Origin: a virus | DNA length: 48,213 nt | Virus record (IMG/VR): IMGVR_UViG_3300037587_000370 | Coordinates: 1-48,213 of that record | Reading direction: 5' to 3' (one strand) | The notes under the pieces: generated by a model | Told to the model about the DNA's origin: nothing | What the model saw: the letters and a program-made list of their open reading frames with translations, nothing else | The model's database searches: none | Shown here: positions 1-48,213 of the stretch, in pieces | How positions within the stretch are numbered: the stretch's first letter is position 1 | Layout: each line of letters begins with the position of its first letter | Translations under genes and position numbers: made by a program

Positions 1-210
1 ATATTTAACATTGCTTCTAAGGCTTATTTCATTTTTAGCAATTTTTAAAACGTATTCGTAAGGACTAATAAACACGCCGCATTGCTTACACTCAATCATT
101 TGAGTTTGCTCGTTAACTTCAACCTGGCTGTGTCTGCATAGTTTTTGCGGCATAGTTTTGCCTAAAATCTTAAATGTCCTAGCCTCAAACTTTGTCACGT
201 TATCGCTCAT
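1..210 (-). CDS. Zinc-ribbon / coiled-coil small protein, N-terminal part (cut by window edge)
   Basis: An open frame of exactly 70 codons runs from an ATG at 210 to the window edge without a stop. It is preceded by AAGGAAAA at good spacing. A C-x2-H pair (CRHS) and a C-x2-C pair (CKQCG) lie about 20 residues apart and look like one metal-binding ribbon. It lies 14 bases downstream of the primase gene in the leftward operon. The missing C-terminus is probably the coiled-coil fragment at 48114-48213 at the other end of the window, which would give a protein of about 102 residues. A regulatory or nucleic-acid-binding role is possible, but no function can be assigned. Confidence 0.75.
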   Translation of the reverse strand, partial: MSDNVTKFEARTFKILGKTMPQKLCRHSQVEVNEQTQMIECKQCGVFISPYEYVLKIAKNEISLRSNVKY

Positions 211-224
211 AAAATTTTCCTTAA

Positions 225-1070
225 TTACATTAACTTAGCGTCAAAACCATCCACAAATCCGCACATGGTATCGACATTGAATTGTTGACCTTTGGCGTCA
301 AGGCCATTAATAAATTGGCACTTATCAGCCTGTAACCAATCCTCCTCTGAATGACACACAATTGCAAGTGTTACGTTTAATTTCTTTATCTCCTTATGTA
401 TAAAATAGAGGTTGTGACTATCAAAAAAACAAACCGTGTTAATGCCTTTCTTCCGGTGTATCCGCTCGGCTTGATAGTAGTCACTTGTCAGTAAAACTTT
501 ACCCTCAAGTTTGCCGAAAATTACGCAGCTGCCCCAAATCATTTTTTTATTGAAATACTTGATCGGCTGGCCAACACCAGACAATAACGCGCAACTGATC
601 ATTTTGTTTGACGCATCGGTAACCTTGATAACTTGAGCCCCCTTCACGAACCTGGCGCCGTTCATTTCATCACAAGAATTATAAAAAGCTTCGGCCTCTT
701 GGTGCGGATCTAGCTTCATCGGCAAAACAACATGCGCCCGATTAGAGTTATAGGTCTTGCGCTCGATTGGTTGCATATTCAAAAAATTCGCGCAATCCTC
801 GAGAGCTGTACCAAATCCGACGCGGGTGGATTCAAGATAAAGCTTCATGCCCGAACCACTGCCACATTGGCCACACAGGTAGCCCCCATCGCCGCGAAAC
901 TCTAAATTATCATCAAAGCGAAACCGGTCCTTTCCACCACACATAGGGCATGCTTGGTGCTTTTTATTGAATACACGGGCATCAAAGCCCGCGCATTGGC
1001 TAAGGAAATCTACCCATTGTCCTCGCATCGCGTTTTTAACCTCCTCGGCATCGAATTTGTAGTTAGACAT
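225..1070 (-). CDS. P4-type DNA primase, zinc-binding domain protein
   Basis: This 281-residue protein has an N-terminal zinc ribbon with C41-x2-C44 (CPMCGGKDRFRF) and C66-x2-C69 (CGQCGSGSGMKL). That pattern is typical of the primase zinc ribbon of phage P4 alpha-type and other phage/plasmid primases. Residues 140-260 occupy the place of a Toprim-like domain, but the usual acidic catalytic motifs are not clear (the segment around LLTSDYYQAER is degenerate). It may therefore be an accessory or diverged primase. It sits downstream of the DUF3987 ATPase, as if primase and helicase functions were split over separate genes, and overlaps the upstream gene by 8 bases. Expected role: primer synthesis at the phage origin. 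Confidence 0.8.
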   Translation of the reverse strand: MSNYKFDAEEVKNAMRGQWVDFLSQCAGFDARVFNKKHQACPMCGGKDRFRFDDNLEFRGDGGYLCGQCGSGSGMKLYLESTRVGFGTALEDCANFLNMQPIERKTYNSNRAHVVLPMKLDPHQEAEAFYNSCDEMNGARFVKGAQVIKVTDASNKMISCALLSGVGQPIKYFNKKMIWGSCVIFGKLEGKVLLTSDYYQAERIHRKKGINTVCFFDSHNLYFIHKEIKKLNVTLAIVCHSEEDWLQADKCQFINGLDAKGQQFNVDTMCGFVDGFDAKLM

Positions 1071-1581
1071 TACATATCACCTTCAAGCGCTGGTACACTT
1101 CAAACGCATTATCAAGGTTGTACGAGTCAAATACAGGCACGAAATGAGCAAATTGATATTCGTGTGGCTTTAGTATGGCAATTACCCTGCCAGACATAAC
1201 GTCAGGGCAAAACCCAACTATTGAAGATAACTTAATGGCTGTTGGCCTATGTACCGACGACAACAAAAAATCACCTATCAATATAGGGCTTGCGATCATG
1301 CCGTAATTAACGTCAATATTAAATGGCAATTGTTCCTTGTTAAATATCAAGTTGGCCAATTCCGCCACTTTTAACAGGGCCAAATCAGAGGTTGCCTGGT
1401 TATCAACACCTTTTATATCTCTTGCCAGATATTCCTTGGTGCAAACATTTGGCTCATGAATGGCACAGATATTAACCTTTCCGCCAAATCCTGCCGCATT
1501 GCGTAGATATGGCCCGTCGGTAACTATCATTCGTATGTTTTTGGATGTTGATGATTTATCAAGTTTCATAATATTATCCAT
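1063..1581 (-). CDS. Hypothetical protein between primase and DUF3987 ATPase
   Basis: This 172-residue protein belongs to no family I recognise. It is mixed alpha/beta with a central KVAELANLIF helix, and no catalytic motif or membrane segment is visible. It overlaps the upstream ATPase stop by 8 bases and the downstream primase start by 8 bases, so it is almost certainly translationally coupled inside the replication operon. A second in-frame ATG at 1569 (protein beginning MKLDKSS) is an alternative start, because neither site has a strong ribosome binding site. Position suggests a role in replication; this is inference from context only. Confidence 0.7.
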   Translation of the reverse strand: MDNIMKLDKSSTSKNIRMIVTDGPYLRNAAGFGGKVNICAIHEPNVCTKEYLARDIKGVDNQATSDLALLKVAELANLIFNKEQLPFNIDVNYGMIASPILIGDFLLSSVHRPTAIKLSSIVGFCPDVMSGRVIAILKPHEYQFAHFVPVFDSYNLDNAFEVYQRLKVICNV

Positions 1582-3157
1582 TCAATTTAGGATTAATGTA
1601 GATCTTACGGTTGGCCACTATGCAGTAGCCTTCGAGCTCTAGTTTTGGGATTATTTCGGTTTTAATGTAACTAGACAGGCCTTTGTGTCGACCATTAAAT
1701 ATTGATGTGTTTTTAAGTAGATCTCGAAGCTGTGTCGGCGTGGTAATGTAGTTACTACGTGACGCCTTAGCTGTTAGCTTTTCGACCACCTTGGCGCATT
1801 CCGCATCCAGCCCAACATATCCGCCGTCGGTGGCGTTCTTTTTGAAAACACCCATTAGTTGATCGCAAACATTTACAGCTCTGGCTATGCATTCAACATC
1901 AACTAAAGTGGGATTGCTTTTACTGTTTACTGTCCAGTTCTTTAGCACATGAAAGATGCAGGCTATTCTTGCTGCCTTAGTATCTAGCTTGGCCGACGCG
2001 CCTCGCAGCAAATTAGACGAAAAGTCACCGCCGTCAACGACTCGACTGTTATAGCTATTTTTTAGATCAAGTATTAATTGTGCGCCTTTATCGCAAAAAG
2101 TGAGGTTGCAATCATCGGTAAAAACAAGCCTATTCATTAGCATCGTGTAAGCGGCTATCATTGATTTATCAACGCCTTTTCTATCGCTTAGCGTTATATC
2201 TCTTGTGCCGATCAGGTTTGCCTCGGATAGGAATAAAAAACGCTCGGTTAATCCGTTAGATAACGCTGACTGCTCTAGTATCCCTTGTATTGCCACATCT
2301 TGAGCAAAAACACCTATACAGCCACGAATGCGACCAGTGACAATGCCGGTAGATACGCGGCCCTTGGTTACTCGTCCATTATCAAACGCCTTTAATATAC
2401 CCTCGTTGTTAGATTTTCCGTTGCCGTAAAGGCCGCCGGTTATGCCGTCCAATATGCTTTTCTCATCAGAGATAGCATTAAAAACGCCGCCGTTCTCTAG
2501 GCCTGAGTTAACCATTAGTTCCGGTGTGGCATCAGTAAGCGAATAGATATAATTGTGAATAACGTCTATTTCGCTTTTCAGTTCCCGCATTTGATCTGAC
2601 AAGGCTTTGCCCTCAATGGATAACTGACCTGCCTTTTCTGCGGCTTTATACTGCTTCTTTGTATCTTCAAGCTTGAATAGTAGAGGCGCTTTCTTGGCGT
2701 TTTGTTGCTCGTCGTATTGATCAAATGCATCTTGTATTGGATCACATAAGAAATTATGCGCACTACTTTTTGTGGCTCCTGGTGGTTGCGCGACGACAAC
2801 GTAAAGTGATATCGGGCTTTTGCTTTCACCCCAAAATGTATAAGTAAACCCTTTAACCATTGCGCTGGCAACGCAGGCTATACCATGAAGGTAAACGCTA
2901 TTAGGTGGTAGGTTTAGCTTACTTGCTATTTTCCCAGAAAGAACAGATAAAGGATCTTTTTGTGACGGGTCGAAGAATGAAACCACATCATAACCGCCAT
3001 CGCTTGTTAGCTGACTACCGAAGTCCGGCCAGTTATGCTTGAATGTTGCAGCCATCTCGTTTGTTGAGATTAGCATTCTAAGCGCCGCTATCTTCCTATC
3101 GGTTAGCTCGCCACTTAGTTTTTGTGATGCGTTGATAAAATCAGAGGTACTGCTCAT
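1574..3157 (-). CDS. DUF3987-family replicative helicase-like ATPase
   Basis: This 527-residue protein resembles DUF3987/YfjI-type proteins, which occur in phages and islands as the ATPase/helicase partner of P4-type primases. The Walker A-like loop PPGATKSS is at about residues 125-132, preceded by a hydrophobic strand (LYVVVAQ). A DATPEL segment and later motifs fit a RecA-like core, and the C-terminal 80 residues resemble a winged-helix region. The start is ATG 3157, which overlaps the upstream stop as TGATG; a TTG one codon earlier is less likely. With the adjacent primase it probably forms the replication initiation module acting on the repeat region at 3421-3840. Confidence 0.8.
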   Translation of the reverse strand: MSSTSDFINASQKLSGELTDRKIAALRMLISTNEMAATFKHNWPDFGSQLTSDGGYDVVSFFDPSQKDPLSVLSGKIASKLNLPPNSVYLHGIACVASAMVKGFTYTFWGESKSPISLYVVVAQPPGATKSSAHNFLCDPIQDAFDQYDEQQNAKKAPLLFKLEDTKKQYKAAEKAGQLSIEGKALSDQMRELKSEIDVIHNYIYSLTDATPELMVNSGLENGGVFNAISDEKSILDGITGGLYGNGKSNNEGILKAFDNGRVTKGRVSTGIVTGRIRGCIGVFAQDVAIQGILEQSALSNGLTERFLFLSEANLIGTRDITLSDRKGVDKSMIAAYTMLMNRLVFTDDCNLTFCDKGAQLILDLKNSYNSRVVDGGDFSSNLLRGASAKLDTKAARIACIFHVLKNWTVNSKSNPTLVDVECIARAVNVCDQLMGVFKKNATDGGYVGLDAECAKVVEKLTAKASRSNYITTPTQLRDLLKNTSIFNGRHKGLSSYIKTEIIPKLELEGYCIVANRKIYINPKLNG

Positions 3158-3339
3158 CAATAAACCCTCACGACTGTTAGATCACCATTAGGTAGTGCGA
3201 AGCTTTTGAATTTTCGTTCACCCTTCACATAGGTCATGGACATTCTAAAATCCTTAACCTCCTTGCCTTTAAGGTCTACAACTTTATAATCACCAATCGC
3301 CATATCTTTAAGCTGCTTAATTACGTGATGTAAATACAT
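3157..3339 (-). CDS. Small hypothetical protein, first gene of leftward operon
   Basis: This is a 60-residue basic protein (MYLHHVIKQLKDMAIGDYKV...). The ATG at 3339 has GGGG about 8 bases upstream, and the gene ends overlapping the start of the DUF3987 gene (TGATG). It is the promoter-proximal gene of the leftward replication operon, directly beside the repeat-rich origin-like region. No conserved domain is recognised. Size, charge and position would suit a DNA-binding or replication accessory factor, but no helix-turn-helix is evident. Confidence 0.7.
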   Translation of the reverse strand: MYLHHVIKQLKDMAIGDYKVVDLKGKEVKDFRMSMTYVKGERKFKSFALPNGDLTVVRVY

Positions 3340-3367
3340 TTCATACCCCTACTTAATTTGTTATTTA

Positions 3368-3397
3368 ATTATATAACTAAAACTATCAAACGGTCAA
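3368..3397 (-). promoter_or_regulatory. Leftward promoter of the replication operon
   Basis: On the minus strand TTGACC (3392-3397) is followed by 18 bases and TATAAT (3368-3373), with an alternative TATATA at 16-base spacing. This is a near-consensus sigma70 promoter about 30 bases upstream of the 60-residue protein gene. It does not carry the TAAACRYAAY element seen at other leftward promoters. Confidence 0.7.
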
Positions 3398-3521
3398 CTG
3401 CCATCCCAATATAGCATCACTCCTTGGGGCGGAATTATCATAAAAACAAAGCTAAAACCCACCAAATACGCCCTTCGTTGGGGCGCCGATGGGGCGTTAA
3501 AACGCTTCGTTGGGGCTATAG

Positions 3522-3779
3522 TTCCCTAGCTGTAAGCCACGCCGAGCTTGATTCTACACCTTCGTTGGGGCGTATTGGGGGGGTAACGCGCCAAAATAAC
3601 CCGTTTTGCTGTGATGGCAACTGATAACAAACCTACTCTATAGTGTGTATATAAAAAATCACAAACACATGATCACAGAGTGGATATCACTAGCAGTTTT
3701 TGTTTTTATTTCCAAACACGCCCCGTTTAGCCCCAACGAAGATGCATAACGTTGCTGGGCGCGGGCTACAGCTAGGGAA
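3522..3779. repeat. 13-base perfect inverted repeat flanking the AT-rich core
   Basis: TTCCCTAGCTGTA at 3522-3534 is matched by its exact reverse complement TACAGCTAGGGAA at 3767-3779. Each arm lies near a CTTCGTTGGGGC copy, so the two sides of the region are arranged roughly as mirror images. This symmetry favours a bidirectional origin or a paired-operator looping site. Confidence 0.8.
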
Positions 3780-3789
3780 AAGCACCCCG

Positions 3790-3822
3790 TTATGCACTTT
3801 TTGACGCCCCATTATGCACTTT
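3790..3822 (+). repeat. DnaA-box-like direct repeats TTATGCACTTT
   Basis: Identical 11-base copies lie at 3790-3800 and 3812-3822, 22 bases apart (two helical turns). A related inverted copy, TGCATAACG, is at 3743-3751. The TTATGCACT core differs from the DnaA-box consensus only at the last base. Confidence 0.55.
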
Positions 3823-3856
3823 CGTTGGGGCGCTTATGCCATTACTGGTAATTAAT

Positions 3857-3897
3857 TAAACATAACGCTTGCTTTATCTAACCATTACGTTTAATAT
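3857..3897 (+). promoter_or_regulatory. Rightward early promoter with TAAACRYAAY operators
   Basis: TTGCTT (3869-3874), 17 bases and TAATAT (3892-3897) form a sigma70-like promoter. TAAACATAAC (3857-3866) lies just upstream of the -35, and an inverted copy, ATTACGTTTA (3884-3893), covers the end of the spacer. The 16 bases TAAACATAACGCTTGC are identical in the promoter upstream of 43486. It should drive the rightward small-gene block. Confidence 0.7.
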
Positions 3898-3941
3898 TAA
3901 TTCATCGGCTAACTAGGGCCACCAAATAAAAGGGCTACACC

Positions 3942-4412
3942 ATGAACGTATTAAACAAAGTTGAAATAGAAAGTACTTTCCGCATTAACGCTGTATCAGC
4001 ATTTGAAGCGGCCAAACTTTTGGCTGAAGGTTTTAATCGTGACACTATGGTCGTTAAGCCTGTTCTTGGCGATGAAGGTGCGTTCTTAGTGGTTAGCACC
4101 ATTACGTCATCAACGTATTACGATGTTGTTTTTGTTGAGCTAGTATCAACTGGTAAGTACCGCGTCGAAGTTGGCTCTATCAGAATTAACGAGTTCGAGT
4201 ACCTTCAAATCGCTGGCGGCGAAGACGCTGTTAATGAGATCGGTTTTTATCTGAGTGAACGTGATAATAAAGTTATTAGCACAACCGAGTACAACAAAGA
4301 GATCGCTTACTGGGCTGCTAACGACACCGAAAAAGGAACGCCTGGTAGAATGGAAAGCCACATAAAAGGCGAGTACAAAAAAGTAACAATGGTCAATGGC
4401 GTCTTTGAGTAA
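3942..4412 (+). CDS. Hypothetical protein, first rightward gene
   Basis: This 156-residue protein has AAAGGG upstream of its ATG. It begins with an alpha-helical segment (SAFEAAKLLAEGF), followed by beta-rich sequence (EGAFLVVSTITSSTYYDVVFVEL). No catalytic motif or transmembrane helix is seen and I do not recognise the family. As the first gene of the rightward arm, behind a regulated promoter, it is likely expressed early. Takeover or anti-host functions are common at this position, but none can be shown. Confidence 0.75.
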   Translation: MNVLNKVEIESTFRINAVSAFEAAKLLAEGFNRDTMVVKPVLGDEGAFLVVSTITSSTYYDVVFVELVSTGKYRVEVGSIRINEFEYLQIAGGEDAVNEIGFYLSERDNKVISTTEYNKEIAYWAANDTEKGTPGRMESHIKGEYKKVTMVNGVFE

Positions 4413-4423
4413 ACCAACCAACC

Positions 4424-4437
4424 GCGCCTACGGGCGC
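4424..4437 (+). other. GC-rich hairpin in the intergenic gap
   Basis: GCGCC-TACG-GGCGC forms a 5 bp stem between the first two rightward genes. It has no following T-run, so it may be an mRNA stability or processing element rather than a terminator. Confidence 0.35.
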
Positions 4438-4452
4438 AATTAAGGAAAAATT

Positions 4453-5022
4453 ATGGAAAAAATGAAAGTAACAAAATCAATGGTTGAATTGTATCGTGTA
4501 CGTTCTACTGAGGGCGGATCGTGCTCTTGGGGTGACATCACCTTAACTTGTGGTAAAGAATCGGTTAACGTAATGGCTACCAGCGATTACGGAACATTTG
4601 ATCACTATTGGTCACATTGCGGTTGCGATCCTAAAGAATTCCTATGTGATACTGATTTTCAATACACTATGAAAAAACTAACAGGGGGTAAGCTATATAT
4701 TCCTGATCCTGATGGTTACGGGGACGAGATTAAGCGTGATGTGATTCAGTCCCGCAAAGAGGACCGATTAACCAAAGAGCAGGCCAGAACGTCTTGGGAT
4801 GAAATGTTAGCCATTCAAGATGAACATCGAGAGGGCGATTTATTCTATCGCGAACTTATGGATCATGAATTTTTCGAGGAGGTATTTTATGACTTCGAGG
4901 CGCTACCGTGTGCCGAAAAACCAGACCATTGCGCTGTTGATTTTTGGGATAATGTTTGGTTGCCGTTTGTCGCTGAGTTAAAACTTGAACTGTTACAGAA
5001 ATTAGAGGCGGAAAAATCATGA
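4453..5022 (+). CDS. Hypothetical early-region protein
   Basis: This 189-residue acidic protein starts at an ATG after a clear TAAGGAAAA site. It carries SCSWGDITL, a YGTFDHYWSHCGCDPKEFL segment with two cysteines, and a long charged helical C-terminus. The wording of the N-terminal half is reminiscent of uncharacterised proteobacterial phage proteins, but no function is known to me. Its stop overlaps the next ATG by 4 bases, so it heads a tightly coupled string of small genes. Confidence 0.75.
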   Translation: MEKMKVTKSMVELYRVRSTEGGSCSWGDITLTCGKESVNVMATSDYGTFDHYWSHCGCDPKEFLCDTDFQYTMKKLTGGKLYIPDPDGYGDEIKRDVIQSRKEDRLTKEQARTSWDEMLAIQDEHREGDLFYRELMDHEFFEEVFYDFEALPCAEKPDHCAVDFWDNVWLPFVAELKLELLQKLEAEKS

Positions 5023-5387
5023 AAACTAAAATGAGCGACATTTACGAAAAAGTACATTACACAGGAATTGACCGGCCTGAATATATTCTAAAAAACGGCA
5101 AAGCATTAAATGTTTATGGCGCATTAATAGATTTGCAAACGCAGCAAACCGAAATTGACGAGCTCAAGGCGCAATTGGAACTTATCCGTAAATTATGGTT
5201 ACCAGCTGCGGATGATATTCAGTGTTTGTTTCACCAGCAACCACGGAACAGAGAGGATGGATCCTATTTAATTGATGGGCAGTCATGCCAGGAAGTGCGT
5301 GACGCAATATATGGCAAACCTCAACAATGCTTGGTTGACGAACTAGAACAATACGCAAACAAACTGCGCGAGGATATTAAATCATGA
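5019..5387 (+). CDS. Hypothetical coiled-coil protein
   Basis: This 122-residue protein overlaps the preceding gene by ATGA. Residues 35-65 (ALIDLQTQQTEIDELKAQLELI) predict a heptad-repeat coiled coil; the rest is mixed. There are no membrane segments or catalytic motifs. It lies in the string of overlapping small genes before the cytosine methyltransferase. Function unknown. Confidence 0.7.
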   Translation: MKTKMSDIYEKVHYTGIDRPEYILKNGKALNVYGALIDLQTQQTEIDELKAQLELIRKLWLPAADDIQCLFHQQPRNREDGSYLIDGQSCQEVRDAIYGKPQQCLVDELEQYANKLREDIKS

Positions 5388-5701
5388 GTAAGTGGATAAG
5401 CGTTTTTGACAGGCTGCCGGACGCCAGTGGAGAATACGAATGTTCTTTGCATGGCATTTATGGCTCTGAAATGGTCGGGTTCAACAAAAAAGATATTGAC
5501 GACGACCTGGATCGCGATCACTGGTGGGATAGTTTAGGGCATTCTAATGGTGGTTGCCCTCAATACCACAACCTAAGCCAATCGACAATTGAACATAGGG
5601 CTACATATCACACGGTTACTCACTGGCTAGAAAATCCTGGCCCTGCTCCCGAGTTTGATACGCATGAGTTTTATTTAAAACTAAAGGAAATTGCCAAGTG
5701 A
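5384..5701 (+). CDS. DUF551-like protein
   Basis: This 105-residue protein starts MSKWISVFDRLPDASGEY and contains VTHWLENPGPAP. These are the two hallmark ends of the DUF551 family (N-terminal WIS...LP, later V-T-H-W...P.P), which is common in phages of Gammaproteobacteria. It overlaps both neighbours by 4 bases. The molecular function of DUF551 is not established; proteins of this family usually sit among early accessory genes. Confidence 0.8.
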   Translation: MSKWISVFDRLPDASGEYECSLHGIYGSEMVGFNKKDIDDDLDRDHWWDSLGHSNGGCPQYHNLSQSTIEHRATYHTVTHWLENPGPAPEFDTHEFYLKLKEIAK

Positions 5702-5784
5702 AAAAACTAAATAAATTCCTTAATTCAATCTGGTGCCCCATAGCAGCTATTGCAGCGGTGTTAATCCTTGAGGCTATAGCATGA
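5698..5784 (+). CDS. 28-residue single-pass membrane peptide
   Basis: A GTG start at 5698 overlaps the DUF551 stop (GTGA) and has AAAGGAAA about 10 bases upstream. The product is KKLNK followed by a hydrophobic helix (CPIAAIAAVLILEAIA) that runs to the C-terminus. Its stop overlaps the next ATG. The good ribosome binding site and unbroken coupling make it believable despite its size. It is probably an inner-membrane peptide of unknown role. Confidence 0.55.
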   Translation: MKKLNKFLNSIWCPIAAIAAVLILEAIA

Positions 5785-5876
5785 ATCGAATAAAGCGTTT
5801 TATGGTCAAATATCGCACTGAGCTTATCGTGTGCGGTATATTGTTGGGGTATTATTTGGCGGGCGGCAATAAATGA
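5781..5876 (+). CDS. 31-residue membrane peptide
   Basis: The ATG overlaps the previous stop (ATGA) and the gene ends overlapping the methyltransferase ATG. The product has a basic N-terminus (MNRIKRFMVKYR), then a single hydrophobic stretch (LIVCGILLGYYLAGG). The positive-inside rule predicts the N-terminus in the cytoplasm. Function unknown. It forms a pair with the preceding 28-residue membrane peptide. Confidence 0.5.
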   Translation: MNRIKRFMVKYRTELIVCGILLGYYLAGGNK

Positions 5877-6598
5877 AAAAATTAAAAATATTATCAATAT
5901 GTACCAGTGCGGGACTTCTCGATAAAGCATTTATTGAGGCGGGACATCAAGTTGTTGCAGGTTGTGAAATCATGGAGCATAAGCGTCGCATCTACAAAAA
6001 ATGGTGTGGTGGTGAATTTTTGTGTCATGATCTGGGCAATTTGCCAGATATTGTTCGTGGTGAACATTTCGATTTGGTTATAGGAGGGCCATCTTGCCAG
6101 GCGCACTCGAAGCTTAAAGCGATTAGAAATCCCAAATTCCCCGACTTGACGCCGCTAGTGAATGATTTACTAGACGCTGTCAATTTTGGTGGGTTTGTGT
6201 TCGAAAATGTAGTGCCAATTAATATCCCTGATGCTGTAAAAACAAAGCTTAATGCTATGCACTTCCCAGAAATATGGAACGGGCGACAATTCCATCAAAG
6301 CCGAGAGCGATGGTTTACCCATAGCAGTAACATAACCCCACCAACTAAAGCCGTAGAAGGTGACGTTAATTCTCTAATGGCTTACAGCGTGGTTGCTGGC
6401 CGCATTTATGGCCCTAAGCGCGGTGCGGTGCTGCAAGGGTGGCCAGAGTTTTCAAAGATTGATGAGAAATGCGTATTACTACAAGAGGCTTTGGCCGATG
6501 GCGTCCCTCGCGGACTAGCGGTTGCCTGGATTGGTCAAGTTGAGGATTGCTTCCTAAACCCGCTGGCTCCACCAAAAACAATAAACGCAATAATGTGA
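5873..6598 (+). CDS. DNA (cytosine-5) methyltransferase
   Basis: This is a 241-residue C5 methyltransferase. Motif I is near residues 6-15 (ILSICTSAG...). Motif IV is GGPSC75Q with the catalytic cysteine (Ser replaces the usual Pro), motif VI is ENV at 111-113, and motif VIII is near QSRERWF. The protein is short, with a reduced target recognition region. No cognate restriction enzyme lies nearby, so it is an orphan enzyme, probably protecting phage DNA from host restriction. Its start overlaps the preceding membrane peptide stop. It is one of three DNA methyltransferases in this genome. Confidence 0.85.
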   Translation: MKKLKILSICTSAGLLDKAFIEAGHQVVAGCEIMEHKRRIYKKWCGGEFLCHDLGNLPDIVRGEHFDLVIGGPSCQAHSKLKAIRNPKFPDLTPLVNDLLDAVNFGGFVFENVVPINIPDAVKTKLNAMHFPEIWNGRQFHQSRERWFTHSSNITPPTKAVEGDVNSLMAYSVVAGRIYGPKRGAVLQGWPEFSKIDEKCVLLQEALADGVPRGLAVAWIGQVEDCFLNPLAPPKTINAIM

Positions 6599-6640
6599 TA
6601 TGTTAAACAAACTAAATAAAACTAATTAAAGGAATATTTT

Positions 6641-7546
6641 ATGTTAGATAATGAATTTGCATGTAAACCGGCTAGCAAATGGTTGACCGGCCATACAGTA
6701 ATATATTCATGTGCTGCTTTCGATTTGCTTTGTTTTCGTCCCGCTAACGACAAGGGGCCGTCAATAGTTAATCGCCCACCTGAAGCAGGTCATGGACCTG
6801 ATATTGTTGATTTTGATTTCAATCAAAGCGTTGTTCAAGTTCAGCTTGATAATACGTTAGGTGGTGTTTATGTCATGGCACATAAAGCAGCAAACTTCCT
6901 TCGTACTATGGAAGGTATCTCCACTATTGTTAAACATGTGGAAAGAGCCATCTATGAGGTAAACGATGGACCTGTTCATCTTGTAGGCTTCTGTCAAGGC
7001 GGATGGGTATCTGCATTAGCAGCTACTGAGTATCCTCATTTAGTATCAGAGTTAACTATCGTGGCAACACCTATAGATACTAGCTTTGAGGGCGATTTAA
7101 CACCGCAAGGCAAAATTCCTTTGTCAATGTATGCGGCGTCTATTGCTATGCAAGGTGGACTAATGCGCGGTTACACCATGGGTAAAACCTGGGAGTACCC
7201 AAACAAGAAGGAACATGCTGCAGCGCGTAAGTTACCAGAAAACAAACGATTTTATCAATGGTACGACACGTATCAAGATATCTCTGGTTTGTGGGTATAC
7301 GAAGCAGCTGATATGATTTTCTGCAACAATCGTCTTCCAAAGATGTTGAAGATTCTTTGTCCTACCAATGTAATTGTAGGTAAGAAGGATAAGACCACAC
7401 CAGCTAAACAGTCTATTGCTATCCAGAATAACTGTGTACATAAGGTTCGTGTATTCCGTTCGGCTGGTGGCCACCTTGGCGCTATCATGGGTCGGCAGGT
7501 AATTGCTAAAGTATGGCCAGAACTTCTCAAAGGTGCCAGCCTGTAA
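6641..7546 (+). CDS. PhaC/DUF3141-like alpha/beta hydrolase
   Basis: This 301-residue alpha/beta hydrolase has a nucleophile elbow G-F-C118-Q-G with cysteine instead of serine, as in polyhydroxyalkanoate synthases (G-x-C-x-G) and DUF3141 proteins. The likely triad is completed by D250 (VGKKDKTTP) and H278 (GGHLGAI), both in PhaC-like context. It lacks the long N-terminal domain of class I PhaC. It lies between two DNA methyltransferases behind a strong AAAGGAAT site. It could act on host storage polymer, acyl-CoA thioesters or another ester. The fold call is firm; the substrate is unknown. Confidence 0.75.
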   Translation: MLDNEFACKPASKWLTGHTVIYSCAAFDLLCFRPANDKGPSIVNRPPEAGHGPDIVDFDFNQSVVQVQLDNTLGGVYVMAHKAANFLRTMEGISTIVKHVERAIYEVNDGPVHLVGFCQGGWVSALAATEYPHLVSELTIVATPIDTSFEGDLTPQGKIPLSMYAASIAMQGGLMRGYTMGKTWEYPNKKEHAAARKLPENKRFYQWYDTYQDISGLWVYEAADMIFCNNRLPKMLKILCPTNVIVGKKDKTTPAKQSIAIQNNCVHKVRVFRSAGGHLGAIMGRQVIAKVWPELLKGASL

Positions 7547-7547
7547 T

Positions 7548-7754
7548 ATGATGAACAAATACGCAGCTCATAAAATATCAGTAGTCCGGTGTAAGGTGGC
7601 CGGTGTTTTATCTAGTGGCATTTGTCCACATATTCGGTGCCAGGTTAATGCGTTATGTGGTGCGCACCCAAGTAAGCCATGCATTCACAAAACCAGAGCA
7701 CCACGACAAAAGAAAAAGCCTAATGTTGGGCGAGATTATAAAGGGGAAGTTTGA
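7548..7754 (+). CDS. Small cysteine-rich basic protein
   Basis: The 68-residue product begins MMNKYAAHK. It has six cysteines, including C-x4-C and C-x7-C spacings (ICPHIRCQVNALCG, KPCIHK), and a Lys/Arg-rich C-terminus (RQKKKPNVGRDYKGEV). It may be a small metal-binding or nucleic-acid-binding protein. Its stop overlaps the next methyltransferase start as TGATG, indicating coupling. An upstream alternative start inside the hydrolase gene is unlikely. Confidence 0.55.
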   Translation: MMNKYAAHKISVVRCKVAGVLSSGICPHIRCQVNALCGAHPSKPCIHKTRAPRQKKKPNVGRDYKGEV

Positions 7755-8461
7755 TGCGATTAATGCAAGGCGACTGCCTGGAGCGAATGAAAGAAATAGA
7801 AAGCGGCTCGGTTGATATGATATTGACGGATCCTCCTTATGGCACGACTGCATGTAAGTGGGATTCGATTATTCACCTCGAGTTGATGTGGGAGCAGCTG
7901 AAGCGGGTAACAAAACCCAAAAGTGCAATAGTAATTACAGCGGCGCAGCCGTTCACCAGTGCGTTAATAATGTCAAACGTTAAAATGTTCAAATATTGTT
8001 GGCAATGGAAGAAATCAAACTTAACAAACTTTTTAAATGCAAAAAAGCAACCTTTGCGGTGCTTTGAGGATATTGTTATTTTCTCTACTGGTCAGTCAAC
8101 CTATAACCCGCAAATGGTCGAGACTGGAATAAGAAAAGTATCTCGAAGGGTTGGGACCAAAACGTCCGTTTATGGTAAGGCTGACAAAGAAACCACATAC
8201 GACTCAAGCGCAAGATATCCCACGCAATTAATTGAAATACCAAACAGAAAAGACGGCAAATTACACCCTACACAAAAGCCTGTTGCCTTAATGGAGTATT
8301 TAATTAAAACTTATACCAACGAAAATGAAACGGTTTTAGATTTTACAATGGGAAGCGGCAGCACTGGAGTGGCAGCTAAAAACCTTAATCGTGATTTTAT
8401 TGGCATTGAGCTGGATGAGGGATATTTTAATATTGCCAGTGAGCGGATCGGCAGCGCATGA
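7754..8461 (+). CDS. DNA N6-adenine/N4-cytosine methyltransferase (DPPY type)
   Basis: This 235-residue amino-methyltransferase has DPPY at 26-29, HPTQKPVALMEYLI at about 171-184 and the AdoMet-binding FTMGSGSTG at 197-205. The DPPY motif precedes the F-x-G-x-G motif, the order of the beta class. ATG 7754 overlaps the previous stop and follows AAAGGGGAAG; a TTG one codon earlier is less likely. It is an orphan enzyme with no restriction endonuclease beside it. Expected role: self-modification of phage DNA against host nucleases, or regulation of phage promoters. Confidence 0.88.
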   Translation: MRLMQGDCLERMKEIESGSVDMILTDPPYGTTACKWDSIIHLELMWEQLKRVTKPKSAIVITAAQPFTSALIMSNVKMFKYCWQWKKSNLTNFLNAKKQPLRCFEDIVIFSTGQSTYNPQMVETGIRKVSRRVGTKTSVYGKADKETTYDSSARYPTQLIEIPNRKDGKLHPTQKPVALMEYLIKTYTNENETVLDFTMGSGSTGVAAKNLNRDFIGIELDEGYFNIASERIGSA

Positions 8462-8568
8462 AACAAAAACAAACCCACCACGAAAAAGCCGTCGAGTTAT
8501 ATCTGTTTGTATTCTTCGCTGCAGTGGTTGGTTATAGCTTGCTTTACGCAACGGGAGTGTTTAATTAA
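8458..8568 (+). CDS. 36-residue single-pass membrane protein
   Basis: The ATG overlaps the methyltransferase stop (ATGA). The product has a polar N-terminus (MKQKQTHHEKAVE) and one hydrophobic helix (LYLFVFFAAVVGYSLLYAT). Function unknown. It is one of several tiny membrane proteins scattered through the rightward arm. Confidence 0.5.
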   Translation: MKQKQTHHEKAVELYLFVFFAAVVGYSLLYATGVFN

Positions 8569-8584
8569 TGAGTGAGGAAAAATT

Positions 8585-8806
8585 ATGAGTAATTCTAGAG
8601 ATATAATGAATCGGGGATCGACGGATTATTTTATTCCGTATGTTGAGGCTGAGAATATATTTATTATTCACGCTGGCCATATTGACCAGTGCGTAGACAT
8701 TTCGCCTACTGGCCCACAAATTAACCTAGCGCCAGATCACCAGGAGTACACACCAAGTCACCGCAAGCACAACAAGCGCAGCAAATTTAAGAGGCAAGGG
8801 CGATGA
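8585..8806 (+). CDS. Hypothetical small protein
   Basis: This 73-residue protein has GAGGAAAAATT before its ATG. The N-terminal half is acidic and beta-like (YFIPYVEAENIFIIHAGHI), and the C-terminus is strongly basic (SHRKHNKRSKFKRQGR). It overlaps the next start by ATGA. No known family is recognised; the basic tail could bind nucleic acid. Confidence 0.6.
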   Translation: MSNSRDIMNRGSTDYFIPYVEAENIFIIHAGHIDQCVDISPTGPQINLAPDHQEYTPSHRKHNKRSKFKRQGR

Positions 8807-8958
8807 AATTAGATTTAATATTACTAATTGTATACACAGCAATGTTTCTGTTGATGACATCTGTGGCATTGGCAACAAATAGTATTGTGTGTGAAATATT
8901 ATCGATGACATGGGGCATTGGCTTGCTAATTTTGGCGGATGCATACGAACAAACATAG
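8803..8958 (+). CDS. 51-residue membrane protein
   Basis: This gene overlaps the previous stop by ATGA, with AAGAGGCAAGGG upstream. Two hydrophobic stretches (LDLILLIVYTAMFLLMTSVALA and ILSMTWGIGLLILA) predict two transmembrane helices. It is the last gene before the terminase promoter. A holin-like role cannot be excluded, but position and size are not diagnostic. Confidence 0.55.
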   Translation: MKLDLILLIVYTAMFLLMTSVALATNSIVCEILSMTWGIGLLILADAYEQT

Positions 8959-8960
8959 CG

Positions 8961-8969
8961 TGCTATAAT
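8961..8969 (+). promoter_or_regulatory. Extended -10 promoter before terminase
   Basis: TGC followed by TATAAT (8964-8969) is a perfect extended -10 element 33 bases upstream of the terminase small subunit start. No good -35 is seen, as at the other TGnTAnnAT sites before structural genes. Confidence 0.65.
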
Positions 8970-9001
8970 TGTGTTTTATTTAATTGATTATGAGGCCCAT
9001 T

Positions 9002-9505
9002 ATGAGCGCACCAAAAGAGAATAGATTTTGGATGGCAAGAAGCTCCCACGGGCGCAAACCATTGTTTGAATCACCCGAGCAATTATGGAAAGCATCATGT
9101 GAATATTTCCAGTGGTGCGAGGACAATCCACTGTATGAAACTAAGGCATTTGCATTCCAGGGTGTAGTAACTACAGAAGATCTGCCAAAGATGCGAGCAA
9201 TGACCGTAGCGGGTCTTTGTTTGTTCCTTGATATCAGCCAAGATTGCTTATCTGATTACGGTAAACGTGAAGATTTTATCGGACTCGTTGCGGATATCAA
9301 ACAGACAATCTACCAACAAAAGTTCTCTGGTGCTGCTGCTGACCTGCTTAATGCTAATATTATTGCGCGTGATTTAGGGCTTAAGGACAAGTCTGAACAC
9401 GATCACCGCAGTGGCGACGGCAGCATGACGCCAAAGGTTTACACGCCATCTGATTACAACGAAGCACAATCAAAGCTATCTGGTGAGATAGACGATCTTG
9501 ACTAA
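9002..9505 (+). CDS. terS: Terminase small subunit
   Basis: This 167-residue protein resembles phage DNA-packaging small terminase proteins: the [27 protein letters not shown] opening (written here only as a landmark) is typical, followed by a helical [16 protein letters not shown] region that may carry the DNA-binding helix-turn-helix. The chosen ATG has GAGG six bases upstream; earlier TTG/ATG codons at 8984 and 8990 lack this. It overlaps the large subunit by 8 bases. Role: recognition of the packaging site and regulation of the large subunit. Confidence 0.8.
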
Positions 9506-11162
9506 CCTCCTCGAATGGGAAGAAATGGATTTCCCCGATAGGCTGGCGATAAAGATTAGGTCTGAGAAGTCATTCCTAAACTTCACTCGTTTATGGTTTG
9601 AAATGCTGCAGGGCGACCGGATGCTAGTCAACTGGCATCATAAGTGGATGGCAAAAGAGATCGATAAGGTCGTGCGTGGTGGTCACTCATCAACCAACTT
9701 GGCGATCTCTATTCCCCCTGGTGGCACTAAGACCGAATTCATGAGCATTCACTTACCAGCCTATACTAATATGCTAGTGAAAACTGGCGTACTAAAACGG
9801 TTCCGCAATCTCAACCTATCATTTGCTGACACGCTAGTTAAGCGTAATTCAAGGCGCACGCGTGACATAATCAGCTCTAAAGAATATCAAGAGCTATGGC
9901 CGAGCTCGTTTGGCGTTAACCAGGCCGAAGAATGGGAGATTATCAACGAGAAAGGCAAGGTAACCGGCAATACTGTTAGCCGAGCAATGGGCGGTCAGAT
10001 TACAGGCGGTCGCGGTGGTTACTTTGGGCCCGACTTTAGTGGTTCGGTTAACCTGGACGATCCCGATAAGCCCGAAGATATGTTTAGCCCTGTCAAGCGC
10101 GAGGCGTCACACAGAAAACTAACCAACACAGTCCGGTCCCGCCGTGGTGATAAATCCAAAGATCATCCAACACCATTTTTCTTGATACAACAGCGTTTGC
10201 ATGTTGACGATACAATCGGGTTTTGTATGTCGGGCGGTATGGGCGTTAAATTCAAGCCCATAACAATACCAGCTCTGATTACCGAGGATTATTTAAAAGA
10301 GTTAGAGCCTGACATCCGAGAGTTGTGTTGGCAAGCTATTAAAGATTCAGATTGTCGAGTTATTGGCGGCGTCAAACATTGGTCATACTGGCCAGAAATG
10401 GAGCATATTGATCAGCTTATCGATTTATGGGAGCGTGACGAATATACGTTTTTGAGTCAGTACCAGCAAGCACCGGCTAAGATGTCGGGCGGCCTGATTG
10501 ATACGTCATGGTTCGGTCGATATACCAAGCTGCCATTTATGGAATCACTTGGCATTTATGTCGATACTAACTCGGGCAAGGTTGGTGATCGTCTGGACTT
10601 TACTGTGTTTCTGCTGTGCGGTATTGGTGAAGATGGCAATTTATACATATTGGATATTAGCCGAGGCAAGTGGGATCCTCTCGACTTGCTACAGCAGGCC
10701 GAAATGCTCTGGGACCAATGGCGCAACATGATACCGGTGACTCAACGGATAAGCGTTAGGCATATGTCTATTGAAGATAAGCAAGCGGGGCAAGGGCTAA
10801 TCACCACACTCAAAAAGCGCAAGCAAATACCGATTGTGTCAGTTCAGCGCGGTGCTAATCAAAACAAATTCGTTCGGCATAATAACTGCCAGCCTCAGAT
10901 TAAAATGGGCAAGGTGTTTATTCCTGCCATACATGACGACGACGGCAACAAGATAACCGGCACAACCTGGTTTAATGATGCGGCATGTTGCCCGACCGAT
11001 TGGGTGGTCCCGTTTATTAGTGAGTGTGACCTGTTGACCGTTGGCGTGTTGATGGATCAAGAGAAAGGCTATGATGACCAATACGACACGCTAATGGATG
11101 GTATTGACAGCTTGCTAGTGCTTAGCGGTGGCACTGCTGCTATGGGCTTAATGTTCTCGTAA
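9498..11162 (+). CDS. terL: Terminase large subunit
   Basis: This 554-residue protein has an N-terminal ATPase, with Walker A-like [11 protein letters not shown] at about 71-81 and Walker B-like [12 protein letters not shown] near residue 190. The C-terminal RNase H-like nuclease has acidic residues in [14 protein letters not shown] and later segments. The length is normal for the family. The start is TTG 9498, overlapping the small subunit stop; ATG 9525 is an alternative. The protein powers packaging and cuts concatemers. The portal partner is, unusually, on the opposite strand at 37.7-39.1 kb. Confidence 0.93.
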
Positions 11163-11168
11163 CTTAAT

Positions 11169-11216
11169 TAAACGCAACGCTTGACACTGACATTGGTTGT
11201 GTTATCGTTGTGTTTA
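11169..11216 (+). promoter_or_regulatory. Promoter of accessory cassette with TAAACRYAAY operators
   Basis: TTGACA (11181-11186), 16 bases and TATCGT (11203-11208, preceded by TG) form the promoter. TAAACGCAAC (11169-11178) lies just upstream, and an inverted copy, GTTGTGTTTA (11207-11216), overlaps the -10. It opens the small-gene cassette that ends at the terminator at 12880-12906. Confidence 0.75.
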
Positions 11217-11238
11217 GTTAAACAAATAAGGATGTGAA

Positions 11239-11433
11239 ATGATTGAAAGAATATGGGTCGAGGACAAGCCAACAGCAACAAACGAGAAAAAATCTATAAT
11301 TATCATCAAATTTGATGACGGCACTTTTGTCGCTAATGAAATTAGCCACTATCTAAGTAAGGAAAAGTTGGCAGATGAGATTTGCTCATTTGCTCACTTC
11401 ATCCATCGCGAGAGCCACAAGGAAATAACATGA
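11239..11433 (+). CDS. Hypothetical small protein
   Basis: This 64-residue protein follows AAGGATG. It is mixed alpha/beta (KSIIIIKFDDGTFVANEISHYL) and acidic. It overlaps the next start by ATGA. It is the first gene of the accessory cassette between terminase and the head genes. No family recognised. Confidence 0.65.
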   Translation: MIERIWVEDKPTATNEKKSIIIIKFDDGTFVANEISHYLSKEKLADEICSFAHFIHRESHKEIT

Positions 11434-12311
11434 AAAACGTAACACCGAAAGTAAATCAAAAATGGATCAGTAAGAAAGGCGAAAAAGCAACTGTATTTAA
11501 ATCCGTTAATAGCTGCGTTCTTTATGAGTACGGAGGCGATCCGCTTATTTATACCTCGAGTATGTATGTCTTTTTGAATGACTTCAAATTCATCCCACAA
11601 AACGATCTTGAGTGGCTGGCTTGCAAGGTGAGCGAGTGGAATGGTCATCAGTACGTTGGTATTCAAGACGACACCCTATTAAAAAAGCTCGGCAGTTCCA
11701 ACTGGTCGTTTACGAGCGAGGGCTACACCCGCCAGCAATGGCAAAACATGCGCTACGAGCTGGCGCTTGATGAGCGGCCACACGTAGAGTACGAAACTGA
11801 CGAAGCGAAGATTAGAGAAATGATGAATGGTCGCCCAGGCACCATGACTTTTACACCAATAAAGGAAACAAAAATGATTGATTTAAGTAAGGCTAAGGTT
11901 GGGGATAGGTTTGTTTTGAAAGGCGATCAAGTTGTCAGCTTGATTAAGCGAAACGAAACGCAACTAATGCTTGAGGATGAAGAAGGGTTTTATTTGAATC
12001 GTGTTCGCGACGGTAGAAGTACGGAGAATAACGAGTTCGACATTGTATCCAAACACGACCCCCGCCCATGGTTGAGCGAGCTGCCGGATGCTGATTTGTT
12101 TGATGATGATATTATTCTTTACAATACAGATAGAGATGATTGGGGGTTTTCTAAAATGCACATTGCTTGCGGCGTTGATTACTGGAAAGGTGGTCTGACT
12201 ATACTTTCTGGTATCAAAATGCCCAAACTAACCGGCGACCAATGGAAGGATAGCAAAATATCTATTGCTGAGTTGAGGGTTTGGCAGAAAGTAAATGAGC
12301 AGGGGAAATAA
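11430..12311 (+). CDS. Hypothetical accessory protein, possibly two-domain
   Basis: This 293-residue protein starts at ATG 11430, after AAGGAAATAAC. The N-terminal half holds an EWLACKVSEWNG / GYTRQQWQNMRYEL pattern that I associate with uncharacterised phage proteins. The second half restarts with MIDLSKAKVGDRFVLKGDQ (around residue 149), a beta-barrel-like KVGDRF opening, and later has PWLSELPDADLF. An internal ATG with an AAAGGAAACAAAA site precedes this second part, so a shorter product from the same gene is possible. No enzymatic motif is visible. Confidence 0.65.
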   Translation: MKNVTPKVNQKWISKKGEKATVFKSVNSCVLYEYGGDPLIYTSSMYVFLNDFKFIPQNDLEWLACKVSEWNGHQYVGIQDDTLLKKLGSSNWSFTSEGYTRQQWQNMRYELALDERPHVEYETDEAKIREMMNGRPGTMTFTPIKETKMIDLSKAKVGDRFVLKGDQVVSLIKRNETQLMLEDEEGFYLNRVRDGRSTENNEFDIVSKHDPRPWLSELPDADLFDDDIILYNTDRDDWGFSKMHIACGVDYWKGGLTILSGIKMPKLTGDQWKDSKISIAELRVWQKVNEQGK

Positions 12312-12312
12312 T

Positions 12313-12447
12313 ATGGGGCCAGTACCTGATTTTAGCGGTTTATTTATTTTTATGTGCGGCACATTGCTGATTTCTGTGCCGCTTGGGTTATGGAAGCTAA
12401 TAGAACTGGCTGTATTATTTGCTAGTAAGTTTCAGTATATTGGATAA
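12313..12447 (+). CDS. 44-residue membrane protein
   Basis: The start follows AGGGGAAATAAT. The hydrophobic segment FIFMCGTLLISVPLGLWKLI, continuing into LAVLFA, predicts one or two transmembrane helices. It lies within the accessory cassette. Function unknown. Confidence 0.55.
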   Translation: MGPVPDFSGLFIFMCGTLLISVPLGLWKLIELAVLFASKFQYIG

Positions 12448-12456
12448 GGAATTGAT

Positions 12457-12642
12457 ATGAAAACAGCCCTAGTAATAGCCCTAACAGATTGCCGAAGTAA
12501 TCAGGAATACAAGCGATTGCTAGGGTGTTATCACCTAACCGGCACATTAACCAGCCAACTCGCGCCCGATGGATTCTACAGCGTGAAATTTAACAACGGG
12601 CTAATTCTGTCGATACATAAAGAAGCTTTGGGGATAGATTGA
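12457..12642 (+). CDS. Hypothetical small protein
   Basis: This 61-residue protein has AAGGAATTGAT before its ATG. It is mixed alpha/beta with no obvious motif (MKTALVIALTDCRSNQ...). It is coupled to the next gene by the TGATG overlap at 12642. Function unknown. Confidence 0.6.
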   Translation: MKTALVIALTDCRSNQEYKRLLGCYHLTGTLTSQLAPDGFYSVKFNNGLILSIHKEALGID

Positions 12643-12848
12643 TGCCATTCAAACGAACCATAATTACCATCGGCAATCAGTCGGTCGCAGTCGACCAGGA
12701 ATTCACAGATGACGAATGCCAGGAAATGGATCCCGATATGGTTGCCAACTATGCATTAACAACAGCTTATTTCGGCGGCCTAATTGCAGTAGAAACCGAA
12801 GATATTACCGCGCTTGAGTTCGCCGCTGGTGGTAGTCAGTTGCATTAG
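12642..12848 (+). CDS. Hypothetical small acidic protein
   Basis: This 68-residue acidic protein (MPFKRTIITIGNQSVAVDQEF...) starts at ATG 12642, overlapping the previous stop; a TTG one codon earlier is less likely. It is the last gene of the cassette, just before an intrinsic terminator. No family recognised. Confidence 0.6.
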   Translation: MPFKRTIITIGNQSVAVDQEFTDDECQEMDPDMVANYALTTAYFGGLIAVETEDITALEFAAGGSQLH

Positions 12849-12868
12849 TTAACCATAACTAAAATTAG

Positions 12869-12877
12869 TGTTATAAT
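12869..12877 (+). promoter_or_regulatory. Extended -10 promoter restarting head-gene transcription
   Basis: TGT-TATAAT (12872-12877) has a weak TTAACC at 12849-12854 with 17-base spacing. The predicted start (about 12884) lies inside the left arm of the downstream hairpin, so transcripts from this promoter should escape that terminator. Confidence 0.65.
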
Positions 12878-12879
12878 TG

Positions 12880-12906
12880 GCCCTATTAATCAAATAGGGC
12901 TTTTTT
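12880..12906 (+). terminator. Intrinsic terminator of the accessory cassette
   Basis: GCCCTATT (12880-12887), loop AATCA, AATAGGGC (12893-12900) and six Ts form a complete rho-independent terminator. It ends directly at the ATG of the next gene, and the right arm carries the AGGG that serves as that gene's ribosome binding site. Confidence 0.85.
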
Positions 12907-13203
12907 ATGTCTGAGCAATCAATAGAGAAAGAAATTAACGACAAGGGACTTAACGCGCCGCGATTAACGCCCGACCTTATCGACTCAAAGATTAAGTCAG
13001 TTGAATTCCATGTGTTTCAAGCAACATGTTTAACGGTGTGCTGCATGACGCTAGAAAACGGTTTCACTGTAACTGGCGAGTCAGCTTGTGCCAGCCCTGA
13101 AAACTTTAATCAAGAAATAGGCGAGAAGATAGCAAAAGAGAACGCAAGGAATAAAATTTGGGTTCTTGAGGGTTATTTATTGAAGCAGAGGTTGTTTTCA
13201 TGA
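12907..13203 (+). CDS. N4 Gp49 / Sf6 gene 66 family protein
   Basis: This 98-residue protein matches the family signature well: LTPDLIDSKI, TVCCMTLENGFTVTGESA, SPENFNQEIGEKIAKENA and KIWVLEGYLL. The family is widespread in tailed phages and its function is unknown. It overlaps the prohead protease start by 4 bases, which ties it to the head operon. Its ribosome binding site is part of the terminator hairpin upstream. Confidence 0.85.
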   Translation: MSEQSIEKEINDKGLNAPRLTPDLIDSKIKSVEFHVFQATCLTVCCMTLENGFTVTGESACASPENFNQEIGEKIAKENARNKIWVLEGYLLKQRLFS

Positions 13204-14666
13204 AACGCTTACTACAAACCCGCAGTAAAATGGTGGTCAATAAAGACCTCTTATCCCGTCAAAATGTGCGTGGAAAAGAACATATCATAGTCTCAGGTGT
13301 TAGCCATATGATTGGCGATGCCGTGATGAACCAAATTAAATACCCACTAGACGAAACCGTAAAGCTGTCTAACGGAATGGCTAATAAGCGTGTCGTTATG
13401 CCGTCAAGTCACCCTGTTGGCGATAATGGCGAGTTTATCAGTGCATCCGACCCGTTAGCCTTGGCATCTAATTTTATTGGTGCATTTGCCTTTAATTTCT
13501 CAATGCGTGGTGATCGCCTTATCTCAGATGTCGCTATTGATCCATCAGTTGCAAGTAATAGCGAAAGTGGTCGACAGATTATCCAGGCTATTGAGAATGG
13601 CGATCCTATCGATGTATCTACCGGCTTTTTCCTCAATATCGATGACGAGGAGGGTTTTGGCAATGATGGCGAACCGTTCACCGGTATAGCTTCAAGCCTG
13701 CATTTGGATCATGTTGCATTTCTACCCAATGAAGTTGGCGCCAAAAATAAACTTGAGGGCGTTGGGCTCCACGTAAACAGCGCAACCGATAACGATGGTA
13801 ATACCCTTGATACTGACATCGTTGACCTATTTAGTAACGCTTCGACCCCAGCCCTGCAGTTGCCAATAGCGCCAAACGATCATGTATGGAACCAGGCCGC
13901 AGCTATCGAACGCATAAAAGTGTTTACTAATAGTACCGAAAAGCCATCAACTAACTTCCGTAAATTCTTTTTGAACTTCGACCAGGACAACGCCGACAGC
14001 TTCGATGCATACACTAATGCCTTTGCAGATATTATCGATGGTAAACCTTTTGCGGTTAAGCAGCCATTGCAGCAGGCCACTAACAGCGAAAGTGCTAAGT
14101 TGTATCTAACACGTATTGCGTCAAATTCGTCAAAAGATGGCGTATTTAACCGCCTTTTGGCATGGGCGCGGAATATGGGTTATAATGACGAACAGAACAA
14201 ACCAACTAACAATGATGACGGAGATTCCATAATGGATCGTACTGAACTAATTGCTTTGTTAGCTGCCAAGAATATCTCGGTTAACGCTGATATCTCGGAC
14301 GCAGACCTTAAAGCAAAACTAACCGAAGCAATGAACACGAAAGCCGATCCAGTTCCGGCCCCAGTGGTTAATGCCTTGACGCTTGAAGAAGTGACAACCG
14401 CTATTAATACAGCAGTTGAAGCAGCAGTAACGCCGCTAAAAGAGCAACTATCCGCCAACGCAGACAAAGAGCTTGAAACTGTAGTTGCTCAAGTTGTCGC
14501 ACTAAACAAAGGCATTGACGAAGTGGCAGCTAAAGCAATGGGCCTAGCGGCTTGCAACGCTTTCCTGGCAGCTAACGGAACTCCTGCTTTTAATTCTAAT
14601 GGTCATCCTCGCCAGCTAAATAACGCTGATGATGATAACGGCCTTGACAACGACTTACCGGAGTAA
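13200..14666 (+). CDS. Prohead protease (DUF2213-like) fused to scaffold
   Basis: The 488-residue protein has an N-terminal region of about 200 residues resembling DUF2213/prohead maturation proteases: MPSSHPVGDNGEF, DPSVASNSESGRQIIQA, DPIDVSTGFF and HLDHVAFLPNEVGAKN. The C-terminal third is helical and Ala/Glu-rich with an acidic end, as in capsid scaffolds. The gene lies directly before the decoration and capsid genes. A nested start at 14232 would make the scaffold alone. Expected role: procapsid assembly and cleavage of scaffold and capsid. Confidence 0.8.
   Translation: MKRLLQTRSKMVVNKDLLSRQNVRGKEHIIVSGVSHMIGDAVMNQIKYPLDETVKLSNGMANKRVVMPSSHPVGDNGEFISASDPLALASNFIGAFAFNFSMRGDRLISDVAIDPSVASNSESGRQIIQAIENGDPIDVSTGFFLNIDDEEGFGNDGEPFTGIASSLHLDHVAFLPNEVGAKNKLEGVGLHVNSATDNDGNTLDTDIVDLFSNASTPALQLPIAPNDHVWNQAAAIERIKVFTNSTEKPSTNFRKFFLNFDQDNADSFDAYTNAFADIIDGKPFAVKQPLQQATNSESAKLYLTRIASNSSKDGVFNRLLAWARNMGYNDEQNKPTNNDDGDSIMDRTELIALLAAKNISVNADISDADLKAKLTEAMNTKADPVPAPVVNALTLEEVTTAINTAVEAAVTPLKEQLSANADKELETVVAQVVALNKGIDEVAAKAMGLAACNAFLAANGTPAFNSNGHPRQLNNADDDNGLDNDLPE
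14232..14666 (+). CDS. Nested capsid scaffold protein (internal start)
   Basis: An in-frame ATG at 14232 has GGAG (14220-14223) eight bases upstream. It would yield a 144-residue protein (MDRTELIALLAAKN...) made of helices (residues about 55-110) and an acidic tail. This copies the lambda C/Nu3 arrangement, in which the scaffold is the C-terminal part of the protease gene. The nested product is inferred from the internal ribosome binding site and domain boundary. Confidence 0.6.
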   Translation: MDRTELIALLAAKNISVNADISDADLKAKLTEAMNTKADPVPAPVVNALTLEEVTTAINTAVEAAVTPLKEQLSANADKELETVVAQVVALNKGIDEVAAKAMGLAACNAFLAANGTPAFNSNGHPRQLNNADDDNGLDNDLPE

Positions 14667-14672
14667 CTGAGC

Positions 14673-15122
14673 ATGGGAAAACGTAATAAAATTTGGGTCG
14701 GCCCTGCGGATGGTGCAAACCAAAAGCCGTTGATCGTGGAGGGCGCTGTACTTGACGCCTATTCGGCCGGTGAACTGTTAGTTCAAACCGCAACGGGCTT
14801 GGCAACCGCCTCGGCAGCATCGACCATCAAAGCGCAAGAGCTTTTACTAGCTCGTGAGATTGGCGCGCATTTAGGTGGCGACATTAGCACAGTGGCAACG
14901 GTTGGCGATACCGGCCAGGCCATTGCGTTGCGCTCCGGTGAGTTTGCTTATGTTCGTGTTGCAGCAACGCAGAACATTACCACCAAGGGTACTGCATTAG
15001 CTTCTAACGGCGACGGCACTTTCAAGATTTCAACTGTAGCGACCGACTTTACCATGTTGCGCGCACAAGAGATCATCAATGTAACTGTAGCCGGAACTTT
15101 GGTTCTAGTTAGCGCGCTATAG
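14673..15122 (+). CDS. Putative head decoration protein
   Basis: This 149-residue beta-rich protein (VGPADGANQKPLIVEGAVLD, then repeated short strands) lies between the protease/scaffold and the major capsid, the usual place of the decoration or head-stabilising protein. It is low in charge and rich in Ala/Thr/Val, as such proteins are. Neither family nor trimer motif can be proven from sequence alone. Confidence 0.6.
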   Translation: MGKRNKIWVGPADGANQKPLIVEGAVLDAYSAGELLVQTATGLATASAASTIKAQELLLAREIGAHLGGDISTVATVGDTGQAIALRSGEFAYVRVAATQNITTKGTALASNGDGTFKISTVATDFTMLRAQEIINVTVAGTLVLVSAL

Positions 15123-15131
15123 GAGAATAGT

Positions 15132-16163
15132 ATGAAATCATGTTTAATTATGCGCAACGCTCACTGCGAAACGCCACAAGAAAAACGGATTGTAGAAGGT
15201 CAATGGAAAGAAGCGAATAACCTTCGCGCTGCAGGTTTGCCAGCAATGGAAACAATGCTGACAATGACCAATGCCGCACAAACACCCGCCGAAGCATTTC
15301 GCGAATTTGATGCAACGACCAAAATCGAAGCGCGCAGCCAGGGCGAATTCTCAACGCTAACCAAGCTATTGCAAGTCGGTCGACCGGTTAATATCGGCAA
15401 AGAAGTATTTGAGCACCGCAAGGCGTCTCAAGCTGGCCAAGGGCAAACTTCAATGTCTGGTCAGGTTGGTATTAAGATGGACCATGTTGATTACAAGTTT
15501 GCTGGTACTGTTGTTCCGATTCACGATATCGGTTTTGGTCGCACTTGGCGTGAAGTTGAATCAATGCGCGCCGAAGGTTTTGACGCACTAGTTGATGACT
15601 CTCGCGAATGTGAGCTGTCATTGATGGAGCAAAACAACAGCTATCTTTGGAATGGTGACGCGGATATCAAAGTCAAAGGCCGTTCATGGTTGGGCATCAA
15701 AGCCGATCCATCAATTGCGACTGCGACTATCGGCCTTGATTTGTCTGCAGCAGCTTCGGCGGCCCAGGATGTTCAAGACGAAGTTCGACGCATCCGTGAC
15801 ATCTTACGTATTACCAATAAATGTGCGCAAGATTTACGCGTTGCGGTGTCTCAGGAAATCATGTCTAACTGGGAGCGCTCAGTTGCATTGACTGACTCAA
15901 CCTTTGGCAAGATCCTCGATTTCATCGAAGAACTGCGAGGTATCAAGGAGGTGTACGAGGATCCTGAACTTAGCGGTAATGAGATGTTTATGTTCTGGGA
16001 TAGCCAGCAGGGTTTTCATCCGGTTGTTGGCATGGGCATTAGCACTTATGCAGTGCAGCGTCAAGCTCACAATGACGACTTTAATTTTATTAAATGGAAC
16101 TCGGTCGGTTGGTTAGCTAAGACTGATTTCTCCGACAATAAATGCGCACTATTCGCGGATTAA
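15132..16163 (+). CDS. Major capsid protein (HK97-fold)
   Basis: This 343-residue protein is directly downstream of the scaffold and decoration genes. It has GGAG at 15122-15125 before the ATG. It has an N-terminal helical region, a long E-loop-like segment (ARSQGEFSTLTKLLQVGRPVN), and a C-terminal A-domain with FMFWDSQQGFHPV and WNSVGWLAKTDFSDN. These features and its size fit the HK97-fold capsid proteins of siphoviruses. A strong terminator follows one small gene later, which suits high-level expression of a defined transcript. Confidence 0.85.
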   Translation: MKSCLIMRNAHCETPQEKRIVEGQWKEANNLRAAGLPAMETMLTMTNAAQTPAEAFREFDATTKIEARSQGEFSTLTKLLQVGRPVNIGKEVFEHRKASQAGQGQTSMSGQVGIKMDHVDYKFAGTVVPIHDIGFGRTWREVESMRAEGFDALVDDSRECELSLMEQNNSYLWNGDADIKVKGRSWLGIKADPSIATATIGLDLSAAASAAQDVQDEVRRIRDILRITNKCAQDLRVAVSQEIMSNWERSVALTDSTFGKILDFIEELRGIKEVYEDPELSGNEMFMFWDSQQGFHPVVGMGISTYAVQRQAHNDDFNFIKWNSVGWLAKTDFSDNKCALFAD

Positions 16164-16178
16164 TAATGGAGGCCTGTT

Positions 16179-16358
16179 ATGTTACTAGTAACTAACCGGC
16201 CATCTGTTTACGTTTTAATAGATGGCGAAACGGTAGAATTAGAAGTGGACAAACCAACTGAGGTTTCAGATTTTCAAGGCAAGAGCTTAATTCGTCGAGG
16301 TGTCTGCTTAGCAGTTATCGAAGAAAAGCCAAAACCTAAGAAAGTCAGTAAAAAATAA
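16179..16358 (+). CDS. Small protein following the major capsid gene
   Basis: This 59-residue protein has a perfect GGAGG (16168-16172) six bases before its ATG. It is beta-rich (VYVLIDGETVELEVD) with a lysine-rich end (EEKPKPKKVSKK). It is the last gene before the capsid terminator. A minor head or accessory role is plausible from position; no family recognised. Confidence 0.65.
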   Translation: MLLVTNRPSVYVLIDGETVELEVDKPTEVSDFQGKSLIRRGVCLAVIEEKPKPKKVSKK

Positions 16359-16380
16359 CCCCGACAAGGTCTAAGCCAAA

Positions 16381-16406
16381 GGTCACTAGAAATAGTGACC
16401 TTTTTT
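16381..16406 (+). terminator. Strong intrinsic terminator after capsid genes
   Basis: GGTCACTA, GAAA tetraloop, TAGTGACC and TTTTTT: a perfect 8 bp stem with a GNRA-type loop and a T-run. Confidence 0.92.
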
Positions 16407-16418
16407 ATTTGCCTAGTA

Positions 16419-16424
16419 TATAAT
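16419..16424 (+). promoter_or_regulatory. Possible promoter for HNH gene
   Basis: TATAAT at 16419-16424 directly follows the capsid terminator. A poor GTGACC (16395-16400) lies 18 bases upstream within the terminator stem. About 90 bases separate it from the HNH start. Confidence 0.4.
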
Positions 16425-16516
16425 AAATACATGCCTAGATTTAGCGGTCGAAAAGGTGGATTCATTACCCACTCTGGCAATCCCTTTCAGTAATGAGTAA
16501 CCCTAATGAGGTTAAT

Positions 16517-17194
16517 ATGAAAGCAATCACACTTCAAGAAGCTCGTTCTCTCGGATTGAAAACTTACTATTCTGGTGTCCCGTGTAAATATAACCACTTA
16601 TCAGAGCGTAGCGTTTCCGGAAGAAGATGCTTACAATGTAAGCGCGAACAAAACAATAAATACATGGCAGATTACCGAGCCAACAAAACTGACGAGGACA
16701 AGGCGAGCGACAAAAAATATTTAGCCGAATACCACCAAGATAACAAGGCCAAAAACAACCAAAGAAACTCAATCCGATACCAAGAGAACAGAAGTACAAT
16801 ACTTGCGCAAGCAAAAATTTACGCATCTGAAAACAAAGATAAAATAAACGCTCGCCACAGAGAGCGATATAAAAATGATGAGGAATATCGAGCTGGTTTT
16901 ATTGTAAGGACGCTATTGCGTAGAGTGCTAATTGCCACTGACAAAACCAAACAAACAAAAACCACAGATATACTTGGCTATAATGGTATCGATCTAATTA
17001 ACTACATAACGCCAATGTTAACCGATGGCATGGGCTGGGATAATTACGGCGAGTGGGAAATTGACCATATAAAACCGTTGTCTTGGTTTGTAAGAGAGGG
17101 CGAAACAAGCCCTACAATAATAAATGCGCTATCAAATCTTAAGCCACTATGGCGAGTAGACAACCGCTCTAAAAGTAATCTATTCATTGGTTAG
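16517..17194 (+). CDS. HNH endonuclease, probably a homing enzyme
   Basis: This 225-residue protein has an N-terminal zinc site (C23, H27, C38, C41 in a VPCKYNHLSE...RRCLQCKRE context). A very basic helical middle follows, then a C-terminal HNH core: EIDHIKPLSW at 181-190, then NALSNLKPLWRVDNRSKSN with the conserved Asn and His positions. ATG 16517 has GAGG six bases upstream; the ATG at 16493 lacks a site. It lies alone between the capsid terminator and a structural gene, which is typical for a mobile free-standing homing endonuclease. Target unknown. Confidence 0.85.
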   Translation: MKAITLQEARSLGLKTYYSGVPCKYNHLSERSVSGRRCLQCKREQNNKYMADYRANKTDEDKASDKKYLAEYHQDNKAKNNQRNSIRYQENRSTILAQAKIYASENKDKINARHRERYKNDEEYRAGFIVRTLLRRVLIATDKTKQTKTTDILGYNGIDLINYITPMLTDGMGWDNYGEWEIDHIKPLSWFVREGETSPTIINALSNLKPLWRVDNRSKSNLFIG

Positions 17195-17203
17195 TCAAAA
17201 ACG

Positions 17204-17209
17204 TATAAT
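17204..17209 (+). promoter_or_regulatory. Possible promoter for structural gene at 17239
   Basis: TATAAT at 17204-17209 lies 29 bases before the next ATG and just after the HNH stop. No clear -35 or TG extension is seen. Confidence 0.45.
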
Positions 17210-17238
17210 AGATTTATTACTCAAATAAGAGATCTATC

Positions 17239-18252
17239 ATGGCCGACACATTAACGAATATAACCCTACAGCCAAACATTTGGACTGATGTTTATGCAGC
17301 AACCGGATTGTCCACGCTAAACGGCATATCGGTACAGGTTATTGGCAGCTCAACGATAAAGCTTGCTATAAGTGCAACGCAACCAACTGACGAGACTGCA
17401 AACGAGGAGCATTCCCCAGGTAATAATAGATTTCGTTACGGAGGCGGCGGATCTCCGTTGTGGGCGTTTTCACCAGTTAATATTAATGTGATCAACGTTA
17501 AGGACGAGGAACTAAATAACACCGTAATAAATGACGGCATTCCAACTGGGGTTACTCGTAAATTACGGATCGAGGGCCACAATGGTAACATTGGCGGCGG
17601 GTTGGTCTGGAATGACATTTGGGAAGGTGGAGCGGTAACAATTCCAGAACCAAATCAATCGGTAGGCCAGCAAATTCAAATATTAAGTAGCAGCGCAAGC
17701 GATACGTTAGCTGGCACAGGATCCCAGCGTGTTCGTCTTGATTTTATAACTACCGCCGACGTGTTGGCTTTTGAAGAATTCGATCTTGACGGTGTGACTC
17801 CCGTCTTAAGTGTGGCGACTAATATTACTGACATTATCGACTTTCACAGCGTTCAAGTTGGCTCAACAGGTGCAGCCGTTGGGACCGTTGATGTAACAGA
17901 TGTTGCCGGACCAGCGGTTATATATAATCGGATCTCACCACTCGGCAATAAATCATTGACTACGTTGAGGCACTTACTGCCATCGAGTACTTTTTATATT
18001 ACCGATATGGTTTTAAGTGGCGACACCAAAGGGACCGAGGTTATATTCAGGAGTGACTCAAGCGATAGCGGGATTGTTTATCCAGGCGTATTTTTGTTCA
18101 ACGTTCCCGTAACCATGACTGATGCGCCATCAACCATTAAGTTTAACCCTGCGCTTGAAATACCCGGCACCGCACGAATGAAAGTGTCAGCTCGAGCAAC
18201 CCCCGCCGGTAATACGGTTTCGGTGTTTATGAATGGTTGGGTCAAGATCTAA
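17239..18252 (+). CDS. Putative virion surface or head fibre protein
   Basis: This 337-residue beta-rich protein has no catalytic motif. The N-terminal 60 residues (LTNITLQPNIWTDVYAATG...VQVIGSSTIKLAIS) resemble short capsid- or virion-associated beta modules. The C-terminal part (STFYITDMVLSGDTKG...MKVSARAT) resembles a jelly-roll or fibre knob. It lies between capsid and connector genes with its own promoter. It is most likely a head decoration or fibre component, an inference from composition and position. Confidence 0.55.
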   Translation: MADTLTNITLQPNIWTDVYAATGLSTLNGISVQVIGSSTIKLAISATQPTDETANEEHSPGNNRFRYGGGGSPLWAFSPVNINVINVKDEELNNTVINDGIPTGVTRKLRIEGHNGNIGGGLVWNDIWEGGAVTIPEPNQSVGQQIQILSSSASDTLAGTGSQRVRLDFITTADVLAFEEFDLDGVTPVLSVATNITDIIDFHSVQVGSTGAAVGTVDVTDVAGPAVIYNRISPLGNKSLTTLRHLLPSSTFYITDMVLSGDTKGTEVIFRSDSSDSGIVYPGVFLFNVPVTMTDAPSTIKFNPALEIPGTARMKVSARATPAGNTVSVFMNGWVKI

Positions 18253-18258
18253 GCTCCG

Positions 18259-18267
18259 TGATACAAT
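18259..18267 (+). promoter_or_regulatory. Extended -10-like promoter
   Basis: TGA-TACAAT (18262-18267) lies 25 bases before the gene at 18293, the same TGnTAnnAT pattern as other late promoters. Confidence 0.5.
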
Positions 18268-18292
18268 ATAACTTTAATACAGGAATAAAATC

Positions 18293-18661
18293 ATGACACT
18301 TTTAGTGAGCAATACGCCGTTAACAGCGGCAGAAACAAATATTACGGCCAATATACTTGACGCAAGTGCTGGGCCTCACGCGTTGGCATTCAGCGCTTTT
18401 AAACAAGTGCTAACAATCGTTAATGGTGACGTTGTCCCTATTACTGTTAATCTATTAGGCGATGGTGTGACGACATTTGATTGCCCAACTATAGGCGCGG
18501 TCGATACGTCTGGCGGTAAAGACATCGTGGTTGCAGCCGGTGATACGGTAACGGTATTCACTGCTGAATATGGTGGCTGGATGGGTGCGGAAGGTAATAA
18601 CACCGTGGTGACTATTACTAGTGCGACGTCGCTATCTAGTATTTATTTGTCTAATTACTAG
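18293..18661 (+). CDS. Putative small structural protein
   Basis: This 122-residue Ala/Thr/Val-rich beta protein (LLVSNTPLTAAETNITANIL..., VVAAGDTVTVFTAEYGGWMG) follows AGGAATAAAATC. Composition and place suggest a head-associated decoration protein like its upstream neighbour. No family recognised. It is followed at once by a bidirectional terminator. Confidence 0.55.
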   Translation: MTLLVSNTPLTAAETNITANILDASAGPHALAFSAFKQVLTIVNGDVVPITVNLLGDGVTTFDCPTIGAVDTSGGKDIVVAAGDTVTVFTAEYGGWMGAEGNNTVVTITSATSLSSIYLSNY

Positions 18662-18665
18662 ATAG

Positions 18666-18695
18666 CAAAAAGCCCCACGGATGGGGCTGGTTTTT
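18666..18695. terminator. Bidirectional intrinsic terminator
   Basis: AGCCCC (18671-18676), loop ACGGAT, GGGGCT (18683-18688), with an A-run on the left and TTTTT on the right. It serves the rightward structural gene and the convergent leftward gene at 18714. Confidence 0.85.
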
Positions 18696-18713
18696 AATTG
18701 CGCTTATGCGCGG

Positions 18714-19556
18714 TTAGTTTAATGTGATTGTGAATTTGTCGCTAGATAGCAAATTATTAACAACCTGATGAAGGCCATTTTGCGGCCTCAATCCTGTAGT
18801 AAGAGCAACAGCATCAAGCAACTTTTCTTCGTCTGTTCGGCTATCTTTTCTAAAATCACTAGGTTTGCTTGTTGCGTTAAATTCACCTCTGAACTCACCG
18901 CTTGATATTTGATAAGCGTGATTACCAAATATATCAAGACCAAATCTTATGCATTCATGCCACTCATCGCCGTGATAAACCTCCAGTTTTGCTTGTGTGA
19001 ATGTTGGTTTTTCATAGCAACTGACAACGCCAACGGTTCGCTTTTCGCCATCAGGCATAATCACTTCGGTCATGGTAGGCTCGCTAAATTCAAATGTCGG
19101 CATAGCAACAGGGCCACCCTGACTGCGCTCTGCCTCAACAAACTCAACCGGTTCAACAGGCTCGCCCAGCGCTTCAATTTGAATCTCGATGTGGTGCTGA
19201 TCGTTTGTTGGCTCTGCTTGGTATTGTTTTAGCATTGCGGCGTGGTTAGGTTTCCATGATTTAATCGTTCCGTCAGTCCACCAGTATTGAAAATCACTCA
19301 CCGGTGCAGGCTTTGGGTTATTTACGCCGGTTATCACATCAACAACCACGGCATCACAAACTGCCGCCTTGACTCCGGTGTTTGGGCGGTCGGCGAATGA
19401 TACTAAATACCAGCCTTCATTATCATAGTCGTTATTCCAAATTAACTCGTTTTCAACTTTGTAAACCGTGTTATTTTTCTTGTAAACTCGATCTCCACGA
19501 ACCAGCGGCGTGAACTTCCTAACGTAGCTGGTTGGGATTAATTTATCTGTATTCAT
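18714..19556 (-). CDS. Reverse-strand accessory protein in the head-tail region
   Basis: This 280-residue protein is encoded opposite to the surrounding structural genes. ATG 19556 has a perfect GAGGAG six bases upstream; an earlier start at 19586 is poor. It shows TPLVRGDRVYKKNNTVYKV (a KOW-like beta segment), a central Pro/Glu-rich linker (EPVEPVEFVEAE), and a C-terminal DEEKLLDAVALTTGLR helix. No known family. Its own TAAACRYAAY-type promoter and terminator mark it as an accessory (moron) gene. Confidence 0.7.
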   Translation of the reverse strand: MNTDKLIPTSYVRKFTPLVRGDRVYKKNNTVYKVENELIWNNDYDNEGWYLVSFADRPNTGVKAAVCDAVVVDVITGVNNPKPAPVSDFQYWWTDGTIKSWKPNHAAMLKQYQAEPTNDQHHIEIQIEALGEPVEPVEFVEAERSQGGPVAMPTFEFSEPTMTEVIMPDGEKRTVGVVSCYEKPTFTQAKLEVYHGDEWHECIRFGLDIFGNHAYQISSGEFRGEFNATSKPSDFRKDSRTDEEKLLDAVALTTGLRPQNGLHQVVNNLLSSDKFTITLN

Positions 19557-19579
19557 TTTCTGCTCCTCTATTAAGTTGA

Positions 19580-19635
19580 TAAACACAATATACTATCAAC
19601 ATTATGTTTGCAACCATTATGTTTAATGTTATTAT
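19580..19635. promoter_or_regulatory. Divergent promoter pair sharing one -35
   Basis: TTGCAA (19608-19613) is its own reverse complement and can serve as the -35 for both directions. Rightward: 16 bases, then TATTAT (19630-19635) with TG extension. Leftward: 17 bases, then TATTGT (minus strand, 19585-19590). Operator-like TAAACACAAT (19580-19589), ATTATGTTTG (19601-19610) and ATTATGTTTA (19616-19625) surround it. Confidence 0.65.
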
Positions 19636-19666
19636 GAATTATCTTAACTAATAATGAGTAGTAAAT

Positions 19667-20077
19667 ATGAACGATGAACAATTTGAAATTTGCCTAGACT
19701 TTCACTTAGAGCTAATCCGTGGCAAGCCCAAACGACAAACTATTGACGATGCATATCACAATAAGTATGACAACTTAACCGCCGCCCGTCGTGTTGCTGC
19801 AATAAGTTTGCGCGAGTCACTAGTTGATCGCATGAAATCGCTAAAGGATTGGTATCACACTGCCAATGATGATCGTTGCGAGTGGATTTACAATGAGAAT
19901 AACTCTCGCAATCCCAGCTCTGGCGCGTTTGATGGCGCGTGGTCTGTAATCCGCAAAGGTGCTGGAATAAGCGAGGCGGCCAAAGATAACGGCGTTAACT
20001 ATCAAAGCGTGAAGGTGCTAATCCCCAGGCTGCAACGCTGGGACGAGTACGCTAACCGGCTGCACGCTACTTTATAA
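19667..20077 (+). CDS. Small protein with C-terminal helix-turn-helix-like region
   Basis: This 136-residue basic protein ends in a segment (GAGISEAAKDNGVNYQSVKVLIPRLQRW) shaped like a helix-turn-helix of the sigma-4 or small-terminase type; the rest is helical. It stands alone behind the shared divergent promoter and a weak ribosome binding site. It is one of few clear DNA-binding candidates in the window, and so one candidate for the regulator of the dispersed operators. That link is inference. Confidence 0.65.
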   Translation: MNDEQFEICLDFHLELIRGKPKRQTIDDAYHNKYDNLTAARRVAAISLRESLVDRMKSLKDWYHTANDDRCEWIYNENNSRNPSSGAFDGAWSVIRKGAGISEAAKDNGVNYQSVKVLIPRLQRWDEYANRLHATL

Positions 20078-20079
20078 CC

Positions 20080-20088
20080 TGATACAAT
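20080..20088 (+). promoter_or_regulatory. Extended -10-like promoter
   Basis: TGA-TACAAT (20083-20088) lies 16 bases before the ATG at 20104. It sits between AACC and GGTT half-stems followed by TTTTT, so promoter and weak terminator overlap. Confidence 0.45.
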
Positions 20089-20103
20089 GGGGTTTTTATA
20101 ATT

Positions 20104-20676
20104 ATGGATTTATTATCATGGGTTCTACAGTTAAAAAGCCACGTAAGCTCGATGAGCACGACGACTTTGGTCAACCTTCCAAGCCAGTTGAGCAAAGCTC
20201 TTAGTTTAAATGATATACAAGTTTCGGCAACTTATGCTGATTCTTGTATATTGCTTGCTTATCTACTTCTGTTAACCAAGCCAACACCGGCTAGATGTAA
20301 AGTATCATTTGCGATTTTTACTTGCCTAGCGATTGCTTACTCCCCGCTATACGACGCACTATCCCAGGTTCAATTTTACTGCCTCTACTCCCTTGTTTAC
20401 ATTACAATTGCGCGTTATTTAGCCAATAAGAAAATAAAATCAACTCTTGTTATAATGGCTGTATTTCAACTACTAATGGCCATGGATAGTTATGTCAATG
20501 CAAACGTTGAAACGTGGCTTTATAACAGCTTTGAGGAAATTACAGTACTCATTCATATTCTTATTGTTTCATCCAGCCTTAAGCTTAAACCAATCGACCT
20601 GGGCGCCATTTTGGGACGGGTTGTTACTACTATGCGTGGGCTATCACATCACTACGGCTTTAGTGCCGGTTTATGA
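20104..20676 (+). CDS. Multi-pass membrane protein
   Basis: This 190-residue protein has about four hydrophobic helices (CILLAYLLLL, FAIFTCLAIAY, FYCLYSLVYITIARYLA, VIMAVFQLLMAM, then ITVLIHILIV). The C-terminal 30 residues are polar in this frame. The overlapping +1 frame holds a better transmembrane ending (see the entry at 20577). It precedes a coiled-coil membrane protein and the connector genes. Function unknown; a superinfection or membrane-remodelling role would suit, but is not shown. Confidence 0.6.
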   Translation: MDLLSWVLQLKSHVSSMSTTTLVNLPSQLSKALSLNDIQVSATYADSCILLAYLLLLTKPTPARCKVSFAIFTCLAIAYSPLYDALSQVQFYCLYSLVYITIARYLANKKIKSTLVIMAVFQLLMAMDSYVNANVETWLYNSFEEITVLIHILIVSSSLKLKPIDLGAILGRVVTTMRGLSHHYGFSAGL

Positions 20677-20734
20677 TATGATTAAGGCATTAACTAGCCA
20701 ACATAAAATCAGTAAGAGGCTCAAAGATGAGTGA
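20577..20734 (+). other. Out-of-frame continuation of the membrane protein (+1 frame)
   Basis: In the +1 frame relative to the gene at 20104, the sequence reads HPALSLNQSTWAPFWDG, LLLLCVGYHITTALVPVY and then a basic tail ending KRLKDE. Its stop overlaps the next ATG (20727), the coupling seen elsewhere in this genome. It looks like the natural C-terminus of the membrane protein, reached by a single-base change or a +1 shift. Confidence 0.35.
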
Positions 20735-21005
20735 CGATAAACTAGAAAAAATAGAAGATGGGCTAACGGAGCTGATCAGTAAATTTTCTGAGTTAGTCGG
20801 AGAGTTTAAGTATTATCGTAAAGAAATGGACGAAACCAAGGCAGAAAACAAATCTCTTGATATTCGACTTCGTTCGGTAGAGCAGCAAATGCCATTACTA
20901 AAACAAATGAGTGATAATAACAATAAGATAAAAAATTCAATCATCGGCGCTATTTTGGTAGCTGCCATTATCGGCGGTATTATAGCTAAATTCTCAGGAT
21001 CATAA
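20727..21005 (+). CDS. Coiled-coil protein with C-terminal membrane anchor
   Basis: This 92-residue protein follows AAGAGGC. Residues 1-65 are charged and heptad-like (LEKIEDGLTELISKFSELV...IRLRSVEQQMPLL). Residues 70-88 (SIIGAILVAAIIGGIIAKF) form one transmembrane helix. Small proteins of this build are common in phages near connector or lysis genes. It is probably inserted in the inner membrane with the coil on one side. Function unknown. Confidence 0.65.
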   Translation: MSDDKLEKIEDGLTELISKFSELVGEFKYYRKEMDETKAENKSLDIRLRSVEQQMPLLKQMSDNNNKIKNSIIGAILVAAIIGGIIAKFSGS

Positions 21006-21006
21006 A

Positions 21007-21393
21007 ATGACCGTACCAATCACAATACCAGACGTAAAAGAAGTCTGCCCGACTAGTTTATCTGACACGGTAATAACTCGCCTAATTGATACCGTACAAG
21101 CTCGAATTGGCGCATGTGTCGAGGCGGCTTATTCCATACCCGAAGCTGAAACCATTCTGATTTATGCGGTTTGCCATTTCATTGAATTAACCGAGGGTGG
21201 TGAAGTTAAAAGCGAGCGTGCACCAAATGGAGCATCAACAACATTCGAGAATCAAGGCAGTGGCCAGGGCTTACGATCCACCCAAAGCGGCAGGCTATTG
21301 TTAACGCTTGATACTGCGGGATGCTCCAACAATCTAGTCCAGCAAACATTTTTATTCCTTGCTGCCGGTGATCCTGCGACTCCTGTATTATGA
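21007..21393 (+). CDS. Head-tail connector (gp6-like adaptor)
   Basis: This 128-residue protein has the helical build of HK97 gp6/DUF7370-like adaptors: an initial PDVKEVCPTSLSDTVITRLIDTVQARI stretch, then helices with YAVCHFIELTEGG. It begins a run of four overlapping genes in the order adaptor, stopper, gp10-like protein and tail terminator. It should form the ring under the portal. It overlaps the next gene by 4 bases. Confidence 0.65.
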   Translation: MTVPITIPDVKEVCPTSLSDTVITRLIDTVQARIGACVEAAYSIPEAETILIYAVCHFIELTEGGEVKSERAPNGASTTFENQGSGQGLRSTQSGRLLLTLDTAGCSNNLVQQTFLFLAAGDPATPVL

Positions 21394-21743
21394 CCAGACC
21401 AACGCGACGCGCAGCAAAAAAGATAGTTACCATTTGGCCGATAACCGGTAGTGATCCATATACCGGTACGACATTTGGTTCGCCTTATTTGACTAACGTG
21501 ACATTCGAACAGGGGGCAACTAGGCAATATAATGATAGCCAAGGCAACTCATTTATTCCCGCATCGATTTATTGGTTTGAGTTTGTCGCGGCAGATGGGT
21601 TGCCTAAGCTTAACTGGGCCATTGCCTTGGGCGATCAATCGATTGAATCAGACCCGACCGCAGTGGAAAAAGTTGAATATATTCGAGTTGCCAAGCTTCA
21701 AGATGGTGGCAGGGATGTTGACGATGTAATGGTATTGACTTAA
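21390..21743 (+). CDS. Head closure / stopper protein
   Basis: This 117-residue beta-rich protein (KKIVTIWPITGSDPYTGTTFGSP...) lies between the adaptor and the gp10-like protein, where head-closure proteins are found. It overlaps both neighbours. The family is not recognised directly; the assignment follows size, beta content and gene order. Confidence 0.55.
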   Translation: MTRPTRRAAKKIVTIWPITGSDPYTGTTFGSPYLTNVTFEQGATRQYNDSQGNSFIPASIYWFEFVAADGLPKLNWAIALGDQSIESDPTAVEKVEYIRVAKLQDGGRDVDDVMVLT

Positions 21744-22207
21744 TGCCAGTAACCGGCGCGGCGGCCGTACGTAAAAATATGGGGCGCATCTTTAAGGATA
21801 TCAACGAGAAAAAGGCGCCGCAATTTGTTAATCTGGTTTTATCAATAGGACTGCTTCATTCGAAAGAGCTGACGCCGATAGCGTTTGGAGATCTAATTAA
21901 TAGCGCGTTTACTGACGTTGATGTTAATACATTTAATGGTACGATTGTTGGGCGTCTAACGTATGTTGCAAGTTATGCGGCAGCACTAAATGGTGATGAG
22001 ACATTCAGCCCGCTATGGAAGCCGAGGCCGCTGCCCAAGTATGAAGTAAAGGGCGGAAGAAAACTAAAAGACGGCTCGACATCAGTAGCAGCACCAGGCG
22101 CACCAGCTACAAACATGAATGCAAAACCAAAGTTTCTTAACCGAGGCTTTGAGGACGCAACATCAGTGACAGCAATTAAACGAGCAGAGCAAATATTTAA
22201 GGTTTAA
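21743..22207 (+). CDS. HK97 gp10-like tail completion protein
   Basis: This 154-residue protein begins AAAVRKNMGRIFKDINEKKAPQFVN, has the ...LTPIAFGDLINSAF core, and ends in helix-rich IKRAEQIFKV. It resembles HK97 gp10-type neck/tail completion proteins. A Pro/Ala-rich linker (VAAPGAPATNMNAKP) precedes the C-terminus. It starts one base inside the preceding stop. Confidence 0.6.
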   Translation: MPVTGAAAVRKNMGRIFKDINEKKAPQFVNLVLSIGLLHSKELTPIAFGDLINSAFTDVDVNTFNGTIVGRLTYVASYAAALNGDETFSPLWKPRPLPKYEVKGGRKLKDGSTSVAAPGAPATNMNAKPKFLNRGFEDATSVTAIKRAEQIFKV

Positions 22208-22210
22208 ACC

Positions 22211-22648
22211 ATGGCAACAATAGCAGACCTAGAAGTAAAACAACTAGAAGATCACCTGATAGCCGGTGGTTTTATTGCTGCGTTCACTGATATTTTGGGC
22301 AATGCACAACCGGCCCCAATATTCCAGGCGTTTGAACTTGACCTAACTGATAAGTTACCGACTGAACGTGTGGTAATGATCCGCAAAACAGGATCGCTGT
22401 CAGCGCCGGATAGAACGTTTTTTAAGTCTCAGCCTATGTTGGTGTTGGTCGTTGGCAAGGCGTCGCAACAAGACTCAGTGATCACTAACGGTTTGGCTAT
22501 TGATATGGAAAAGTATCTGGTTAATAACCCAACCGATAACGGCTGCCTGGCTAATATCGTGTCTAGCGGGGTCGTCGGCCCATTTATCACCGCCGACGGC
22601 AGGCGAGCATTTGAGATTAATTTGACTGTTGCGTTTAATATTGATTGA
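22211..22648 (+). CDS. Tail terminator protein
   Basis: This 145-residue protein has a helix-strand pattern with ERVVMIRKTGSLSAPD, MLVLVVGKASQQDSVIT and a final FEINLTVAF strand. It fits the gpU-like tail terminator family (DUF3168-like). Gene order right after the gp10-like protein and before the tail tube supports it. A cassette of two membrane-protein genes now separates it from the tube gene. Confidence 0.65.
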   Translation: MATIADLEVKQLEDHLIAGGFIAAFTDILGNAQPAPIFQAFELDLTDKLPTERVVMIRKTGSLSAPDRTFFKSQPMLVLVVGKASQQDSVITNGLAIDMEKYLVNNPTDNGCLANIVSSGVVGPFITADGRRAFEINLTVAFNID

Positions 22649-22674
22649 CACATCAATAAACGTAATGTTATATT
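22645..22674 (+). promoter_or_regulatory. Promoter of membrane-protein cassette with operator
   Basis: TTGACA (22645-22650) overlaps the tail terminator stop, followed by 18 bases and TATATT (22669-22674). TAAACGTAAT (22657-22666) lies in the spacer. Confidence 0.75.
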
Positions 22675-22700
22675 GATTTTATGAACAGGGAGGAGACGCA

Positions 22701-22865
22701 ATGTTATTATTTACATTGTTATTTGGTTTTATCCTTGTCATGCCGTTAATGATTTATGGCTTAGATTATTGCATAGAATTTCCAACGCATGATGAGACAT
22801 GCGAAATTGCCGGTGATAATTCACCATTACTGGCGCACATTGAAGGGGTGTGTTATTTCGTATAA
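22701..22865 (+). CDS. 54-residue membrane protein
   Basis: The start follows a strong GGGAGGAG. The N-terminal hydrophobic helix LLFTLLFGFILVMPLMIYGL is followed by an acidic region with two cysteines (DETCEIAGDN...GVCYFV). It is probably a membrane-anchored protein with its C-terminus in the periplasm or cytoplasm. Its own promoter makes it an accessory gene; superinfection exclusion is a common role for such genes but unproven here. Confidence 0.6.
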   Translation: MLLFTLLFGFILVMPLMIYGLDYCIEFPTHDETCEIAGDNSPLLAHIEGVCYFV

Positions 22866-22871
22866 GCCTAT

Positions 22872-22893
22872 CCCGCACACGCGGGTTTGTTTT
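22872..22893 (+). terminator. Terminator or attenuator inside the cassette
   Basis: CCCGC, ACAC loop, GCGGG and TTTGTTTT lie between the two membrane-protein genes. A 5 bp GC stem with an imperfect T-run should terminate partially, lowering expression of the second gene. Confidence 0.6.
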
Positions 22894-22911
22894 AATCAAC
22901 AAGGAAATAAA

Positions 22912-23217
22912 ATGAAAATCTTCGGATATGTATGCTCATATTTAATATTAATGCCGTTATCAATAACATTCTCAGGGTATGCACTTAGCGTCTTATGGGA
23001 CTGGTTTGTAGCTGTAACATTTGGAGTTGAAAGCCTGTCTATACCGGCCGCAATTGGGCTATCTTTGATTATCAATTACATTACCTATCAATATAACGAG
23101 CAAGAATCTGACAGCTCCATTAGTCAATCGGAAAGACTAGGCAAGGCCGTATTTATGGCCATGATTAGGCCATCGTTAGCATTGCTGACCGGTTGGATTG
23201 TAACAATGTTCATGTAA
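22912..23217 (+). CDS. Membrane protein, three hydrophobic helices
   Basis: This 101-residue protein starts at ATG 22912 after AAGGAAATAAA; upstream in-frame starts lie inside the previous gene and are rejected. Hydrophobic segments are at about residues 5-32 (two close helices), 40-52 (LSIPAAIGLSLII) and 84-100 (LALLTGWIVTMFM). A charged loop (NEQESDSSISQSERLG) separates the last two. Function unknown. A perfect terminator follows. Confidence 0.65.
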   Translation: MKIFGYVCSYLILMPLSITFSGYALSVLWDWFVAVTFGVESLSIPAAIGLSLIINYITYQYNEQESDSSISQSERLGKAVFMAMIRPSLALLTGWIVTMFM

Positions 23218-23270
23218 TATCAGAAAAACACCATCCAACATTCAACTGGGAAGGTGATTTATCTAAGCCA

Positions 23271-23295
23271 AAAGCTACTTTCGAGTAGCTTTTTT
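23271..23295. terminator. UUCG-loop intrinsic terminator
   Basis: AAAGCTACT (23271-23279), TTCG tetraloop, then AGTAGC and TTTTTT. It is a very stable 9 bp hairpin; the A-run on the left could also serve the other strand. Confidence 0.9.
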
Positions 23296-23311
23296 ATTGC
23301 CCGTAATTTAG

Positions 23312-23320
23312 TGATATAAT
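23312..23320 (+). promoter_or_regulatory. Extended -10 promoter before tail genes
   Basis: TGA-TATAAT (23315-23320) directly follows the UUCG terminator, 40 bases before the tail tube ATG. It restarts structural transcription after the accessory cassette. Confidence 0.7.
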
Positions 23321-23360
23321 GCAAACTGAATATTCAATTTAATTTATAGGACTATATATT

Positions 23361-23855
23361 ATGGCAGTATGTGATACTGATATTGATTTCGGCAAATTCC
23401 TTGCTGTCTCCTGGGCCGCTGGCTGTGGTGATGATGACCAAACGGCTCTAAGCTATAAGCCGATAGGGATCACTCAATCCAAGAGTCTGGATGAGGCCAG
23501 CACCGAAGTCGACACAACCAACGATGATAGCGGTGCAGAAAACGAAACGGCGATCACCCGCATGACGGCTGAAATTACCGTGTCAGGCTTTAACTCGCTA
23601 AAAGATACCGTGACGACTTCACAAAAAGAACTCCGCGCATATCGCCGCACCGAAGTCACAGCCGGACGACAGCCGACCATGTGGCTTAAATTTGTTGAGG
23701 CTAATGGCCTTGATAATATTTTTGTGTTCGTAATCTTCACTGGCAATACCCGATCCTTCGGGACAGACGATGCGAATACTGGGGAGTTCAGTTTTAAGAT
23801 GACATCGACCGGCGTTAGCGGTAAAGCGGCTTGGATCGAAGTGGCTAAAGTCTAA
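23361..23855 (+). CDS. Major tail tube protein
   Basis: This 164-residue protein has the tail tube family pattern: SLDEASTEVDTTNDDSG, ITRMTAEITVSGFNS and FSFKMTSTGVSGKAAWI. It lies directly before a DUF6246-like chaperone and the tape measure gene, the canonical order for siphophages. It forms the stacked rings of the tail. The RNA leader is about 33 bases from the predicted start. Confidence 0.85.
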   Translation: MAVCDTDIDFGKFLAVSWAAGCGDDDQTALSYKPIGITQSKSLDEASTEVDTTNDDSGAENETAITRMTAEITVSGFNSLKDTVTTSQKELRAYRRTEVTAGRQPTMWLKFVEANGLDNIFVFVIFTGNTRSFGTDDANTGEFSFKMTSTGVSGKAAWIEVAKV

Positions 23856-24415
23856 TGCTGCTGGCATACGGACATGCGGAAATAGAATGGCAGGGCGTGA
23901 AATATCGCCTTGCCCCTACTTTTGCGAACATTGCCAAATTGGGATCGCCGGTTGAGATTGTCGAGTTGTTTAAGTCGTTTACCTTATCCGGCGCGCCATG
24001 GCATAAATTCAATATTGCTTTGATCGTGCTGAATGCTTGCAGCGACAAAGCGATCCCCGAGTCGTTGACTGGTCGTGTAAAATTCAGCGAGTCCCAGCAA
24101 AGGTTTTTGTATGTCCAGCCAAGCCATAACTTACCAATGATTAACGATGCTGTTATCCTAGCGGAGCATTGTTTATTGCATGGTATTTGTGGCAAAGTCG
24201 AATCAAAGGGCGATGGTAAGCCTATGGAAGAATTCGATGCGTATGCATTTATTGAGCTGGCTCAAGAGCATCTGAACTCAAGTCTCGAGGACGCCGCTAA
24301 TATGACTATGACTCAATTTGTCAGAAGGATGGAAGCTAAGTTTCCACCGCAGCCAAGCAATGGCCCAACTCAAGATCAAGAAGCGGCCCTATTGGCACTA
24401 TGTGAAGAAGGATAA
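23855..24415 (+). CDS. Tail assembly chaperone (DUF6246-like)
   Basis: This 186-residue mostly helical protein lies between tube and tape measure genes. It starts one base inside the tube stop (TAATG). Sequence such as FANIAKLGSPVEIVELFKSF and ending QEAALLALCEEG resembles DUF6246 tail chaperones. No slippery site and no second overlapping chaperone frame was seen, so the usual G/GT frameshift seems absent. Role: keeps the tape measure soluble during tube polymerisation. Confidence 0.75.
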   Translation: MLLAYGHAEIEWQGVKYRLAPTFANIAKLGSPVEIVELFKSFTLSGAPWHKFNIALIVLNACSDKAIPESLTGRVKFSESQQRFLYVQPSHNLPMINDAVILAEHCLLHGICGKVESKGDGKPMEEFDAYAFIELAQEHLNSSLEDAANMTMTQFVRRMEAKFPPQPSNGPTQDQEAALLALCEEG

Positions 24416-24418
24416 ATA

Positions 24419-26743
24419 ATGGCCACTGATGTAGGCTCAATAACTTATACAGTCGAGACAGATACCAGCTCTCAATTGAAAGCCGAAAAGGTGATCGATC
24501 AATCGACCAGGCGAATGGAATCAAGCTTCAAAAAAGTCGATCAGACGGTTAAAAACTTCACACGAACACTAGACAAGCAAGTTGATGCTATTAGTGCTCT
24601 AGAAAACGAACTAACATCTGCTGGCCAAAAGATATCAAAAACCGGTCAGGTTACTAATGTTTACGGACAAATAAACAAGGTCGCAACCAAAAAGCTGCTT
24701 GATCTTCGAGAGGAAGCGTCAGAGCTGCGAAATGAAATAAGCAGAACCGGAAGGGCGGCACTGGACGCCGCAAGCAAGACAAAAAAACTTAAAGAGGCGT
24801 CGGAGGCATCTGCTAGGGCGCTCAACATCCAAACCGAAGCGGCAAAAAGAGCCAGAGCACGAATCACAAATGTTAGCGACGCAACAGGGAAAGCATCTAA
24901 TAACGTTAAAAACTTTAGCCGAAATTCTGGACAGGCCGGGATTCAGTTTCAGCAATTTATAGGGCAAGTCCAGGGTGGCCAAAGTCCAATGCTTGCATTC
25001 TCCCAGCAGAGCGCCGATTTAGGCTTTGTGCTGGGCTTCCCTTTGCTTGGTGCTATAACTGGCATATCGGCGTCAATCGCGGGTATTTTTCTGCCAGCGT
25101 TATTTAACGGCGAAACTGCTGTTGGTCGGCTACAGAAAGTTATGGAGTCGCTTCGTGAAACGGCAATTACTACAGACGACGGGATCACGCTATTATCATC
25201 TGGAATAGAGAAGTTAGCAAAAAAATCAAGGGTTGCGGCAGGCATTGAGATTGAACTAGCAATGAAAAAAGCAAGATCAGCAATCATTGACGCCAGAAAA
25301 TCAATAAATGACGCCGCCGCCGAGTGGGCCGGATTTGGCCAAGGTACCTCATTGCTTAATCAACAGTTCGCAACGGCAGAGGGCGCAGCAAAGAGATTAG
25401 GTAAAACAGTAAAGGAAATTGTCACAGGCGCCGCCATTGAACAGGAGGGGCTTGTTGCTGGGATATTCGGAATAGAAGAAGCCACAAAAATAAGAGAAGC
25501 TATAGCGTCAACCGTAAAAGAATTTAAAATATCAAAAGAATCGGCGCTTGACCTTTTGATAGCTATCAATGATTTTAAGAATTCAAAAATCACAATGGAG
25601 GAGTTTTCTGAGGCCACGCTTTCTGTGTCAAGAGCTAATTCTAATGTAAGTGATTCGTTCAAAAAGCTGTTAGAAACGTCTGGTGACTCAACAGCAAGTG
25701 CGTCAGAAGCCACCGACATTTTAAAAGTATTAGAACTTGCATCAAAAGATCTAGATAAAGCGCTAACAGAATCAAGTGAAGGTGGGTTCACAAAACAAAA
25801 AGCCGCAGCCGACGCCCTATCTGATGCTCTTGATAAGATGTTTACCGCCGAAGAAAGGCTGGACGAGGCAAGGGGCAGAAGGGAAGCCGCAGAAAAAGAA
25901 AGACTTACAAAGCGCGTCGCTGGAACTGGTGTTACTCCACTGCAAGCGCTAATCATCAGGCAAGCATCAGAGGTTGAAATACTAAAGCAGGGTTTTGAGC
26001 AAAAAATAATAGCCGAACAGGAATTTTTGGATCGAAGCGCCCAATTAAACATCCAGCATCAAGAACAGGTTGCAGCATTACAGAAAAAAACAACCGAAGA
26101 TTCGGCGGTAAACTGGCAGGCATTAGAAAACCAGATCGTCGGGACTATGGCCAGTATCGTAACCGGCGCGCAATCCGGCAGAGAAGCGATTCAAGGGTTG
26201 GCACAGTCTATCTTAACTCAAATGGTTGGCGCGCTAATAAAAATGGGCATACAGTCAATAGTATCCCAAACCACAACAGCGGCGGCAGGAGTAGCAACAG
26301 CTGCAACATTAGCCACGGCATACGCAACACCAGCGGCTCTAGTGTCATTAGCTAGCTTTGGCGCCAATGCGGCCCCAGCGGCAGCAGGTATTGCGTCAAC
26401 CGTTGGCTTATCTAATAGCCTTGCTTTGGGCGGTTCGCGTGAACACGGTGGGCCTGTTAGCGCTGGAAAACCATTCTTAGTTGGTGAGCGCGGCAAAGAA
26501 ATATTTACCCCCAACGAAAGCGGCAGAATAACCAGCAACAAAGATAGCTTTGGCGGTGGCGGCACAACATTAAATGTGTCTATAGAAAACAACACCCCGA
26601 GCAATGTTACAACTCAGATGAGCGATGACGGCAAGCAGCTAAAAGTTTTCATCAATGAAGTGGCCAATCAAATAAGCAGAAACCAAGGCGTGATCCCTCG
26701 TGCAATGCGCCAGTCAACTAACACAACATTTAAGGCAAGATAA
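24419..26743 (+). CDS. Tape measure protein
   Basis: The 774-residue protein is strongly helical with long coiled coils (residues 25-150 and 440-560). It has a hydrophobic stretch near 195-235 (LGFPLLGAITGISASIAGIFLPALF) and an Ala-rich membrane-active region at about 600-670. The C-terminal GGSREHGGPVSAGKPFLVGERGKEIF motif is typical of tape measure proteins. At roughly 0.15 nm per residue the tail would be near 115 nm. It is injected during infection and sets tail length. Confidence 0.92.
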   Translation: MATDVGSITYTVETDTSSQLKAEKVIDQSTRRMESSFKKVDQTVKNFTRTLDKQVDAISALENELTSAGQKISKTGQVTNVYGQINKVATKKLLDLREEASELRNEISRTGRAALDAASKTKKLKEASEASARALNIQTEAAKRARARITNVSDATGKASNNVKNFSRNSGQAGIQFQQFIGQVQGGQSPMLAFSQQSADLGFVLGFPLLGAITGISASIAGIFLPALFNGETAVGRLQKVMESLRETAITTDDGITLLSSGIEKLAKKSRVAAGIEIELAMKKARSAIIDARKSINDAAAEWAGFGQGTSLLNQQFATAEGAAKRLGKTVKEIVTGAAIEQEGLVAGIFGIEEATKIREAIASTVKEFKISKESALDLLIAINDFKNSKITMEEFSEATLSVSRANSNVSDSFKKLLETSGDSTASASEATDILKVLELASKDLDKALTESSEGGFTKQKAAADALSDALDKMFTAEERLDEARGRREAAEKERLTKRVAGTGVTPLQALIIRQASEVEILKQGFEQKIIAEQEFLDRSAQLNIQHQEQVAALQKKTTEDSAVNWQALENQIVGTMASIVTGAQSGREAIQGLAQSILTQMVGALIKMGIQSIVSQTTTAAAGVATAATLATAYATPAALVSLASFGANAAPAAAGIASTVGLSNSLALGGSREHGGPVSAGKPFLVGERGKEIFTPNESGRITSNKDSFGGGGTTLNVSIENNTPSNVTTQMSDDGKQLKVFINEVANQISRNQGVIPRAMRQSTNTTFKAR

Positions 26744-27205
26744 ATGGCAGTAACATTAAACTACCCAAGTAACTTGCCTAATTTTAAGTTAGGCAAGCAG
26801 CGGCAGCAAAAGCAAACGTTTCGAACTAGCCAGCCTTTTAATGGCCCGTTATTCATCGAGAAAATCACCGATGAATCGCCGGTTATTTGGGAAGTGTCGG
26901 TCGTATGCCCAACGCCAGGGCTCGCCCGAGTGTTTCAAGCATTTTTGCGACAGACTGCCAACGGCGAACCATTCAATAAAGATATCTGGACGGAGGAGGG
27001 TTTTGTACCTCATGAAGTGCGATTCATTGAAATGCCATTACGTCCGGAGCAATCCGGTACTAGCGTTTGGACTTATCGCGGCACCATTTATGCAACGGCA
27101 CTAACGCAAAATGACGCACTGGTTAATGATGACTTGATCATACTTTACGCTGAACAGTCTGATATTATCGACATTGCAGTTAACACATTTTGGGCGGCCT
27201 CATAG
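26744..27205 (+). CDS. Minor tail protein (distal tail component)
   Basis: This 153-residue beta-rich protein starts immediately after the tape measure stop. The FKLGKQRQQKQTFRTSQPFNGP... opening and later RPEQSGTSVWTYRGTIYATA resemble small minor tail proteins that precede DUF1833 proteins in this type of tail cluster. It is likely part of the ring joining the tube to the tip complex. Confidence 0.65.
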   Translation: MAVTLNYPSNLPNFKLGKQRQQKQTFRTSQPFNGPLFIEKITDESPVIWEVSVVCPTPGLARVFQAFLRQTANGEPFNKDIWTEEGFVPHEVRFIEMPLRPEQSGTSVWTYRGTIYATALTQNDALVNDDLIILYAEQSDIIDIAVNTFWAAS

Positions 27206-27721
27206 ATGGCAACACCTACATTTAGTCAATTACAGCGGGAATATTGGGTAAAAAGACCGGCAGACGTATTGCAATTTTTTACCGTTGAATTTAGTCATCC
27301 TGATTTTGGGTTTGTGCGATTGGTTCAAGATCAGTTTAGTTCAAAAATATTCGATGTTAGTGGCACGCCCGAAACGTTTACCGGTGCGTCGATGCAACTG
27401 CCAATGGTGACCAATCAAGAAACGGACAGCACAAAGGCGGGAACTATAACTTTTGGCCGGATCGGATTGCAGTTTAGGCAAACGCTTTTACAAATAACGC
27501 CGCTGGGGGCCATAACGGATCCAATCACGGTTAGGTTAAGGCAATATCAAGACGGCACTACATTGCCGGTATATGAGAGGAGGCTGTACGTAGCTCGCAA
27601 TGGTATAAGCATTGGTAGTGATAATGTTAGTGTTAAGTTGACCGTAGATAACCCAGCGATCCTTTCTGAGGAAACACAATTTTACGACCCAGATCAGTGG
27701 CCAGGCTTGCAGTCTATCTAA
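27206..27721 (+). CDS. DUF1833-family minor tail protein
   Basis: This 171-residue protein has LEFSHPDF-like sequence (TVEFSHPDFGFVRLVQD), then QLPMVTNQETDSTKAGTITF and DPITVRLRQYQDG, the layout of DUF1833 proteins from phage tail clusters. It starts at the preceding stop. In related phages the NlpC/P60 and J-like genes follow at once; here a reversed cassette of six genes is inserted between. Confidence 0.8.
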   Translation: MATPTFSQLQREYWVKRPADVLQFFTVEFSHPDFGFVRLVQDQFSSKIFDVSGTPETFTGASMQLPMVTNQETDSTKAGTITFGRIGLQFRQTLLQITPLGAITDPITVRLRQYQDGTTLPVYERRLYVARNGISIGSDNVSVKLTVDNPAILSEETQFYDPDQWPGLQSI

Positions 27722-27726
27722 ATGAA

Positions 27727-27756
27727 AAAGCCGCTGGTTAGGCGGCTTTGTTTTAT
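27727..27756. terminator. Bidirectional terminator between tail genes and reversed cassette
   Basis: AAAGCCGC (27727-27734), TGGTTAG, GCGGCTTT (27742-27749) with TTTGTTTT following and an A-run preceding. It is shared by the convergent genes. Confidence 0.85.
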
Positions 27757-28013
27757 TTGGCAGATGAGATGTCGATTTTAATATTGGTCTCGAATGGAAG
27801 TTCGCTCCCCATGTTTACCATATGCCCAAGTTGGCTAATTAAACTATGCATTTGCCATTTGCTCCACCCATCACTATCTTCTTTTGGTAAGCTGAGTTCG
27901 GCATTAAGCCCAGGAAATTCCGCTCTTAATTTTGCCGCCTGCCGTTTTAACTCGATCTTGCCAACATCGGTAAGTCTTATTAATACATCATTATTTATAT
28001 TGAATTCAATCAT
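27753..28013 (-). CDS. Hypothetical small protein of reversed cassette
   Basis: This 86-residue protein (MIEFNINNDVLIRLTDVGKIELK...) resembles uncharacterised phage proteins with a D-V-L-x-R-L-T-D-x-G opening. ATG 28013 overlaps the upstream stop (ATGA) and has AAGGAGG at good spacing; a TTG two codons earlier is less likely. It is helical and acidic at the centre. Last gene of the reversed cassette. Function unknown. Confidence 0.7.
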   Translation of the reverse strand: MIEFNINNDVLIRLTDVGKIELKRQAAKLRAEFPGLNAELSLPKEDSDGWSKWQMHSLISQLGHMVNMGSELPFETNIKIDISSAK

Positions 28014-28198
28014 TCCCAAACCTCCTTATAGCTACCATCCGCATTCAAATGCAAATCCCGATCAATAGAGCGATCATCGATTTTCATCCAAGTTGATTGC
28101 TCGAGCTTATCAACCGCTGGCGGTTTGCGTTTAACCGTCTTGTCTTGCGACGATGTGATCCTGATAGATTGCGCTTTTGTTGGTTTACGTTTTTTCAT
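28010..28198 (-). CDS. Hypothetical small basic protein
   Basis: The 62-residue protein starts at ATG 28198 behind GAGGTGAGC. It has a very basic N-terminus (MKKRKPTKAQS...KTVKRKPP) followed by an acidic, Trp-containing end. Longer starts within the upstream gene lack a site. It overlaps both neighbours. No family recognised. Confidence 0.6.
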   Translation of the reverse strand: MKKRKPTKAQSIRITSSQDKTVKRKPPAVDKLEQSTWMKIDDRSIDRDLHLNADGSYKEVWE

Positions 28199-28469
28199 GC
28201 TCACCTCGGGCTTTAATTCGTAGTAACCTGATCTTTTTCGACAATGCCTTGCACTCGCTGTCATTTTCAGCCAGTAAGCACATTGCATCTTCTAGCATTA
28301 GATACATTTCCGGAGCTACGGCCATTAGGTTGGCGTTGGCTTTTTGCTCGTCATTACGGAACGGACCACTCATAGTGTAGGTGCCAACAACCTGAGTGCA
28401 GTCAATGTTTCTTATTGTGCCGTCAAGATGGTTGGTCCATTCGCCCTGTGTAAACTTTTCTTCACTCAT
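28185..28469 (-). CDS. Phage protein with ANANLMAVAPEMY motif
   Basis: This 94-residue protein has the motif EQKANANLMAVAPEMYLMLED, matching a widespread but uncharacterised type of phage early protein with an NARLIAAAPEL-like motif. It overlaps its neighbours by ATGA at the upstream end and 14 bases at the downstream end. The N-terminal half is beta-like. No biochemical function is known to me. Confidence 0.7.
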   Translation of the reverse strand: MSEEKFTQGEWTNHLDGTIRNIDCTQVVGTYTMSGPFRNDEQKANANLMAVAPEMYLMLEDAMCLLAENDSECKALSKKIRLLRIKARGEHEKT

Positions 28470-28696
28470 AACTCACCCGCCTTTAGCTGTTTAATAACTT
28501 CGGCCTTTACGTGTGGCCAATCCAATAAAGAAATAAAATCAGTACTGTATCGCTCGCCCTTTTTTAAGTGGTAAAGATGATTTATGTCAAATTCTTCAGG
28601 CTGATGTTCGTCTTGTGGGTAATGCGTGCCGACAACTTCGAATTCAAAAGTTTTACCCTCAATGGTTAAATGAACTGGGAAGTGGTTTATTTTCAT
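28466..28696 (-). CDS. Hypothetical protein, paralogue of its upstream neighbour
   Basis: This 76-residue protein opens FPVHLTIEGKTFEFEVVGTH, closely resembling the opening of the next gene (KPVILTINGATVDFTASGTK). The second halves differ; this one ends with helical HVKAEVIKQLKAG. It overlaps both neighbours by 4 bases. The two look like a diverged tandem duplication. Function unknown. Confidence 0.65.
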   Translation of the reverse strand: MKINHFPVHLTIEGKTFEFEVVGTHYPQDEHQPEEFDINHLYHLKKGERYSTDFISLLDWPHVKAEVIKQLKAGEL

Positions 28697-28908
28697 AGTA
28701 GCAACGCCTCGACCTGTGCAACGATTGACGCGTTAACTTCCGCAATAGACAAAAGCCACGTACAGCCATCGAGGTGATCTTGCCCTGCTGTTGCATGGGT
28801 TAATGTTGTCAGCTTGATTTCATTAGTTTCGAGCTTGGTGCCGCTCGCTGTGAAATCGACAGTTGCGCCGTTGATCGTTAGTATTACTGGTTTGTTGATT
28901 ATGTTCAT
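28693..28908 (-). CDS. Hypothetical protein, paralogue of its downstream neighbour
   Basis: This 71-residue protein has AAAGGAACC before its ATG. It shares a beta-hairpin-like N-terminus with the gene at 28466-28696, then has a helical end (SIAEVNASIVAQVEALL) comparable to the neighbour's. It lies between the HD hydrolase gene and the rest of the cassette. Function unknown. Confidence 0.65.
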   Translation of the reverse strand: MNIINKPVILTINGATVDFTASGTKLETNEIKLTTLTHATAGQDHLDGCTWLLSIAEVNASIVAQVEALLL

Positions 28909-28935
28909 TTTGGTTCCTTTGCGCCCGAAGCGGAG

Positions 28936-29448
28936 TTAGTTAGATAATAGATATTTTTCTACCATAATATTAGCCCTGACATGAAGATCGAAGTCGCCAC
29001 CGCGCAAAACCTCAAGCAAATCCCGCTTTTCGCTCATGTAAACTTTTGCGAAACTCTCATCGGCAACTATTATGCTAGATGAGTTATGAATTAAATCAGC
29101 CAGCTTAATGGTTTTGGCTTTGTCACATGCACAAGATAGCCACTCAAGATCCATTGTCTTGCGAAGTTTTCTATTCCCATAGTGTGGCCTTGAAATGTCC
29201 GACACTTGATAAACGAGTGACGAAACAATAACACCAAATTCTTTCATTAGTTCAACCCTAGTGACGTCACAATCTTCTATAACGTCATGAAGAATAGCAG
29301 CCGCTATTATTTGCTGGTCACTGGTAACGGTTTTTACAATCTCCGATACCGCAATGGGGTGTGTAACATATGGCTCACCAGTGTATTTTCTAACTTGCCC
29401 TTCATGTGCCTTGGTTGCGAATTCAATTGCCTGTTGTTCTAATGTCAT
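28936..29448 (-). CDS. HD-domain hydrolase, MESH1/SpoT-like
   Basis: This 170-residue protein has the RelA/SpoT hydrolase-type HD signature: AHEGQVRKYTGEPYVTH30P, AILH54D55VIED, and KLAD118LIHN122. These supply the metal-binding His, His-Asp and distal Asp, plus the ED motif. It has no synthetase domain, so it resembles stand-alone small alarmone hydrolases (MESH1) that cleave (p)ppGpp. It heads the reversed accessory cassette behind a regulated promoter and a GGGGACGG site. A likely role is removing the host starvation signal during infection; the substrate is inferred. Confidence 0.8.
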   Translation of the reverse strand: MTLEQQAIEFATKAHEGQVRKYTGEPYVTHPIAVSEIVKTVTSDQQIIAAAILHDVIEDCDVTRVELMKEFGVIVSSLVYQVSDISRPHYGNRKLRKTMDLEWLSCACDKAKTIKLADLIHNSSSIIVADESFAKVYMSEKRDLLEVLRGGDFDLHVRANIMVEKYLLSN

Positions 29449-29470
29449 ATTCCGTCCCCTTGTTAGTTAA

Positions 29471-29504
29471 TAAACACAATACACCCCAGTAAACGCAACG
29501 TCAA
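29471..29504 (-). promoter_or_regulatory. Promoter of reversed cassette with operators
   Basis: On the minus strand TTGACG (29499-29504), 17 bases, then TATTGT (29476-29481). Two operator copies, TAAACACAAT (29471-29480) and TAAACGCAAC (29490-29499), overlap the -10 and the -35/spacer. Confidence 0.75.
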
Positions 29505-29514
29505 CAACTCAATG

Positions 29515-29523
29515 TGTTATTAT
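29515..29523 (+). promoter_or_regulatory. Extended -10 promoter restarting tail-tip genes
   Basis: TGT-TATTAT (29518-29523), 23 bases before the NlpC/P60 start, matches the TGnTAnnAT pattern of the other structural promoters. Confidence 0.5.
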
Positions 29524-29545
29524 TGTATTTATTTTAGGGGGCGTT

Positions 29546-29953
29546 ATGAATCAGCAAAATTTTATTGATAAAGTAATTGGTAACCCATGGATCGATAGGA
29601 CTTCAAGTTTCGATAGCTGCGATTGTTATGGATTAGTAATGCTCTATTACAAGCACGTTCTAGGCATAGAGCTACCAACTATCAATGGTTACGATAAAGG
29701 GCAATGTGATACGGCGCAAGGCTGGCAATCAGGGATCTATCGGTGGCGACAACTAGATAAGCCAATCGGCCATGGTCTTTTGTTCACTTGCTATAAGGGC
29801 GGTCAGCCATCACATGTTGGCGTAACAATTGGCCCAACTAAGGTTTTGCATTCTCGCGGCAATGCCAGCCACTCTGGCAAGGTTGAGATTCACAGCATTA
29901 GAGCGATTAAGGCCATATATGGTAATATGACCTATCACGAATTTATAGGTTAG
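29546..29953 (+). CDS. Tail-tip NlpC/P60 peptidase
   Basis: This 135-residue protein has the NlpC/P60 catalytic cysteine in D26-C27-Y-G-L and the histidine in PSH90VGVTIG, with LHSRG following. It resembles lambda gpK-type tail assembly peptidases, which lack the N-terminal JAB domain in short forms. It follows AGGGGGCG. In the virion it may cut peptidoglycan during DNA entry or process tip proteins. The original neighbour, DUF1833, lies 1.8 kb upstream. Confidence 0.85.
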   Translation: MNQQNFIDKVIGNPWIDRTSSFDSCDCYGLVMLYYKHVLGIELPTINGYDKGQCDTAQGWQSGIYRWRQLDKPIGHGLLFTCYKGGQPSHVGVTIGPTKVLHSRGNASHSGKVEIHSIRAIKAIYGNMTYHEFIG

Positions 29954-32446
29954 ATGATGCCGCAACTTGTTATACAAAATGATCAATCAGGCGCGACAGG
30001 CAGAGAATACACTTCGTTTGGCGATGGCATTAACGCAACCACTGTTTTAATGCAACAATACCCCGATGGCATAAATCCCGACAAAACAAGAATATTTGTT
30101 AACTCGAAAGAAATGCAGTTCGGCGATAATCCTAGTGATGAGCTGTTTCAGCCTCTATTTAATAACGATGTTGTTTTTGTTGTTAATGAGGTTAAAGACT
30201 TTGGTATATCGACAATTATTGCCATTGTTGCCGCTCTTGTATCTGCAGCGACAGTTTTATTATTGCCAAAAGTGCCTGGTAATGTTGGCCAACGAAAAGA
30301 CAGCCCGAACAACAACCTTCAAGGGCAAACCAATATAGCTAGGCCATATCAAGCATACCCATTAATATTTGGTAGCCCTCGCGTATACCCCGACTTGACC
30401 GGTGAGCCTGTCAGCGAGTACGTTAGCAATCAAAAAATAATCACTCAGTTAATGAACGTTGGCGTTGGTCTTTTTGATATTACTGAGGTTCGAGCTGGTG
30501 AAACGCCACTAGGAAACTTTACCGGATCGTCATCAACTGTTTTTGCGCCGGTTGCTAAAGTTGTTACCGTGCCAAACGTCACCAACTCCTTTGCCTCGAA
30601 TGAGGTTGATGGTCAAGAGCTTCTTGGTATTAACGAGGGCGCGAGCGGTACGGCGTTTAACTTGGTTGAACACACAGCCAATTCGTCAACCGTTGCAGGA
30701 TTAACAATAAAAATCGACGTTACGAAAGATACCGCATCAGACGCACTAAAAACGGCATTTGACGCCTCTATAGTTGCTTATAACATATCACTAGATTACA
30801 CCTTTGACGATGGTTTTGCACCGTCCCCTGGTGTGGGAGCTGGTGAGGTTACATCTGTTGTTTTGGATGGCGGATCGATGTTCTACACAATAACCGTGAT
30901 CAACTTTACAGGGCCAACGCTAGGCACCGGATCTTTAGATGGCCCATATATCGCAACAGAAAAGACCGGCGCAATCATTGGCCCAATTAAAGGCGCTGTT
31001 TTGTCGTCGGAATTATGGGTTGATATTATTTTCCAGCGCGGGTTATTTGGTACGGTCGATATTGATTTAACAACTCAAGAGCTTGACGGCCCTGGCGGAA
31101 CTCCAATTGGCTCGCCGGTTATCGATTCATTTTCATTTAGTGATTCAACATTAGATCAGCGATTCTTTACACATAAAAAAGTATTGCCAAGTGAATCCTT
31201 TTTTCAGTTTACAGTGCAACGTACAAATGATTCGTTACAAAATGCCAATCAGCCCGATCAAGCAAAACTAGAATCGGTTAGGTTTATAACCAAGGATACC
31301 AATCCGACATTTGGCAATAACACGCTAATTGAGATTGTGGTGCCAGCAACAATCAATGCGACATCATTACGAGAGAATCAGATTAATTTATCGTTAACCA
31401 GTAAGCTGATCACATACAACGGCACAATTGTCGTCACAACTCCGGCAGCGTCCAGAAAAATGGCTGATGCGTTATTGCACATGTATGTTGAATTTTTCGG
31501 GTTAGACGAAAACACGCTGGCACTTGATGAGCTTTATGACATCCAAGATGCGCTTGACGCGGATGACTCAAGACTCGCAACATTCGATTTTACCTTTGAC
31601 GATCTTGACGTTTCATTAGATGAGCGAATGGACGCGATCCTTAATGTGGCGCGCTGCTTTAAGTGGCTGGACGGTGACGTTTACCGATTCGCCAGGGATG
31701 ACATAAGGCCCAATGCGTCAACTGTAATAACTCGGCGCGACATTGTGACAGATGACGAGCGCGATTATTCGATGAGTTATAACCCGCAGCTGCTTGAAGC
31801 GTTTGACTCAGTTAAAGTTGAGTTCGTGGATCCTGCCACTAATAAAAAATCATACATATTCCGCAAAATTGATGGTATTGGTGATGTGGTTGCCGGTGCT
31901 GGTAAAAACCCTAAAACAATGGAGCTGGCCGGTTGTAGTGAAAGCTTTAACGCCATCAATCGCGCAGAGCTGGAAATGAGAAAGTTAATATTCCAACGTT
32001 GGACATTAAACGAAACAATGTTACCGAGCGGTATGTTATTAGATCGTGGTGATATGGTCCTATATGCCGAGCAATACGACAGCGTTTTATTTGACGGCGA
32101 AATACTGGCGATTAATGGCAACATAGCAACCACTAGCGAATCGATTGATTTTAGTGTTGGTACATTAGTGCTTCATTATATGCTTGATGATGGTACCAAG
32201 GTTGGCCCGTTTGCCATAACCGAGGTTGTTGGGCAACCGTTCCAGTTCTCAAGTGCCGACTTGGCGCAGGCGTTTGTTAGGGACTCGAGCCTTGGTTTTA
32301 GCATTCAAACAGGCTCTCGGTATATAATAGGTCAAACAGTTGATCTTGACGCAGCGCAATGGACCGTTGTTGAAAAAGAGGCAAACGGCCAAAACGTCAA
32401 TTTAACAATGGTGACATACACCGATCTAATTTATGCATTCGATTAA
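29954..32446 (+). CDS. Tail-tip central fibre protein (J-like)
   Basis: The 830-residue protein follows the NlpC/P60 gene. The first 110 residues contain a ubiquitin-like start and a hydrophobic segment (ISTIIAIVAALVSAATVLLL) reminiscent of gpI-like domains. Then comes the J-like core beginning ARPYQAYPLIFGSPRVYPDL. Residues 480-700 hold TALDELYDIQ-like and tail-hub (gp27/44-like) sequence, for example DDLDVSLDERMDAILNVARCFKW. It forms the tail tip and baseplate hub and probably triggers genome release on receptor contact. Confidence 0.85.
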   Translation: MMPQLVIQNDQSGATGREYTSFGDGINATTVLMQQYPDGINPDKTRIFVNSKEMQFGDNPSDELFQPLFNNDVVFVVNEVKDFGISTIIAIVAALVSAATVLLLPKVPGNVGQRKDSPNNNLQGQTNIARPYQAYPLIFGSPRVYPDLTGEPVSEYVSNQKIITQLMNVGVGLFDITEVRAGETPLGNFTGSSSTVFAPVAKVVTVPNVTNSFASNEVDGQELLGINEGASGTAFNLVEHTANSSTVAGLTIKIDVTKDTASDALKTAFDASIVAYNISLDYTFDDGFAPSPGVGAGEVTSVVLDGGSMFYTITVINFTGPTLGTGSLDGPYIATEKTGAIIGPIKGAVLSSELWVDIIFQRGLFGTVDIDLTTQELDGPGGTPIGSPVIDSFSFSDSTLDQRFFTHKKVLPSESFFQFTVQRTNDSLQNANQPDQAKLESVRFITKDTNPTFGNNTLIEIVVPATINATSLRENQINLSLTSKLITYNGTIVVTTPAASRKMADALLHMYVEFFGLDENTLALDELYDIQDALDADDSRLATFDFTFDDLDVSLDERMDAILNVARCFKWLDGDVYRFARDDIRPNASTVITRRDIVTDDERDYSMSYNPQLLEAFDSVKVEFVDPATNKKSYIFRKIDGIGDVVAGAGKNPKTMELAGCSESFNAINRAELEMRKLIFQRWTLNETMLPSGMLLDRGDMVLYAEQYDSVLFDGEILAINGNIATTSESIDFSVGTLVLHYMLDDGTKVGPFAITEVVGQPFQFSSADLAQAFVRDSSLGFSIQTGSRYIIGQTVDLDAAQWTVVEKEANGQNVNLTMVTYTDLIYAFD

Positions 32447-32457
32447 CAGGAATAAAC

Positions 32458-34863
32458 ATGACGACATTTAACACAGGCAACCCAGTAGGAAGCACAGACG
32501 GGCGCGATCTAAGTGACAACGCAGAAACTATTGATCAGTTAGTTAATGGCACCACTCAAACAACGACGGCAAGACTAGGCAAGGGCTTATCAACAATAAA
32601 CAACCTTGAGCAGCAATATGTGTTCACCGCCATAAATAGCGGAGTGTGGGCAGCGGGACAAACATTCACAGCAGTTAATCAATACATGGTATTTAGCGGC
32701 ACAGCTTACAAACCTAAAAATAGCACGACATTGCCTTACGTTGTTGGCGCGTCACCGGTAGGTGATGGGAATGTTGAGGTTGTCGCTAATTTATCGACGG
32801 CGCAGGGTGATTTGAGATACGATAAAAAATCGACCCTGGCAGCGGCAACCGCTGATCCTGCTGCTGTTGTTAACATGACAATAAGAGTGACGGACAGAGG
32901 TGATGAGCTTTTTGATTGGGTTAGCGGTGAAACGCCAAACACATTTGATATTGTTGCGCACGATACGTTGTCGTTACAATTAAAGTTACGAACCGAAAAT
33001 AGATCATTTAACGCCGTCGCTTTTGGTGCGAGCGCGTCACTTGCTGATAACGGCCCAGTGTTTCAGCACATACATGACAAAATAAAAGCAGCTGCGGCCA
33101 CTGCTGGATCTAATGCTGGTATAACAGAGATATTAACCCCCGCGAATGAATACGATTTTACCACTGGCTTAACATTAAGACCTTGGATAAAATTCAGGTC
33201 TCTAGGTCATGTGGTTTTTGATTTTCAGGCTGCCGCGACTACAATAACAGCACTGCGAATTCATAACGAAGGTGAAACTAACGGCGACTTCAAAAACGCC
33301 TCATCAAACGGTAAATTATTTACTGGGCAATTTGCTGTCATTGGTCCGGGTAAAAGCGTTGGCACATCTATTGGTTTTGATATTGGTAATAGCGTTGCTG
33401 GCGCGGCAACAGCTAACTACAGAGACTCCATACTTGGTGATATTGTATGTCAGGATTTCGTCAAGCCACTAAAAATAAGAGGGTTTGATACTTTTTTGAC
33501 AAGCATACAGAATGCACGATTTGAGTTAGGGGGGGCTAATGTTGTAGAGTTTCCTGATAGTGGCGGTGTAAACTCTGGCGAACGTATGCCGTTTTTTAAC
33601 AGTACGTTTGCCGGTGGTGACAACGCTATTCTTATGAATGACTTAGGTACGGAGTTAGTTTCGTTAGTCTGTAGTTATGACTTCTGTGATGACTCGGTTT
33701 TAGACGTCACAGATTTGGCCGGGTTTCAATCACTATCATTTGACGGTAATCACTTTGAAAACTCCAATGATAATTTTTTAATGAGAGGGCCATCAACAGA
33801 CAGAAAACTTGCTATAAACATAAAAAACAGCACTATTTTACCTAAAAACAATGACAATACAAAAACGTTAGTTAGAACCGATCTCACATCAGGGCCTCGC
33901 ATAGCTCTATTTACTGGCCACCTGAGCCTGTCAATTGATGGTCTTACGTTTAGCGGTTATAACAATGACTTGCATTCAGCGGTTCAAGGCTTGTTCATGT
34001 GTGACGATGACGTTATTGTTGCCAGCGCAAAAAATATTGTGTTCTCAGGAACTACTCAGAGCGTATCGAAGTCGATGATCCGTAATTTTAATTGGGATTT
34101 CAATACCTCAACAACTGCCGCGGTAATCGAAGATATCCGAGATGCTGGTTGGTATGTTTTCTCGCGCTCCAATGGTATAGACAGTAGCATAGTGGCATCA
34201 AACGGATTTGACGGGTCAGCGAAAGCGCTTAGATTAAGCAGCACTTTCGCATTAACTGAGCAGTTTACCTTTGCTAATGAACCGGCGGCGTTCGACTCAC
34301 AACAAATCGGCTCTAATGTTATTTTATTTGGTGGTACAACTGTTGGGGCATTAACAGTTCAGACGACCATTCGATTCTTCAGGGAGGGCTCGGGGTCAAG
34401 CGGCCCTGTAGCTGGCCTCACAAGGACTAGTACCACAGCCACCGCTAATATAGTGGCGCATGATTTACTAGTGGGTCAAACGATTAGGTTATTCGGAGTT
34501 GTTGAGACGGAATGGAATAACATATTCACAGTAAACGGCATTACAGATGTGAACAACGTTACTTTTAACGCACTAGCAACGTACAACGGCGCGCCAACTG
34601 GCACCATAACTTACGAGACTGTTAATTCATTAGTCCCAATAGGCGACAGTGTTACTAAAACATTTGACTATAAAGATGGTTATGACGATACAGCAGATCC
34701 ATCATTTACCGGTGGCCGTAATTATTATTCTCGTTACAAATTCCCACACCGTGAGCTTAGACCTACGGGCGCGTCACATGCTAGTTTAATTGTTAGAGTT
34801 ACCGGTATTGACGTTGGCAAAACAATAGATATAGGCGGGGCTTACTTAGAAGCTATCAACTAA
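32458..34863 (+). CDS. Tailspike / receptor-binding protein
   Basis: The 801-residue protein begins TTFNTGNPVGSTDGRDLSDN and NAETIDQLVNG, the typical adaptor of phage tailspikes and fibres. The middle (about 180-560) looks like a right-handed beta-helix (NGPVFQHIHDKI..., repeated short strands with stacked Asn and Gly) as in pectate-lyase-fold spikes. The C-terminus is a beta domain (VGKTIDIGGAYLEA). It is the likely receptor-binding, perhaps polysaccharide-degrading, protein. A terminator follows. Confidence 0.8.
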   Translation: MTTFNTGNPVGSTDGRDLSDNAETIDQLVNGTTQTTTARLGKGLSTINNLEQQYVFTAINSGVWAAGQTFTAVNQYMVFSGTAYKPKNSTTLPYVVGASPVGDGNVEVVANLSTAQGDLRYDKKSTLAAATADPAAVVNMTIRVTDRGDELFDWVSGETPNTFDIVAHDTLSLQLKLRTENRSFNAVAFGASASLADNGPVFQHIHDKIKAAAATAGSNAGITEILTPANEYDFTTGLTLRPWIKFRSLGHVVFDFQAAATTITALRIHNEGETNGDFKNASSNGKLFTGQFAVIGPGKSVGTSIGFDIGNSVAGAATANYRDSILGDIVCQDFVKPLKIRGFDTFLTSIQNARFELGGANVVEFPDSGGVNSGERMPFFNSTFAGGDNAILMNDLGTELVSLVCSYDFCDDSVLDVTDLAGFQSLSFDGNHFENSNDNFLMRGPSTDRKLAINIKNSTILPKNNDNTKTLVRTDLTSGPRIALFTGHLSLSIDGLTFSGYNNDLHSAVQGLFMCDDDVIVASAKNIVFSGTTQSVSKSMIRNFNWDFNTSTTAAVIEDIRDAGWYVFSRSNGIDSSIVASNGFDGSAKALRLSSTFALTEQFTFANEPAAFDSQQIGSNVILFGGTTVGALTVQTTIRFFREGSGSSGPVAGLTRTSTTATANIVAHDLLVGQTIRLFGVVETEWNNIFTVNGITDVNNVTFNALATYNGAPTGTITYETVNSLVPIGDSVTKTFDYKDGYDDTADPSFTGGRNYYSRYKFPHRELRPTGASHASLIVRVTGIDVGKTIDIGGAYLEAIN

Positions 34864-34869
34864 AATTAA

Positions 34870-34893
34870 AGCCCCAAGGAAGGGGCTGATTTT
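34870..34893. terminator. Terminator at the convergence of the two arms
   Basis: AGCCCC (34870-34875), AAGGAA, GGGGCT (34882-34887), then GATTTT. It ends the rightward arm. The AATTAAA stretch on the left gives a T-rich tract for the leftward holin operon. Confidence 0.8.
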
Positions 34894-34990
34894 ACAATGA
34901 ATCCTTAGAATTACCTTTAGTTTTATCGTAACTTCGCATACCAGCCACGCCGAGCAAGCCGGTTGCAACACTACCAATGGTGGATATTAT
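34892..34990 (-). pseudogene. Second holin-like C-terminus, out of frame
   Basis: Directly after the holin stop, in the -1 frame, an open stretch encodes IISTIGSVATGLLGVAGMR followed by SYDKTKGNSKDSL. It parallels the holin's own end (ITTMVGAIISASFGVNYANTK). It has no proper start codon or ribosome binding site near its beginning. It is likely the remnant of another holin allele left by recombination, or an extension reached by a -1 shift at the final Lys codon. Confidence 0.5.
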
Positions 34991-35349
34991 TTACCTTGCT
35001 TAGTATTGGCGTAGTTAACACCAAAGCTTGCGCTAATTATTGCGCCTACCATGGTGGTGATGGGTAAGAACAATTCTTTTATCTTGCCTGTTGCCGCTGC
35101 CATGCCCTCTGAGTCGCCTACGCCAAAAAACTCACATATAATAAGTAGCAGCATAGTCATTACATAAATACTATACAGCCTGAGCAGCTTTGTTGATTGC
35201 TCTCGACGCATAAGCCCATTAGGATCAAGAGTCTTAACCATTAGCGCCTTAGCTTCCGCGCTTTCCATATCTGTCTCTATCCATTCCGATGCGATATTTT
35301 CAATTGACTTGAACGCGCCGCCGCTGAACAGTGTTGACCAAAAACTCAT
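34987..35349 (-). CDS. Holin (3TM holin-like)
   Basis: This 120-residue protein has a helical N-terminus (IENIASEWIETDMESAEAKALMVKTLD) resembling the amphipathic region of 3TM_holin proteins. Transmembrane helices lie at about 59-76 (YSIYVMTMLLLIICEFF) and 95-112 (LFLPITTMVGAIISASFGV). It overlaps the DUF5675 gene by 4 bases at the end of the leftward operon. It should form the inner-membrane lesion that times lysis. Confidence 0.7.
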   Translation of the reverse strand: MSFWSTLFSGGAFKSIENIASEWIETDMESAEAKALMVKTLDPNGLMRREQSTKLLRLYSIYVMTMLLLIICEFFGVGDSEGMAAATGKIKELFLPITTMVGAIISASFGVNYANTKQGK

Positions 35350-35738
35350 GATAAACCAACCTCTAAAATAAATTCATCTGGCAAAATAGACATTAACTTT
35401 GTGAACGTTACGCGGCTGCTTGTGACGTCATAAATGCCATCGCGGTTAATATCACGGATGCCATCACCAAAAATAATACAGCCCTGAATGTCACTGGTAA
35501 AATTGCCAATGTGGCCTTGAATGTGAGTTCGATCAAACACGTTTTGCACTTCGAAGCACTCACCGTTTTTGCCAGATGTTATTTTGCGGCATTTATACAT
35601 TCCGGACGGGATGCAAGAGATGTTGCGCTTGTTATAACGCCAAGGTAATTCGAGCGACACGCATTTAAAATCTTCAATCTCAACAAAACCAATGGTTGCA
35701 CTATCAAGATAGCAGCGTTTTATTTTTAGTGTTTTCAT
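35346..35738 (-). CDS. DUF5675 protein, candidate lysis enzyme
   Basis: This 130-residue protein matches the DUF5675 pattern: CVSLELPWRYNKRNISCIP, then THIQGH76IGN and a GC87IIFGDG segment, ending in a short helix. The His and Cys in H-x-G-N...G-C recall the catalytic geometry of YkuD-type L,D-transpeptidases. It lies next to the holin, where an endolysin is expected, and no classical endolysin was found. The enzymatic role is inference; DUF5675 function is not established to my knowledge. Confidence 0.75.
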   Translation of the reverse strand: MKTLKIKRCYLDSATIGFVEIEDFKCVSLELPWRYNKRNISCIPSGMYKCRKITSGKNGECFEVQNVFDRTHIQGHIGNFTSDIQGCIIFGDGIRDINRDGIYDVTSSRVTFTKLMSILPDEFILEVGLS

Positions 35739-36121
35739 TAGTATTTCTTGCCCCCATCTTTTGAGCGGTTTTCAGCTTTGTGGTCAGCTCGCTTTTGGTT
35801 GTAAGCAAGCTTTTCAGCCATAGCTCCGCCCAAATCTAAGCCCATTGCCCCAGCTAAATCAAATATTCTAATAACAGCATCGGCCAACTCAACCTCAATC
35901 ATTTTTCTTTCTGGTAAATGATCGTCCATTAAATCTTTGCGGTCACCTTCCGTTGCCTCGGATATTTCCGAGTGAATAAGACAAAGTTTTGCTGGTACCA
36001 CATTGGGCGCGGCAACATCAACATTGCTCCACCATCCAGACCGTTTAGCTTCGCCATGGCACACGTCAACAATTGAGTTAATGCCAGTTACCATTTCTAA
36101 ACCACCGTTATCATCGCTCAT
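35738..36121 (-). CDS. MazG-like nucleotide pyrophosphohydrolase
   Basis: The 127-residue protein has the MazG-type helical signature: LIHSEISEATEGDRKD (E-x2-E) and ERKMIEVELADAVIRIFDLAG (E-x2-D), followed by KLAYNQKRADHK. ATG 36121 has AAGGA seven bases upstream; ATG 36127 is too close to it. Such enzymes hydrolyse (d)NTPs and possibly alarmones. It overlaps the DUF5675 start. Together with the HD hydrolase it suggests control of nucleotide signals. Confidence 0.8.
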   Translation of the reverse strand: MSDDNGGLEMVTGINSIVDVCHGEAKRSGWWSNVDVAAPNVVPAKLCLIHSEISEATEGDRKDLMDDHLPERKMIEVELADAVIRIFDLAGAMGLDLGGAMAEKLAYNQKRADHKAENRSKDGGKKY

Positions 36122-36239
36122 CTTCATTCCTTATAATAATTTCAAAAGCGACCTTAACAATCGCCGCGCAAAAGAATACCAAACAGGCGCTACCAATAAT
36201 TACTGGTACGGCTATCTGGTAGATAATTTCATGTTCCAT
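36111..36239 (-). CDS. 42-residue membrane protein
   Basis: ATG 36239 overlaps the end of the upstream gene and the stop at 36111 lies inside the MazG start region. One hydrophobic helix (IAVPVIIGSACLVFFCAAIV) is followed by a charged tail (RNEDER). There is no good ribosome binding site, but termination-reinitiation coupling is likely. Function unknown. Confidence 0.45.
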   Translation of the reverse strand: MEHEIIYQIAVPVIIGSACLVFFCAAIVKVAFEIIIRNEDER

Positions 36240-36420
36240 AGGGTTTTCTGCTACCTATTAAAACTGCTTCCGTCGCGTACCATCCGAAACGATCGTATTC
36301 GTCGACGGCTTTTATTTTCGCATCCATCGGCCCAGCTGCGTTTTTAATTTCTAACTTGACAGTTTCGCCGTCAGGGTTGCGTAAAATTACTTTCCAGATA
36401 GTATTAACAGTTATCATCAT
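36229..36420 (-). CDS. Hypothetical small protein
   Basis: This 63-residue protein (ITVNTIWKVILRNPDGETVKLEIKN...) is beta-rich with a C-terminal YATEAVLIG. Three ATG codons (36426, 36420, 36417) are possible starts; GGATGA is upstream, and 36420 or 36417 fit the spacing better. It overlaps both neighbours. It resembles short phage proteins of unknown function. Confidence 0.55.
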   Translation of the reverse strand: MMITVNTIWKVILRNPDGETVKLEIKNAAGPMDAKIKAVDEYDRFGWYATEAVLIGSRKPYGT

Positions 36421-36619
36421 CGTCATCCGTTGTCATAGCCTGGCAATGACTTATGCGACCATCACACCAGTTCACATTTTCTTTGTGGCTTGGTGTCTGC
36501 TGCCATCTAGATTTGGCTATTCGGTAAAAATTAGCGGCAAGGTTAAATAGGCCACGCTGTTCATGGTCGATCGCCTTGCGTTGCTGCGTTATTGCTTGTC
36601 GCTTATGCTTGTTGGTCAT
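36404..36619 (-). CDS. Hypothetical small basic protein
   Basis: The 71-residue protein starts at ATG 36619 behind AAGGAAGC. It is helical and basic (MTNKHKRQAITQQRKAIDHEQRGLFNLAANFYRIAKSRW), with an acidic Asp run (TDDDDD) near the end. The helix pair recalls short tetratricopeptide-like proteins. It is first behind a regulated promoter located in the end of the minor head gene. Confidence 0.6.
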   Translation of the reverse strand: MTNKHKRQAITQQRKAIDHEQRGLFNLAANFYRIAKSRWQQTPSHKENVNWCDGRISHCQAMTTDDDDDNC

Positions 36620-36651
36620 CGTGCTTCCTTGCTGTTCGTTAGTTGATAATA

Positions 36652-36694
36652 TAAACATAACATTGTGTTTAATGACTGTCAACGGTTACGTTTA
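36652..36694 (-). promoter_or_regulatory. Regulated promoter of the MazG-lysis operon
   Basis: On the minus strand TTGACA (36677-36682), 17 bases, TATGTT (36654-36659). Operators: TAAACATAAC (36652-36661), inverted ATTGTGTTTA (36662-36671) and GTTACGTTTA (36685-36694), the last reaching into the minor head gene stop. Confidence 0.75.
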
Positions 36695-37681
36695 GAATTT
36701 TCCGGCCTGCGCTGCTTCTTTCTGCTTTTCCATTCGGATCAATAGATCCTCTTGTAATACATCCCCTGTGGTTATATTAACCAATATTGGGCTCTGACTA
36801 CATAAGCAGTTGATTTGGTTGGCATTTTTGCTATAAAACAATTCATCCTCGTTTTGCGTATGGATCACGCCATGCCTAGCGATATGGGTGGCTCGGCTGG
36901 TTGGTGCCAAGGCTGAAAACCAAAGTGATTGCATTATCCAGTCGCTACCACTATAAACATCTTCGTTAAGCTCGCGGGTTTCTTCTCGGCTGGCTGTACG
37001 ATATGCTTGTAACACTTCGGTCCTGACGATACGGCGTGATCTGTTAAAGCTAACGTTGACGCGATCCATTACATTTTTTGTTAGCTCCTTAACGCCGGTC
37101 CCATTAGCCATGCCTCGGCCTAATGTGTCAGCAAGGTCTGATCGTGTTGAGTCGGTTAGGCCGCGCATCGATTCGAACACCCGGGACTGAACTAAAGCGA
37201 CCCGGGACTGAAAGCCACGACTAAGCAAAATATTATCCAACTGGATTGATCTAACAGCTTGCGACAGTTCCGGACCAACAACATCGACAACCGCCATATT
37301 TTTGGCGCTTTGTAGTGCGTCCGAAACGCCATCTTCGGCGGCTCTGTCAAGATTGGCATTTAACCACCATCGCTGTGTTAATTGCTGATCAACACTATCT
37401 AGCAATTCCTCATTTAATAATCGCTGAATGAATAAATTGATATCCTGGAATTTCTCAGCATCAACCAAATATTCATATCTAACGTTAGTAACAATACCAC
37501 CGGCAGCGCTATCGGGTACGATCCGCTTATCAATACCGGCGATCACGTCACGCATACCTATTTGAATGTTTCGGTAACGCCGTTTTAACTGACCATTGGC
37601 CTGTCGCAAGTTGGTAAATTGATTCGCGGGATCTTTCGCATTGCGCGGAATTATCGGGTTGATGCCTTTAATTTTCGCCAT
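36692..37681 (-). CDS. Minor head protein (MuF / SPP1 gp7-like)
   Basis: This 329-residue protein has the C-terminal Phage_Mu_F core: RIVRTEVLQAYRTASREETRE, SALAPTSRATHIARHG and the NQINCLCSQSPILV metal-site region. The N-terminal half is helical. It overlaps the portal gene by 14 bases, as usual for portal-minor head pairs. Both are on the leftward strand, far from terminase and capsid. Role: incorporated with the portal into the procapsid, possibly ejected with DNA. Confidence 0.85.
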   Translation of the reverse strand: MAKIKGINPIIPRNAKDPANQFTNLRQANGQLKRRYRNIQIGMRDVIAGIDKRIVPDSAAGGIVTNVRYEYLVDAEKFQDINLFIQRLLNEELLDSVDQQLTQRWWLNANLDRAAEDGVSDALQSAKNMAVVDVVGPELSQAVRSIQLDNILLSRGFQSRVALVQSRVFESMRGLTDSTRSDLADTLGRGMANGTGVKELTKNVMDRVNVSFNRSRRIVRTEVLQAYRTASREETRELNEDVYSGSDWIMQSLWFSALAPTSRATHIARHGVIHTQNEDELFYSKNANQINCLCSQSPILVNITTGDVLQEDLLIRMEKQKEAAQAGKF

Positions 37682-39065
37682 CGTCTAACTCCGGCAGTTC
37701 CTCTATATCTTTGTTTGGGTCTTCCTCCGCCTCAGCTTCGTGACCTGACACCTCTCTGATTTCTACATCTGAGAATATTAAACCGCCGCCTGCTTCCCTG
37801 GACTTTTTATTGATGTCAGCCATTTTATTACCCGCATCCAGTTTTTCGCCTGGTGAATCTTCGCTTAGATCGTCCCATTCGATTTTTATTTCGTTGGTTG
37901 GCTTGGCAACAACACCAACATCAATCAAATATTCGAGCGTTTTAACGATAATCTCAGGGTTAATAAAGTTTTCGCGGCGTGACGTTGCGGTGTCGTTAAA
38001 AGACGCTGCATTTGACGCTGAAGCTTGCTCGTTCATCTGTAAGCCGAACAGTTCTGATACCGGAGTTTCGATTGATGCAGCAAAGGCGGTTGTCTCGATG
38101 GTGAACGGTTTAGTTGGGTCGGCCAATGTTGTTTGCAGGGTGCTAATGTCCATACCGTAAACGGTAAGATTGTTCTTTACGCCCTTGTCAAAATCATCAA
38201 CGTTTTGGCTGTATGCAGCAAACTGAGGAGACTTAGTATCAGAGATGACTGATGCCACCTGATCGTTGTTGATGCTGGTAATAAATCGCTGCTGGGCGTT
38301 TTTCTTCATCGTTATGGCAGCACTAGCACCAATCGACTCAAGATTGATTAGGTTATTAAATCCCGCCTCGAGAGCTGGTATACCAAAAATAGAGCCGTCG
38401 TCAGCTCCCTCGGCGTATGCGATAACACGGCTTGGGTGTAACACCAGTTGCGTCTGTGTTATTGGGTTGCGATCACCCATAACACCTTCGCGCAAATTGT
38501 AGTGTGTCGGGTTGCCATATTCTTCACTGTTAATGTCAGCATTGGTGGAAACATCAGTTACATCAACTTCGGACTCGAACTTAGGGACCAGTTTTATTAG
38601 CGCATCAATGCCGGTAACTTTGGTTATTGGTTGGTCCGCTTTATTTTCGCCAAGCTCTTTAATGATTGGCAATATCGCAGAATACCGGCCAACACGCTGG
38701 CGCCAATCCGCACCCTTTAGCCTGGTAAATAGCTTGTGCTTATTGATTAAAATCTCAACGTCTTTTTCGAATTGGGTCAAATCGCGCTTGCCATCGCTTT
38801 CGCCATCAGTGATCGTCGGGTGAGACTGCCAGCACTTGTTGACTATTCGATGTATTCCAGCTTTGCCGATTGGTGACTTTGTGGCCATTCGCCATAATTG
38901 GCTAAATCCAACGACATCAGGATAACCGGCTTGTGCAGCTACATTGTAAGTGGTGTTCATTGATGCGGATCGAGGAAAGCCGAAACCTGAGAAGTTACCG
39001 CCCGGTCCGGTTCTAACCGAATTGGCGGCAATAGCGCGATATATTTTTGATTTGTTGCGAGACAT
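37668..39065 (-). CDS. Portal protein (DUF1073)
   Basis: This 465-residue protein resembles DUF1073 portals: SPIGKAGIHRIVNKCW at the start, VLHPSRVIAYAEGADD, then the E-rich ESIGASAAITMKKNAQQR helices and FGLQMNEQASASNAASFNDTATSRREN, ending in an acidic linker (EELPELDDGEN). It lies upstream of the minor head gene in the leftward operon with its own TATAAT promoter. It forms the dodecameric DNA gate of the head. Confidence 0.88.
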   Translation of the reverse strand: MSRNKSKIYRAIAANSVRTGPGGNFSGFGFPRSASMNTTYNVAAQAGYPDVVGFSQLWRMATKSPIGKAGIHRIVNKCWQSHPTITDGESDGKRDLTQFEKDVEILINKHKLFTRLKGADWRQRVGRYSAILPIIKELGENKADQPITKVTGIDALIKLVPKFESEVDVTDVSTNADINSEEYGNPTHYNLREGVMGDRNPITQTQLVLHPSRVIAYAEGADDGSIFGIPALEAGFNNLINLESIGASAAITMKKNAQQRFITSINNDQVASVISDTKSPQFAAYSQNVDDFDKGVKNNLTVYGMDISTLQTTLADPTKPFTIETTAFAASIETPVSELFGLQMNEQASASNAASFNDTATSRRENFINPEIIVKTLEYLIDVGVVAKPTNEIKIEWDDLSEDSPGEKLDAGNKMADINKKSREAGGGLIFSDVEIREVSGHEAEAEEDPNKDIEELPELDDGEN

Positions 39066-39068
39066 GTG

Positions 39069-39126
39069 TTGCCACCGTAAGAATTAATATAGTGGCAATT
39101 ATACTACATTAGCTAATGGTGGTCAT
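39069..39126 (-). promoter_or_regulatory. Portal promoter and leader hairpin
   Basis: On the minus strand a weak ATGACC is followed by 17 bases and TATAAT (39098-39103), inside the end of the gene at 39113. The leader carries TTGCCAC (39092-39098) and GTGGCAA (39069-39075), a 7 bp hairpin that would cover the GGTGG ribosome binding site of the portal gene. Confidence 0.55.
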
Positions 39127-39388
39127 TGTAACCGGCAAACCAAGCGCAGCGCTTGCCTAGCTCGCTGGACGGATATGGGTTAATATCTTCTTTCTTGGCC
39201 CTAAATCCCTGCTCGTAACACCTGCGGTATGGCTCGTCTATGCCCGTTGATGCTTGTTGATGCTTAGTGTTGCCTGCCTTTATATTTGCATTTCTGATTG
39301 ATTTACAGTTAACGCATTCGCCAGTTTCATACCTTATCGTTTCGCCACACTTAACACACGGCTCGCCCTCAACTTTTTGGCCTTTCAT
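39113..39388 (-). CDS. Zinc-ribbon protein with Rmf/CrpP-like C-terminus
   Basis: The 91-residue protein starts at ATG 39388 (longer starts lie within the upstream gene). An N-terminal four-cysteine ribbon (C11-x2-C14, C25-x2-C28) is followed by a C-terminal CYEQGFRAKKEDINPYP...RCAWFAGYNDHH stretch. The NPYP...R-x2-W-x2-G pattern is like ribosome modulation factor and its CrpP relatives. It may bind RNA or ribosomes. Its role in this genome is unknown. Confidence 0.65.
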   Translation of the reverse strand: MKGQKVEGEPCVKCGETIRYETGECVNCKSIRNANIKAGNTKHQQASTGIDEPYRRCYEQGFRAKKEDINPYPSSELGKRCAWFAGYNDHH

Positions 39389-39693
39389 AATAGATCGCTT
39401 GGTGTTAGCTTGAAATGTTTGGCCAGGGCTATTGCGTCTTGAGGTGTTAAATCTTGAAGTTGTACACCGTCTAGCCATACCGTTACGTCACCACTGCAAT
39501 CAACTGTAAATAAATCAAACTCATCTGGTTTGTACTCACTAATATCAAACTCTTTGCGCGGGATTGGTTTTGAGTCTTCGAATTGGATTTCGTGACTACT
39601 TGATAGGTGAATAACTTCATTTTCATTTGTAATGCTATACAGATCAGCCCATTCCGGCGCGTTATCGATTTCTTGCTGTGTTAGGGGTCTCAT
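39385..39693 (-). CDS. Hypothetical acidic protein
   Basis: The 102-residue acidic protein (MRPLTQQEIDNAPEWADLY...) starts at ATG 39693, overlapping the methyltransferase stop (TGATG); a GTG one codon earlier is less likely. The C-terminus (LTPQDAIALAKHFKLTPSDLL) is helical. There are many related short phage proteins of unknown function with a T-x2-E-I-x-N-A-P-x-W-A-x-Y-like opening. Confidence 0.65.
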   Translation of the reverse strand: MRPLTQQEIDNAPEWADLYSITNENEVIHLSSSHEIQFEDSKPIPRKEFDISEYKPDEFDLFTVDCSGDVTVWLDGVQLQDLTPQDAIALAKHFKLTPSDLL

Positions 39694-40268
39694 CACATTT
39701 GATCCTTATATCCGATTTTAATTGAGCCAAGTGACTCGTTGCCGAAAACATCCCAGTTAGCAATAGGGGCTTCATATCTGGCGAACATTTCAAGGCTCGG
39801 TACATCGCCACACATTTTTGTGATGTCATCGCGAAACTCGATAGGCTTCGCGGAATGCTTGCCTACTTTAGCGGATCGTACAGCTCGAACACCATGATCA
39901 ACAATTAAGCTTGATGGCTTACCTCTAACGGCAATTAAGGCCGACTCGCTACCGGCCCGAGTATAAAAGCCCATACCGAAAAATGGTAGCCCAGTTTTGG
40001 TAAGTTTGTTCCACACGAAACCGTTCATGTTTTTAACGGTAAATCCCCAGGCTTTGCATAGGTCTAGCGCTTCTTGAGGCTGGCTACCAACCCACCACAT
40101 AACCAAAATGCAATCATCATCACAAATGCTAGCAACGTCCATATTTTTCATATCGTCGATTGTCATTGTTTGGTATTGATTTTCGGCCCCTGACTTCATA
40201 GAGCCGCCTGTTTTCTTGCTGTTAAATGCCCAAGGGGGATCGGCTAGGATTGCCTTATACTTTTTCAT
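39693..40268 (-). CDS. MT-A70-family DNA N6-adenine methyltransferase
   Basis: This 191-residue protein starts with ILAD10PPW13, the catalytic DPPW of MT-A70 enzymes. Further signatures are VMWWVGSQPQEAL, the FVWNK segment and HSAKPIEFRDDI (H-x-x-K-P). Phage MT-A70 enzymes methylate adenines in phage DNA to escape restriction. It overlaps the clamp-like gene by 14 bases. It is the third DNA methyltransferase in this genome and the only one on the leftward arm. Confidence 0.88.
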   Translation of the reverse strand: MKKYKAILADPPWAFNSKKTGGSMKSGAENQYQTMTIDDMKNMDVASICDDDCILVMWWVGSQPQEALDLCKAWGFTVKNMNGFVWNKLTKTGLPFFGMGFYTRAGSESALIAVRGKPSSLIVDHGVRAVRSAKVGKHSAKPIEFRDDITKMCGDVPSLEMFARYEAPIANWDVFGNESLGSIKIGYKDQM

Positions 40269-40806
40269 CGTCTAACCTCGCTGGCATAACAACAAATTTA
40301 GGGTTGCCGAATTCATACTTAACAATCGGTGATGCTGCGGTAATTAACACGGCGCTGTTTTTATCAGAGAATTGGAACTTAGCCGCTGACATATAATTTT
40401 TACCAAACATTTTACCAAACAGGCCGACATACTCAGTGTTAAGGCCAATATAGTCAATCGGCTTAAATTTATTTGGTATAACTCGGTTTATGTCTGGAAA
40501 GTTACCATCAATAACATCGACACAACTAACAGAAATTAGCTGCTCGCATGAATCATAATGCTTTGCGATAGTTTCGCTTTTATGGAATATAAACTTTGTC
40601 CATAGGGCTTTAGCTGGGATAACGCCAATTATATTTAGGATAAAATTACCACGGATCTTTTTGTCCATAGTCATTTGGACTGCAACGTGTCCATTGGTTG
40701 ATTCAACGATATTGCCATAAATGTGAATCCCGTTTAGGTAATATCTAATATCGCTTTTGCCTTGGCAGTGTTTGGCTGCGCGTAGTAACTTGCTTTTAAT
40801 TTTCAT
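40255..40806 (-). CDS. Sliding-clamp-like protein (DnaN-related)
   Basis: The 183-residue protein has DGNFPDINRVIPN (100-112), KFQFSDKNSAVLITAASP (143-160) and FVVMPARL (171-178). The last closely parallels the conserved YVVMPMRL end of bacterial beta clamps. It is about half the length of DnaN, similar to one and a half domains. ATG 40806 has GGGAA upstream. It may hold polymerase or another partner on phage DNA, or sequester host clamp partners. Family assignment is fairly strong by motif, function inferred. Confidence 0.6.
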   Translation of the reverse strand: MKIKSKLLRAAKHCQGKSDIRYYLNGIHIYGNIVESTNGHVAVQMTMDKKIRGNFILNIIGVIPAKALWTKFIFHKSETIAKHYDSCEQLISVSCVDVIDGNFPDINRVIPNKFKPIDYIGLNTEYVGLFGKMFGKNYMSAAKFQFSDKNSAVLITAASPIVKYEFGNPKFVVMPARLDDEKV

Positions 40807-40808
40807 GG

Positions 40809-41072
40809 TTATTCCCACTCATAGATTGAGGTAGTTGTGACATTAATCCATTTACCGCCCATTAGTGACGGCGCACAATATGGTGAGCCTGATAGCGGTT
40901 CCTTAAAAAACGTTGCGCTAGGTAAATGTTTTGTTGTTATTTCTTTCATTGAATATGGCTTGTTACCCGTGGAAAAGCTTCCTCTACACCCTTGTTTATA
41001 GAAGGTGCCGTTCTTTAGGCGGTAAGCCCATGCTGTCGTTACATCTATGTGTTTCTTTTTGTTATCGCTCAT
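40809..41072 (-). CDS. Hypothetical small protein
   Basis: The 87-residue protein (MSDNKKKHIDVTTAWAYRLKNGTFYKQG...) is beta-rich, with no recognised motif. It is the first gene after the regulated promoter at 41105-41145 and ends just before the clamp-like gene, with AAAGGAAT upstream of its start. Function unknown. Confidence 0.65.
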   Translation of the reverse strand: MSDNKKKHIDVTTAWAYRLKNGTFYKQGCRGSFSTGNKPYSMKEITTKHLPSATFFKEPLSGSPYCAPSLMGGKWINVTTTSIYEWE

Positions 41073-41104
41073 TGGTTTATTCCTTTAATTAAGTTAACAA
41101 CCCA

Positions 41105-41145
41105 ACAATAAAACATTACGTTTAATACTGCAAGCTTTATGTTTA
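41105..41145 (-). promoter_or_regulatory. Regulated promoter of clamp/methyltransferase operon
   Basis: On the minus strand TTGCAG (41128-41133), 17 bases, TATTGT (41105-41110). Operators ATTACGTTTA (41115-41124) in the spacer and TTTATGTTTA (41136-41145, one mismatch) upstream of the -35. Confidence 0.65.
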
Positions 41146-41156
41146 TTTTACCCAAT

Positions 41157-41176
41157 AAAAAACCACCCGAAGGTGG
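41157..41176 (-). terminator. TTCG-loop terminator of the RNA gene
   Basis: On the minus strand CCACC, TTCG, GGTGG, TTTTTT: a compact, very stable intrinsic terminator ending the candidate RNA. Confidence 0.9.
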
Positions 41177-41523
41177 CTTAGTCAGAGCAAGCGGACTCTT
41201 ACCCCGCCTCGTGGATTCTACGATCCAGTCCCATTTAGATTTTTAATTCGGGCATTCATTTTATAACCCATCAAGCATTCTCATAGAAAACACTTGAGGG
41301 GGGATTGCCGAACCGGTACGGTGGCAAGCCGCATGAAAGTAAAAGCCCGAGCTACAAGAGGATAACGCTCGGTGAAAAACTTACCTACAGGTTAATATTA
41401 GTCCAATGTAGTGGTCACACCTTACAGGGTGCGCGCTATGGGTAAAGGAGCGCCGCTATAACCGACACAACCCATTAAACTATTCACTTGGAGATACCGG
41501 CACCTGGTAAACCGCCGTTCTGT
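41157..41523 (-). ncRNA. Candidate structured non-coding RNA, about 365 nt
   Basis: Between a near-consensus promoter and a TTCG-loop terminator on the minus strand lies a 365-base stretch with no substantial reading frame. Predicted hairpins (minus strand) include GCGCT/AGCGC, CACC/GGTG, CCGAGC/GCTCGG, TTGCCACCG/CGGTTCGGCAA with a 3-base loop, a 9 bp CAAGTGTTT helix, GGAT/ATCC and GCGG/CCGC. It is not a recognisable tRNA, tmRNA, RNase P RNA, 6S RNA or group I intron. It lies between SSB and the clamp-like operon. The function is unknown; the RNA nature is inferred from signals and structure. Confidence 0.6.
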
Positions 41524-41529
41524 AAACAT

Positions 41530-41558
41530 AATATATGTTAATGTGCTGGCGGTGTCAA
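41530..41558 (-). promoter_or_regulatory. Strong promoter of the candidate RNA
   Basis: On the minus strand a perfect TTGACA (41553-41558), exactly 17 bases, then TATATT (41530-41535), with a predicted start near 41523. An operator copy TAAACATAAT (41523-41532) overlaps the -10 and start site. Confidence 0.75.
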
Positions 41559-41577
41559 ATACTTTTTAAACACAAAG

Positions 41578-42078
41578 TTAAAATGGTGTTGATGAGTCCC
41601 AACCGTCGTCTAAGTCAGGCGTTTTGGCTTGCTGCTGGCCCTGGGTTTGTTGCGGTGCTTGTTTAAATCCTTGCTGCTGGCCTTGCTGCTGGGGTTGTTG
41701 TGTTGCCTGCTGCTGATAACCCCCTTGCTGCTGTGCTGGCTGTTGCTGTTGTGCCTGTTCGATATAACCAGCCGCATCAATTCGGGCGTTTTCCATAAAT
41801 AATTTAATATACTGGCCGCACTCGCTAACCTCGATCTTTAATTTTTCGCTAGATAACGAAACCCAATTACCTTTCACCAGGGTTTTATTGTAATACTCAA
41901 TATGTGCCGGTGAAGCGGCAAATAACAAAGCCTTATAATTGGTATAAGACTTTTCGCCAGTTTTATAATCCTTTGTGACTTCGCACAATTCAAGCCCGTA
42001 CATTGTTGATTGACCATCTTTACCAACGCCCTGCTTAATAAACGTGTCTTTTCTCAATTCGCCTGTTATTACATGCAT
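41578..42078 (-). CDS. ssb: Single-stranded DNA-binding protein
   Basis: The 166-residue protein has an OB-fold-like first 105 residues (ITGELRKDTFIKQG, NYKALLFAA, GNWVSLSSEKLKIEV). A strongly Gln-rich linker follows at about 108-150, then a short acidic tip ending DDGWDSSTPF, comparable to the D-x-P-F tip of bacterial SSB. The start follows GGAGTGA. It should coat ssDNA in replication and recombination and recruit partners through the tip. It lies next to a RecA/Sak4-like ATPase and RecE-like exonuclease. Confidence 0.85.
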   Translation of the reverse strand: MHVITGELRKDTFIKQGVGKDGQSTMYGLELCEVTKDYKTGEKSYTNYKALLFAASPAHIEYYNKTLVKGNWVSLSSEKLKIEVSECGQYIKLFMENARIDAAGYIEQAQQQQPAQQQGGYQQQATQQPQQQGQQQGFKQAPQQTQGQQQAKTPDLDDGWDSSTPF

Positions 42079-42119
42079 TTTATTATCACTCCATGGCGAC
42101 CTAAGCCGCCAATTTATTA

Positions 42120-43127
42120 TTAAAAGTTATTTGCGATGTCTTGTTCGGTTGGTGCTGGTTGATCTATCTGCTGCTCTGGCTCTGGTTCCTGCTTGGCAAT
42201 CTTGGCAGGATTAAAACTACTTTGGGCAGTTGGTAGATCTTCGTTCTCGCCGGTAAACGTTTGCGCTGCTGCCTCGTCAATAGCCTTTGCTGAGGCCCAA
42301 AATACAGACTTAACCGATTGCAAGCCAACTTGAATATCTTCTGGCATTGCTTGCCACGCTTGCTTTAATGCATCACAACCGTCGTTAGATGCCAGTTGCA
42401 TTTTGTTGCGGTAGCTTTCGAGCTGGTCGTCTATGTTACCAGAATCTAACCAAGCGCGGATTTGCTGGCCTGTTTCAATCCCCAGGTAACCTTGACCATC
42501 GCCAAACGCTTCCTTTAAATCACGCGGGATCTTTAAGTGTTGCTGATAACTGCCCTCATTAAACATCATGACGCTGGCACTAAGCTCGAACATAAAGTTT
42601 TTTTCACACAATGGCTGAATACCCAGGCTAACCGGCTGCTTAGGGTTTTTAAAGTCAGTCTTTTCGGCTGCTCGGATGCATACAATAATATGCATATCTG
42701 ACTGTAATAACGTGGTCATAAACTTTTTATGTTCAGCCTTGGTTTTTTTCCAGTCGGCCATCTTTTTACCGCGTAATAATGGGGCCTCGGCAATTTCCAT
42801 GCAGCCACTCTCCCACTCATGACTAACACTGTCGACAATTAATACCTTAACGCCTGCCGCCTGGAATTCTTTGATAGCCACGGCATAACGATCCGGAGAG
42901 AATGGATAAAACAGATCGCCTATTAAAAACTGGCCATCAAGCTCATTGGCATAAAGCGATCCGCGTCGGTTTTCCGTATCTAAAAAACCAATTTCACCCG
43001 CGTGATCTGTCATGCCACGCGCAACATATAAAGCTGTTAATGTTTTGCCGCTGCCTGATTGACCGGCAATGCCTAATACTAATTTTGAACCAGCTCTAAC
43101 GGCTGGGCGTATGTTTAGGATGCTCAT
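42120..43127 (-). CDS. RecA/Sak4-like recombination ATPase (AAA_24)
   Basis: This 335-residue protein has Walker A GQSGSGKT at 22-29, Walker B VLIVDSVSHEW at about 95-105, and a RecA-like core to residue about 230. An acidic Gln/Pro-rich tail (EPEPEQQIDQPAPTEQD) completes it. Such AAA_24 proteins act as Sak4-like single-strand annealing partners of phage exonucleases. It overlaps the upstream nucleotidyltransferase-fold gene by 4 bases and precedes SSB, forming an exonuclease-annealer-SSB set. Confidence 0.82.
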   Translation of the reverse strand: MSILNIRPAVRAGSKLVLGIAGQSGSGKTLTALYVARGMTDHAGEIGFLDTENRRGSLYANELDGQFLIGDLFYPFSPDRYAVAIKEFQAAGVKVLIVDSVSHEWESGCMEIAEAPLLRGKKMADWKKTKAEHKKFMTTLLQSDMHIIVCIRAAEKTDFKNPKQPVSLGIQPLCEKNFMFELSASVMMFNEGSYQQHLKIPRDLKEAFGDGQGYLGIETGQQIRAWLDSGNIDDQLESYRNKMQLASNDGCDALKQAWQAMPEDIQVGLQSVKSVFWASAKAIDEAAAQTFTGENEDLPTAQSSFNPAKIAKQEPEPEQQIDQPAPTEQDIANNF

Positions 43128-43486
43128 GCGATAGTCTCCCCGTTGTAAATTTCGCCATCTTCTTCTGGAAAGAAAAAATCAATATCTTTCCCGTTAAGCT
43201 CAGCTTTTACACACCAACCATGATCGCTAAGTATTTTCACACCTTCGAATTGTGTGAATGCATTTAATAGACCTTGCTTGTTAATTTCTGGAACTTGGCG
43301 AATTCTGTAAATTAAAATATCAACATCCTTTCGCTCGCCTCGCTTATATAGTGTCCCGCCGGTTAACGCAACGTGGCCACCAAAATCAGGCGCTATAACT
43401 TCTAATTTAGAGCAAAGATCCATTGCCTGTTCTGTATTCCATTTTTCTTTAATTTCGGGAATACACATTTGCGGTAAATTCTTCAT
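43124..43486 (-). CDS. Nucleotidyltransferase-fold protein
   Basis: The 120-residue protein starts at ATG 43486 behind GGAAAAATT (a longer start overlaps the promoter). It shows the nucleotidyltransferase signature: GG43-44 in VALTGGTLYKRG, then ERKD54-V-D56-ILIYR, the D-x-D metal site, with a later KDIDFFF strand that may supply the third acidic residue. It could modify a nucleic acid, protein or small molecule. It lies in the recombination operon. The partner and product are unknown. Confidence 0.65.
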   Translation of the reverse strand: MKNLPQMCIPEIKEKWNTEQAMDLCSKLEVIAPDFGGHVALTGGTLYKRGERKDVDILIYRIRQVPEINKQGLLNAFTQFEGVKILSDHGWCVKAELNGKDIDFFFPEEDGEIYNGETIA

Positions 43487-43514
43487 AATTTTTCCTTTCG
43501 TTAAACTCGCAGCC

Positions 43515-43555
43515 ACTATATTACGTTTAACATGTGGCCGCAAGCGTTATGTTTA
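43515..43555 (-). promoter_or_regulatory. Regulated promoter of recombination operon
   Basis: On the minus strand TTGCGG (43538-43543), 17 bases, TATAGT (43515-43520). Operators ATTACGTTTA (43520-43529) and GTTATGTTTA (43546-43555). The 16 bases TAAACATAACGCTTGC match the rightward early promoter exactly. Confidence 0.75.
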
Positions 43556-44515
43556 CTAAATATTATACATCTTTGCTACATACCCAGGCGTTGGCAATTC
43601 TGTTGGTTCGTCAAAATAAGCTGGCCAAACATCGGATTCGTTGCAATGGGTAAACATGCGCAACGCTGATTGATATTGCTCGCGCCCAACTTGCAACTGA
43701 TCGCCAGTTAGCCAATACAATTGATAAATATGAGGCGCTTTTTTGCCTTGTGCCAATAGTCCGGCTTTAAAATCCTGCTCATATACAGCTTTCAATATGT
43801 CGCAAACAAAAGCTTGCTTAAACCAATAACCGGCTTCATGTGCTTGGCGCCCAAACTTCTCAGGGTTCATGTTGGCCGTTGTTTTATAGTCCGGCACCGA
43901 GCGATCACCAGTAATTATGTCCGGTCTTATTTTTACCTTGTGCCAAGTTCCGTCAATTTCAACCTCGCAAATGACCGACATCTCAACTTGTGCGCCTTTG
44001 AGTAATTCGATATTTGAAGGATTGGCGAATAATGTCTCGCGCATTTGCATGATCATGTCGTAATTGTCAGCACCAACTAACGTTTGACCTTTTGATTGGC
44101 ATTCGCATTCCTGCAGCCAGGATTCGAGCGCAAATATTTTAGCCTCGGGATCCGCATTTAATAACATAATAATCAAGTCGGGCCACTTTTTGGTTGAATA
44201 ACCGGTCATACCCATAGCTTTTAACTTCGCTTTTATCGCCGCGTCACTAGTAATTTCGAAGTCGTCTTTTTTAATCGCCTTAACAAATTCTTTTTCGAAT
44301 AACTCAGGCTCAAGCATTGCCGCGTGACTTGCGGTACCAAAGTGCAAGGCTGCCGATTCTTCGTGCTCGCCATACTTTAACGCTGCAGGGCATTCAGTGA
44401 ATAACAAATGAAGCGACGAGCCACTTGCATATTCTGCGTATTTTTCGCCGTGGTAATCATCGTTTGACAATTGATCAGGCGTGAATGTTTGGATGTTTCG
44501 GATGTTGGTTATCAT
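43556..44515 (-). CDS. RecE-like PD-(D/E)XK exonuclease
   Basis: This 319-residue protein has ALHFGTASH64AAMLEP, E184/E186 in CEVEID, KIRPD199II and VPD209YK211TT, the order of catalytic motifs in exonuclease VIII (DUF3799/RecE C-terminal) enzymes. It would degrade one strand of duplex DNA to expose ssDNA for annealing by the ATPase and SSB encoded downstream. It begins one base after the GHKL gene stop and may also be transcribed from that gene's promoter. Confidence 0.87.
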   Translation of the reverse strand: MITNIRNIQTFTPDQLSNDDYHGEKYAEYASGSSLHLLFTECPAALKYGEHEESAALHFGTASHAAMLEPELFEKEFVKAIKKDDFEITSDAAIKAKLKAMGMTGYSTKKWPDLIIMLLNADPEAKIFALESWLQECECQSKGQTLVGADNYDMIMQMRETLFANPSNIELLKGAQVEMSVICEVEIDGTWHKVKIRPDIITGDRSVPDYKTTANMNPEKFGRQAHEAGYWFKQAFVCDILKAVYEQDFKAGLLAQGKKAPHIYQLYWLTGDQLQVGREQYQSALRMFTHCNESDVWPAYFDEPTELPTPGYVAKMYNI

Positions 44516-44516
44516 G

Positions 44517-45710
44517 TTATTCGCCTTTTAATTTAATTGATTGGATAAGACTGCTTAAATTTTTAACTGCCTTTGAACGCATGTGCTTTTTGTTATCTGA
44601 TAAAAATAATTCCAAAGCAGAGCTTACTTTACCTTTTAACTTGACAATGTTGACCTTATCTTTTAATTCGATTGGTAAAATATCATAAACGCAAACCTTA
44701 ACATCAACAGGAACCAGCCCACGCTTAACCGCTTCTATTCTTAAGGCTTGCTTTTCTGCCTCCAAGATGTTTGATTTTATAGGAAATGCATTCTCACCAT
44801 TCTTTGATAAGAAAGACTTAAGAGCCATATTAGATATTTCGCTTTCATTTTGACCGTCAATGTGATGACTGCCACCGCCGCCAGTGGTTGATGGTTGGTA
44901 ATAATCGCTAACGTCGGCAAAGCCATCATTGGCAATTTTAATTAATAGTTCAAGGTTGCCAGAATCAACCAATAATTTAGTTGCATAATATTGAAGATAA
45001 AACGAGTCAACGGCATTGCGATCTCGATCAAGCTCTAATACGTTTGGTGCAAAATTATAGCTAAAACGATAATTGTTATTATCATCATTTTTAAGGTCAC
45101 AAACAAAAAGACCGCCGACAAATACCTTTTTAATATTGTCCTCGTCTTGATCGTAATCATAATCAAAGCAGTAACTATCATTATATTCTGCGAAAACTTC
45201 AAAGTTTTCCATCTCAAGGTAATTACTTTCAATAATGTCAAAATCATCATTGGTCATGCCGTTAATGACAAACTCAACTCTATCACCTCGATCCTCGAAG
45301 TAATCGCTAATCACTTCAATTGTTAAGCAATTAGATCCTAGCTGATCATGAGGCGCGATACTTGTTAACCAAAGATCGTTACCGTTGGCAATCTGCAGGT
45401 TGTAACCCATACGGCACAGGACCAGCATGGCCAGTTTGTAACCTTCTCCATACTTACCGATGGTTGAATCATCATTATTTTTTGATGTTTCGCCAAGCAT
45501 TAAAGTTGAAAGGTCAAGGGTGCCGCCGTTAGATTGAATCTTAATTAAGCGATCATAAGTTGACTTAATTACTTTGAAATCTTTTGTATCAATTGCGTTT
45601 TGAAGCAGTTCACGTGTAGCCTCCCAGAAACCCCAGTGGTTAACATAGTTAACGCTAATTGGTAGCTGAATAATTTGATTTTGCTGCTCTACTAATTTCA
45701 ATGAGTTCAT
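44517..45710 (-). CDS. GHKL-fold ATPase (rIIA-like candidate)
   Basis: The 397-residue protein contains the N-box E34-L-L-Q-N38-A-I-D41 and the G2 box IGKYGEGYKLAML (84-96) of the GHKL ATPase fold (Hsp90, MutL, topoisomerase II, histidine kinases). No kinase phosphoacceptor, MutL or gyrase C-domain is seen. The T4 rIIA protein has a GHKL domain, so a counter-defence or membrane/DNA-associated role is possible. A poly-Gly stretch (TTGGGGSHH) separates the ATPase core from a helical C-terminus. Own regulated promoter. Confidence 0.75.
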   Translation of the reverse strand: MNSLKLVEQQNQIIQLPISVNYVNHWGFWEATRELLQNAIDTKDFKVIKSTYDRLIKIQSNGGTLDLSTLMLGETSKNNDDSTIGKYGEGYKLAMLVLCRMGYNLQIANGNDLWLTSIAPHDQLGSNCLTIEVISDYFEDRGDRVEFVINGMTNDDFDIIESNYLEMENFEVFAEYNDSYCFDYDYDQDEDNIKKVFVGGLFVCDLKNDDNNNYRFSYNFAPNVLELDRDRNAVDSFYLQYYATKLLVDSGNLELLIKIANDGFADVSDYYQPSTTGGGGSHHIDGQNESEISNMALKSFLSKNGENAFPIKSNILEAEKQALRIEAVKRGLVPVDVKVCVYDILPIELKDKVNIVKLKGKVSSALELFLSDNKKHMRSKAVKNLSSLIQSIKLKGE

Positions 45711-45750
45711 AATATTTCCTTTGGTTTAAGTTTTGTTTCAACACCGCCAC

Positions 45751-45791
45751 TATATAACGTTACGTTTATCGATGTCAATACGTTATGTTTA
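45751..45791 (-). promoter_or_regulatory. Regulated promoter of the GHKL gene
   Basis: On the minus strand TTGACA (45773-45778), 16 bases, TATATA (45751-45756). Operators GTTACGTTTA (45759-45768) in the spacer and GTTATGTTTA (45782-45791) upstream of the -35, the latter inside the end of the VRR-NUC gene. Confidence 0.8.
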
Positions 45792-46220
45792 TTTATTTAG
45801 ATATTTCTTGATTGCTTCGAGGGCTGGCAGATAACCATAGGCCACGATGCATGTATAGCCCCACTTCTCAGCAGTAAGTAAGAACTCGCGCTCTTCCTTT
45901 GGTATTGAGCTATCGGCCTTGCGTGATCGCTTAAGCTCTAAAAACATACCAGGCTTGCCGTTAGTAGGTATCATAACCAGCCAATCCGGCACCCCGTCTT
46001 TTTTGCCGCGGCGTTTTAACATGGCACCATAGAAAGCATCCCGCTTGCCCTCGCCTACCGTATGCCACATCATTTCGTATTCATCCGGATACAATTTAGC
46101 GCAAAAATGATTTAAATCAACTTGTTCGCACTTTTCTAGCCTTGACTTCACCTTGCTGGCGTTGGCCTGGTCATCCCAGTAACACATCACACCCGCTTTG
46201 TTACGTGCATTCACTATCAT
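45789..46220 (-). CDS. VRR-NUC domain endonuclease
   Basis: The 143-residue protein has GKKDG76VPD79WLVMIP and MFLE95LK97R, the PD...ExK core of VRR-NUC nucleases. It has GAGG before its ATG and overlaps the helicase gene by 20 bases. Phage VRR-NUC proteins can act as structure-specific or Holliday-junction-like nucleases, often beside a SF2 helicase, as here. Likely role: processing replication and recombination intermediates. Confidence 0.85.
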   Translation of the reverse strand: MIVNARNKAGVMCYWDDQANASKVKSRLEKCEQVDLNHFCAKLYPDEYEMMWHTVGEGKRDAFYGAMLKRRGKKDGVPDWLVMIPTNGKPGMFLELKRSRKADSSIPKEEREFLLTAEKWGYTCIVAYGYLPALEAIKKYLNK

Positions 46221-48099
46221 TTTGGATCCTCTTGTTGCCTTTTATCTCTAACCCCGAGCTAAATTTAAGCCCATGAACAACACTGAGGCCCTTTTCGTTA
46301 ATGCGGTGAGTGGCAAATTTTGGTACCGCAAATGTTGCTTTATTCTTAATAACATTGACCGGCGTCATGTTAATCATTCGTTGCTGAAACGGGTAGCCGG
46401 TAATGTGCCGACGGATAAAGCTCGACTCCCACACGCGTTTACCACCGCCTTTAATGGCCCAGTATTTAATATTTGCTATTTCCTGCTTTCCATCTTCGCC
46501 ATAGCTATCGAAATAATATCTAACTCCTATGCCGTCTTGATCGTGGCCTATTACGTCTAATTCCATACTAATCACTGGCTTCCAATCTTCAATTCCATAT
46601 GATTTACCGGCCAATTTATCATTTGGATCGATTAATGTGTTATCACATTTCCGGCATACACGCGCAGCAATGTCGTTCTCAACCCCACACCCTTTGCTAA
46701 TTACAATGCCACCACGGGTTAAATCATCACAGGTTCTAGACTTAAAAAAGAATTCACAACGACCGTCATCACTTGATGAGTCATTTCCGCAGCACCGTCG
46801 GGCGTATTCACTGTTTTCAGTTTCACAATTTGGACAGGTAACCCAATTTTGATCGCCTTTTTTGCCAGACACAACCGCATCTTCAAGCAACGGATCATCA
46901 AACAATTCGTGCATGGCTGCCATAGTTCCAGAATAATCAACGCATAAATGGTCAAATTTTTCATGACCCGCATCAACGTGTTCAGGCTTTAAGAGACGCA
47001 TCCCTCGCCCAAGTAACTGAGTAAGTAAGGTTAGGCTAGCAATGCGCCTTAACAAGACGCTGGTACACCATAATGGAATATTCACACCAGTAGTTAGGCA
47101 CCCGATCTGAAAAATATAACGATAACGAAAAACTCCACGTTCGTTTAGCTTACCTTTCTTTGCGTCGCGCAAAATCTGTTGTCGATCTTTTTTGGCGGTT
47201 TTATCAGTTATTATTGCGCATTCATCATCTGGAACAATTGACGCAGCTTCCTTGCAGTGCTTTAGCCCGGCGCAAGTGACTAACGCACAAAGCCTTTGCT
47301 CCATTATTTCCATGACCTCGCGCATAATGGTTTGCGTTGTGCTTAAATCCATTTTGTCATGCATAGCTTCCATATCGGCCGCTGAAAAATCTTTTGTACC
47401 ATGCTCTTCAACTTGATCGAATTCAGATAAATCATACCCTGCATTATCGTGAACATGGCCAAAAACCGTTGGAACTATATAATTATTTTCAACAAGGAAT
47501 TTACGATCTATCTTTGGTTCTATTTCCGTTTTCCAATAATCGCCCTTTATCGACTCAATGCCACGGTATGGCGATCCAGTCATACCAACAACAATCAACC
47601 CAGGATTAAGAACTTTAAAGTGATTTATTATTTTTGAGTAACCTGTATCGCCATTATTTAAAACATCCTTCCAGGGTACTTGATGGCATTCATCGATCAA
47701 TATTATTCTAGGCATCCACGATGAAAACTCTTTTTCTAATGCGTTGGCTACAGTACCCTCAGTACCGACGACCGTTGTGAAGTGTGTAGACTTCCGACTT
47801 AAGCTGGCAGAGTAAATAGAGCAGGCCGATCCCATATTGAATATCTCAGCCGAATTTTGTTCTACAAGCTCACCAGTTCTTGCTAGTATTAATAACTTTA
47901 CTCCAACTTTCTTACAATGATCGGCAATTATTCCTGCTAAAATGGTCTTGCCTGCACTCACATAAGCATTTATGTAAGCAGGTTCGTTTTCAATTTCTTT
48001 GGTGAGTTGCTTTCTGATATGAGATAAGGTCGTCTGGGCTAAATCCCATTGGAATTGGTAGGGCGTTATATCCCCGTAAACTGGTATTTCATTGTTCAT
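46201..48099 (-). CDS. SF2 DNA helicase (DECH box) with zinc ribbon
   Basis: The 632-residue protein has motif I SAGK51T, motif II D136-E-C-H139, GMTGSPYRG motif III, then ITDKTAKKDRQQIL and LLGRGMRLL, a motif VI with arginine finger. A C-terminal zinc-binding segment follows (CPNCETENSEYARRCCGN and CRKCD). The start follows AAAGGAATTATC. It likely works with the VRR-NUC protein as a branched-DNA helicase or replication restart enzyme. It follows the split zinc-ribbon gene by 14 bases. Confidence 0.9.
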   Translation of the reverse strand: MNNEIPVYGDITPYQFQWDLAQTTLSHIRKQLTKEIENEPAYINAYVSAGKTILAGIIADHCKKVGVKLLILARTGELVEQNSAEIFNMGSACSIYSASLSRKSTHFTTVVGTEGTVANALEKEFSSWMPRIILIDECHQVPWKDVLNNGDTGYSKIINHFKVLNPGLIVVGMTGSPYRGIESIKGDYWKTEIEPKIDRKFLVENNYIVPTVFGHVHDNAGYDLSEFDQVEEHGTKDFSAADMEAMHDKMDLSTTQTIMREVMEIMEQRLCALVTCAGLKHCKEAASIVPDDECAIITDKTAKKDRQQILRDAKKGKLNERGVFRYRYIFQIGCLTTGVNIPLWCTSVLLRRIASLTLLTQLLGRGMRLLKPEHVDAGHEKFDHLCVDYSGTMAAMHELFDDPLLEDAVVSGKKGDQNWVTCPNCETENSEYARRCCGNDSSSDDGRCEFFFKSRTCDDLTRGGIVISKGCGVENDIAARVCRKCDNTLIDPNDKLAGKSYGIEDWKPVISMELDVIGHDQDGIGVRYYFDSYGEDGKQEIANIKYWAIKGGGKRVWESSFIRRHITGYPFQQRMINMTPVNVIKNKATFAVPKFATHRINEKGLSVVHGLKFSSGLEIKGNKRIQNDSECT

Positions 48100-48113
48100 G
48101 ATAATTCCTTTAG

Positions 48114-48213
48114 TTATTTATTTGACAATCGGTTCACTTGAGCTTTTAAGTTGGTTCGTTGACGTTTTAACTCGGTTATTTTATCTTGAAGCTGTGTTAA
48201 CTCGATGTTTAAA
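48114..48213 (-). CDS. Coiled-coil C-terminus of a small protein (cut by window edge)
   Basis: An open frame enters from the window end and stops with TAA at 48114-48116. It encodes LNIELTQLQDKITELKRQ and then RTNLKAQVNRLSNK, a regular coiled coil. It sits 14 bases before the helicase gene. It is probably the C-terminus of the zinc-ribbon protein at 1-210, which reaches the other window edge. The frames join correctly only if one A of the end junction is dropped. Confidence 0.65.
   Translation of the reverse strand, partial: LNIELTQLQDKITELKRQRTNLKAQVNRLSNK

Follow-up and report, generated by a model that had tools for sequence, protein, structure and literature searches.

A predicted structured RNA family of marine phages with a conserved core and an interchangeable 3′ module

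The put antiterminator RNAs of phage HK022 are structured RNAs of an early phage operon. AbiF is regarded as ancestral to Cas13. In C. difficile the abiF RNA binds and neutralises AbiF, also in trans (PMC12373285), and cyanophage S-CREM1 is recorded as having an abiF RNA (PMC9964418). Phage mimics are known both of ToxI (PMC3475682) and of CRISPR repeats (PMC10651486). GOLLD and ROOL are associated with phages or prophages (PMC12286853); these two and OLE are noncoding RNAs that are structured and a few hundred nucleotides long.

We predict that the virus record IMGVR_UViG_3300037587_000370, analysed over a stretch of 48,213 nt (the window), encodes on its minus strand a structured RNA gene that almost certainly represents a new, previously uncatalogued family. 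The RNA is of the same general kind as GOLLD, ROOL and OLE, but it is smaller, has another set of helices, lies beside SSB and ATPase genes, and has a core without an Rfam match. It shares with the HK022 put RNAs a structured form and a place in an early phage operon, whereas its core is about 210 nt long (put RNAs are about 65-70 nt) and in three members the RNA has its own promoter and terminator. The features of the locus are as follows.

41558-41530, minus strand: sigma-70-type promoter, TTGACA-17-TATATT, with 11 of 12 consensus bases
41523-41531, plus strand: operator-like site TAAACATAA, over the -10 and start of the RNA gene and in the opposite orientation to it
41523-41155 (both ends approximate), minus strand: predicted RNA gene of about 365-369 nt, 5′ end placed from the -10 and 3′ end from the terminator
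41305-41517, minus strand: conserved structured core with helices PA, PB, P2, P2i, P3, P4 and P5, from covariance models R1/R2
41506-41502 with 41392-41388, minus strand: closing helix PA, CAGGT/ACCTG, compensated among members
41497-41494 with 41398-41395, minus strand: PB, inside PA, GTAT/ATAT
41438-41475, minus strand: P2, ATGGGT/ACCCAT, with inner P2i, GTGTC/GGCGC; two compensated pairs in three sequences
41449-41444, minus strand: unpaired TCCTTT within the P2 region
41417-41432, minus strand: P3 hairpin, GCACC/GGTGT; CACC/GGUG becomes UAUU/GAUA in L121
41347-41372, minus strand: P4 hairpin, CCGAGC/GCTCGG, loop GTTATCCTCTTGTA, from the comparative structure
41305-41327, minus strand: P5 hairpin, TTGCC/GGCAA, with a 13-nt loop; loop length constant, stem sequence variable
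41181-41304, minus strand: variable 3′ module of about 125 nt, not shared with relatives; folding z -2.07
41267-41301, minus strand: stable hairpin CCC-TCAAGTGTTTTC...GAGAATGCTTGA-GGG in the 3′ module; z -4.4, with none of 200 shuffles as stable
41179-41160, minus strand: intrinsic terminator, stem AAGCCACC-TTCG-GGTGGTTT with a TTCG loop, then a T-run
41578-42078: SSB gene (phrog_44), upstream of the RNA gene
42120-43127: Sak4-like ATPase gene, behind which the SSB gene lies

Given the positions of the promoter and the terminator, the transcript is expected to run from about 41523 to about 41155. The original prediction described a perfect promoter; the site is present, but it is one base short of the consensus. 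Other parts of that description hold: the terminator has the stem, TTCG loop and T-run, the stretch is free of long genes (the longest ORF is 46 aa, and the core has no conserved frame among relatives), and the RNA gene lies between the SSB gene upstream and a clamp-like operon downstream. This operon contains an 87-aa ORF, the clamp-like protein (phrog_3007, whose relatives are annotated as DNA polymerase III beta) and a DNA methyltransferase, and it has a promoter motif of its own at 41116-41145.

The spacing and position of the promoter are kept in two relatives, L002 (TTGCAA-17-TACATT) and L121 (TTGACA-17-TACATT), and both carry an operator copy at the same place, the start of the RNA homologue. 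The phage operator over the RNA start had been proposed from the window alone. Its motif, TAAACRTAA, occurs in 16 exact copies in the window against a mean of 2.0 in shuffled sequences (shuffle maximum 6), and the sites are paired at several promoters (41116/41137, 43521/43547, 45760/45783 and others). From the shared operator we infer that the RNA may be controlled together with the early genes. The scan of window proteins turned up no integrase. Many promoters of the phage contain TAAACATAA and TAAACGTAA as a pair, for example at 41116-41145, 43521-43555, 45760-45791 and 36652-36694.

Searches against 4227 families of Rfam 15 (including GOLLD, ROOL, OLE, 6S, RNase P, tmRNA, introns and ToxI) gave no match in the window at the gathering score and nothing relevant when relaxed to E 10. 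L002 and L121 gave no Rfam matches, and ARAGORN found no cloverleaf or tag peptide. These results agree with the earlier statements that the RNA matches no tRNA, tmRNA, RNase P, 6S or group I intron pattern and has no specific likeness to GOLLD or ROOL. The size and complexity of the fold could suit a ribozyme, a decayed intron or the guide RNA of a mobile element, but we consider this extremely unlikely: the core has no Rfam match, no reverse transcriptase or TnpB-like protein was found among the window proteins scanned, and the gene is framed by a promoter and a terminator of its own and does not interrupt another gene.

Related IMG/VR contigs were fetched with the ATPase, SSB, clamp and portal as queries. 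The L002 homologue is 72% identical over 209 nt (E 3e-18), with promoter, core and terminator conserved and a different, longer 3′ half. The L121 core was found by nhmmer (E 3.5e-16), and its terminator comes immediately after the core. The homology of both covers the 5′ ~210 nt of the window RNA. Because the 3′ half differs in L002 and the L121 core runs straight into the terminator, we treat the core as a unit and the 3′ part as an add-on.

A first covariance model (R1/R2 series) was built from the window, L002 and L121. It detected L003:6612-6763 (E 1.2e-8 in the 640 kb searched) and L004:6092-6220 (E 0.008 in 640 kb, 6e-4 within its own record). A second model, to which L003 was added, detected L004 at E 7.6e-5 and L006:7504-7656 at E 1.2e-4, each the top match in its own ~11-kb locus. 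Membership was defined by PA/PB, P2, P4 and a P5 with a 13-nt loop, with compensated changes, and all of these are present in the window, L002, L121, L003, L004 and L006. A terminator also lies 3′ of the core or module in L002, L121, L003 and L006. The predicted layout of the family is thus a ~210-nt core (a PA/PB multibranch with P2 and P3, then P4 and P5), an interchangeable 3′ module and a terminator.

Beyond these six, a blastn search of GenBank phages and plasmids with the RNAs as queries returned terminator-like or short matches and no homologue, and an exact-pattern scan of the genome collection found none. The core model gave three weak matches in 369 bacterial genomes, about the number expected by chance. 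Of 22 viral-contig loci matching the DNA pattern CGGTTTAYCAGGNGCCGGT, one (L002) is homologous; the others were discarded, as they are without core similarity and look coding. Pseudoalteromonas phage H40/1 was also rejected as a member; it has a gene-free gap of ~600 nt with no model match inside. This gap (L135:6120-6723, KU747973 40119-40722) is unannotated, and the terminator at its end is very like that of L002.

In six related marine phages, matching mutations keep the predicted fold intact. In a MAFFT alignment of the window, L002 and L121, the core structure has 34 pairs, with 94.8% of cells paired and 10 pairs changed on both sides; the count of compensated pairs is 10-12. Neither value was reached in 500 shuffles, and structures slid by 1-3 columns gave at most 45% pairing and at most 2 compensated pairs. 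PA reads CAGGA/TCCTG, TCTGA/TCAGG, CGAAT/ATTCG or CTCAT/ATGAG in other members. A six-member alignment of the helix arms has compensatory change in 23 of 27 pairs, a count made by eye and illustrative only. All six members have a P5 loop of exactly 13 nt, which in most of them follows a UUGCCGRUY-like consensus. A long-range pairing of this loop with GCCGGU, seen by eye, is not kept in L121 or L003 and was dropped. Nine alignment cells are G-U pairs if read on the minus strand but A-C mismatches if read on the plus strand, in support of the minus strand as the strand of the RNA.

Single-sequence folding of the window RNA is unremarkable (z -1.14, with 12 of 100 shuffles as stable; plus strand z -0.86). 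Folding energy close to that of shuffles means that the claim of a stretch full of stable hairpins is not evidence in itself, and for the RNA as a whole it does not stand; the one hairpin in the 3′ module does exceed chance. Unremarkable folding would also suit a non-functional spacer or a small protein gene. Against this reading are the ten to twelve compensated pairs, gaps in the core that are mostly not multiples of three and would shift a frame, and stops in every frame of all three core sequences. The homologues therefore have compensatory changes in place of a conserved coding frame, as the structured-RNA prediction required, and we regard the spacer and small-protein reading as refuted by the covariation and barely credible.

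In the window, L003, L004 and L006 the gene immediately before the RNA is the ATPase or SSB gene; in L002 and L121 it is another gene. The L006 RNA starts just past the stop codon of SSB and has a terminator at its end, and the L004 RNA sits between two genes without a clear promoter or terminator; neither of these two RNAs has an obvious promoter of its own. Such positions, inside an operon (L004) or at its end (L006), speak for a cis element of the early operon (a leader, a put-like antiterminator or a 3′-UTR stability element) that would affect read-through or decay around SSB/ATPase. However, the RNAs of the window, L002 and L121 have their own promoter, operator and terminator, the downstream operon in the window has its own promoter motif, and the neighbouring genes differ between members. 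We judge a cis role to be unlikely.

The location among DNA replication and recombination genes might also point to a replication, packaging or virion RNA (an origin primer, or a pRNA-like molecule). This is improbable, as cumulative GC skew has no extremum at 41.3 kb (in 2-kb steps), the terminase genes are 30 kb away, and the 3′ module varies freely.

The 3′ module is absent in L121, ~125 nt long in the window, ~300 nt in L003 and ~410 nt in L002, and the sequences differ. The modules of the window and L002 have no database matches. The L002 module was considered as the holder of a gene fragment (48 aa), for which no relative was found. The L003 module holds a complete abiF RNA hairpin (RF03085, L003:6856-6892) that scores 43.2 bits against an Rfam cut-off of 37; an abiF RNA was defined as a 37-nt hairpin with a GCCUCU...AUGC core and at least 37 bits. 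The window RNA differs in having no abiF match up to E 1. The P4 loop CCUCUUG was considered as a relict abiF motif, which the abiF model does not support.

An AbiF system was defined by an adjacent toxin, and none of the six phage records has a match to the Abi_2 protein (PF07751). In a bacterial control, six abiF loci were examined; a suitable adjacent ORF was present and scanned in three, and all three encode Abi_2. The abiF RNA is above the cut-off in 12 of 369 genomes of the class of a Cupriavidus genome. In L003 it appears as an orphan antitoxin inside an RNA of ~500 nt, with no AbiF protein in the record.

Because a relative carries this antitoxin copy, the phage RNA may help disarm the host. 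The explanation that we tentatively favour as a whole is a phage RNA that works in trans, with a counter-defence decoy as its most likely role. It would be transcribed from its own promoter when the TAAACRTAA-dependent phage programme is on, and the folded RNA would act in trans; trans action is favoured by the independent predicted promoter, operator and terminator in three members. The core would serve as a stable scaffold for contact with a conserved partner, whether a phage or host protein or an RNA. The 3′ modules, swapped between phages, would be bait for host RNA-binding defence proteins. The abiF hairpin of L003 would be expected to bind host AbiF and keep it inactive, as the chromosomal abiF RNA does, and the module in the window would have a different target.

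On this favoured reading the RNA would resemble the pseudo-ToxI of phage PhiTE and the Racr anti-CRISPRs, phage noncoding RNAs that mimic a host defence RNA. Pseudo-ToxI and Racr are near-copies of host repeats, whereas here a recognisable copy is found only in the L003 module, a conserved phage-specific core is attached, and ToxI-like tandem antitoxin repeats (~34-50 nt) are absent beyond one 10-nt pair.

The L003 module suggests a counter-defence bait, from one relative and from beyond the window. For the bait reading are the covarying core, the matches at homologous loci, the promoter and operator kept in the three closest members, the modular 3′ end, the orphan abiF in L003, the bacterial control, the neutralisation of AbiF by abiF RNA in trans, and the known phage mimics of ToxI and CRISPR repeats. 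Against it, a recognisable antitoxin is present in one of the six members, the window module has no known counterpart, and no defence partner is known for the core. With no obvious promoter for the L004 and L006 RNAs and no module in L121, a decoy payload cannot be the basic function of the core.

The strongest rival of the decoy reading is a base-pairing regulatory RNA, possible but doubtful, whose exposed pyrimidine loops would pair with host or phage mRNAs at their Shine-Dalgarno or start-codon regions and thereby alter translation in early infection. The proposed loops are CUCCUU(U) beside P2, CCUCUUGU in P4 and CUUUCAUG between P4 and P5. The comparative structure leaves CUCCUU unpaired, and 5 of 6 members have it; CCUCUUGU and CUUUCAUG are kept in the window and L002. 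L006, however, lacks both CUCCUU and the CUUUCAUG strip, and CUCCUU may pair internally with AAGG after PA (by eye only). An antisense role towards the phage's own transcripts was rejected, as the longest complementarity in the window is 12 nt, which is at chance level. An apparent pairing with the start of a 139-aa gene vanished against the real sequence. The core's own role is explained by neither the bait nor the Shine-Dalgarno-pairing reading.

Returning to the decoy, we propose, with considerable doubt, that the family may be a platform in which a conserved core carries exchangeable baits (for AbiF in L003, for other targets in the window and L002), each a mimic of the RNA that a different host defence protein binds, and in which phages exchange specificities through recombination at one end of the RNA gene. 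If the modules are baits, phages would have in them a modular, RNA-only counter to toxin-antitoxin systems and defences related to these, and the sequences of the modules would be leads to defence RNAs so far undescribed. The analysis also provides a covariation-supported RNA family absent from Rfam, with a recipe for its covariance model.

Several neighbouring genes differ among the relatives. In L002 a gene for a Band_7/SPFH protein (L002:995-1882) separates the RNA from the clamp gene; in the window this place is taken by the 87-aa ORF. Two similar ORFs with a repeated GINxADYMVxPxVNGK motif flank the RNA gene in L121 (L121:3-614 and 1522-2100) and are possibly mobile endonuclease-like genes. 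The window encodes at 44517-45710 a protein with a weak HATPase-like match (phrog_6077), adjoining an exonuclease VIII-like protein, and a protein similar to it lies downstream of the RNA in L006.
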